Of a stretch of DNA of 33,619 nucleotides, positions 1-33,619 are shown piece after piece. Made by a program: the position numbers and the translations under genes. The notes under the pieces were generated by a model. It was not told where the DNA came from. It ran no database searches and saw only the letters and a list, made by a program, of their open reading frames with translations. Source of the stretch: Phyllobacteriaceae bacterium (lineage in GTDB: Bacteria; Pseudomonadota; Alphaproteobacteria; Rhizobiales; Rhizobiaceae); contig JAMLIH010000032.1 of NCBI GenBank assembly GCA_023954255.1, forward strand, positions 1 through 33,619. The letters run 5' to 3'. Numbering within the stretch: the first letter of the stretch is position 1; each line of letters opens with the position of its first letter.

Positions 1-1
1 T

Positions 2-1585
2 CTGAAACGCCAGGCAGCCATGCTGACCGCAGGTCAGATCGACCGGCGCCAGTTCATCATGGGAGCGCTTGCCGCCGGCGTCGTTCTGCCGTCGGCAATG
101 ACCATGGCCGACCGGGCAATGGCCATGACTCCCAAATCGGGTGGCAAGCTTCGCATCGGTGCCGCACACGGCTCGACAACTGATGCACTGGACCCGGCAA
201 CCTATGAAAATGGTTTCACCACCGCCATGGGCTTCATGTGGGGCAATTGCCTGACCGAGGTCAACAACAAGGGCGAACTGGTTCCCGAACTTGCGGAGAG
301 CTATGATTCCTCCGATGCCCAGACCTGGGTATTCAAGCTTCGCCAGGGTGTGGAATTCCACAATGGCAAGACACTGACTGCAGAGGATGTTGTTGCTTCC
401 ATCAACCACCACCGCGGGGAGGAATCCAAGTCCGCGGCGAAGGGCATCATTTCCGGCATCACCGACATCAAGGCAGATGGCAACAATGTCATCTTCACCC
501 TCGATTCCCCGAATGCCGACTTCCCTTATCTGATCTCGGATTATCACCTGCTGATCATGCCTTCATCCGATGGCAAGGTGGATCCAAACTCCGGTATCGG
601 AACGGGTGGTTACGCAATCGAAACCTTTGAACCGGGCGTACGCGTGATCGCCAAGCGGCATGCGAACTACTTCAAGGAAGGTGCGGCCCATTTCGATGAG
701 GTTGAACAGCTCGCGCTTGTCGACGTCACAGCCCGCCAAAATGCGCTGATGAACGGCGACGTGGATGCCATCAGCCGCGTCGATCCCAAGACAGTTGCCC
801 TGCTCGGCCGCAACCCGAATGTCGAGATACTCGAAAAGACCGGAACGCTGCACTACACCTTCCCCATGCGGGTGACGATCGCGCCGTTCGACAATTACGA
901 TCTGCGCATGGCGCTGAAACTCGCCGTCAACCGCCAGGAGCTTGTCGACAAGATCCTGCTCGGCCACGGCGCCGTCGGAAACGACACGCCGATCTCGCCG
1001 GCAACCAGCTTCTATGCGGAACTACCGCAGCGCGAATTTGATCCCGAGAAGGCAGCAGAGCACTACAAGAAGTCCGGTCACAGCGGCCCGATACAGTTGT
1101 CGACCGCAGATGCTGCCTTTGCTGGCGCAGTGGACGCAGCGCAACTTATTGCCGCCTCCGCCAAACAGGCCGGTATCGACATCGAGGTGGTGCGCGAGCC
1201 GAAGGACGGCTACTGGTCCAACGTATGGAACAAGAAGGGCTGGTGCGCCTGCTACTGGGGCGGCCGTCCGACTTCCGACTGGATGTATGCCTCGGCCTAT
1301 GTCAACGACACCGAGTGGAACGACACCGACTGGCGTACCGGTGCTGCCTGCGACCGCTTCAACGAACTGGTCAAGGCTGCACGCGCCGAGCTCGACGAGT
1401 CGAAGCGTGCCGCCATGTACAAGGAAACGCAGGAAATCCTGCGCGACGATGGCGGGGCACTGGTGCCGATGTTTGCCAACCACATCATGGGTGTCTCCAA
1501 ACAAGTCGGACACGGCGAGAACGTCGCCGCCAACTTTGAGATGGACGGTCTCAAGGGGCACGAGCGCTGGTGGCTCAACGCCTGA
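2..1585 (+). CDS. Tat-exported ABC transporter substrate-binding protein (peptide/opine type, SBP_bac_5), 5' end outside window
   Basis: Periplasmic solute receptor of a dipeptide/oligopeptide/opine-type ABC importer. The protein carries a twin-arginine signal (DRRQFIMG) followed by a hydrophobic stretch and an Ala-rich cleavage region. The family-5 fold follows, with typical segments such as GGKLRIG, LVPELAESYD, WVFKLRQGVEFHNG and LTAEDVV. The first ATG in the window is at 20, but the frame stays open to the window edge and reads LKRQAA just before it. That matches the usual N-terminus of this family (xYLKxQAAxGxISRRxF), so the true start probably lies upstream of the window. From the ATG at 20 the product would be 521 residues. 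No permease or ATPase genes follow on this strand, so partners must lie upstream. The gene is convergent with suyB. The substrate cannot be assigned. Confidence 0.88.
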   Translation: MKRQAAMLTAGQIDRRQFIMGALAAGVVLPSAMTMADRAMAMTPKSGGKLRIGAAHGSTTDALDPATYENGFTTAMGFMWGNCLTEVNNKGELVPELAESYDSSDAQTWVFKLRQGVEFHNGKTLTAEDVVASINHHRGEESKSAAKGIISGITDIKADGNNVIFTLDSPNADFPYLISDYHLLIMPSSDGKVDPNSGIGTGGYAIETFEPGVRVIAKRHANYFKEGAAHFDEVEQLALVDVTARQNALMNGDVDAISRVDPKTVALLGRNPNVEILEKTGTLHYTFPMRVTIAPFDNYDLRMALKLAVNRQELVDKILLGHGAVGNDTPISPATSFYAELPQREFDPEKAAEHYKKSGHSGPIQLSTADAAFAGAVDAAQLIAASAKQAGIDIEVVREPKDGYWSNVWNKKGWCACYWGGRPTSDWMYASAYVNDTEWNDTDWRTGAACDRFNELVKAARAELDESKRAAMYKETQEILRDDGGALVPMFANHIMGVSKQVGHGENVAANFEMDGLKGHERWWLNA

Positions 1586-1620
1586 CCGGCTGTCTGCAAA
1601 CAGACGTCTTGAAACAGATA

Positions 1621-1648
1621 AAGGCGGCGCAGCGATGCGCCGCCTTTT
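1621..1648 (+). terminator. Rho-independent terminator of the substrate-binding protein gene
   Basis: A perfect 10-bp stem (AAGGCGGCGC at 1621-1630, GCGCCGCCTT at 1637-1646) with a 6-nt loop runs into a T tract. It sits 35 bp after the + strand stop codon and between convergent genes. It may also help to stop transcription from suyB on the other strand, although the T-rich tail is weaker there. Confidence 0.8.
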
Positions 1649-1694
1649 CCTTGCGTGACACTAACCTGCAGCAGGTTGACCAGGGCAGCCCCGG

Positions 1695-2876
1695 TCAGGC
1701 GCTGCGGTAAAGCTTGGTCATGGAGAACTCGCGATGGCCCAGCGCTTCGGCAGCGGTATTGCGGCCGTTGGCGGTGCGGCGGATCATGTCGATCAGCGCA
1801 TCGCCGGCTTCGTCGATGGTCTGGTCGCGGCGCAATATGCCCGAGACGTCAACATCGATGTGCTCGCCCATGGTGCGCACCGTGCGCGGGTTTGCGGTGA
1901 TCTTGATCACCGGCACGATGGGGTTGCCCACAACATTGCCCTGACCGGTGGGAAAAGTGTGGATTACCGCGCCGCCGGCAGCCATCAGGGTCACGCACTC
2001 GGCAGCAGCCGAAGAGGAATCCATAAAGTAGAGCCCGTTGCCCGATCTGGGCTGTTCTGCCGGTTCGAGGATATCGATGTACTGCGATGTGCGCCCGATC
2101 TTTTCGAGGTTGCCAAGTGCCTTTTCCTCAATCGTGGTCAAGCCGCCCAGGATGTTGCCTTTGGTCGGCTGGCTGTCGGAAAGATCGTCGGTCTGATGGG
2201 CAAAAATCACCTCGTCCTGATAGGCCTTCCACATCTTGTACCAACGCTCGCCCACTTCTTCGTTGATGGCACGTTTCTGGCAGATGTGCTCGGCCCCGGT
2301 GATCTCCGATGTTTCCCCGAAAAAGCCGGTGATGCCTTCGGGCAGGAGCTTGTCATACATGTTGCCGACGGTCGGGCAGGAGCCAAGGCCGGTCGTGGTG
2401 TCACTCTCGCCGCATTTGGTTGAGACCCACAACTCGGAGATCGAACATTCCTCGCGCTGCACCTCCGTGGCCTTGTGGACGAAATCCTTGGCCGCCCAGC
2501 TTGCCGCGCGAATGGTTTCAAAATCTCCCTTCTGCTCGATGGAGAATTCCGCGACCTCCTTGCCGGTTTCGCGGATGCCGTCCGCGATGCGCCTGGTCCA
2601 GTCCGGCTCGATACCGATCACCACCACAGAATGCACGTTGGGGTTTGCACCCGTGCCGATCATCGTGCGGAAATGCGTTTCCAGGTCCTCGCCGAACTGC
2701 AGCCGGCCATAAGCGTGCGGCAGTGCGAGCGTGCCCTTGACGTTGTTTGCGACCGCTTCACAGGCAGCGTTGGAGATATCGTCCACCGGCAGGATGATGA
2801 CGTGGTTTCGAACTCCCACGCGGCCGTTTTCGCGCCGGTAGCCCATGAAGGTGATGTTTGCGTATTTCGATGCCAT
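1695..2876 (-). CDS. suyB: (R)-sulfolactate sulfo-lyase large subunit SuyB (UxaA/GD_AH_C family)
   Basis: Large catalytic subunit of the lyase that splits (R)-sulfolactate into pyruvate and sulfite in the cytoplasm. The 393-residue protein is a stand-alone C-terminal domain of the altronate/galactarate dehydratase (UxaA) family. Visible family features are [14 protein letters not shown] near the N-terminus, a [17 protein letters not shown] segment and the C-terminal [16 protein letters not shown] region. The family alone would also allow a sugar-acid dehydratase. SuyB is favoured because the small subunit is a separate gene just upstream and both follow the hps dehydrogenase and TRAP genes. 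The ATG start has a GGAG ribosome site and lies 19 bp after suyA. It is the last gene of the operon. Confidence 0.82.
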
Positions 2877-2895
2877 TGTCTTGCTCCCGGCTCGC

Positions 2896-3186
2896 TTACC
2901 AGCGCTTTGTTTTCAGGTTGTGGACGTGGACATGGCCGCCCTTTTCGACATCGGCGATAAACTTGCCGATATCCTCGCCGTACTTGATCGCGGTGTCGCC
3001 CGAGCCGATATCCTTGAGCGCGACCTTGTGACCGATGGGAACATCGGCCCGGGCGGTCAGACGGAACGTTGAATTGTCGTGGGTGACACAGCACAACATG
3101 TCGGTGCCGGCGGTGAGCCCTTCGACCACAACCACGCCGACATTGTCGGCATGTTCGTGGACAAGCAGGTGGGGAATTTCTGCCAT
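2896..3186 (-). CDS. suyA: (R)-sulfolactate sulfo-lyase small subunit SuyA (SAF/UxaA N-terminal domain)
   Basis: A 96-residue protein that matches the small N-terminal (SAF-type) domain of the UxaA family: [15 protein letters not shown], then [16 protein letters not shown], then IKYGEDIG, ending in [12 protein letters not shown]. In SuyAB this domain is a separate subunit, whereas altronate dehydratases usually carry both domains in one chain. A longer reading from a TTG at 3201 is possible, but the ATG at 3186 has an AAAGGA ribosome site at good spacing and is preferred. It starts 11 bp after the stop of the zinc dehydrogenase gene and precedes suyB. The lyase assignment rests on family plus operon context. 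Confidence 0.82.
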
Positions 3187-3197
3187 GATCGGTCCTT

Positions 3198-4193
3198 TCA
3201 AGCGTGATCGGGATTGAGAATGATCTTCGGCGCGTCGACCCTTCCGTGGTAGAGGTCAGCGAAAGCCTCGCCTCCCTCCGCCAGCGGGCGGATGTCACAC
3301 CAGTCGAGCGCGCCCAGCCGGCCATCGAACATGGCTGCGGCGGTGTCGCGAAAATCCTGCATCGTGTAGGTGTAGGTGCCGATGAAGGTTATTTCCTGCA
3401 GTGTCATGCGGCGGATATCGAGACCGCCTTCGGCCTCACCCAATCCGATGTGGACGATCACGCCGCCGGGTCTTGCAAGGCTTGAAGCCACCCTGCGCGT
3501 GGCTGCCAGCCCGACCGCATCGATCACCAGATCGAACTGGCTGCCTTCAAGCTCGTCGGGATGAACGCAATTGAGCGCAATCCTGCTGCGGGAGAATTCC
3601 CTGCGCCCTGCATGGGCCTCGGCAACCGTTGCCGAGGCAAATCCCTTTGCCTGCAGGCTCAAAGCAGCACCTACGCCGATGGCTCCGCCCCCCAGCACAA
3701 GAGCCACGCATTCACGTGCAGGCTGATGGAGTGCACGCATTGCCAGCTTCACGGCGTGCCAGCCGCAGGCGAGCGGCTCCGCCAGTGCCGCCTTGTCGTC
3801 GGCAAAGCCGTCGGGGATTTCCACCAGATTGCGCTGCGGCAGGCAGACATATTGTGCAAATGCTCCCTGGCGCGGCGGCATGGAGATAATCTGCCGGTGC
3901 GGGCAGAGGTTCTCGCGGCCGCTTGCGCAGGCTGCGCAACGCATGCAACTCACCAGGGGGTTCACGGTAACGCGCCGGCCCTCGCCCGGGCCGGCGACAA
4001 CCACGCCTGCCGCCTCGTGACCCAGGATCAGCGGCGCCGGCCGGCGCTCGTCGTGGCCCAGATAGGCATGCATGTCCGAGCCGCAAATGCCGACGCTTGC
4101 CACGCGGATCAGGCAGTCATCGCCCTGCGGGGAAGGGTCGGCGGCTTCGCGGTATTCCAGCTCCTGTTTTCCGGTGTAGACCAGCGCTTTCAT
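3198..4193 (-). CDS. hpsP: Zinc-dependent alcohol dehydrogenase, probable DHPS 2-dehydrogenase (HpsP-like)
   Basis: A medium-chain zinc dehydrogenase of 331 residues. Catalytic zinc ligands are visible at Cys37 (GICGSD) and His59-Glu60 (GHE). The four structural-zinc cysteines are Cys83, Cys86, Cys89 and Cys97, and the nucleotide-binding glycine motif GGGAIGVGA is at about 168-176. The ATG at 4193 overlaps the TGA of the upstream SDR gene (ATGA), so the longer open frame is not used. In known DHPS degraders, HpsO and HpsP are NAD(P)-dependent 2-dehydrogenases that interconvert the two DHPS enantiomers through the ketone. The operon position supports that role here. Which gene is O and which is P follows the gene order and is an inference. 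Confidence 0.7.
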   Translation of the reverse strand: MKALVYTGKQELEYREAADPSPQGDDCLIRVASVGICGSDMHAYLGHDERRPAPLILGHEAAGVVVAGPGEGRRVTVNPLVSCMRCAACASGRENLCPHRQIISMPPRQGAFAQYVCLPQRNLVEIPDGFADDKAALAEPLACGWHAVKLAMRALHQPARECVALVLGGGAIGVGAALSLQAKGFASATVAEAHAGRREFSRSRIALNCVHPDELEGSQFDLVIDAVGLAATRRVASSLARPGGVIVHIGLGEAEGGLDIRRMTLQEITFIGTYTYTMQDFRDTAAAMFDGRLGALDWCDIRPLAEGGEAFADLYHGRVDAPKIILNPDHA

Positions 4194-4948
4194 TTCGCGG
4201 TGAAACCCCCATCCACCATCAGTACCTGTCCGGTGACATAGTCGCTGGCCGGCGAGCACAGAAAGAGCATGGGCCCGTCGATGTCGGATGGCTCGCCATT
4301 GCGGCCGATGCAGGTTTTGGCTGCATTGGCGCGTTCCAGTTCAGGATCGGCGAACACCGGCGCCGTCAGTTCGGTCCTGAAGAAGCCGGGGCCGATCGCA
4401 TTGCAGTTGATGCCGTGCTGCGACCAGGCTTCGGCCATGGCCCGGGTCAGCTGGGCAATGCCCCCCTTCGAGGCGCCATAGGCAATGCCGCCCGGAAACG
4501 CCCTGAAGGTCTGCAGCGAGGCGAAATTGACGATCCGCCCCCAGCCTTTCTGCCGCATTGCCGGAACCAGTTTCTGCGCCAGAAAGAACGGTGCGGAAAG
4601 ATTGAGTTCGAGTGTGCGGTCCCAGCCCCCGGCGCTGACGCTGTCGGCCGGTTCGCGATTGTTGATGCCTGCCGCATTGACCAGAATGTCCGGCGCACCG
4701 AAGGGGGATATCACTTCTGCTGCGATCCGTTCGATGGCGTCCCTCTGCGAAAGGTCGCCCGTCACGGCGACTGCCCTTCCGGCTGCCGACCGGGACCAGT
4801 CGGCAAGCATGTCCTGCCGCCGGGCGACGCCAACCACGCTGGCGCCGGCAGCAAGCAGGACATCGGCTGTCCGGCGTCCGAGGCCGGAACTGGCGCCGGT
4901 GACGCAGGCAACCTTTCCTTCAAGGCTGAAAAGCACGGCAGGATCCAT
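4190..4948 (-). CDS. hpsO: Short-chain dehydrogenase/reductase, probable DHPS 2-dehydrogenase (HpsO-like)
   Basis: A classical SDR of 252 residues. The cofactor motif TGASSGLG is at 17-24 and NAAG at 91-94. The catalytic Asn116, Ser144, Tyr157 and Lys161 (YGASK) are all present, and the C-terminus YVTGQVLMVDGGF is standard. It lies 10 bp after hpsN and overlaps the next gene by 4 bp (ATGA), so translation is probably coupled. As the partner of the zinc dehydrogenase it would oxidise or reduce C2 of DHPS and let both enantiomers enter the pathway. Sequence alone cannot exclude another polyol substrate. The hpsO name is tentative. Confidence 0.7.
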   Translation of the reverse strand: MDPAVLFSLEGKVACVTGASSGLGRRTADVLLAAGASVVGVARRQDMLADWSRSAAGRAVAVTGDLSQRDAIERIAAEVISPFGAPDILVNAAGINNREPADSVSAGGWDRTLELNLSAPFFLAQKLVPAMRQKGWGRIVNFASLQTFRAFPGGIAYGASKGGIAQLTRAMAEAWSQHGINCNAIGPGFFRTELTAPVFADPELERANAAKTCIGRNGEPSDIDGPMLFLCSPASDYVTGQVLMVDGGFTAK

Positions 4949-4958
4949 TGCAGTCTGC

Positions 4959-6266
4959 TCAGCCCCCTGCGGTCAGATCGAACGTTTCGTCCGGGAAGTA
5001 CTTGCGGAGCCTTATGTCGGCGGTTCTCGCATGTCCTTCCATACCTTCGAGCCGGGAAATCCGGGCCGTTGCTTCGGCGACCGGTTTTGCCCCCTCGCGG
5101 GTCGAACGCTGCCAGGTGACGATCTTCATGTATTTGTGCACCGAAAGCCCGCCGGTATAGCTGGCCGCTCTCGAGGTCGGCAGAACGTGGTTGGGACCCG
5201 AAGCCTTGTCGCCGAAGGCAACCGTCGTTTCCTCGCCCAGAAACAATGACCCGTAACACTGCAGCCGGTTGAGCCACCAGCCGAGGTCTTCTGCCTGAAC
5301 CGTCAGATGTTCCGGTGCGTAGTCATCCGCGGCCTGGGCCATTGCCTCGCGATCGGTGCAGAGGATCACTTCGGCATAATCGCGCCATGCGGCTTCCGCA
5401 TTCATGCGGTTGAGTTCGGGGAGATCGGCGATGAGAACCGGAACGAGGTCCATGACCTTTCTCGCCAGGTCCTCATCATCGGTCACCAGCCACACCGGCG
5501 AGTTGTAGCCGTGTTCTGCCTGGCCCACGAGGTCGGCGGCAACAATCTCGGCATCCGCGCTGCCATCGGCGATGATCAGGCTGTCGGTCGGGCCGGCAAA
5601 CATGTCGATGCCGACTCGGCCGTAGAGAATGCGCTTGGCCTCGGCGACGAACTGGTTGCCCGGCCCTACAAGAATGTCCGCCTCAGGCAGGCCGAACAGG
5701 CCGAATGCCATAGAGGCAATGCCCTGCACGCCGCCCATGGCGAGGATGGTGTCGGCGCCGCAGAGATCGGCGGCATAGACAATGGCCGGCGCAATACCCG
5801 TGTCCGGTCTTGGCGGCGAGCAGGCGACGATGCTGCCGCAGCCGGCCACCCTGGCTGTCGTGACCGTCATGATCGCCGATGCGATATGGCTGTAGCGGCC
5901 GCCCGGAATGTAGCAGCCTGCCGCGCGAACCGGGATGCTCTTCTGCCCTGCAACAAGGCCGGGGATGATCTCGACCTCGATGTCCTTCAGCGTTTCCTTC
6001 TGGGCTTCGGCGAAACGCCTGACATTGGCATGGGCGAACTGGATATCGCGCTTGAGCTGTTCGGGCACCTTGGCATGGGCTGCATCGATTTCCTCACGTG
6101 AAAGAACGATGTTGCCGGCGTAGTTGTCGAACTTCCTCGCATATTCCAGCGCACCGGCATCGCCCCGTGCCTCGATGTCATCGAGGATGGCCTGTACGGT
6201 CTGCCGGGTCTCGCCGGAGTCGGTCTGCGATGTGCGTTCCGCTTTCTTGAGATAGATACGCGACAC
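4959..6266 (-). CDS. hpsN: Sulfopropanediol 3-dehydrogenase HpsN (histidinol dehydrogenase family)
   Basis: A 435-residue member of the histidinol dehydrogenase family. HpsN oxidises the C3 alcohol of (R)-DHPS twice to give (R)-sulfolactate, using NAD+. Zinc and catalytic residues of the family are in place: Gln249 and His252 (GQAEHG), Glu319-His320 (APEHL), Asp353 (GDKASGPNHVLPT) and His412 (EGMEGHART). It is not called hisD because no histidine genes are nearby and it sits between a TRAP transporter and suyAB, as in DHPS-degrading bacteria. The start is a GTG at 6266 with AAGGA 6 nt upstream. It begins 15 bp after hpsM and ends 10 bp before the SDR gene. Confidence 0.82.
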   Translation of the reverse strand: MSRIYLKKAERTSQTDSGETRQTVQAILDDIEARGDAGALEYARKFDNYAGNIVLSREEIDAAHAKVPEQLKRDIQFAHANVRRFAEAQKETLKDIEVEIIPGLVAGQKSIPVRAAGCYIPGGRYSHIASAIMTVTTARVAGCGSIVACSPPRPDTGIAPAIVYAADLCGADTILAMGGVQGIASMAFGLFGLPEADILVGPGNQFVAEAKRILYGRVGIDMFAGPTDSLIIADGSADAEIVAADLVGQAEHGYNSPVWLVTDDEDLARKVMDLVPVLIADLPELNRMNAEAAWRDYAEVILCTDREAMAQAADDYAPEHLTVQAEDLGWWLNRLQCYGSLFLGEETTVAFGDKASGPNHVLPTSRAASYTGGLSVHKYMKIVTWQRSTREGAKPVAEATARISRLEGMEGHARTADIRLRKYFPDETFDLTAGG

Positions 6267-6281
6267 TGTTTTTCCTTATCG

Positions 6282-7646
6282 TCAGTTTGAATAGAGATAG
6301 GCCGGCAGCCATGTGGCGATGGCCGGGAAAAGGAAGACCAGCATCAGCCCGATGAGCTGGATGACCATGAACTGCATCATGCCGAAGTAGATGTCCTTGA
6401 GATCCCATTCGGGCACCACGCCCTTGAGGAAGTAGGCCGAAAGGGCAACCGGCGGACTGAGCCATGCGGTCTGCAGGCAGACTGCGACGAGGATGGCGAA
6501 CCAGACCATGTCGACGCCAAGTTCCAGCAGCACCGGCGTGAGGATCGGCAGGATGATCAGAACGATGGGCACCCATTCGAGCGGCCAGCCGAGGATGAAC
6601 ACAAGCGCCAGGATCATCAGGATGATCCAGCTTGCGCCCAGATCGAAGCCAAGCAGAATTTCGGTGATCATCTGCGGCGTGCCGAGACGCGAGAAAACAG
6701 CACCGAAGAAGTTGGATGCCGCAACAAGAAAGAGGATCAGAACCGATATCTCCAGCGTCTTGATCAGCGCCGAATAGGTCTTGGCCAATGTGAACTTGCG
6801 GTAGCCGATACAAAGCAGGATCGAGCCGAACGCCCCCATGCCCGCGCCTTCGGTCGGCGTTGCCCAGCCGAGCAGGATCGAGCCCATGGCAAAGGCGATC
6901 AGGATCGACGGCGGAACGAGGCCGAGCATGAATTCGCGCCAGACATGGGCCCGGCTGTCGGGGATCATCTCCTCCGGCAGGGCCGGTCCGAGTGCCGGGT
7001 TGAGCCAGCAGCGGCCGACGGAGTAGATCAGGTAGAGAACCGCCATCAGGATGCCGGGGAAGATCGCTGCGGCAAAGAGGTCGGTTACCGGAATTTCCAG
7101 CACCGGCCCCATGACCACCAGCATGATGGACGGCGGAATGAGAATGCCGAGCGTTCCGCCCGCGGTGATTGTTCCGGCGGCCAGGCGGACGTCGTAACCC
7201 GACTTGTTCATGGTCGTGGCGGCCATGATGCCGAGGATCGTCACCGAGGCGCCGACAATGCCGGTCGCCGCCCCGAAAATCACCGATACGAACAGCACGG
7301 CGATGAACAGCGATCCCTTGACGCGGGCAAGCATGAGCTGGACGGCCTGGAACAGGCGCTCCATCAGGCCTGCCTGCTCCATCATGAAACCCATGAAGAC
7401 GAACAGCGGAACGGCAGCAAGTGTCTGTTCCATCATCGAACCGTAGATCTGCAGGTTCATGAGGAAGATGGTCAGCTTCATTCCGAAGCCCCATGCGCCG
7501 AAAAACACGCCCAGGAAGATCAGGGTGAAGGAGATCGGGAAGCCGACGAAGATGGCGAACAGCATCGCCACGATCATCAGGACGCCGATCGTCTCCGGCG
7601 AATAGTCGGGAAGAAGGTCGAAGAGGGATTGAACGAGATCGAGCAT
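6282..7646 (-). CDS. hpsM: TRAP transporter large permease (DctM family), probable DHPS uptake, HpsM
   Basis: The 454-residue large membrane subunit of a tripartite ATP-independent periplasmic transporter, with about a dozen hydrophobic segments and family motifs such as FVFMGFMMEQAGLMERLFQ, GGTLGILIPPSIML and GWATPTEGAGMGAFG. Driven by the sodium or proton gradient, it would pass the substrate delivered by HpsK into the cytoplasm. The ATG at 7646 overlaps the stop codon of the small permease gene (TGATG), showing translational coupling. The upstream extension of the open frame is not used. Substrate assignment is by operon context only. Confidence 0.85.
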   Translation of the reverse strand: MLDLVQSLFDLLPDYSPETIGVLMIVAMLFAIFVGFPISFTLIFLGVFFGAWGFGMKLTIFLMNLQIYGSMMEQTLAAVPLFVFMGFMMEQAGLMERLFQAVQLMLARVKGSLFIAVLFVSVIFGAATGIVGASVTILGIMAATTMNKSGYDVRLAAGTITAGGTLGILIPPSIMLVVMGPVLEIPVTDLFAAAIFPGILMAVLYLIYSVGRCWLNPALGPALPEEMIPDSRAHVWREFMLGLVPPSILIAFAMGSILLGWATPTEGAGMGAFGSILLCIGYRKFTLAKTYSALIKTLEISVLILFLVAASNFFGAVFSRLGTPQMITEILLGFDLGASWIILMILALVFILGWPLEWVPIVLIILPILTPVLLELGVDMVWFAILVAVCLQTAWLSPPVALSAYFLKGVVPEWDLKDIYFGMMQFMVIQLIGLMLVFLFPAIATWLPAYLYSN

Positions 7647-8257
7647 CAGACCGGCCACCTTCCGCGCGTTGCGGCGTACCACGCCTTGAGTATCTCGGAG
7701 ACGCCCTGGACCAGCAGCAGGAAGACCCCGGCTGCCAGCGCGGATTTGACCGGCCAGACAATGGGAGCCCAGGTGGAGTCGCCCGCCCGTTCACCCTGCA
7801 TGATCGACTTCAGGGCAAATTCGTAACCCGCATAGAGCAGGAACAGCATCGACGGCATGAACAGCAGGACATAGAGGACGAGATCGATGCGGCCCTGCAT
7901 GCGCTCGCTGAGGCCGCGATAGAGGAAATCGGCCCGGATGTGCAGGCCGCGCATCAAGCCATAGGCCGCGCCCAGCATGAAAGACATGCCGTAGAGCATT
8001 CTGGAAATGTCGAAGGCCCAAAGCGTCGGCGCCACGAAAATCTTGCGCGACACAACCTCGTAGACCATCGCCAGCATGATCGGGACAACCAGAAGGCAGA
8101 CGATTTTCCCCGTCCAGTCCGAAACGGTGTCGACCGTTCTTATGATCACCTTGTGCACCGGGTTCATGTCGTCCGGAAGCTTCGCATCCGGCCCGCCCCG
8201 GCGTTCGGCGAGCAACTCGTCGCCGATTTCAAGCGCATCGTCTGTCGTGTTGGCCAT
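7646..8257 (-). CDS. hpsL: TRAP transporter small permease (DctQ family), probable HpsL
   Basis: A 203-residue protein with a roughly 45-residue hydrophilic N-terminus and four hydrophobic segments: IVCLLVVPIMLAMVYEVVSRK, the MSFMLGAAYGLMRG region, VLYVLLFMPSMLFLLYAGYEF and the SALAAGVFLLLVQGV region. This is the DctQ topology. The ATG at 8257 has a strong GGGGAGGA ribosome site, and an ATG at 8275 would overlap that site, so 8257 is chosen. It is coupled to hpsM by a TGATG overlap. An 88-bp spacer with a hairpin separates it from hpsK. Confidence 0.83.
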   Translation of the reverse strand: MANTTDDALEIGDELLAERRGGPDAKLPDDMNPVHKVIIRTVDTVSDWTGKIVCLLVVPIMLAMVYEVVSRKIFVAPTLWAFDISRMLYGMSFMLGAAYGLMRGLHIRADFLYRGLSERMQGRIDLVLYVLLFMPSMLFLLYAGYEFALKSIMQGERAGDSTWAPIVWPVKSALAAGVFLLLVQGVSEILKAWYAATRGRWPV

Positions 8258-8304
8258 GGTTCCTCCCCTTGCCATTCCGCCGGCTGATTTGTGATTGCAG
8301 AAGG

Positions 8305-8332
8305 CTGCCGCCCGCCGGAAGGCGGACGGCTT
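8305..8332 (-). promoter_or_regulatory. Hairpin between hpsK and hpsL (possible attenuator or mRNA-stabilising stem)
   Basis: An imperfect 10-bp stem with one mismatch: GCCG-C-CCGCC at 8307-8316 and GGCGG-A-CGGC at 8321-8330, with a GGAA loop. There is no long T tract, so it is more likely to make the receptor gene more abundant than the permeases than to be a full terminator. That is an inference from its place in the operon. Confidence 0.45.
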
Positions 8333-8345
8333 TGCCGGATGCCGG

Positions 8346-9461
8346 TTACTGCTTCAGAGAATCGGCATATGCCTTGCCAAGATTGGCATTCGAGGTCTGC
8401 GCGCCGGCCCAGAAAGGCACGGCGAGCTTGGCGAAGTCCTTCTGGCTCTGCCAAACCTTGGCGAAGAACTCGTTTTCGGCGGCGTTCTTCTCCAGCGCTG
8501 CGCGCGCAGCGTCCATGTACTCCTTGAAGTAGTCGGCAGGCGTGTCATGGAGTATGACGCCGTCCTCGTTGACCAGCTTGTCGAGGGCCTTGCCGTTTTC
8601 AATGATGCGGTAGGACATGGCCTTGGACAGGGAGGCGTTGGCCGCCACCTCGATGGCTTTCTTCTGGGTATCCGTCAGCGCGTTGTAGACGTCGCCGTTG
8701 ATGTAGAGGTCGGCGTTCACCACAACCTGGTGCAGGCCCTGCAGATAGTAGTGCTTGAGCACTTTCTGGAAGCCGAAGACGGAATCCGGTTTCGGGCAGC
8801 ACCATTCGGCGGCATCGATGGTTCCCTTTTCAAGCGCCGGCAGGATATCCCCGCCACCCATGGCGACAGAGGCAACGCCGATGTCCTTGTAGGTCTGGCC
8901 GGGGATGCCCGGCGGCGTGCGGAAGCGGTACTTGCGGAAGTCTTCCATGGAGGCAATCGGCTCCTTGAACCAGCCGAGCGCTTCCGGGCCGACAGGCTGC
9001 AGCATGAAGCCCTTCACGTTGACGCCCATCTCCTTCCACAACTGGTCGTAGAGCTCCTTGCCACCGCCGAACTGGAACCAGGAAACGAAGGCAATGTTGT
9101 CGATGCCAACGCCCGCTCCGGCTACCGGCGAGCCGAAAAGCATGGCCGCCGGGTGCTTGCCGGACCAGTAATGGGTCCACGCAAAGCCGGCTTCCACCAG
9201 TCCCGCATCCACCGCGTCCATCACTTCCTGAACGCCGACAACGGCGCCCGCGGGAAGCACTTCGAACACGACCTCGCCGTTGGTGAGCTGTTTCACGTCC
9301 TCGGCGAAATCCTGCAGCATGACGACTTCATCCGCACTGTTGGGAATCACCGACTGGATGCGGATCTTGGTTTCGGCAAGCGCCGAAAACGGCAGCGCCA
9401 TTGCCACCAGGCCGAGCGTGGCAGCGGCCACACCCCGGGTCAATTTACTGAGAATGGACAT
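8346..9461 (-). CDS. hpsK: TRAP transporter substrate-binding protein (DctP family), probable DHPS receptor HpsK
   Basis: A 371-residue periplasmic receptor of a TRAP transporter. A Sec signal peptide is clear: basic MSILSKLTR, a hydrophobic core and a cleavage site after ALPFSALA (about residue 29). The mature part has DctP features: PNSADEVVMLQDFAEDV, LPAGAVVGVQEVMDAV, the WFKEPI segment and FRTPPGIPGQTYKDIG. Its EWCCPKPD segment belongs to the ligand-binding region. A strong ribosome site (GGAGGAGACAA) precedes the ATG. It is the first gene of the operon and a probable terminator lies upstream, so the main promoter should be just before it. DHPS as ligand is inferred from the downstream enzymes. 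Confidence 0.83.
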   Translation of the reverse strand: MSILSKLTRGVAAATLGLVAMALPFSALAETKIRIQSVIPNSADEVVMLQDFAEDVKQLTNGEVVFEVLPAGAVVGVQEVMDAVDAGLVEAGFAWTHYWSGKHPAAMLFGSPVAGAGVGIDNIAFVSWFQFGGGKELYDQLWKEMGVNVKGFMLQPVGPEALGWFKEPIASMEDFRKYRFRTPPGIPGQTYKDIGVASVAMGGGDILPALEKGTIDAAEWCCPKPDSVFGFQKVLKHYYLQGLHQVVVNADLYINGDVYNALTDTQKKAIEVAANASLSKAMSYRIIENGKALDKLVNEDGVILHDTPADYFKEYMDAARAALEKNAAENEFFAKVWQSQKDFAKLAVPFWAGAQTSNANLGKAYADSLKQ

Positions 9462-9519
9462 TTGTCTCCTCCGTTTCTCTTCGCAGTTTTCAGGCCTTCA
9501 ATTCATTGTTTGCCGTGGA

Positions 9520-9530
9520 TCGGTCACCGA
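9520..9530. promoter_or_regulatory. Palindrome upstream of hpsK, candidate operator
   Basis: A perfect palindrome with 5-bp arms around one base (TCGGT-C-ACCGA), about 60 bp upstream of the hpsK start, in the stretch that must hold the operon promoter. No clear -35/-10 pair could be assigned. The size would suit a regulator half-site pair, but the element is short and could be chance. Confidence 0.3.
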
Positions 9531-9560
9531 AGGCGGAATGACCAGGCCATTTCAGGCGGA

Positions 9561-9590
9561 AAGAAAAAGGCTGCCAATTTGGCTTGCAGC
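9561..9590 (-). terminator. Probable terminator after the terC-family gene
   Basis: On the minus strand a GCTGC/GCAGC stem (9586-9590 with 9570-9574) is followed by CTTTTTCTTT. It lies 40 bp after the terC-family stop. The stem is only 5 bp with a long loop that can pair in other ways, so strength is uncertain. If it works, the hps operon has its own promoter between here and 9462. Confidence 0.5.
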
Positions 9591-9631
9591 AGATTTCAAC
9601 CCGCCTGTTTCCGTTCCCTCTCATGCCCCTG

Positions 9632-10282
9632 TCATGCGATGCCCCCTTTTGAGAGATGAACGAGAATGCCGGTGGCGGGATCGAATATCCCGCGGTAGAA
9701 CATTTCGGCCGCCACATAGAGCAGCACGAACAGGCCCAGCCAGGAGATGGCCGGATAGCGTGTCAGCAGTTTCATGATCAGGGTTGCGGCAAAAGCCATC
9801 AGCACAATCGCCAGGGCGAGGCCGAAAACCAGAAGCTGCGCATGGCCGTCGGCGATCGCCGCCACTGCCAGCACGTTGTCGAGCGACATGGAAAAGTCTG
9901 CGATGGTAATGGAGATGAGCGCCTGGCCGAGGGTGCGTTTGGGCGCGCCCGTATATCCGGCCGTTTCGTCTTCAGCCGTGCTCATGGCAGCGGCGGCCTT
10001 TTCGTCCACCTGTTCGCGGATTTCGATGTAAAGGCGCCAGCAGACCCAGAACAGCAACAGCGAGCCGACGAGCAGAAGGCCGGGGATGCCGAGCAGTTTG
10101 GTGGCAATGACGGCGAAGAGAATGCGCAGGCCCGCCGCGACCAGCATGCCGTAGACGATCGCCTTCCTGCGCAACTCCGGCGCGAGCGATGCCGCAGCCA
10201 TGCCGATGATGAGCGCGTTGTCGCCGGACAAAACGATGTCGGCGATGACGATCGAGGACAGGTCGAAGAACATTTCCATCAT
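9632..10282 (-). CDS. TerC/YjbE-family integral membrane protein
   Basis: A 216-residue membrane protein with about seven hydrophobic segments and the two conserved acidic motifs of the TerC family, VLSGDNALIIGMA near the N-terminus and SMSLDNVLAVAAIADGH in the second half. Family members are linked to tellurite resistance and, in some bacteria, to manganese export; the substrate here is unknown. Its ATG overlaps the stop codon of the GMC oxidoreductase gene (TGATG), so the two are translated from one mRNA. A second ATG directly follows the first, so the exact start is ambiguous by one codon. A role in exporting sulfite from DHPS breakdown is conceivable but unsupported. Confidence 0.85.
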   Translation of the reverse strand: MMEMFFDLSSIVIADIVLSGDNALIIGMAAASLAPELRRKAIVYGMLVAAGLRILFAVIATKLLGIPGLLLVGSLLLFWVCWRLYIEIREQVDEKAAAAMSTAEDETAGYTGAPKRTLGQALISITIADFSMSLDNVLAVAAIADGHAQLLVFGLALAIVLMAFAATLIMKLLTRYPAISWLGLFVLLYVAAEMFYRGIFDPATGILVHLSKGGIA

Positions 10283-11877
10283 CAGCGCGCATCCTCCAGA
10301 ATCATGTCGGATACCTTCTCGCCAATCATTATGGCGGGAGCATTGGTGTTGCCGGAAACGATCTGCGGCATGATCGAGCAGTCGGCTACCCTCAACCGCT
10401 CGACGGCTCGGACGCGCAGCCTTTCATCGACTACCGCCATCGGATCGCTGCCCATCTTGCAGGTGCCGGTGGGATGGTAGATCGTCGTTGCCGTGTTTCT
10501 GGCCCAGTCCAGCAATGCATCATCGTCCTCGTCGCTTATCCTTTGGCCCGGCTTGTATTCCTCGGTAATCAGATCGGCGACCGGCGAGGCACGGCATATG
10601 CGCCGCGCCACGCGTATGCCCTCGACGATCGTCTGCTGATCAAGGGAGGATGACAGATAATTGGGATGGATTTTGGGATGATCGGCAATGCTGGCCGAGT
10701 GCAGCTTGAGTTCACCCCGGCTTTCGGGCCGCAGTTGAAGCACCGATGCCGTGAAAGCGTCGAAGTCGTCCACGCCGGTCGTCGGATTGTCGGCGCTGAA
10801 GGGCTGGATGTGAAACTGGATGTCCGGCGTCTCAAGCTCCGGGCGGGTCTTGAGGTAGCCCGTGCCGAGGCTTGCAGCCATGGTCAGGGGGCCGGCGCGC
10901 CTGACCAGATATTCAAGCCCGATCTTCGCCTGGTTCAGCACCCCGCGGGTTCTGGTGTTGATGGTCGGCGCGGTGCATTTGTAGACGGGCCGGGCCTGCA
11001 GATGGTCCTGGAGGTTTTTCCCGACACCCGGTGCATTCGCACGGGTTTCAATGCCGTGGCGGGAGAGTTCGGCGCTGTCGCCTACACCCGACAGCATCAG
11101 GATTTGCGGTGAACCGATGGCGCCTGCGGAAAGAACCACCTCGCAGCGCGCGCGGATCTCGGCCTGCCCGCCATCCCTGTAGCCGGCCACTCCGACGGCC
11201 CTCGATCCTTCGAACACGATGTTGCTGGTCAGGAAGCCTGTGATGACGGTCAGGTTGGGGCGGTTGCGCGCCGGCTTGAGATAGGCCTTTGCCGCAGAGC
11301 AGCGCAGGCCGTTTCTGGCGGTAAGCTGAAAATAGGAGACGCCCTCCTGGCTCGTGCCGTTATAGTCCTCATTGTAGGGGAAGCCGGAGGCCTGTGCCGC
11401 CCGCACCCAGGCATCGACGATCTTCCAGGATTTGTTCGACCGCGTCACCGCCAGCGGCCCGCTGCCGCCGCGCAGTTCGCTTGCGCCGTCCTCCCAGCTC
11501 TCGGCCCGCTTGAAATAGGGCAGTACATCCTCCCACGCCCAGCCCGTATTGCCGAGCTGGCGCCAGTGGTCATAATCCTGCGGCTGACCGCGAACATAGA
11601 GCAGTCCGTTGATGGACGACGAACCGCCAAGCGTCTTGCCCCGAGGCCAGTTGATCGACCTGCCGGCAAGGCCCGGGTCGGCCTCGGTGCGGTACATCCA
11701 GTTGAGCGAGGGATCCTTGATGGTCTTGAAATAACCGACAGGGACATGAATCCACGGGGACCGGTCGTGCCCGCCGGCTTCGAGAATCGCAACGGTATGC
11801 CTGCCATCCGCCGACAGGCGGTTGGCAATGGCGCAGCCGGCGGAGCCGGCGCCGACGATCACGAAGTCAAACTCCAC
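10282..11877 (-). CDS. GMC-family FAD oxidoreductase (choline/alcohol dehydrogenase-like)
   Basis: A flavoprotein of 531 residues. The N-terminus EFDFVIVGAGSAGC binds the FAD ADP moiety, RGKTLGGSSSINGLLYVRG is GMC signature 1, GAIGSPQILMLSGVGD is signature 2, and the C-terminal HPTGTCKMG plus SGNTNAPAIMIGEK supply the catalytic His and Asn. The open frame extends far upstream, but a GTG at 11877 with GGGGA at good spacing places the start directly before the FAD motif, giving the usual family length. It is coupled to the TerC-family gene downstream and divergent from an IclR regulator. The substrate is an alcohol by family. Choline, another polyol or a sulfonated alcohol are all possible. Confidence 0.85.
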   Translation of the reverse strand: MEFDFVIVGAGSAGCAIANRLSADGRHTVAILEAGGHDRSPWIHVPVGYFKTIKDPSLNWMYRTEADPGLAGRSINWPRGKTLGGSSSINGLLYVRGQPQDYDHWRQLGNTGWAWEDVLPYFKRAESWEDGASELRGGSGPLAVTRSNKSWKIVDAWVRAAQASGFPYNEDYNGTSQEGVSYFQLTARNGLRCSAAKAYLKPARNRPNLTVITGFLTSNIVFEGSRAVGVAGYRDGGQAEIRARCEVVLSAGAIGSPQILMLSGVGDSAELSRHGIETRANAPGVGKNLQDHLQARPVYKCTAPTINTRTRGVLNQAKIGLEYLVRRAGPLTMAASLGTGYLKTRPELETPDIQFHIQPFSADNPTTGVDDFDAFTASVLQLRPESRGELKLHSASIADHPKIHPNYLSSSLDQQTIVEGIRVARRICRASPVADLITEEYKPGQRISDEDDDALLDWARNTATTIYHPTGTCKMGSDPMAVVDERLRVRAVERLRVADCSIMPQIVSGNTNAPAIMIGEKVSDMILEDAR

Positions 11878-11903
11878 GATTTCCCCAATAAAAGTTAAAA
11901 AAT

Positions 11904-11931
11904 GAGACTTTTTGTCTCGTATTTTGTACGA
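11904..11931. promoter_or_regulatory. Overlapping inverted repeats between the GMC gene and the IclR gene, candidate IclR operator
   Basis: Two interleaved perfect inverted repeats lie in the divergent intergenic region: GAGAC-ttttt-GTCTC (11904-11918) and TCGTA-ttttg-TACGA (11917-11931). Both have 5-bp arms and 5-bp spacers, close to the size of known IclR-family operators. The position, 27-54 bp upstream of the GMC start and 116 bp from the IclR start, would allow control of the GMC promoter. Binding is inferred. Confidence 0.5.
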
Positions 11932-12046
11932 AACCATGCTTTTATGCATTCGGCAAGAGGGTTGCTGTGATTTGAACCAGATTTTTCTTTTATCCGGGCA
12001 CCGCCGGCTGCAACCTGCCGGTGCCAGAGCTTGACGGGAACCACCG

Positions 12047-12811
12047 ATGCGAGACGCAGAGAATGAACGCCTGCCCACCAATCTGAGGGTGCTCTTCATT
12101 CTGGAAACCGTGGGAAATTCCGCTACCCTGCTCACCCCGACCGAAATCGCCCGCAAGCTCGACCTTCCCAAGCAGACCATCCACCGGATTTGCACCCGGC
12201 TGCTGGAAGAGGGGTTCCTGGCACGCGAACCGCAAGGCAAGGGTTTGCGGCCGGGCCGGAGAATGCGCCATCTCGCCAGCGGCTTGCTGCAGGCATCGCA
12301 TCTTCACCAGATGCGCCACCAGATCCTGATGAAGGTTGCCCGCAATGTCAGCGAAACGGTCAACTATGTCATGCCCGGAGAGGAGGGGATGCACTATGTC
12401 GACCGTGTCGAAACCGACTGGGCATTCCGCGTGCAATTGCCGATCGGCACCGATGTGCCGTTTCACTGCACCGCCAGCGGCAAGGCGTTTCTGGCGTCGC
12501 TGCCGCCCAAGGCCCGCCAGCAAATGGTCCACTCACTGGATCTGGAGGCCCTTACCCCGAACACCCATACCGAGCCTGCCAGGTTGCTGGCGGAACTCGA
12601 TGAGGTCAATCGCGCCGGCTATTCGCTGGACCGGGAGGAATTTGTCGAGGGAATGGTGGCGATTGCCGTCCCCGTCCTCGACTCGCAAAAGCGCTTCCTG
12701 GCAGCCCTTGCATTCCATGGCCCGCTCATCCGGCTGTCGATAGACATCGCCATCTCGCGGCTGCCGGTACTTCAGTCAGCGGCCGGAGAACTGGCCAGCC
12801 TGATGGAATGA
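12047..12811 (+). CDS. IclR-family transcriptional regulator
   Basis: A 254-residue regulator. Residues 10-70 form the winged helix-turn-helix (LTPTEIARKLDLPKQTIHR ... LLEEGFL). The rest is the IclR effector domain, with RVQLPIGTDVPFHCTASGKAFLA and YSLDREEFVEGMVAIAVPV as typical segments. Effectors in this family are often small organic acids. A GGGAA ribosome site precedes the ATG at 12047. The gene is divergent from the GMC-terC pair, so that pair is the most likely target. Control of the hps operon 2.6 kb away is possible. Described DHPS clusters also have a regulator gene, but of the LacI type in Cupriavidus. Confidence 0.88.
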   Translation: MRDAENERLPTNLRVLFILETVGNSATLLTPTEIARKLDLPKQTIHRICTRLLEEGFLAREPQGKGLRPGRRMRHLASGLLQASHLHQMRHQILMKVARNVSETVNYVMPGEEGMHYVDRVETDWAFRVQLPIGTDVPFHCTASGKAFLASLPPKARQQMVHSLDLEALTPNTHTEPARLLAELDEVNRAGYSLDREEFVEGMVAIAVPVLDSQKRFLAALAFHGPLIRLSIDIAISRLPVLQSAAGELASLME

Positions 12812-12822
12812 GACGGGAAGAC

Positions 12823-12869
12823 TGGCGCACCCGAAGAGATTCGAACTCCTGACCCCCAGATTCGTAGTC
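12823..12869 (-). other. Distal attachment site: 47-bp copy of the 3' end of tRNA-Arg(ACG)
   Basis: These 47 bp are identical to 13687-13733, the CCA end through the anticodon loop of the tRNA-Arg gene, in the same orientation. Identity stops at the anticodon loop, a usual crossover point for tyrosine-recombinase elements. No upstream tRNA half follows, so this copy is not a functional tRNA. It is the displaced 3' end left by integration of an element. Confidence 0.88.
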
Positions 12870-12929
12870 CGATATATTGGTAGATAATATATTGATATTT
12901 AATATTAAATACGGCTTTCTCGTGTGAAT

Positions 12930-13030
12930 GTGAAAGTATTTGTGTAACTTTCACCTCGATTCGAGACACCCAAACCGCGCTCGAAATTCACAGGTAATTT
13001 CGAGGGTTCCAAGGGTACTAAGTTAGTACC
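12930..13030. repeat. Cluster of three perfect inverted repeats in the island remnant
   Basis: Three perfect inverted repeats lie within 101 bp: GTGAAAGT/ACTTTCAC (12930-12937 and 12947-12954), CTCGAAATT/AATTTCGAG (12980-12988 and 12996-13004) and GGTACTA/TAGTACC (13014-13020 and 13024-13030). Spacers are 9, 7 and 3 bp. They differ in sequence, so they are not copies of one repeat. Recombination-factor or repressor binding sites near the old attachment site are one explanation. Confidence 0.7.
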
Positions 13031-13130
13031 TCCTAGAAAATACCCCCTAGCTTCTGGCTAACTCCTTGAAACTAGGAAACGATACGCCACCGATTGTCGC
13101 GTGTTTACACCGCGACCCAATGTCTCCTGA

Positions 13131-13459
13131 CTACCCGGCCTTCGGATTGCCGGCTTCCGGGGCATTGATGCCGCTCAAGCGCATCTTCTCGCCCTTCAGC
13201 CAGACAGTATCGCCGTCAACAATGCAGGTGTCCCGCTTGGCCGATCCACAAACGGGGAAGTTTGCCCGCATCAAGGCCGGAGCCGTTGGCAGGGCTGAAG
13301 CCGATGGAATGCCGATCTTGCTGTTCAACGACTGGACGGCGACAGCCGTCATGAAACCAACAATCAAGCCTTCGTAAAATGGCTGCCCCGTTTCCGGCGG
13401 CGTTTGACCGTTCGCATCGAAACAACTTTGCGCCCCGGGAAATTCGCGTCTCTAGCCAT
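13131..13459 (-). pseudogene. Frameshifted and truncated membrane-anchored thermonuclease-like (SNase) gene
   Basis: The first frame starts at an ATG at 13459 and reads a basic segment (VKRRRKRGSHFTKA), then meets TGA at 13364-13366. The next frame continues directly with LIVGFMTAVAVQSL, a membrane anchor, and CIVDGDTVWLKGEKMRLSGINAPE, the N-terminal motif of staphylococcal-nuclease-like proteins. Basic residues followed at once by a membrane segment show the frames once formed one protein; a single missing base near 13366 explains the break. The protein then stops at 13131, before the catalytic core of the nuclease fold, so the 3' end is lost as well. It lies inside the island remnant. Confidence 0.7.
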
Positions 13460-13686
13460 AGTGCCAAGAACGGTACGCCAATGGCGTGAAGATCACGTTC
13501 TCAGGTTCGGTAAAACTTTCTATTTTAACCGGTGCGTCCGGCTGATCGCACCGAGCAGTCATCCCGGCTTTGCAATGGCGCGAAAACCACCGTTCAAAGT
13601 CAATGCCGGGATAGTATGTTTTTCTTACGCGACCTAAAGTCCTGTGTAAGAAAAATGGTAACTTCCAACGATTTCAGGAAGTTAAA

Positions 13687-13763
13687 TGGCGCACCCGAAG
13701 AGATTCGAACTCCTGACCCCCAGATTCGTAGTCTGGTGCTCTATCCAGCTGAGCTACGGGTGC
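13687..13763 (-). tRNA. tRNA-Arg (anticodon ACG)
   Basis: A complete 77-nt cloverleaf including encoded CCA. The acceptor stem pairs GCACCCG with CGGGTGC, the D-arm is AGCTCAGCTGGATAGAGC, the anticodon stem is CCAGA/TCTGG around loop CTACGAA with anticodon ACG, and the T-arm holds GTTCGAATC. It serves as the integration target for the element to its 3' side, whose insertion kept the gene intact. Confidence 0.96.
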
Positions 13764-14035
13764 GCAGGGCCCTGAAACTGCCTGCGTTCTATGGCGCGCG
13801 GATTGCTGATCCGTCAGCCGCCGGCAAACGCCGCATGGCAAGGCCGGGCGAACAGGTAATGGCAAAGGAGGGGAAAAGCAAGCTTGGAATCGGCAAAATT
13901 CCACTCCTCACGCCCGACCGCCCGGCCCTCGCATTTCCGTTGAGGGCCCTGCATCAGGCGTGAGGTTTTGATGGCCTGCGACCGGCGCTGCCGGCCGGCC
14001 TTACACCGCAATCGGGCAGAAGCGATCTTGCGGCG

Positions 14036-15559
14036 TTACGGTCTGGGCAAGGCCGGTGTTTTTGCGCCATTGCCGTCCGCCGGCAGGGTAATGCGGAAAA
14101 CGGAACCCTCCGGCCCGGTCGTCTCAAGCTCGATCGAGCCGCCATGGCCGCGCACGAGTTCGAAGGCGATTGCCAGGCCGAGCCCGGTGCCGCCAGCCTT
14201 GGCCGAGCCCTGAAAGGCCGTAAACAGCTTCTCCCGCGCCGGCCCGGGGATGCCCGGTCCGGTATCGGCGATGCGGATGGTGGTCTCCCGCGGCGTTGCG
14301 GTGGCGGCAATTTCCAGGCGCGGCTGGCGGCCGTCCTGCGGCAGGGCTTCCATTGCCTGCACGGCGTTGCGGCACAGGTTCAGAACGGCGCGAAACAGGT
14401 TTTCCCAGTCGCAGCAGATTTCCAGATCCTCGGGAACCGCATTGCGCCATTCGACATGATCGGGCTTCTCGACCGACAGCGTTTCGCCGACTTCCTCGAC
14501 CAGCGCATGAAGGCGGTGTTTCTGCAAATCCGGCGGGCGCTCCACCGCCTTGCCATAGGCAAGCACCGAGCGGGTATATTCGACGGCCCGGTCGATCGTC
14601 TTGACCAGCTTGGGGGCGAGGCGCTGGACGGTGGGATCTGCAACCCCGGTCAGCCGGTCTGAAAACAGGTAGGCGGAAGCCAGAATGTTGCGCAGGTCGT
14701 GGTTGATCTTGGACACTGCAAGGCCCAGTTCGGCAAGGTGCTGCTTCTGGCGCAGCGTTGCCTGAAGATCCTTCTGCAGCGAGGAAAGACGGGCCTCGGC
14801 AATGCCGATCTCGTCATTGCGCCCGGTCGGGCGGTAGACCAGCGCGGCATCCTCGGGATGCTGTGAAAAGGCATCCATGTTGGAGGAAATACGGATGATC
14901 GGCCGCACGATCAGCCAGTACAGCGCCAGAAACACGAGGCCTGCGGTGATCAGCGAGATGACCAGCGAAATCAGCAGGATGTTGCGCGAATAGCTCAGCA
15001 TCGCATTGCGCAGATACTTGTCTTCCTGGACCAGTTCGATGGTGGCTTCGCCCGACTTCATCGGACCGGAAACATGGTAGACGCGTTCGCCGCCGAACAG
15101 CAGCGTCGAGAAAGCCGAGCGCAGCGTCGACATGGGCTGCATCCTGCCAAGCGAGATGTGCTCGGTCACCGGACCGGGTGCCGGGCCGGAGGCCATCAGT
15201 CTGGAGACGGAGCCCTCGCGGATGGAGACCTGCAGCGATTGGGTCGCCATCAGCAGATGCTCCTGGGCTTCCGGTGACAGCATGATGCCGCTGTCGTCGA
15301 GATAGACAATTGAAGCGGCCTCGGCGGTGTCGAGGTGGTTCTGCAGCCAGACATTGCGGAAATTGGCCACCGAGGGAACGAAGATCAGCACTTCGGCGAT
15401 CATCACGAAGATGACCGTCAGCACCAGCAGGCGGCCGGACAGCCCGCGCGCAACGCTCTGCCGGAAATAGTGTTCCGGCAAAGGCGCCACATCGCCGGCA
15501 GGCTTTGCGGCCAGTTGCGGCGGTTTCCCGCTTTCCCCTGTTTGCGGCTTTTCCAGCAT
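14036..15559 (-). CDS. Orphan membrane sensor histidine kinase
   Basis: A 507-residue kinase. Two membrane segments (about 41-62 and 193-217) enclose a periplasmic sensor region of about 130 residues. A HAMP-like linker follows, then an H-box with phosphoacceptor His287 (SKINHDLRN). The ATP-binding domain has an N-box (NLCRNAVQAM), G1 (DTGPGIP) and G2 (GGTGLGLAIA). No response regulator gene is adjacent. It begins 3 bp after the stop of the MerA-like flavoprotein gene, so it is the third gene of that operon, and a redox or membrane-stress signal is a reasonable guess. The roughly 270 bp between its end and the tRNA gene hold nothing recognisable. Confidence 0.88.
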   Translation of the reverse strand: MLEKPQTGESGKPPQLAAKPAGDVAPLPEHYFRQSVARGLSGRLLVLTVIFVMIAEVLIFVPSVANFRNVWLQNHLDTAEAASIVYLDDSGIMLSPEAQEHLLMATQSLQVSIREGSVSRLMASGPAPGPVTEHISLGRMQPMSTLRSAFSTLLFGGERVYHVSGPMKSGEATIELVQEDKYLRNAMLSYSRNILLISLVISLITAGLVFLALYWLIVRPIIRISSNMDAFSQHPEDAALVYRPTGRNDEIGIAEARLSSLQKDLQATLRQKQHLAELGLAVSKINHDLRNILASAYLFSDRLTGVADPTVQRLAPKLVKTIDRAVEYTRSVLAYGKAVERPPDLQKHRLHALVEEVGETLSVEKPDHVEWRNAVPEDLEICCDWENLFRAVLNLCRNAVQAMEALPQDGRQPRLEIAATATPRETTIRIADTGPGIPGPAREKLFTAFQGSAKAGGTGLGLAIAFELVRGHGGSIELETTGPEGSVFRITLPADGNGAKTPALPRP

Positions 15560-15562
15560 CGT

Positions 15563-16990
15563 CTATCCGAATTTGCGCAGGAAGCCGATGAGGCTTCTGA
15601 CGAACGGTTTGCGGGTCATGGGGGCAAAATAGGTGATTGCGGCGCGTTTCCCAATCTCCGACATGGTAGGATAGGGCGGAATGTATCCTGCGACATCCCT
15701 GACCTTCAGTTTCTGCGAGAGCGCCAGCGCCCACATGTTGATCATCTCGCCGGCGCCGGCGCCTGCAATGCCGACACCCAGAATGCGGCCCTTGCGGTCG
15801 GTGATCATCTTGATCATGCCCGCCGTCTTGCCTTCGGCAACGGCGCGGTCGTTCTCGTGGTAGGGCCAGCGAAGCACATGAATGTCCCTGTGCCTTTCGC
15901 GGGCCTGCTCCTCGGTCAGGCCGACATTGGCCAGTTCCGGGTCGGTATAGGTCGCCCAGGGAATGATGCTGTTGTCGGGCTTTGCCGACAGGCGAAACAG
16001 GATGCCGCGAATGACAAGACCGGCATGGTAGCCTGCAACATGGGTAAACTGCAGGCCTCCGGCGACATCGCCGATGGCATAGACCCGCCGGTTGGTGGTG
16101 CGCAGGTCGGGCTTGACCTTGATCCCCTTGCGGTCGTAGCGGATGCCGGCTTCTTCGAGGCCGAGCCCTTCCACGTTGACGGCACGGCCGGTAGCAACCA
16201 GCAGGTCGGTACCATCCACCCTGCCCTCTTCCTCGCCGATCCTGTAATGAACGCTGACACCGGCCTTGCCCCTGCGGGCGACGCTGGTGACCATTGCCTG
16301 TTCGAGGATATCAAGTCCCTCGCCGCGCAGTTTTTCCAGCACCACGCCAGCGAGTTCCGGATCGTCCTTGCCCAGTGCCTTCAGGCCCTCGATGACAGTC
16401 ACCTTCGAACCAAGGCGCAGATGGGCCTGGGCCATTTCCATGCCGATCGGCCCGCCGCCGATGACGATCAGGTGGCCGGGCTTTCGTGTGTTCTCGAACA
16501 GGGTTTCGTTGGTGAAGTAGTCGACTTCGGCAAGACCGGGAATCGGCGGCACAAAGGGCGAGGAGCCGGTGGCGATGACGAAACGCCTTGCCTTGATGGT
16601 GTAATCGCCGGCCTCCACGGTCCGGCGGTCGGTGAAGCGACCAGCGCCTTGGATGACCTTCACGCCCAGCGCGGTAAAGCGTTCGACGGAATCGTTGGGT
16701 TCGATTGCCGCGATCACCGACTTGATGTGCTGATTGACCCTGCGAAAGTCGATTTTCGGCTCCTCGGCAAAGACGCCGAAATCAGCCGACTCGCGAATGG
16801 CATGGGCGTGTTTGCCGGCAGCCAGGATAGCCTTTGACGGAACGCAGCCATAGTTGAGGCAGTCGCCACCCATCCTGCCCTTTTCGATCAGCACCACCTC
16901 GACCCCGAAGGAAGCGGCGGCGGCGGCCACCGTCAGGCCGCCGGAACCTGCGCCGATGACGCAAATGTCTGGAGTAAGTGTTTCAGCCAT
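15563..16990 (-). CDS. FAD-dependent disulfide oxidoreductase (MerA/dihydrolipoamide dehydrogenase-like)
   Basis: A 475-residue class-I pyridine nucleotide-disulfide oxidoreductase. FAD motif GAGSGG is at 13-18, the redox-active pair is Cys44/Cys49 (GGDCLNYGCVPSK), the NAD(P) motif is VIGGGPIGMEMAQ and the second FAD motif is VYAIGDVAGG. The dimer-interface catalytic motif HPT..E of lipoamide dehydrogenase reads PYPTMSE, with Tyr in place of His, as in mercuric-reductase-like proteins. It lacks the N-terminal metal domain and C-terminal Cys-Cys of true MerA, so mercury reduction is unlikely. It lies 59 bp after the TVP38-like gene. Fusions of TVP38 to this kind of flavoprotein occur in other bacteria, supporting a shared role. 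The substrate is unknown. Confidence 0.87.
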   Translation of the reverse strand: MAETLTPDICVIGAGSGGLTVAAAAASFGVEVVLIEKGRMGGDCLNYGCVPSKAILAAGKHAHAIRESADFGVFAEEPKIDFRRVNQHIKSVIAAIEPNDSVERFTALGVKVIQGAGRFTDRRTVEAGDYTIKARRFVIATGSSPFVPPIPGLAEVDYFTNETLFENTRKPGHLIVIGGGPIGMEMAQAHLRLGSKVTVIEGLKALGKDDPELAGVVLEKLRGEGLDILEQAMVTSVARRGKAGVSVHYRIGEEEGRVDGTDLLVATGRAVNVEGLGLEEAGIRYDRKGIKVKPDLRTTNRRVYAIGDVAGGLQFTHVAGYHAGLVIRGILFRLSAKPDNSIIPWATYTDPELANVGLTEEQARERHRDIHVLRWPYHENDRAVAEGKTAGMIKMITDRKGRILGVGIAGAGAGEMINMWALALSQKLKVRDVAGYIPPYPTMSEIGKRAAITYFAPMTRKPFVRSLIGFLRKFG

Positions 16991-17049
16991 GACAGTCCTC
17001 TTGGCGATGCGGGGGCATCTTTGGTCCGAAATTACGTTGCATTACAATA

Positions 17050-17862
17050 TTACAGCGGCTTTCTGCGCAGCTTCTTCACGACGACCGGCAGCAGGGAAAT
17101 GATGCCGAGCGCCACCATGGCGATGATCACATCCTTCGTAATCAGCGTCGAGGGATCGATCTCGCAAGTACCCGCCGCAGCACAGCCCGGATTGGCATGC
17201 TCCTGGGCCATGATGACGCTGTCGAGACCGGAGCCGATATAGGAATAGGCAAGCGTTCCGGGGATGATGCCGAGAAAGGTCGCCAGTACATAGGGACCGA
17301 GCCGCATTTTCAGCAGCGCCGGAACGATGTTGATGACCCAGAAGGGAAAGACCGGTGTCAGGCGCAAGGTCAGCAGATAGAGGAAGCTGTCCTCCTGAAA
17401 ACCCTTGCGCATTTTTTCGACGAACTTGCCGGTGCGCTTTTCCAGCGTGTCGCCGAAGGAGGACTTTGCGATCTCGAAAATGACGGCGGCGCCCAGCGTT
17501 GCCCCGACCACGGTCGCAAGGCCGCCGGCCAAGCCGCCGAACAGGAAGCCGGCGGCAATCGTCAGCAACGAAGCGCCTGGGAAGGAAATGGCGACCAGCC
17601 CGGCATAGAGCAGAATGAAGCCGGCAATTCCCAGGACGAAATTGGCATTGACGAACTCGCCCAGCGCCTCGCGGTGCATGATGACGGAGGACAGCGAGAC
17701 ATAGTCGAGCCAGCCGGCATACCAGGCCGTGGCGAACAGGGCGATGATGACACCGACCGGCAGCCACTTGCGAAGGGGCGATGAGCCGGCGGGTGCGGCA
17801 TTGCCGCCATTGTCGCCGGGTTCGGCTTTGCCCGTCTGGGTATTCCGTTTGGTGGTGTCCAT
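17050..17862 (-). CDS. TVP38/TMEM64 (DedA-superfamily, SNARE-associated) membrane protein
   Basis: A 270-residue inner-membrane protein. A hydrophilic N-terminus of about 30 residues is followed by hydrophobic segments and the family core: SFPGASLLTIAAGFLFGG, then RLTPVFPFWVINIVPALL, then FLGIIPGTLAYSYIGSGL. DedA/TVP38 proteins are linked to lipid flipping and membrane potential. A GTG at 17871 is an alternative start, but the ATG at 17862 is preferred because GAAAG lies just before it. It is the first gene of a three-gene unit with the flavoprotein and the kinase. Confidence 0.86.
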   Translation of the reverse strand: MDTTKRNTQTGKAEPGDNGGNAAPAGSSPLRKWLPVGVIIALFATAWYAGWLDYVSLSSVIMHREALGEFVNANFVLGIAGFILLYAGLVAISFPGASLLTIAAGFLFGGLAGGLATVVGATLGAAVIFEIAKSSFGDTLEKRTGKFVEKMRKGFQEDSFLYLLTLRLTPVFPFWVINIVPALLKMRLGPYVLATFLGIIPGTLAYSYIGSGLDSVIMAQEHANPGCAAAGTCEIDPSTLITKDVIIAMVALGIISLLPVVVKKLRRKPL

Positions 17863-18118
17863 GTCTTTCACCGTTGCGGCAGCTTCATATCATTCAACTT
17901 ATACGTGTTCCAATATGCCAAACCACTTTATGTAGCCATGCTCGAAACCGCCATGACCACCATGGCCGGAACACCCGAACTGGTGCTAGATCACCGCAAA
18001 ACCGCACCGATGCAAGGCTTCACGTGCGATCTCACTGCCATTTGACGCCGCCGTTACGGGCTTTCACGAAGGCGTTACCGGCCGCATGAAACTGTTGGCT
18101 GCGGTGCACCGAGCTTGA

Positions 18119-18147
18119 TTGACTTTCGCCGGCACTGCCACTATAAG
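18119..18147 (+). promoter_or_regulatory. Sigma-70-type promoter of rpmH
   Basis: TTGACT at 18119-18124 and TATAAG at 18142-18147 are separated by 17 bp, a near-ideal housekeeping promoter. It would give an rpmH leader of about 120 nt. The 412-bp stretch between the TVP38 gene and rpmH holds this promoter and otherwise only a weak 35-codon open frame without a ribosome site. Confidence 0.72.
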
Positions 18148-18274
18148 CCGCGCAACTTCGGAAATCCGCGATCCACGCTGTCAAACGCAGCGAAGGAAGA
18201 TCGGCCCAGCGCCGGGATTTCCGCTCCCGGAACGATGAAACAGACCGAGGCCTGCCGACAGGCAGGGACAAGCG

Positions 18275-18409
18275 ATGAAACGGACCTTTCAACCCAGTAA
18301 ACTGGTGCGCAAGCGCCGCCACGGATTCCGCTCCCGCATGGCTACCGCCGGCGGCCGCAAGGTTATCGCGGCACGCCGCGCACGGGGCCGCAAGCGGCTC
18401 AGCGCATAA
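18275..18409 (+). CDS. rpmH: Large-subunit ribosomal protein bL34
   Basis: A 44-residue, extremely basic protein with the invariant bL34 sequence: [20 protein letters not shown] at the start, then [19 protein letters not shown] and a C-terminal RLSA. It is a structural protein of the 50S subunit. Length and sequence are normal. As in most bacteria it precedes rnpA. It lies under a strong promoter and is followed by a hairpin with a T tract before rnpA. Confidence 0.98.
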
Positions 18410-18460
18410 CGCCGAGCGGCGTTCACAATGGCTGCGGGCAAACTGCCTGCAGGCAAGTTT

Positions 18461-18485
18461 AGAGCCCGGCCTGTCCGGGCTTTTT
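18461..18485 (+). terminator. Terminator or attenuator between rpmH and rnpA
   Basis: A GCCCGG/CCGGGC stem (18464-18469, 18475-18480) with a 5-nt loop, extended by weaker pairs, is followed by TTTTT. It lies 52 bp after the rpmH stop and directly before the rnpA start. Partial termination would explain how far more L34 than RNase P protein is made. Confidence 0.8.
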
Positions 18486-18498
18486 GCTGGAAAAAGCG

Positions 18499-18936
18499 GT
18501 GACCCCTGCCAATCGAAATCCCAGGCTGCTGCCGACCGTCAGGAAACGCGCCCGCTTCATTGCGAACCGGCGGTCGCCGAGAACCGCGTTGGAAAGCTGT
18601 ACCCTTCAGGGCAGCATTCATCCCTGCAGTGACGAAAACGGGCTGAAGGCGGGTTTCACGGTCACCACCAGGACCGGTAATGCCGTCGAACGCAACCGCA
18701 TCAAGCGCAGGTTGCGGCACGCGGTTGCGACGGCAGCCGATGATGCAGCGGCCCGCCTGCCCGGTCCCGACAGGGCGATCTGCGGCGAAATCATCCTGAT
18801 TGCCCGGCGGGAGGCACTGCGAATTTCCCATGAGGCAATGGTTTCAGAACTGACAAAAGGCATTGACCGCCTGCTGTCAAAAAGCAAAAAGGCTGCAACG
18901 AACAGCCAGAGGCCGTCGCGGCCTGCCAACGGATAG
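18499..18936 (+). CDS. rnpA: Ribonuclease P protein component
   Basis: The 145-residue protein subunit of RNase P, which helps the catalytic RNA trim tRNA 5' ends. The family signature RNRIKRRLRH is present, preceded by GFTVTTRTGNAVE, and the N-terminal RLLPTVRKRARF segment matches the start of the fold. A TTG at 18484 lies inside the T tract of the terminator, so the in-frame GTG at 18499 with GGA upstream is the more credible start. The gene ends 4 bp before yidC. The yidD gene often found between them is absent. Confidence 0.92.
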   Translation: MTPANRNPRLLPTVRKRARFIANRRSPRTALESCTLQGSIHPCSDENGLKAGFTVTTRTGNAVERNRIKRRLRHAVATAADDAAARLPGPDRAICGEIILIARREALRISHEAMVSELTKGIDRLLSKSKKAATNSQRPSRPANG

Positions 18937-18940
18937 AAAC

Positions 18941-20815
18941 ATGGATAGCCAGAACAAGAACACGATCCTTGCAATCGCGCTTTCAGTCCTGGTGCTGATA
19001 GCCTGGCAATTCCTTTATGTCAGTCCGAAGCTGGATGCGGAGCGCAAGGCGGCGGAACTGGAAGCACAACGCCAGCAGGTCGAACAGAGCCAGAGCGCCG
19101 GCAGCGAAGCGGCAGGCGAACAGACGGCGGCCGGTCAGGGCACTTCCGGGGCGGGCGATCTTCCCGTTGCCGGCGCCTCGGGCGATGTTCCGGCAGCAAG
19201 CCCGGTCGACGGCACGATCCCCGGCGTTGCGGCAACCACACGGGAAGCGGCAATCGCCAATTCGCAGCGCATCGCTTTCGAGAACAACCACATCATCGGC
19301 TCGATCAACCTGAAGGCCAGCCGGATCGACGATCTCAGGCTGAAGGACTATCACCTGACCATCGACAAGACGAGCCCGCTGGTTACCCTGCTTTCGCCCT
19401 CGGAAACCGAACAGGGCTATTTCGCCGAGTTCGGCTTTGTCGGCTCGGAAGCGTCAGGCGACGTGCCGGGACCGGAAACGGAATGGCGCATTGCCGGCAA
19501 CGGCAAGCTCTCGCCGGGCAATCCGGTCGTGCTGGAATGGCGCAATTCGAAGAATGTCACATTCCGCCGCACCATCAGCCTCGACGACATTTTCTTGTTC
19601 TCGGTCGAGGACACGATCGAAAACAATTCGAGCGATGCTATTTCACTGTCGCCCTATGCCCGCGTCACAAGGTTCGGCACGCCGACGACCGCCAACATCT
19701 TCGTGCTGCATGAAGGCCTGATCGGCGTCTTCGGCGAAGAAGGCCTGCAGGAGGTCGACTATTCCGATCTCAAGGACGACAAGCAGGTTCTGAGCGAAAC
19801 CCACCAGCGCGGCTGGCTCGGCATTACCGACAAGTACTGGGCGACTGCGCTTATTCCCGATGGCAGCTTCAAGCCGCGCTTTGCCTATTTCGATGCGGGC
19901 CGGGAGCGTTATCAGGCCGACTATCTCGGCGATGCGCTGACCATCGGTGCCGGCAACTCGCTCAAGACCAGCCACCGTTTCTTCGGCGGCGCCAAAAAGA
20001 CCGAGGTCATCGACGCCTATCAGGATTCCGAAAACATCGAGAGCTTCGACCTGATGATCGACTGGGGCTGGTTCTATTTCATCACCAAGCCGCTCTTCAA
20101 GCTGATGAACTGGCTCTACCACCTGATCGGCAATTTCGGCATCGCCATTCTGGTGACCACGGTCATCATCAAGGCGGTTCTCTTCCCGCTGGCCAACATG
20201 TCCTACGCCTCGATGGCGAAGATGAAAAAGGTCCAGCCGGAAATGGAGAAGATCAAGGCCAAGGCCGGCGACGACCGGCTGAAGATGCAGCAGGAGATGA
20301 TGGCGCTCTACAAGCGGGAGAAGATCAATCCCGCCGCCGGCTGCTGGCCGATGCTGATCCAGATTCCGGTCTTCTTCGCGCTCTACAAGGTGATCTATGT
20401 GACCATCGAGATGCGCCATGCGCCGTTCTTCGGCTGGATCCAGGACCTTTCGGCGCCGGACCCGACCTCGATCCTCAACCTGTTCGGCCTGCTGCCGTTT
20501 GAAAGCCCGGCCTTCCTGGCGATCCTGGCCATCGGCGTATGGCCGCTGATCATGGGGATTACCATGTTCCTGCAGATGCAGATGAACCCGGCGCCGCCGG
20601 ACCCGACCCAGGCCATGATCTTCAAATGGATGCCGATCATGTTCACCTTCATGCTGGCAACCTTCCCGGCAGGTCTCGTCATCTACTGGGCGTGGAACAA
20701 CACGCTGTCGATCATCCAGCAGGGCCTGATCATGCGCAAACACGGCGTCAAGATTGAGCTGTGGGACAATCTCAAGGGGCTGTTCAGGCGCAAGGCGGAC
20801 AGCGGCAGCAAATAG
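18941..20815 (+). CDS. yidC: Membrane protein insertase YidC
   Basis: A 624-residue insertase that places proteins in the inner membrane, alone or with SecYEG. The first membrane segment ([20 protein letters not shown]) is followed by an Ala/Gly/Ser/Gln-rich linker and the large periplasmic domain. The conserved five-TM core starts with [20 protein letters not shown] and runs through [39 protein letters not shown] and the last segments to the basic tail [10 protein letters not shown]. The ATG at 18941 is chosen because it starts the signal-anchor. The longer open frame overlaps rnpA. It is followed by yihA after 29 bp. Confidence 0.97.
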
Positions 20816-20844
20816 CCTGCGCGGATTTGCGAAAGGCCGGTGCC

Positions 20845-21540
20845 ATGTCCGACGAGACGCGCGCCAATTCTGAAACGGAAGAAGCATCCGGCCCCGATCC
20901 CGTGCTGGCGGAGACCGGCCGCCAGCTCTTTGCCCGGCCGTGGGTCTTCATCCGTGGCGTGCCCTCGATGAAGTTCCTGCCGCCCGAAGGCCCGCCGGAA
21001 ATCGCCTTTGCCGGGCGCTCCAATGTGGGCAAGTCGTCGCTGATCAATGCGCTGATCGGCCAGAAGGGGCTGGCGCGCACCTCCAACACGCCGGGCCGCA
21101 CCCAGGAACTCAACTTCTTCGTGCCGGACGGTTACAGCGGCGAAGCGGGCGACCTGCCGCCGCTGGCACTGATCGACATGCCGGGCTACGGCTTTGCCAA
21201 GGCGCCGAAGGCGCAGGTCGATCAGTGGACGAAGCTGGTCTTCGACTATCTGCGCGGGCGGGCGACGCTGAAGCGCGTCTTCGTGCTGATCGATGCCCGC
21301 CACGGCATCAAGAAGAACGACGAAGAGGTGATGGTGCTGCTCGACAAGGCTGCCGTCTCCTATCAGGTGGTGCTGACCAAAACGGACAAGATCAAGCCGC
21401 CGGCAGTGCGCAAGCTGGAAGCGGCGACGCTTGCAGCGCTCAAGCGGCACCCCGCCGCCTTTCCCGAAATCGTGGCGACCTCGTCCGAAAAGCGCACCGG
21501 ACTGGGTGAACTCTACGCCGCCATTGCCGGACTGTTATAG
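20845..21540 (+). CDS. yihA: Ribosome-biogenesis GTP-binding protein YihA/YsxC (EngB)
   Basis: A 231-residue TRAFAC GTPase needed for assembly of the large ribosomal subunit. G1 is GRSNVGKS (57-64), the switch segment is [10 protein letters not shown]3 is DMPGYGFA and G4 is TKTDK. The N-terminal extension of about 30 residues is usual in alphaproteobacteria. An AAAGG site lies before the ATG at 20845. It is in the yidC operon and ends 13 bp before the convergent anti-sigma gene. Confidence 0.96.
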
Positions 21541-21553
21541 GCAGCCGGAATTG

Positions 21554-22444
21554 TCATAGTCTCTGCGGCGTGCCGACCGCCACCACCGGCCCCTGGGACA
21601 CGCCCGTGGGCGAACCGCCCTTCTGTTCGATGGAAACGGCGAGCAGGCCACCTGCCTCCAGAACCTGCGTGTATTCCGGCGTCAGCGCCACCGCCGTCCT
21701 GCCCTCACCGATGACGCCGAGTGAAACAGGCTGCCGGTTCGGTTCGACCAGCCAGAGTTCGAAGTCCTTGTCGGCCTGGGTGTCCCCCGAGACCAGCGTC
21801 ATGCGCATCTCGCCGGTGCCTTCCTCGTGAACGGCCAGAAAGCGGTAATCGGTTTCACCGGATTCAAGCGAGACCACCAGGATGGGCTGGCTCTTTTCCA
21901 GCGCCTCGGCAAGTTCGGCCCGGGCGGTTTGAAGCCCCGTACGGGTTTCGGCCAATTCGCCTTCCAGTTGGGCAAGGCGCTCGGCGCGGGCGGCCAGTTC
22001 AGTCTCGTAAGCCCTTAGATTCTGCTCCGCCTGTGCGGTGGCTTTCTGCGCATCAATCACGGCGATGCGGGTTTGCGATACCTCGCCGGAAAGACCGGCA
22101 GCCCAGAGCGCGAGCGCCACGGCCGCTGCCGTGCCGACGAGGCCGAAGCCGCGCCAGAAAGCCAGCGACTGCCAGAGGCCGGCTTTCTGCGGCGATGTGG
22201 CGCCAGCGGCGAAAAGGCGTTCATCGATGCGTTCCTTTGCCGAAGGCGGCGGCGTTTCGGCACCGTAGCCCTCATTGAGGCCGTGCAGACGGTTCTCCCA
22301 GCGCATCAGCGCTTCGGCGGCTTCCGGCGACGTCTTCACCAACGCCTCGAAACGGCGGCGCTCGCCGGACTCCAGCACGCCGACCACGTATTCGGCGGCC
22401 AGCGCTTCCAGATCGTCGCGGTCTTCTGTCTGCCGCTCAGCCAT
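21554..22444 (-). CDS. RskA-type anti-sigma factor
   Basis: A 296-residue single-pass membrane protein. The N-terminal cytoplasmic part (LEALAAEYVVGVLESGERRR) is the zinc-independent anti-sigma region. One membrane segment lies at about 97-117 (GFGLVGTAAAVALALWAAGL), then a long coiled-coil with Glu/Ala heptads, then the periplasmic RskA domain (DFELWLVEPNRQPVSLGVI). It would hold the adjacent ECF sigma factor inactive until a signal leads to its proteolysis. Its ATG overlaps the sigma gene by 8 bp, so the two are coupled. Confidence 0.88.
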   Translation of the reverse strand: MAERQTEDRDDLEALAAEYVVGVLESGERRRFEALVKTSPEAAEALMRWENRLHGLNEGYGAETPPPSAKERIDERLFAAGATSPQKAGLWQSLAFWRGFGLVGTAAAVALALWAAGLSGEVSQTRIAVIDAQKATAQAEQNLRAYETELAARAERLAQLEGELAETRTGLQTARAELAEALEKSQPILVVSLESGETDYRFLAVHEEGTGEMRMTLVSGDTQADKDFELWLVEPNRQPVSLGVIGEGRTAVALTPEYTQVLEAGGLLAVSIEQKGGSPTGVSQGPVVAVGTPQRL

Positions 22445-22991
22445 CGTCCAGGCACTTCCTCAAACTGATCAGGCTGCGCCGCAGCCAGGTTCTCATCGTG
22501 TTCAGCGGTACCGAATAGCGGTCCGCCAGTTCCTGATAGCTGTAGCCTTCCATATAGGCCGATACTACCGCTTCCGCCTTTTGGGGTTCCAGTTCCTCAA
22601 GGCAATGTTCAATACGTTCCCGCTCGCCTGCCGCAACGGCCGACTGTTCGGGGTCGGGCTCCGGGCTCGACAACCCCTGATGATCGTCAAGATCATCGTG
22701 AATGCGCTTTTGCGCGCGGATCATGTCGATGGCATGGTTGCGGGCGATTGCATACAGCCAGGCCATCGGAGCCTGACTGCCGGCACGGAAGCCATCCGCC
22801 TTCTGCCAGACCTTGACGAAAACTTCCTGCAGGGCGTCCTCGGCCATGCTCCTGTCCCTGAGAATACGGGTCAGCACGGCAAAAAGTTTCGCACCTGCCG
22901 CAGCATACAGTCCGTCGAAAGCGGCGCGGTCGGCCAGCGCGACGCGCGACAGCAGATCGTGCAAGTCCTGATCGTTCGTCTCCTGCGCCAA
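22437..22991 (-). CDS. ECF sigma factor (SigK/RpoE-like, sigma-70 family)
   Basis: A 184-residue ECF sigma factor. Region 2 (ILRDRSMAEDALQEVFVKVW ... PMAWLYAIARNHAIDMIR) and region 4 (AVVSAYMEGYSYQELADRYSVPLNTMRTWLRR) are complete. The open frame runs upstream to 23099 with sequence unlike the family. A TTG at 22991 with AAAGG at good spacing gives the usual length, so it is taken as the start. The pair lies on the opposite strand between yihA and argB. Its signal and regulon are unknown; sigma factors with RskA partners often answer envelope or oxidative stress. Confidence 0.87.
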   Translation of the reverse strand: MAQETNDQDLHDLLSRVALADRAAFDGLYAAAGAKLFAVLTRILRDRSMAEDALQEVFVKVWQKADGFRAGSQAPMAWLYAIARNHAIDMIRAQKRIHDDLDDHQGLSSPEPDPEQSAVAAGERERIEHCLEELEPQKAEAVVSAYMEGYSYQELADRYSVPLNTMRTWLRRSLISLRKCLDDG

Positions 22992-23139
22992 GGAACGCCT
23001 TTCATCCGTCTGTGCCGCCGCGCGGCAACCGATTGCTATTTCAAATACAAACGCTAAACAGGGACCATAATAGGGCCGCCGGGAGCGACGGCAAGTCATT
23101 CAACAACCGCAAGATGCGGACTTCTCATGAACAGAGATC

Positions 23140-24045
23140 ATGGCTGAGAACTTCGACGACCTGAGCGAACCGGAAAAACAGGCAAGGCTGCTGTCCAAGG
23201 CCCTGCCCTACATGCAGAAATACGAGAACCACACGGTGGTGGTGAAGTATGGCGGGCATGCGATGGGCGATGCGTATCTGGGCGAAGCCTTCGCCCGCGA
23301 TATCGCGCTTTTGAAACAGTCCGGCATCAACCCGATCGTCGTCCACGGCGGCGGGCCGCAGATCGGCCAGATGCTGGAGCGGATGCAGATCAAGTCACGC
23401 TTCGAGGGGGGCTTGCGGGTCACCGACGAGCAGACGATGAAAATCGTCGAGATGGTGCTGGCGGGTTCCATCAACAAGGAAATCGTCGCCATGATCAACG
23501 CGGCCGGCGAATGGGCCATCGGGCTGTGCGGCAAGGATGGCAACATGGTTTTCGCCGAAAAGGCGAAGAAGACGGTTACCGATCCCGACTCCAACATCGA
23601 AAGGGTGCTTGACCTCGGCTTTGTCGGCGAAATCATCGGCGTCGACCGCACCGTACTGGACCTGCTGGCAAGATCGGAGATGATCCCCGTCATTGCGCCG
23701 GTGGCACCGGGCCGCGACGGGCATACCTACAACATCAATGCCGACACCTTTGCCGGTGCCATTGCCGGAGCGCTGGGCGCCAAGCGGCTTCTGTTCCTGA
23801 CCGATGTCCCGGGAGTCATGGACAAAAACAAGGAAGTCCAGGGCGAACTCACCGTTGCCCAGTGCAAGGCGATGATCGCCGATGGCACCATTGCCGGAGG
23901 CATGATCCCCAAGGTCGAAACCTGCATTCACGCCATCGAGAAAGGCGTCGAAGGCGTCGTCATCCTCAATGGCAAGACGCCGCATGCCGTGCTGCTCGAA
24001 CTGTTCACCGAGCATGGCGCGGGAACGCTGATCCTGCCTTCCTGA
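23140..24045 (+). CDS. argB: Acetylglutamate kinase
   Basis: A 301-residue kinase that phosphorylates N-acetylglutamate in arginine synthesis. Family motifs are [12 protein letters not shown] (ATP site), [32 protein letters not shown] and [13 protein letters not shown]. The length and N-terminal helix are those of the arginine-inhibited hexameric type found in alphaproteobacteria. Start at the ATG at 23140. It ends 6 bp before the convergent EamA gene. Confidence 0.97.
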
Positions 24046-24051
24046 CACAGG

Positions 24052-24981
24052 TTACCCGAGCCACAACAGTGCAAGGATGCCGGCGACGACCAATGCAACA
24101 CCGGCAAGCTCCGCCGCCGTGATGCGCTCGCGGAAGATGAACCAGGACGTTGCCATGGTGAACAGGATTTCCACCTGGGCCAGCGTCTTGACCACGGATG
24201 CCTGCTGCAGGGTCATGGCCGCGAACCAGCCGAAGGAGGCAAGCGCGCCGACGACGCCGACAAGTGCGGACGGTTTCCAGGCCTTGGCGATGGCGGCAAA
24301 TTCGCCCGGGATGCGCCAGGCCATCCATATGGCAAGCACGACACTCTGCAGCGTGATCGCCACGCAAAGCGTTACCGCTGCCTGGATCGTGTAGCCAGGC
24401 TCGCCTGCCGGCCCTTCCAGAGCAAGCGAGGCGCCGCGGTAACCGACGGCCGCAAGACCGAAAAAGGCACCGGACAGCAGCCCCATTCCCGCTCCGCGCG
24501 AGGTCAGACCGGTTAGCAGCGAGACCGGCGTTACACGGCTTTTGGCCACCGACATCATCAGAACGCCGGCCATGGCAATGGCGATAGCAACCAGCACGCC
24601 GGAGGAAGCGTGCTCGCCCAGAAAGACCAGGCCGAACAAGGCAGCCTGAACCGGCTCGGTCCGCGAATAGGCAGAGCCGACGACGAAGTTTCGATAGGAG
24701 AAGACAGCGATCAGCAGCGCCTGGGCCAAGATCTGGGCAAGGGCGGCCACCGCGACCCAGACCGCGAAAGAGGCACTCATTGCCGGCAGTGCCTTGCCTT
24801 GGGTGTGCAGCAGAAGGAACAGCAGTGCGAAGGCCACCGGGACGCCGAAACCGAAGCGTACGAAGGTGGCGCCCGCCGTTCCCATGACGCCCTTCAGGTG
24901 CTTCTGCAGCGAGGAACGGATGTTCTGCAGGAAGGCGGCGCAGAGCGTGATCAGCACCCAGGGTTCGAAGAGTGTTTCCAT
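24052..24981 (-). CDS. EamA/DMT-family transporter
   Basis: A 309-residue inner-membrane protein with ten hydrophobic segments in two EamA repeats. Family segments include SSLQKHLKG, SYRNFVVGSAYSRTEPVQAA and the equivalent ASVVKTLAQVEILFTMATSW in the second half. The drug/metabolite transporter superfamily exports amino acids or other metabolites; the substrate here is unknown. The open frame begins upstream, but METLFEPW at 24981, just before the first membrane segment and with GGAAAA upstream, is the likely start. It is divergent from the HAD gene. Confidence 0.87.
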   Translation of the reverse strand: METLFEPWVLITLCAAFLQNIRSSLQKHLKGVMGTAGATFVRFGFGVPVAFALLFLLLHTQGKALPAMSASFAVWVAVAALAQILAQALLIAVFSYRNFVVGSAYSRTEPVQAALFGLVFLGEHASSGVLVAIAIAMAGVLMMSVAKSRVTPVSLLTGLTSRGAGMGLLSGAFFGLAAVGYRGASLALEGPAGEPGYTIQAAVTLCVAITLQSVVLAIWMAWRIPGEFAAIAKAWKPSALVGVVGALASFGWFAAMTLQQASVVKTLAQVEILFTMATSWFIFRERITAAELAGVALVVAGILALLWLG

Positions 24982-25063
24982 GTCGAAATTTTCCGGGGAG
25001 CCGGACGATGCCGCGGCTACCGGCTGCTGGCGGGTTTGACGATGATCGGTTATAGCACCGACC

Positions 25064-25774
25064 ATGAAAGAAGCATTCCGTCAAATCACCGAGTGGGTCT
25101 TCGACCTCGATAACACGCTCTATCCACGCCATACCGACCTGTTCAAGCAGATCGACTGGAAGATGACGGACTATGTGGCGCGGCTGACGGGGCTCGACAC
25201 GGAAGACGCGCGCAAGCTGCAAAAGCAGCTTTACCGCGACCATGGAACGACGCTCAACGGGCTGATGATGGAATACAGCATCGACCCGCATGACTACCTC
25301 GCCTATGTGCACGACATCGACTATGGCGAGGTGGAGGCCAATCCGGCGCTGGGCGAACTCATCGCCTCACTGCCCGGCCGAAAGCACATCTTCACCAATG
25401 GCGATGTGCGTCACGCTGAAAACACCCTTCGCGCCATCGGCATTGAACCTGTGTTCGACAGCCTGTTCGACATCGTGGCTGCCGATTTCGAACCGAAGCC
25501 GGCACGCGGGCCGTACGAAAAGTTCCTCAAGGCCCATGTCGTTCATCCGGCGGAAGCTGCGATGTTCGAGGACATGCCGCGCAATCTGGAAGTGCCGAAA
25601 CAACTGGGCATGACAACGGTGCTGATCGTGCCGCGTGCCGGCTCCACCCATTCGGCCGAACACTGGGAGCTTGCGGGCGATGGCGACCCTCATATCGACC
25701 ACGTGACCGACCATCTCGACGATTTTCTCGCCGACGTTCTGGAAGCGATCGGCCCCGCCCGGGAACCTGCATGA
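25064..25774 (+). CDS. HAD-family pyrimidine 5'-nucleotidase (SDT1/PpnN-type)
   Basis: A 236-residue HAD hydrolase. Nucleophile motif FDLDNTLYP has Asp14 and Asp16. Motif II is HIFTNGD, the conserved Lys lies in KPARGPYEKFL and the metal-binding acidic motif is FEDMPRNLEVP. The form DLDNTLYP followed by a helical cap is typical of pyrimidine 5'-nucleotidases, which dephosphorylate UMP/CMP or damaged nucleotides. It overlaps the DUF817 gene by 4 bp (ATGA), so the two are co-translated. Confidence 0.9.
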   Translation: MKEAFRQITEWVFDLDNTLYPRHTDLFKQIDWKMTDYVARLTGLDTEDARKLQKQLYRDHGTTLNGLMMEYSIDPHDYLAYVHDIDYGEVEANPALGELIASLPGRKHIFTNGDVRHAENTLRAIGIEPVFDSLFDIVAADFEPKPARGPYEKFLKAHVVHPAEAAMFEDMPRNLEVPKQLGMTTVLIVPRAGSTHSAEHWELAGDGDPHIDHVTDHLDDFLADVLEAIGPAREPA

Positions 25775-26649
25775 AGCGATTCACCTCGCTTGAACAGGTC
25801 ATCGACCGGCAGGCGCACCGCCTGCTCGATGCCCTGCCGGAACGCGGCATTTACGGCTCGCTGGTCGAGTTTCTCGTGTTCGGGCTGAAGCAGGCATGGG
25901 CCTGCCTGTTCGGCGGGCTGATGCTGGCACTGATCATCGGCACCCATCTGGTCTATCCCGAGGGGGCGGCGCTTGCGCGCTACGATTTTCTGTTTCTGTC
26001 AGCGCTTGCGATCCAGCTTGCCATGGTATTCGGCAGACTGGAGACCTGGGACGAGGCGAAGGTGATCCTGATCTTCCACATCGTCGGCACAGCGATGGAA
26101 ATCTTCAAGACCTATGCCGGGTCGTGGATCTATCCCGAGGAAAACCTGTTCCGCATCGGCGGGGTGCCGCTGTTTTCCGGCTTCATGTATGCTGCTGTCG
26201 GCAGTTATCTTGCCCGCATCAGCCGGCTGTTCGACATGCGCTATACCCATTACCCCCGGCACTGGCACACGCTGACCCTCGCTGCCGCAATCTATGTCAA
26301 CTTCTTTGCCCACCATTTCATTCCGGATTTCCGCTGGCTGCTTTTTGCAGCGACTGCAGCGCTCTACTGGCGCTGCTTCGTGCATTACCGGGTGTTCCGC
26401 CACACTCACAAAATGCCACTGCTGCTCGGCTTCGGCCTGGTGGCGCTGTTCATCTGGTTTGCCGAGAATCTCGGCACGATTTCAAGGGCATGGCTCTATC
26501 CCAGCCAGCTTCACGGCTGGACGGTGGTCTCTCCGGCCAAGCTCGGCGCCTGGTATCTGCTGATGATCATTTCCTTCGTTCTGGTCACCATCGTCCACCG
26601 GCCAGGACCGCCGGAAAGCCCGTCCCCGCCCTACCCTAACGTCAGTTAA
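25771..26649 (+). CDS. DUF817-family membrane protein
   Basis: A 292-residue integral membrane protein with about eight hydrophobic segments. Family-like stretches are FGLKQAWACLFGGLML, GTAMEIFKTYAGSWIYPE and the C-terminal FAENLGTISRAWLYPSQLHGW. It has conserved His/Glu/Trp-rich loops but no known activity. Its start overlaps the stop of the nucleotidase gene. Confidence 0.87.
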   Translation: MKRFTSLEQVIDRQAHRLLDALPERGIYGSLVEFLVFGLKQAWACLFGGLMLALIIGTHLVYPEGAALARYDFLFLSALAIQLAMVFGRLETWDEAKVILIFHIVGTAMEIFKTYAGSWIYPEENLFRIGGVPLFSGFMYAAVGSYLARISRLFDMRYTHYPRHWHTLTLAAAIYVNFFAHHFIPDFRWLLFAATAALYWRCFVHYRVFRHTHKMPLLLGFGLVALFIWFAENLGTISRAWLYPSQLHGWTVVSPAKLGAWYLLMIISFVLVTIVHRPGPPESPSPPYPNVS

Positions 26650-26720
26650 CTTTGTAGAAAAGAATGGGTGGGTGTTGCATCGGCGCCATAGCGCGCCGCC
26701 GGCAAATGGTTAAGATGAAA

Positions 26721-26755
26721 CTTGGGAGAAGCGGCCAGTCAGTCCTTCTCCAAAG
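26721..26755 (+). promoter_or_regulatory. Long inverted repeat upstream of the outer-membrane protein gene
   Basis: CTTGGGAGAAG (26721-26731) and CTTCTCCAAAG (26745-26755) pair over 11 bp with one mismatch around a 13-nt spacer. It lies 45 bp before the ATG, likely in the leader. It may be an mRNA stem that affects stability or translation of an abundant envelope protein, or a protein-binding site. Confidence 0.4.
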
Positions 26756-26799
26756 CGGCGAAGCAATCTTGGGGCGATAGAAATTGTATTGGAGTATCC

Positions 26800-28074
26800 A
26801 TGAGAATCGCACATTCGCTTGCGTCTGCCCTGCTGCTCTCGGGCAGCCTGTATCTTCCGGCAACAGCAGCAGACCTGACCACCGCTCCCGCAGCGACGGG
26901 GTATAACTGGAACGGATTTTACATCGGCGTTGGCGGCGGCATTGGCGCCATCGTTCACGAAGTCGAGGTTCCGCCTTTCGGCGGTTTCGAATTCAACGGC
27001 ATCGGCGGTGAAGGTTATTTCGGCGAACTGACCGTCGGATACGACATGCAGCTTACCGAACGGATTGTCGCCGGTGTGTTCGCGACCTATCGGGCCGGTA
27101 ATATCGCAACGACGCTGGATGTCGATTTCGGCCCCATCAATTTCGATGCCGATGTAACGCTGGACCATGGCTACGACATCATCGGACGGCTGGGTTATCT
27201 CGTAACGCCCAATACGCTTGCCTATGTCCTTGGCGGCTATTCCCACCAGCATTTCGCCCTCGATACCAATATCGGCTTCGACATGGACTGGGATGCGGAC
27301 GGTTACGTGCTGGGCGGCGGCCTTGAAACCGTGCTGACCGGCAACTGGACGCTGAAGTCCGAATACCGCTACGGGCAATACGATCTCGGCAATTTCGGCC
27401 TTGGCAGCTTCCTTGATGTCGATTCCTCGACCCACACCTTCCATGCTGCACTTGCCTACCGCTTCGGCGGCGGAGCAACGGCGACGGCGGCAAGCTTCGC
27501 GCCGGTGAACTACGACTTTGCCGGTCTGAAAGTCGGCATCGCCGGCGGGCTCGGGGCGGTCGTTCACGAACTGGACATCTTCAACGGTATTGCCAATTTC
27601 AACGGCATTGGCGGCGAAGGCGCCTTTGGCGAGGTCAGCATCGGCTACGACTTCCGCATCGCACCCAACTGGATTGCCGGGGTTCAGGCCGATTACCGCT
27701 GGGGCGCCATTTCCACCGACCTTGACCTTCCCGCGGCGCCTTTCGATGCCTCGATTACGGCCGACCACGGTTACGATGTGATCGCCCGCCTGGGTTACGA
27801 AGTCTACGACAACACGCTGGTCTACGGTCTTGCCGGCCTGTCGTGGCAGCATTTCCAGCTTGATACCAGCGTTGGCGGCATCGACTACGACTGGGATACC
27901 CATGGCTGGACTGCCGGTGCCGGCATAGAGGCCGCGCTGTCCGACCGGATTACCGCCAAGGTGGAATACCGCTATGCCGAATATGACGGCGAGGACTTCG
28001 AGTCCGGTGGCATTCTCGAGGCCATTTCCTCAACCCACACCGTGCGGTTCGGCCTGAGCTACAAGATCTTCTGA
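26800..28074 (+). CDS. Outer-membrane protein with two tandem beta-barrel repeats (Omp25/31-like)
   Basis: A 424-residue exported protein. The signal peptide ends at about residue 23 (LPATA|AD). The mature part holds two homologous barrels of about 200 residues. The first begins YNWNGFYIGVGGGIGAIVHE and the second YDFAGLKVGIAGGLGAVVHE. Each then has FNGIGGEG-x-FGE-x-x-x-GYD, DHGYD-x-I-RLGY, QHF-LDT and a final K-EYRY-x-x-YD. It ends in Phe as expected for BAM-recognised proteins. Single-barrel relatives are major outer-membrane proteins in Brucella and rhizobia. The ATG at 26800 with a GGAG site is the start. A strong terminator follows. Confidence 0.9.
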   Translation: MRIAHSLASALLLSGSLYLPATAADLTTAPAATGYNWNGFYIGVGGGIGAIVHEVEVPPFGGFEFNGIGGEGYFGELTVGYDMQLTERIVAGVFATYRAGNIATTLDVDFGPINFDADVTLDHGYDIIGRLGYLVTPNTLAYVLGGYSHQHFALDTNIGFDMDWDADGYVLGGGLETVLTGNWTLKSEYRYGQYDLGNFGLGSFLDVDSSTHTFHAALAYRFGGGATATAASFAPVNYDFAGLKVGIAGGLGAVVHELDIFNGIANFNGIGGEGAFGEVSIGYDFRIAPNWIAGVQADYRWGAISTDLDLPAAPFDASITADHGYDVIARLGYEVYDNTLVYGLAGLSWQHFQLDTSVGGIDYDWDTHGWTAGAGIEAALSDRITAKVEYRYAEYDGEDFESGGILEAISSTHTVRFGLSYKIF

Positions 28075-28098
28075 TCGCAGGCCCGGATTCAACAAATC

Positions 28099-28133
28099 AA
28101 CCCGCTTTCGCCACGCGCGAGAGCGGGTTTTTT
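28099..28133 (+). terminator. Rho-independent terminator of the outer-membrane protein gene
   Basis: An 8-bp perfect stem (AACCCGCT at 28099-28106, AGCGGGTT at 28122-28129) is followed by a run of six Ts ending at 28133. It lies 25 bp after the stop codon. Confidence 0.85.
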
Positions 28134-28172
28134 GCGACCCTGCGAAGTCTCGAAGATGGAAAAATACCAGCT

Positions 28173-28193
28173 CTGACGCGCTTCAAGCGTCAG
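28173..28193 (-). terminator. Hairpin covering the stop codon of the 83-residue gene
   Basis: CTGACGC (28173-28179) and GCGTCAG (28187-28193) form a perfect 7-bp stem with a 7-nt loop. The TGA of the minus-strand gene is inside it. A T-rich stretch (TATTTTTCC) follows about 8 nt later on that strand. It may act as a weak terminator or 3' stabiliser. Confidence 0.4.
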
Positions 28194-28441
28194 TTCCAGG
28201 CGGGAAGTTCCAGCACTTCGCCTTCGAAGACGAGCGCACCGGTGCCGGCGAGCTGCTGGCCATCCTTCACACGGGCATGCTTGCCGAAGGCGAGCACGGC
28301 GCAGTCGCGATTGAACGGCTGGACGCCCAGCTCAGGCGACGGGGCCTGCTGGCGGTCACAGGAAGCGCGTTCACCGCGGCCGTTCCGGGATTCGCCCTGC
28401 GAACCGGAAATGGCTTTTGGAATGTAGAACTGCGAGGCCAT
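28190..28441 (-). CDS. Conserved-looking small protein of unknown function (83 residues)
   Basis: The product begins MASQFYIPKAISGSQGESRN and ends EGEVLELPAWN. No signal peptide or membrane segment is seen and no domain was recognised. Codon use, with G/C in most third positions and no rare codons, matches neighbouring genes, so it is likely translated. An AAGG site lies just before the ATG at 28441; the frame stays open to 28546. The 345 bp upstream (to 28786) hold no gene but contain two short palindromes. Confidence 0.6.
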   Translation of the reverse strand: MASQFYIPKAISGSQGESRNGRGERASCDRQQAPSPELGVQPFNRDCAVLAFGKHARVKDGQQLAGTGALVFEGEVLELPAWN

Positions 28442-28582
28442 GCCTTGCTCCCTGCTTTGTTCGCCTGTGGCAATCGTTGTTGCCGGTGGTGGGATTTCTC
28501 TCGTCCCGTCTTTCCGGTAACGCATCTGGTGACCGGTTGGTTGCAATTTAAGGCCTGAAAATTGTTAGGAATGTGTATTTTG

Positions 28583-28595
28583 TCACGAAACGTGA
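28583..28595. promoter_or_regulatory. Palindrome TCACG-AAA-CGTGA upstream of the small gene
   Basis: A perfect 5-bp-arm palindrome in an AT-rich stretch about 140 bp upstream of the 83-residue gene. It has the shape of a repressor site, but no regulator gene is adjacent. A second palindrome, GCCGCTT/AAGCGGC, is at 28666-28689. Confidence 0.3.
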
Positions 28596-28786
28596 GCGTT
28601 TTTTATTCCCTTTTTGTTTCTGGTGGTTAGCGGCTGTTCTTCAAAATATGGACAAGTTTAATCGTGCCGCTTTATCCGCCGGAAGCGGCTAAATGGGACT
28701 CAAACATGGCAAGGTTACCCTTGGTTACAGGGATGGGGATTCGACGATTTTGCCGCACCTGAACCAAATCGTCCGTTTCACGGCAA

Positions 28787-29638
28787 TCACGCCTGGGCAA
28801 AACCGTAATGGCCGGTAATGAGATCCCAGCCTTCGCGGGCGGTATCGACGAAATGAAACAGGTCCAGATCGCCCGGCGAGATGGTGCCCTGCCGGGCCAG
28901 TTCGTCGAAATGGATGATCGAGTTCCAAAACGACTTGCCGAACAGAAGGAAGGGAACCGGCTCCATGCGCTTGGTCTGGATCAGGGTGAGCGCCTCGAAC
29001 ATCTCGTCCATGGTGCCAAAACCGCCGGGAAAGACGGCAATGGCCTTGGCCCGCATGAGGAAATGCATCTTGCGGATGGCGAAATAGTGGAAGTTGAAGC
29101 ACAGATCGGGCGTAACATATTCGTTCGGAGCCTGTTCATGCGGCAGCACGATGTTGAGGCCGATACACGGCGCGCCGGCATCATCCGCACCGCGCGAGCC
29201 CGCTTCCATCACGCCGGGGCCGCCGCCGGTGCACACCACCATCTCCTTGTTGTAGGTGGTGGCCGAATAAACCGAGGCCAGGCGGGCGAACTCGCGCGCT
29301 TCAACATAATACTTGGCGTTGGCTTCGAGGTTTTTCTTCTGGGTCTTGTTCTTGGCCGCCCAGGCCTCCTTGCCGGGTTCGGGAATGCGGGCGCCGCCGA
29401 ACAGGACCACGGTCGAATCGATGCCCCGCTCGGAGAGAATCATTTCCGGCTTCAACAGTTCAAGCTGCAGACGGACGGGACGCAGTTCCTCCCGGCAGAG
29501 GAAGTCCTTGTCGTCGAAGGCAAGACGGTAGGCAGGGGCGCGGGTCTGCGGCGTATCGGGAACCTTGCGGGATTTCTCGATGTCCTCAGGTGAGTGAACC
29601 AGCGGTCCGCGGTGCATTTTGAGAGTGGATTCGCTCAT
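28787..29638 (-). CDS. LOG-family protein (TIGR00730, cytokinin-activating/nucleotide nucleosidase type)
   Basis: A 283-residue Rossmann-like protein. The family motifs are CTGGGPGVMEAGSRGA and the phosphoribose-binding PGGFGTMDEMFEAL. LOG proteins hydrolyse nucleoside 5'-monophosphates to base and ribose phosphate; older annotations call them lysine decarboxylases. An N-terminal extension of about 70 residues precedes the core (STVVLFGGARIP). The start is the ATG at 29638. The frame continues far upstream antisense to dapD but that part is not coding. It is divergent from dapD. Confidence 0.9.
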   Translation of the reverse strand: MSESTLKMHRGPLVHSPEDIEKSRKVPDTPQTRAPAYRLAFDDKDFLCREELRPVRLQLELLKPEMILSERGIDSTVVLFGGARIPEPGKEAWAAKNKTQKKNLEANAKYYVEAREFARLASVYSATTYNKEMVVCTGGGPGVMEAGSRGADDAGAPCIGLNIVLPHEQAPNEYVTPDLCFNFHYFAIRKMHFLMRAKAIAVFPGGFGTMDEMFEALTLIQTKRMEPVPFLLFGKSFWNSIIHFDELARQGTISPGDLDLFHFVDTAREGWDLITGHYGFAQA

Positions 29639-29775
29639 TTTGATCCTGTCGTTCCTGCCATCAGTCACGTTCTGGCGGCTTGAGTTCATTCGATGTCGTT
29701 GAGGGGCTTTGGCGATGGGTGTTGAGGGTCCATATGATCGTTGGTGAAACACAATCCGGCTTGAAGCCCGCTTGA

Positions 29776-29804
29776 TTGACCCTCCGGCAGAGTTCGCATA
29801 GCTT
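29776..29804 (+). promoter_or_regulatory. Candidate promoter of dapD
   Basis: TTGACC at 29776-29781 and a weak -10 (TAGCTT, 29799-29804) are spaced by 17 bp. The -35 region has the same CTTGATTGAC context as the rpmH promoter. The 267 bp between the LOG gene and dapD hold no gene. Confidence 0.4.
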
Positions 29805-29905
29805 CGCGGCGAATTCAAACCGGCCCGGTTCACGTTGCAGTGACGCCTCAAGGGCGAATCCGATGGGCCGATTCTGCGGGAATCTACCGAATCAGGAGTT
29901 AAGAA

Positions 29906-30772
29906 ATGTCCCAATCCGCCACTGCGGCTGATCATTCCGCTCTGGAAAGCATCATCGAGAAAGCCTTCGAGGAGCGCGACTCCGTCACCATCAATACGAC
30001 GGGCGAAGTGCGCGACGCGGTCGAGGAAGCGCTCAACCAGCTCGATACCGGCAAGGCAAGGGTCGCCTCGCGCGGTCAGGACGGAAGCTGGACCGTGCAT
30101 CAGTGGCTGAAGAAGGCGGTGCTTCTGTCCTTCCGCCTCAACGACATGGAAGTGATCCCCGGCGGAAACGGCAATGCAACCTGGTGGGACAAGGTACCCT
30201 CGAAATTCGAGGGCTGGGGAGAGAACCAGTTCCGCGCTGCCGGCTTTCGCGCCGTGCCGGGTTCGATCGTGCGCCATTCCGCATTCATCGCCAAGGGCGT
30301 GGTGCTGATGCCGTCCTTCGTCAACCTCGGCGCCTATGTGGATGAGGGTTCCATGGTCGACGGCTGGGCCACCGTCGGCTCCTGCGCCCAGATCGGCAAG
30401 AACGTTCATCTTTCCGGCGGCGTCGGCATTGGCGGCGTGCTGGAGCCGATGCAGGCAGGCCCGACCATCATCGAGGACAACTGCTTCATCGGCGCACGCT
30501 CGGAAGTGGTCGAGGGCTGCATCGTGCGCGAGGGCTCGGTGCTCGGCATGGGGGTCTATATCGGCAAATCGACCAAGATCGTGAACCGGGCGACCGGCGA
30601 AATCCTCTATGGCGAAGTACCGCCCTATTCGGTGGTGGTGGCAGGCGCCCTTCCGGGTAAGGCGCTGCCCAACGGCGATCCGGGCCCGTCGCTTTATTGC
30701 GCGGTGATCGTCAAGACCGTCGACGAACAGACGCGCTCGAAGACCGGCATCAACGAATTGCTGCGGGATTAG
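29906..30772 (+). CDS. dapD: 2,3,4,5-tetrahydropyridine-2,6-dicarboxylate N-succinyltransferase
   Basis: A 288-residue enzyme of the succinylase route to diaminopimelate and lysine. The N-terminal helical domain is followed by left-handed parallel beta-helix hexapeptide repeats ([40 protein letters not shown]). The substrate-binding segment is [20 protein letters not shown]. The length is normal. A GGAG site lies 9 nt before the ATG. dapE follows 2.7 kb downstream on the same strand, with four other genes between them. Confidence 0.97.
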
Positions 30773-30811
30773 GGCTCGCGACAGCGCCGGCCGGGATGAT
30801 AAGGTGCAGCC

Positions 30812-31537
30812 ATGCCGTACCGAACGCTCGACCCGGACAAGATCATCGCCACCAGCGACCAGCTCGCTGCCCGCATCGGTGAGCGCTTTCCCGATTCGGG
30901 CCTTGCCAATGTGGCAATCGAATTGCGGGCGCTGGCACTCGATACCAAGGAAAAGGCCGCCCGTCTCGAACAGCCCATCTGGTGGTTGCGGGCGCTGATC
31001 GCCATCGTCACCATTTGCGGCACGATGGTTTTCGTTTTCATCGGCACCTTCCTGTCCTTCGACCGGATCGGGCCTGACGGGTTCGATTTCGTTCAGGGCG
31101 TGGAAGCGGCAATCAACACGCTGGTGCTGGCAGGGCTCGGCTATGTAACGCTGTTCAAGGCGGAAGAGCGGATCAAGCGCCAGCATGTGCTTACCGGGCT
31201 GCACAGCCTGCGTTCGCTGATCCATGTCATCGACATGCATCAGTTGACCAAGGATCCGGTCGTCTTCAACCCCGAGGTCAAGCCGACTGCGTCCTCGCCC
31301 AAGCGGGTTCTGTCGAAAGGCGACCTGTCACGCTATCTCGACTACTGTTCCGAGATGCTGGCGGTCACCGGCAAACTGGCGGCGCTTTACGCGCAAGCCG
31401 TTCCCGACACGGAAGTGGCGGAAGCCGTCAACGATGTGGAGATGCTCGGCTCGAACCTGTCGCGCAAGATCTGGCAGAAAATCATGCTGATCGGGCCAAG
31501 CATGGCGACAAAGCCGGCACGCAGGCCGCGCAAGTAA
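30812..31537 (+). CDS. Two-TM membrane protein of unknown function
   Basis: A 241-residue protein not assigned to a family. The N-terminal 55 residues are helical and hydrophilic. Two hydrophobic segments follow (LIAIVTICGTMVFVFIGTFL and the AAINTLVLAGLGYVTLF region). The C-terminal 140 residues are cytoplasmic and helical, with a basic end (KPARRPRK). AAGG precedes the ATG, 39 bp after dapD, so the two are probably co-transcribed, and a strong terminator follows. Confidence 0.82.
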   Translation: MPYRTLDPDKIIATSDQLAARIGERFPDSGLANVAIELRALALDTKEKAARLEQPIWWLRALIAIVTICGTMVFVFIGTFLSFDRIGPDGFDFVQGVEAAINTLVLAGLGYVTLFKAEERIKRQHVLTGLHSLRSLIHVIDMHQLTKDPVVFNPEVKPTASSPKRVLSKGDLSRYLDYCSEMLAVTGKLAALYAQAVPDTEVAEAVNDVEMLGSNLSRKIWQKIMLIGPSMATKPARRPRK

Positions 31538-31555
31538 TGCCACCACACAGCAAAA

Positions 31556-31590
31556 CCCCCGGATGCCGAGAGCATCCGGGGGTGTTGTTG
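31556..31590. terminator. Strong hairpin terminator, possibly bidirectional
   Basis: An 11-bp perfect stem (CCCCCGGATGC at 31556-31566, GCATCCGGGGG at 31572-31582) with a 5-nt loop. A TG-rich tail follows on the + strand; on the minus strand the stem is followed by TTTTG. It can end both the dapD transcript and that of the small secreted-protein gene. Confidence 0.75.
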
Positions 31591-31595
31591 GCGTT

Positions 31596-31630
31596 CCTCT
31601 CGCATAGGAGAGAGAGAAAGCTGCGAGAGG
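31596..31630. repeat. Inverted repeat with 9-bp arms
   Basis: CCTCTCGCA (31596-31604) and TGCGAGAGG (31622-31630) are a perfect pair around a 17-bp purine-rich spacer. It lies 13 bp beyond the terminator stem in the 281-bp stretch between the unknown membrane protein and the secreted protein. No gene is seen in this stretch. Confidence 0.5.
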
Positions 31631-31818
31631 CAATCCCACTCAGCTAAAGCACTTGGACGGTGGAGCGTTCTGCGATCCCGTGTCCCGGCCTTTTAGTGTG
31701 TTGCGAACCCGGACCTTTCCATCCGGTTGGGGCGTTATCCGGCCAGTCGGGCCCGGGTCCGCAATCTGGGTGCCTGCCTGCCGCTGTTCCTTGCGGTGCT
31801 GCGGCAGGGCAGCTGTTC

Positions 31819-32085
31819 TTACTGGCAGATGGTCTGGTAACCGACGACCTGGCCGTAGACGTTGCGGATCGGGTACTGGCCGCAAACCGGCTGGGCCTGG
31901 ACGACGATCGTCTGCGGGCGGGGCTGCAGGATGGCGCTGGTGACGCCGAGGCCTACGCCGAAGCCGATGCCCTGTACCAGGGGTTTCTTCCACCAGTTCG
32001 GGCCGGCGTGAGCGGGTGCTGCTGCGGCAATGGCCAGGGTGGAAGCGGCTGCGACTGCGAGGACGGTTTTCTTGAAAGTGTTCAT
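31819..32085 (-). CDS. Small secreted protein of unknown function
   Basis: An 88-residue protein. A Sec signal peptide is clear (MNTFKKTVLAVAAASTLAIA, cleavage after PAHA). The mature part is about 60 residues with a Gly-rich segment (GIGFGVGLGV) and two cysteines near the C-terminus (PVCGQYP and TICQ), which could form a disulfide in the periplasm. A GGAGAG site lies before the ATG. The function is unknown. Confidence 0.8.
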   Translation of the reverse strand: MNTFKKTVLAVAAASTLAIAAAAPAHAGPNWWKKPLVQGIGFGVGLGVTSAILQPRPQTIVVQAQPVCGQYPIRNVYGQVVGYQTICQ

Positions 32086-32320
32086 GACTCTCTCCTGTTG
32101 TTTGGGTTCTGTTTCATCTTGGCGGTTCGTGTCCGCTTTCGATGATCACAACCTAGCGCCGGTGCCATCCTGGCGATGTGCATTCCATCACATGACTTGT
32201 TTTTTGTTATTTTTTCAATGACTTGAATTAAAACACGATATGCGCCCGCCCGGTTTTCAGCTTCGCATGCCACTGTTATGCTGGCGGCAGACGGGCGAAT
32301 CCGAACGGCGGGAGGGGCTC

Positions 32321-32821
32321 ATGGCGGCAGAAAAGCGGAGGCCGGGCTACAGGCGCGGTTACGAACAGGCGAATGCGGCGGGCATCGGCGAGCGCGGCAG
32401 GCCGGGCCTGCTGTGGCTGTTCTTCGGCTTCACGGGCCGGATCGCACGGCAGTCCTATCTCCTTGCCATCCTGTTCCAGATCATCCTGTTCAGCCTTTCC
32501 GTCTATTGGGCGGTTGCGGCGGGAGAAGACAAGGCAAGACTGACCTTTGCGGGCTTTGCCTTCATTGCGGTCGCCTTCTTCAACCTGCTGAGCAGTCTCG
32601 CACTTACAGTGAAGCGTCTGAACGACATCGATCTTCCCTGGCCGCTTGCCGTGCTCATCTTCGTGCCGGGCGTGAACGTAATGCTGATCCTGTTTCTTGC
32701 CCTCCGTGAAAGCCATCCCGAAACCAACCGTCATGGCCCGCCGCCCTTCGGCAGGCCGGGTGGCATTGCAGATGCCGGTTCCGGCGATCCGCCTGCCGGC
32801 AGCAGCCGGTTCGGCCGTTAG
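32321..32821 (+). CDS. DUF805-family membrane protein (first of two)
   Basis: A 166-residue protein. The DUF805 signature is visible: FFGFTGRIARQSYL, then a hydrophobic region, then VKRLNDIDLPWPLAVLIFVP and a third hydrophobic segment, followed by a hydrophilic Pro/Gly tail. The ATG at 32321 has a GGAGGGG site. The longer open frame has no such site. Function is unknown. Confidence 0.87.
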   Translation: MAAEKRRPGYRRGYEQANAAGIGERGRPGLLWLFFGFTGRIARQSYLLAILFQIILFSLSVYWAVAAGEDKARLTFAGFAFIAVAFFNLLSSLALTVKRLNDIDLPWPLAVLIFVPGVNVMLILFLALRESHPETNRHGPPPFGRPGGIADAGSGDPPAGSSRFGR

Positions 32822-32938
32822 CCCGCAGCCGATACCTGCTGGCGGTGGCTGCAGGTATTGGCCAAAAGCCGGCATCGCGGTACAAGCTGGAAATCGGGGC
32901 GCTACTGGAAATCGAAACCGGCAGGAAAGGACTTCGCC

Positions 32939-33403
32939 ATGGATTTCGCAACGCTCTTTACCAGCTTTGAGGGACGCATCCCGCGCAAGGGTTTCTGGAT
33001 CGGCCTGGCATGCATGGTCATCGCCGCCTTCATTCTGATTTTCATCCTTGGCGCCATCCTGCCGCCATCGATAGCGTCAATCGTCGGCATGCTGATCCTG
33101 CTTTATCCGGCCTGTGCGCTGTATGCGAAGCGGCTGCATGACCGCAACAAGCCGACCACCCCCTGGCTGTGGATTTTCATTGGACCGGGCATCCTGTATG
33201 CCGCCGCCAGCACGCTGGGGATCGGGTTCACGGAAATGACCATGCCCGGCCAACCACAACCCGCCATGGTGCCGAGTGGACCGCTGGGCTATTTGCTGAT
33301 GCTGCTGACGGTCGTAGTCGGCCTTTGGGCGCTGGTCGAGATGGGCTTTCTGAAAGGCACCCAGGGGGCAAACGATTTCGGTCCCGACCCGCTGCAGAAC
33401 TAA
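32939..33403 (+). CDS. DUF805-family membrane protein (second of two)
   Basis: A 154-residue paralogue of the preceding protein: FTSFEGRIPRKGFWIGLACM, then YAKRLHDRNKPTTPWLWIFI and two more hydrophobic segments. The ATG at 32939 is preceded by GGAAAGG. It ends 71 bp before dapE. Function is unknown. Confidence 0.88.
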   Translation: MDFATLFTSFEGRIPRKGFWIGLACMVIAAFILIFILGAILPPSIASIVGMLILLYPACALYAKRLHDRNKPTTPWLWIFIGPGILYAAASTLGIGFTEMTMPGQPQPAMVPSGPLGYLLMLLTVVVGLWALVEMGFLKGTQGANDFGPDPLQN

Positions 33404-33433
33404 GCCGGCCCCGCACCGGCCTGAAATCGCAAT

Positions 33434-33464
33434 TGCCCCTTTCCAAAATTATTGGAATGGGGCA
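33434..33464. repeat. Near-perfect palindrome just upstream of dapE
   Basis: TGCCCCTTTCCAA (33434-33446) and TTGGAATGGGGCA (33452-33464) pair over 13 bp with one mismatch and a 5-nt loop. There is no T tract, so it is not a typical terminator. It ends 10 bp before the dapE start codon and could hide or expose the ribosome site, or bind a regulator. Confidence 0.55.
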
Positions 33465-33474
33465 CCTGTGAGGC

Positions 33475-33619
33475 ATGAACACAGCGCCTGAACTCTCCGC
33501 CGCCGCCCGGCATCTTGCCGCGATGATCCGCTGCCCATCGGTCACCCCCGACACGGCGGGTACGCTCGACTATCTGGCGGCTGCGCTGGAGCCGCTGGGC
33601 TTTGCCTGTGAGCGCGTGA
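33475..33619 (+). CDS. dapE: Succinyl-diaminopimelate desuccinylase, N-terminal part (runs off the window)
   Basis: The first 48 residues of a protein that begins [20 protein letters not shown] and continues [19 protein letters not shown], the usual N-terminus of DapE, a zinc M20 peptidase. DapE removes succinate from N-succinyl-LL-diaminopimelate two steps after DapD. Metal ligands lie beyond the window edge, so the call rests on the N-terminus and the nearby dapD. Confidence 0.82.

Follow-up and report, generated by a model that had tools for sequence, protein, structure and literature searches.

The window, that is, the whole stretch of 33,619 nucleotides analysed here, stems from a bacterium related to Nitratireductor. 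Eight ORFs on its minus strand encode, in the order of transcription, DctP, DctQ, DctM, HpsN, HpsO, HpsP, SuyA, and SuyB. Coordinates and spacings of these genes are based on the likely start chosen for each ORF. The genes for DctP and DctQ are 88 bp apart, those for DctQ and DctM have one base in common, and 15 bp lie between DctM and HpsN. The spacings are 10 bp (HpsN–HpsO), 11 bp (HpsP–SuyA), and 19 bp (SuyA–SuyB), and the genes for HpsO and HpsP overlap by 4 bp. The first-pass annotation described eight genes on one strand that overlap or are at most 19 bp apart, the receptor gene being the sole one followed by a longer gap; this description is thus exact. The proposed unit of eight genes, however, was drawn too short: 170 bp upstream of dctP, the minus strand goes on with two genes that have one base in common and encode a TerC-like protein and a GMC oxidoreductase, and a divergent IclR gene is located at the upstream end of this run. 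The features are as follows:

12047..12811, plus strand: IclR family regulator, proposed IseR
11897..11919, minus strand: palindrome, candidate regulator site
10282..11877, minus strand: GMC oxidoreductase (GTG start), proposed IseJ
9632..10282, minus strand: TerC-like membrane protein
8346..9461, minus strand: DctP of a TRAP transporter (PF03480)
7646..8257, minus strand: DctQ (PF04290)
6282..7646, minus strand: DctM (PF06808)
4959..6266, minus strand: HpsN, predicted (R)-DHPS 3-dehydrogenase (GTG start)
4190..4948, minus strand: HpsO, predicted (R)-DHPS dehydrogenase (SDR)
3198..4193, minus strand: HpsP, predicted (S)-DHPS dehydrogenase (zinc MDR)
2896..3186, minus strand: SuyA, predicted sulfolactate sulfo-lyase, small subunit
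1695..2876, minus strand: SuyB, predicted sulfolactate sulfo-lyase, large subunit
1620..1647, minus strand: terminator-like hairpin

The hairpin 3′ of suyB (1647–1620) has a stem of 12 pairs including 8 GC pairs; its reading as a terminator is suggestive, because such sites in the region were not clearly above shuffles in number. The next gene past suyB (20–1585, plus strand) is convergent with the operon. Since the closest relative (L003) carries the identical eight genes in identical order and the order hpsN-O-P-suyA-suyB was found in 29 of the best 80 of 578 hpsN loci, the arrangement exceeds chance.

Enzymes of DHPS breakdown

The best structure match of HpsN was 8wwe, an "(R)-DHPS dehydrogenase" (696 bits), and 540 bits were obtained with 8v35 ("sulfopropanediol 3-dehydrogenase"), compared to 255 bits for the best histidinol dehydrogenase (1k75), which speaks against the latter function. 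HpsN is marked by a G-R-Y-A/S-H motif with a sulfonate-binding histidine, where HisD has G-S-A-P-L (PMC11382572); GRYSH is present at residues 123–127. The catalytic and zinc residues of CpHpsN (Glu318, His319, Asp352, Lys353, Gln248, His251, and His411) correspond, with an offset of one residue, to Glu319, His320, Asp353, Lys354, Gln249, His252, and His412. The protein can be firmly predicted to be the (R)-DHPS 3-dehydrogenase. As had been foretold, generic annotation would name the gene hisD: it scores above the TIGR00069 cut-off, and related plasmid copies carry the annotation "hisD". A second hisD-like match in the genome (36%) is located on another contig (C55).

For HpsO, the best solved structure was 8wwf, "(R)-DHPS dehydrogenase HpsO" (406 bits). 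Its Ser144, Gln146, Tyr157, and Lys161 correspond, offset by one residue, to Ser145, Gln147, Tyr158, and Lys162 of RpHpsO, that is, to the Ser-Tyr-Lys triad and the Gln147 not conserved in gluconate dehydrogenase (PMC11131964). HpsP reached 445 bits with 8wwd and 107 bits with the next solved structure, and it keeps the mark residues His59, Glu60, and Glu139 (PMC11131964) in identical numbering when counted from the ATG at 4193. Both assignments, as (R)- and (S)-DHPS dehydrogenase, respectively, are firm as predictions. The lyase is a split, two-gene UxaA-type enzyme that is nearer to SuyAB than to altronate dehydratase. SuyB showed 494 bits and 65% identity to Cupriavidus SuyB versus 134 bits and 30% to E. 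coli UxaA, which speaks against altronate dehydratase, and it stayed far below the cut-off of the galactarate dehydratase model; its prediction as the large subunit is firm. The comparison discriminates weakly for SuyA (91 bits, 46%, to Cupriavidus SuyA versus 62 bits, 48%, to the N-terminal part of UxaA), whose likely identity as the small subunit leans on the pairing with SuyB.

As the best solved or characterised relatives and the active-site residues point to HpsNOP and SuyAB, the pathway from DHPS via sulfolactate to pyruvate plus sulfite claimed in the first-pass annotation is borne out, and the closest relatives are DHPS dehydrogenases and SuyB rather than histidinol dehydrogenase or altronate dehydratase. 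The pathway and the order of its genes are already known. In Cupriavidus pinatubonensis (hpsRNOUP-suyAB; strain HN-2, L083), N, O, P, suyA, and suyB have the same relative order, and identities are 58% (HpsN), 53% (HpsO), 44% (HpsP), 46% (SuyA), and 65% (SuyB). Where the window has TRAP and IclR, this species has an MFS importer and a LacI regulator, and, unlike in the window, no GMC or TerC-like gene is named among the neighbours listed. The operon, called complete in the first-pass annotation, contains no sulfolactaldehyde dehydrogenase or S-sulfolactate enzyme, and the one sulfolactate dehydrogenase candidate examined elsewhere in the genome scored far below the model's cut-off.

The TRAP transporter

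In R. pomeroyi DSS-3, the DHPS cluster hpsRKLMNOPQ-slcD (SPO0590–0598; PMC4334477) resembles the window in that a TRAP transporter precedes N, O, and P, but it contains a LacI regulator and has hpsQ and slcD after P, where the window has suyAB. The DHPS role of the TRAP type ahead of hpsN was shown by mutants (PMC10130141). The HpsKLM type of related loci is only 22–27% identical to the window transporter (DctP 22%; DctM 27%), which rules it out; the HpsK query was the TRAP protein ahead of hpsN in other loci (L067:5882–7030), not the R. pomeroyi protein itself. Roseobacter IseKLM was likewise ruled out: DctP had no match to Ruegeria/Leisingera IseK at 1e-3, and DctM was 29% identical to IseM (27–29% over the canonical HpsM type and IseM together). 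In contrast, DctP was 73–98% identical to that of seven same-type loci, and DctM 62–66% identical to fused same-type permeases and 98% to that of L003. Judged by these comparisons, the transporter is of a third type.

HpsK was not detected in the source genome at 1e-20, nor an HpsR-type LacI regulator in the window; because the genome is a draft, the absence of HpsR/HpsKLM is provisional. Canonical HpsK was found in 0 of 20 genomes carrying the third-type TRAP (all candidates scored) and the third type in 0 of 17 named hpsN genomes with HpsK. Among 397 genomes of the order, hpsN occurred in 10 of 12 carriers of the third type versus 56 of 385 non-carriers (Fisher p 4e-7). Neither TRAP type was present in 29 of the 66 hpsN genomes of this sample; other carriers therefore exist.

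Isethionate-type genes and the promoter palindrome

The GMC and IclR proteins were compared with those of clusters in Ruegeria, Leisingera, and Paracoccus that share the gene order of the R. pomeroyi iseR-M-L-K/iseJ cluster (SPO2355–2359; PMC4334477), not with the R. pomeroyi proteins themselves. The GMC protein is 61–62% identical to the GMC proteins of ise-type clusters. It lies beside those of all three genera in a tree in which E. coli BetA sits on a long branch and a Caballeronia GMC is placed elsewhere, although the fork uniting it with the ise-type GMCs is weakly supported (90/91). This grouping favours the ise-type GMCs over BetA, and the betA equivalog cut-off was not reached. All five inspected relatives at 56–62% identity have an IclR gene and a TRAP or MFS carrier beside them, three of them also xsc and pta; a relative at 53% has unrelated surroundings. 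The protein is proposed to be the isethionate dehydrogenase IseJ. IseR is the proposed identity of the IclR protein, which shares 45–46% identity with its counterparts in Ruegeria/Leisingera ise-type clusters, 54–84% with those in related hpsN loci, and 43–63% with those in further loci with the third-type TRAP; IclR-family models match it, none above its cut-off. The TerC-like protein (TerC superfamily, YjbE-like) scores above the TIGR03717 cut-off, and a TerC-type gene accompanies the third-type TRAP in 14 of 21 loci.

The palindrome CGAGACAAAAAGTCTCATTTTTT in the IclR/GMC intergenic region is a candidate IclR binding site. Its core AGTCTCAT is kept in 11 of 11 homologous regions, and a relaxed core was also detected ahead of GMC in Ruegeria/Leisingera ise-type clusters, where the orientation is opposite. 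The site is the sole match in the 3.34 Mb genome with up to three mismatches allowed, and 33 of 34 pattern matches fall within the 250 bp that precede the start of a GMC gene. The site of L123 was outscored by AT-rich stretches in L072/L073.

The ise clusters (R. pomeroyi order; L097, L098, and L155–L157 of Ruegeria/Leisingera) thus share IclR, GMC, TRAP, and the core promoter site with the window. Their TRAP, however, belongs to another family and is transcribed away from iseJ, whereas that of the window lies on the same strand as GMC, and, unlike in the window, no TerC-like or DHPS genes are named in the L097 and L098 stretches.

Proposed joining of two sulfonate units

In R. pomeroyi, the DHPS and isethionate gene sets lie apart, whereas they appear to be joined in the window. 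Relatives show several arrangements. In Hoeflea halophila (L099), the IclR/GMC-TRAP unit (identity to the window: GMC 74%, DctP 82%, DctQ 76%, DctM 82%) is followed directly by xsc where the window has hps genes, and this species carries hps genes on a different contig (L032); L100 and L007 are likewise separate. The units adjoin with LacI kept in L006, L039, L049, and L069, the isethionate-type unit of L069 (a Planktomarina genome) and of the similar L039 and L049 adjoining the hps genes. One strand with no LacI in the examined stretch was found in the window, L003, L034, L054, and L120. Among 11 loci found irrespective of hpsN (L118–L128), only five have hps genes in the examined stretch; L124, L125, L127, and L128 have none, and their GMC is more distant (53–56%).

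We consider it fairly probable that the locus is one ten-gene transcription unit with a divergent regulator, in which an isethionate unit (iseR/iseJ-terC-TRAP) is fused to hpsNOP-suyAB. As no HpsR/HpsKLM was found, one promoter and probably one transporter would serve two sulfonates. Acting at the palindrome (11897–11919), the IclR protein would respond to a sulfonate and govern transcription of the whole unit, the DHPS genes included, and isethionate as well as DHPS would enter through the TRAP transporter; for isethionate, this suggestion rests on context, since IseKLM of the Ruegeria/Leisingera clusters are no close relatives of the transporter. IseJ would convert isethionate to sulfoacetaldehyde, from which Xsc, encoded elsewhere, would form acetyl phosphate and sulfite. 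HpsN would form (R)-sulfolactate by oxidation of (R)-DHPS, HpsO and HpsP would lead both DHPS enantiomers into the pathway, and SuyAB would cleave (R)-sulfolactate to pyruvate and sulfite. These activities are predicted from the encoded proteins.

An ordinary eight-gene HpsKLM-HpsNOP-SuyAB operon is suggested by the enzymes, by the order TRAP, N, O, P known from R. pomeroyi (PMC4334477), and by the order N, O, P, suyA, suyB known from C. pinatubonensis (PMC11382572). It was already disfavoured and is highly improbable given the low identity to HpsKLM, the lack of a LacI gene in the window, and the continuation of the strand upstream with conserved partners. Of the DHPS operon originally described, the enzymes and the pathway thus stand; the TRAP transporter is not of the HpsKLM type, and the genes are linked to a promoter, a regulator, and a dehydrogenase of the isethionate type. 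Alternatively, the ten genes might serve DHPS only, with the GMC protein acting on DHPS or sulfolactaldehyde as an FAD-linked membrane dehydrogenase, and with IclR as the DHPS regulator. The tracking of hpsN by the TRAP transporter (10 of 12 genomes) and its exclusion of HpsK are expected of a replacement DHPS importer, and L122 and L123 combine the third-type TRAP with hps/suy genes and no GMC found nearby. Moreover, xsc is also part of one DHPS route (PMC11382572), so its presence is ambiguous. We regard this alternative as unlikely, as the GMC protein groups with proteins beside xsc and IclR with no hps genes in the stretch shown, the promoter core is common to the Ruegeria/Leisingera ise-type clusters, and two genomes (G082, G119) have the third-type TRAP and GMC but no hpsN at 1e-150.

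Several findings weigh against the fused unit for two sulfonates. In the source assembly, xsc is in two frames; its presence fails to tell the two transporter groups apart (17 of 20 versus 9 of 12), and it had no match at 1e-150 in the third-type carriers G121, G022, and G023. The loci with no GMC found nearby (L122, L123) or with no hps gene in the examined stretch (L124, L125, L127, and L128) and the opposite orientation of the site in the Ruegeria clusters point the same way. The spacings of 170 bp before and 88 bp after dctP could hold internal promoters, which speaks against a single unit. Together with the 15 bp ahead of hpsN, the relatives with separate loci, and the hpsN genomes with neither TRAP type, they would also suit an isethionate operon placed by chance directly upstream of a separately transcribed DHPS operon, with TRAP importing isethionate only and DHPS entering via another carrier. 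This is quite unlikely in view of the missing HpsK in all 20 genomes searched, of L122 and L123, and of the hpsN start only 15 bp past dctM in the window and L003, the matched stretches of L120 being about 26 bp apart.

Beyond the fused unit itself, we tentatively suggest that the third-type sulfonate TRAP imports both isethionate, a C2 sulfonate, and DHPS, a C3 sulfonate, and that its adoption let several alphaproteobacterial lineages drop HpsR/HpsKLM and bring DHPS use under the control of an IclR regulator of the isethionate type, whereby cells meeting one algal sulfonate would be prepared for both; the TerC-type protein of the module might export sulfite or metal. Both sulfonates are taken by bacteria from phytoplankton, and transporter genes in transcripts are used to tell which one is consumed (PMC9870897 and PMC10130141). 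In bacteria with the third-type TRAP, searches based on hpsKLM or on iseKLM of Roseobacter would overlook the uptake system. Generic models label hpsN as hisD and the GMC gene as choline dehydrogenase, and a transcript response would not tell which of the two sulfonates is consumed. In this locus, the merging of two catabolic pathways under one promoter, along with a change of transporter, would be open to direct testing.

DHPS genes and their arrangement

The first-pass annotation had placed eight genes for the uptake and breakdown of 2,3-dihydroxypropane-1-sulfonate (DHPS) at 1695..9461, and the coordinates of the open reading frames bear this out, all eight on the minus strand. The tight spacing it described was found as well, with gaps of 10–19 bp or overlaps and an 88-bp gap 3' of the receptor gene as the exception. 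The region lies in contig C66 of a draft genome of 3.34 Mb (139 contigs, 91.8% complete). The gene convergent with the operon end (20-1585) encodes a solute-binding protein similar to those of peptide/nickel ABC transporters, with scores below the cut-off of every model. Rfam searches at gathering thresholds detected tRNA only and no riboswitch before the TerC-like gene, and promoter and terminator scans yielded numbers of sites not clearly above those in shuffled sequences.

The histidinol dehydrogenase (HisD)-like protein scored 696 bits against 8wwe, deposited as (R)-DHPS dehydrogenase, and 540 bits against 8v35 (sulfopropanediol 3-dehydrogenase), whereas the best histidinol dehydrogenase reached 255 bits; a true histidinol dehydrogenase was rejected. 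The protein carries the GRYSH motif, described in the accessible part of PMC11382572 as distinguishing HpsN from HisD, and the residues mutated in two HpsN studies, as far as the excerpts of PMC11382572 and PMC11131964 list them. The short-chain dehydrogenase (SDR) matched HpsO (8wwf) with 406 bits and has kept the triad and the Gln recognizing (R)-DHPS. The second-best match of this HpsO (4190-4948) was 6le3, deposited as a gluconate 5-dehydrogenase (365 bits); the other listed chains named gluconate dehydrogenase scored 167 bits or less, and 6le3 may be a misnamed HpsO. The zinc dehydrogenase (HpsP) retains His59, Glu60, and Glu139 and scored 445 bits against 8wwd, compared to 107 for the next structure. 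The deposition title of 8wwd reads only "zinc-containing alcohol dehydrogenase"; from adjacent entry codes and residue numbering, we infer its identity with the Dinoroseobacter HpsP structure reported in PMC11131964. SuyB shares 65% identity with its Cupriavidus counterpart, compared to 30% with UxaA of E. coli, and an altronate dehydratase was rejected. Among the matching solved structures, there was no SuyB, and the sole solved relative was a galactarate dehydratase. SuyA discriminates weakly (91 bits on the SuyA side vs. 62 on the UxaA side). The comparison with characterized proteins upheld the DHPS enzyme identities proposed earlier, that of SuyA weakly.

Among the best 80 of 578 hpsN loci, hpsN-O-P occur in this order in 68 and hpsN-O-P-suyA-suyB in 29; the nearest relative retrieved is a metagenome-assembled Nitratireductor genome (locus L003, HpsN 95% identical). 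This conserved order, together with the enzyme matches, means that the DHPS pathway and the hps-suy half of the operon were already known. The pathway is known in Cupriavidus and Dinoroseobacter, according to the available text of PMC11382572.

A third type of TRAP transporter

In 82 clustered sequences (the 80 hpsN loci, which are the best 80 of 578, plus Cupriavidus and the window), a LacI gene was present in 57 and the large permease of the usual TRAP transporter in 31. The large permease of this usual hps transporter is approximately 27% and its receptor 22% identical to that of the window. At 1e-3, the window DctP did not match IseK from the isethionate (ise)-type clusters of Ruegeria and Leisingera, and at 1e-60 it had no match in the plasmid records. 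Judged by these comparisons, the window transporter is not HpsKLM, and we refer to it as the third type. Its receptor is 73–98% identical to those of seven hpsN loci (L003, L006, L034, L039, L049, L054, and L069), in which the transporter is accompanied by a GMC oxidoreductase and a TerC-type protein. On contigs that extend far enough, these loci also have an IclR gene divergent from the GMC gene; the window shows this set of neighbors at 12811-9632, and the contig end cuts L034 inside the GMC gene. The Q and M genes are split in L003 as in the window and fused in the other six. In the six fused relatives, the central part of DctM contains approximately 110–115 residues that the window protein (6282-7646) lacks. 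The TerC-superfamily protein (window 9632-10282; also L034, L054, and L100) is either YjbE-like or of the longer PRK14013 type. One may speculate that it exports sulfite or a metal.

The third-type transporter was found in 21 loci (the window, the seven hpsN loci, L099, L100, and L118-L128), accompanied by GMC in 18, IclR in 16, and a TerC-type protein in 14; 13 have one or more hps genes within the stretch examined. Ten of the 21 were found via hpsN (the window, the seven loci, and, taken from named hpsN genomes, L099 and L100). For the 11 loci that were retrieved by DctP alone (L118-L128, with L126 cut by the contig end just past DctQ), the corresponding numbers are 8, 7, 5, and 5. Locus L120 has the arrangement of the window, with IclR divergent from GMC-TerC-DctP-DctQ-DctM-HpsN-HpsO-HpsP on one strand. 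In L121, only hpsO-hpsP follow the isethionate-type module; hpsN is missing there and has a 55% match on a different contig (G308:C2). L122 and L123 contain TRAP, hps, and suy genes without GMC nearby. L127 and L128 have a more distant GMC (53–54%), and no hpsN was detected in their genomes at 1e-150.

The third-type DctP was present in 8 of 25 named hpsN genomes, six of which had been chosen as known carriers from their loci (L003, L006, L034, L049, L054, and L069); the remaining 19 contained it in 2 cases and HpsK in 17. All 17 named genomes without third-type DctP have canonical HpsK. Among 20 carriers (the eight named genomes, the window genome, and 11 further genomes), none had canonical HpsK at 1e-60, with all candidates scored as in the named genomes; genome G024 gave a single 25% match at 8.5e-22. 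Of 397 genomes sampled evenly across the order, for which the best 4–5 first-look candidates per genome were scored, 12 contained third-type DctP, 66 hpsN, and 28 HpsK; that the three counts share the same genomes is taken from matching genome identifiers. DctP coincided with hpsN in 10 of 12 and HpsK in 27 of 28 cases, no genome possessed both TRAP types, and 29 of the 66 hpsN genomes had neither. Fisher tests gave p = 4e-7 for DctP with hpsN and p = 0.004 for the exclusion within the 66 hpsN genomes, values which overstate the significance because the genomes are not phylogenetically independent. Exclusion and coincidence with hpsN fit a replacement of HpsKLM by the third-type transporter for DHPS.

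The GMC oxidoreductase and the isethionate-type unit

In R. pomeroyi, iseR-M-L-K-J correspond to SPO2355-2359 (available part of PMC4334477), and iseKLM mutants lost growth on isethionate (excerpt of PMC10130141). Ruegeria sp. AD91A and Leisingera caerulea show the R. pomeroyi ise gene order around GMC genes 61–62% identical to that of the window; they are among its best plasmid matches, 12 of the 489 records lying at 60–80%. Three further stretches from the genus Ruegeria (L155-L157) share this order. The GMC genes of Paracoccus and Caballeronia (56–61%) have an IclR gene, xsc, pta, and a carrier of the TRAP or MFS type as neighbors, and one Shinella GMC at 53% has unrelated surroundings. In Hoeflea halophila, an IclR-divergent GMC-TRAP unit (GMC 74%, TRAP 76–82% identical to the window) is directly followed by xsc, confirmed by TIGR03457 (939 bits).

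In a GMC tree of 32 rows, including 5 of 12 fetched Ruegeria-genus loci, the window falls in a group of 13 rows (support 96/94), all from third-type TRAP loci. This group adjoins the ise-type GMCs of Ruegeria, Leisingera, and Paracoccus at a fork (90/91) that is drawn open, and the Caballeronia GMC falls with more distant ones. A choline dehydrogenase (BetA) was rejected, since the protein scored 496 against the betA equivalog cut-off of 732 and lies far from BetA in the tree, although a broader "choline dehydrogenase" subfamily model was just passed (611 vs. 605). On sequence and gene context, the window GMC is IseJ-like.

The isethionate-type unit and the hps genes are located apart in L099/L032 and L100/L007, adjoin each other with LacI kept in L006, L039, L049, and L069, and lie on one strand without LacI in the stretch examined in L003, L034, L054, L120, and the window. 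These arrangements form a series and outline a possible route of fusion.

Shared candidate promoter site and proposed function

The sequence AGTCTCAT is present in the IclR/GMC intergenic regions of 11 of 11 loci, mostly inside the imperfect palindrome GAGAC-N5-GTCTCATT. Because a site model was built from 10 of these regions, only the matches in Ruegeria and Leisingera (scores up to 31) and L121 (31), located before GMC, and in L122 (24) and L123 (17), located in IclR-TRAP or IclR-TerC regions, are independent. No match exceeded 9 in one shuffled control, but L072 and L073 have AT-rich stretches that score 18, above L123. A relaxed pattern had 34 matches in 2.05 Mb, with overlapping stretches counted (L003/L101, L006/L102, L054/L103, L138/L156, L140/L157, and window/L158), so that independent sites are fewer, compared to 0–2 in each of 20 shuffles; all shuffles preserved base composition only. 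The matches lie within 250 bp upstream of the GMC start in 33 cases. The exception, at 540 (minus strand) in L119, is a second copy of the candidate site that lies on the far side of the IclR gene from the GMC promoter. Ruegeria sites have the opposite orientation relative to GMC. In the corresponding regions, TGAGAC was found in Paracoccus L150 and not in L151 and L152. The 23-mer at 11897-11919 has a single match in the window genome with up to three mismatches allowed. As evidence apart from the coding sequence, the shared site argues for a unit under a putative IseR-type regulator.

Xsc failed to discriminate between an isethionate and a DHPS role, as it is present in 17 of 20 third-type TRAP and 9 of 12 HpsK genomes. 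The xsc gene of the window genome (contig C63; L104 9019-10796) is split between two frames (589 and 333 bits); the gene may be disrupted, or the sequence may contain an error. A nearby LDH2-family gene is not claimed as the sulfolactate dehydrogenase ComC because of its score (182, cut-off 500) and its 31–35% identity to the LDH2-type copies of hps loci.

As for the route from S-DHPS to (R)-sulfolactate, the older view, as summarized in the accessible part of PMC11131964, holds that HpsO and HpsP interconvert the DHPS enantiomers; a 2024 study reports that each yields sulfolactaldehyde, on which GabD would act first, followed by SlcC or ComC. None of these three is encoded within the operon, which would suit enantiomer interconversion.

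No description of a joint isethionate-DHPS operon was found in literature on ise/hps genes, IclR, TRAP, and TerC, consisting mostly of non-subscription papers and without the original isethionate gene-cluster paper. Two genomes with TRAP, GMC, and Xsc in which no hpsN was found (G082 and G119) fit isethionate use. Taken with the exclusion of HpsK and the coincidence with hpsN, this suggests that a single third-type TRAP transporter may serve both isethionate and DHPS. The transporter would bring the sulfonates in; IseJ would form sulfoacetaldehyde, which Xsc would convert to acetyl phosphate and sulfite, and HpsN, with HpsO and HpsP, would form sulfolactate, from which SuyAB would release pyruvate and sulfite.
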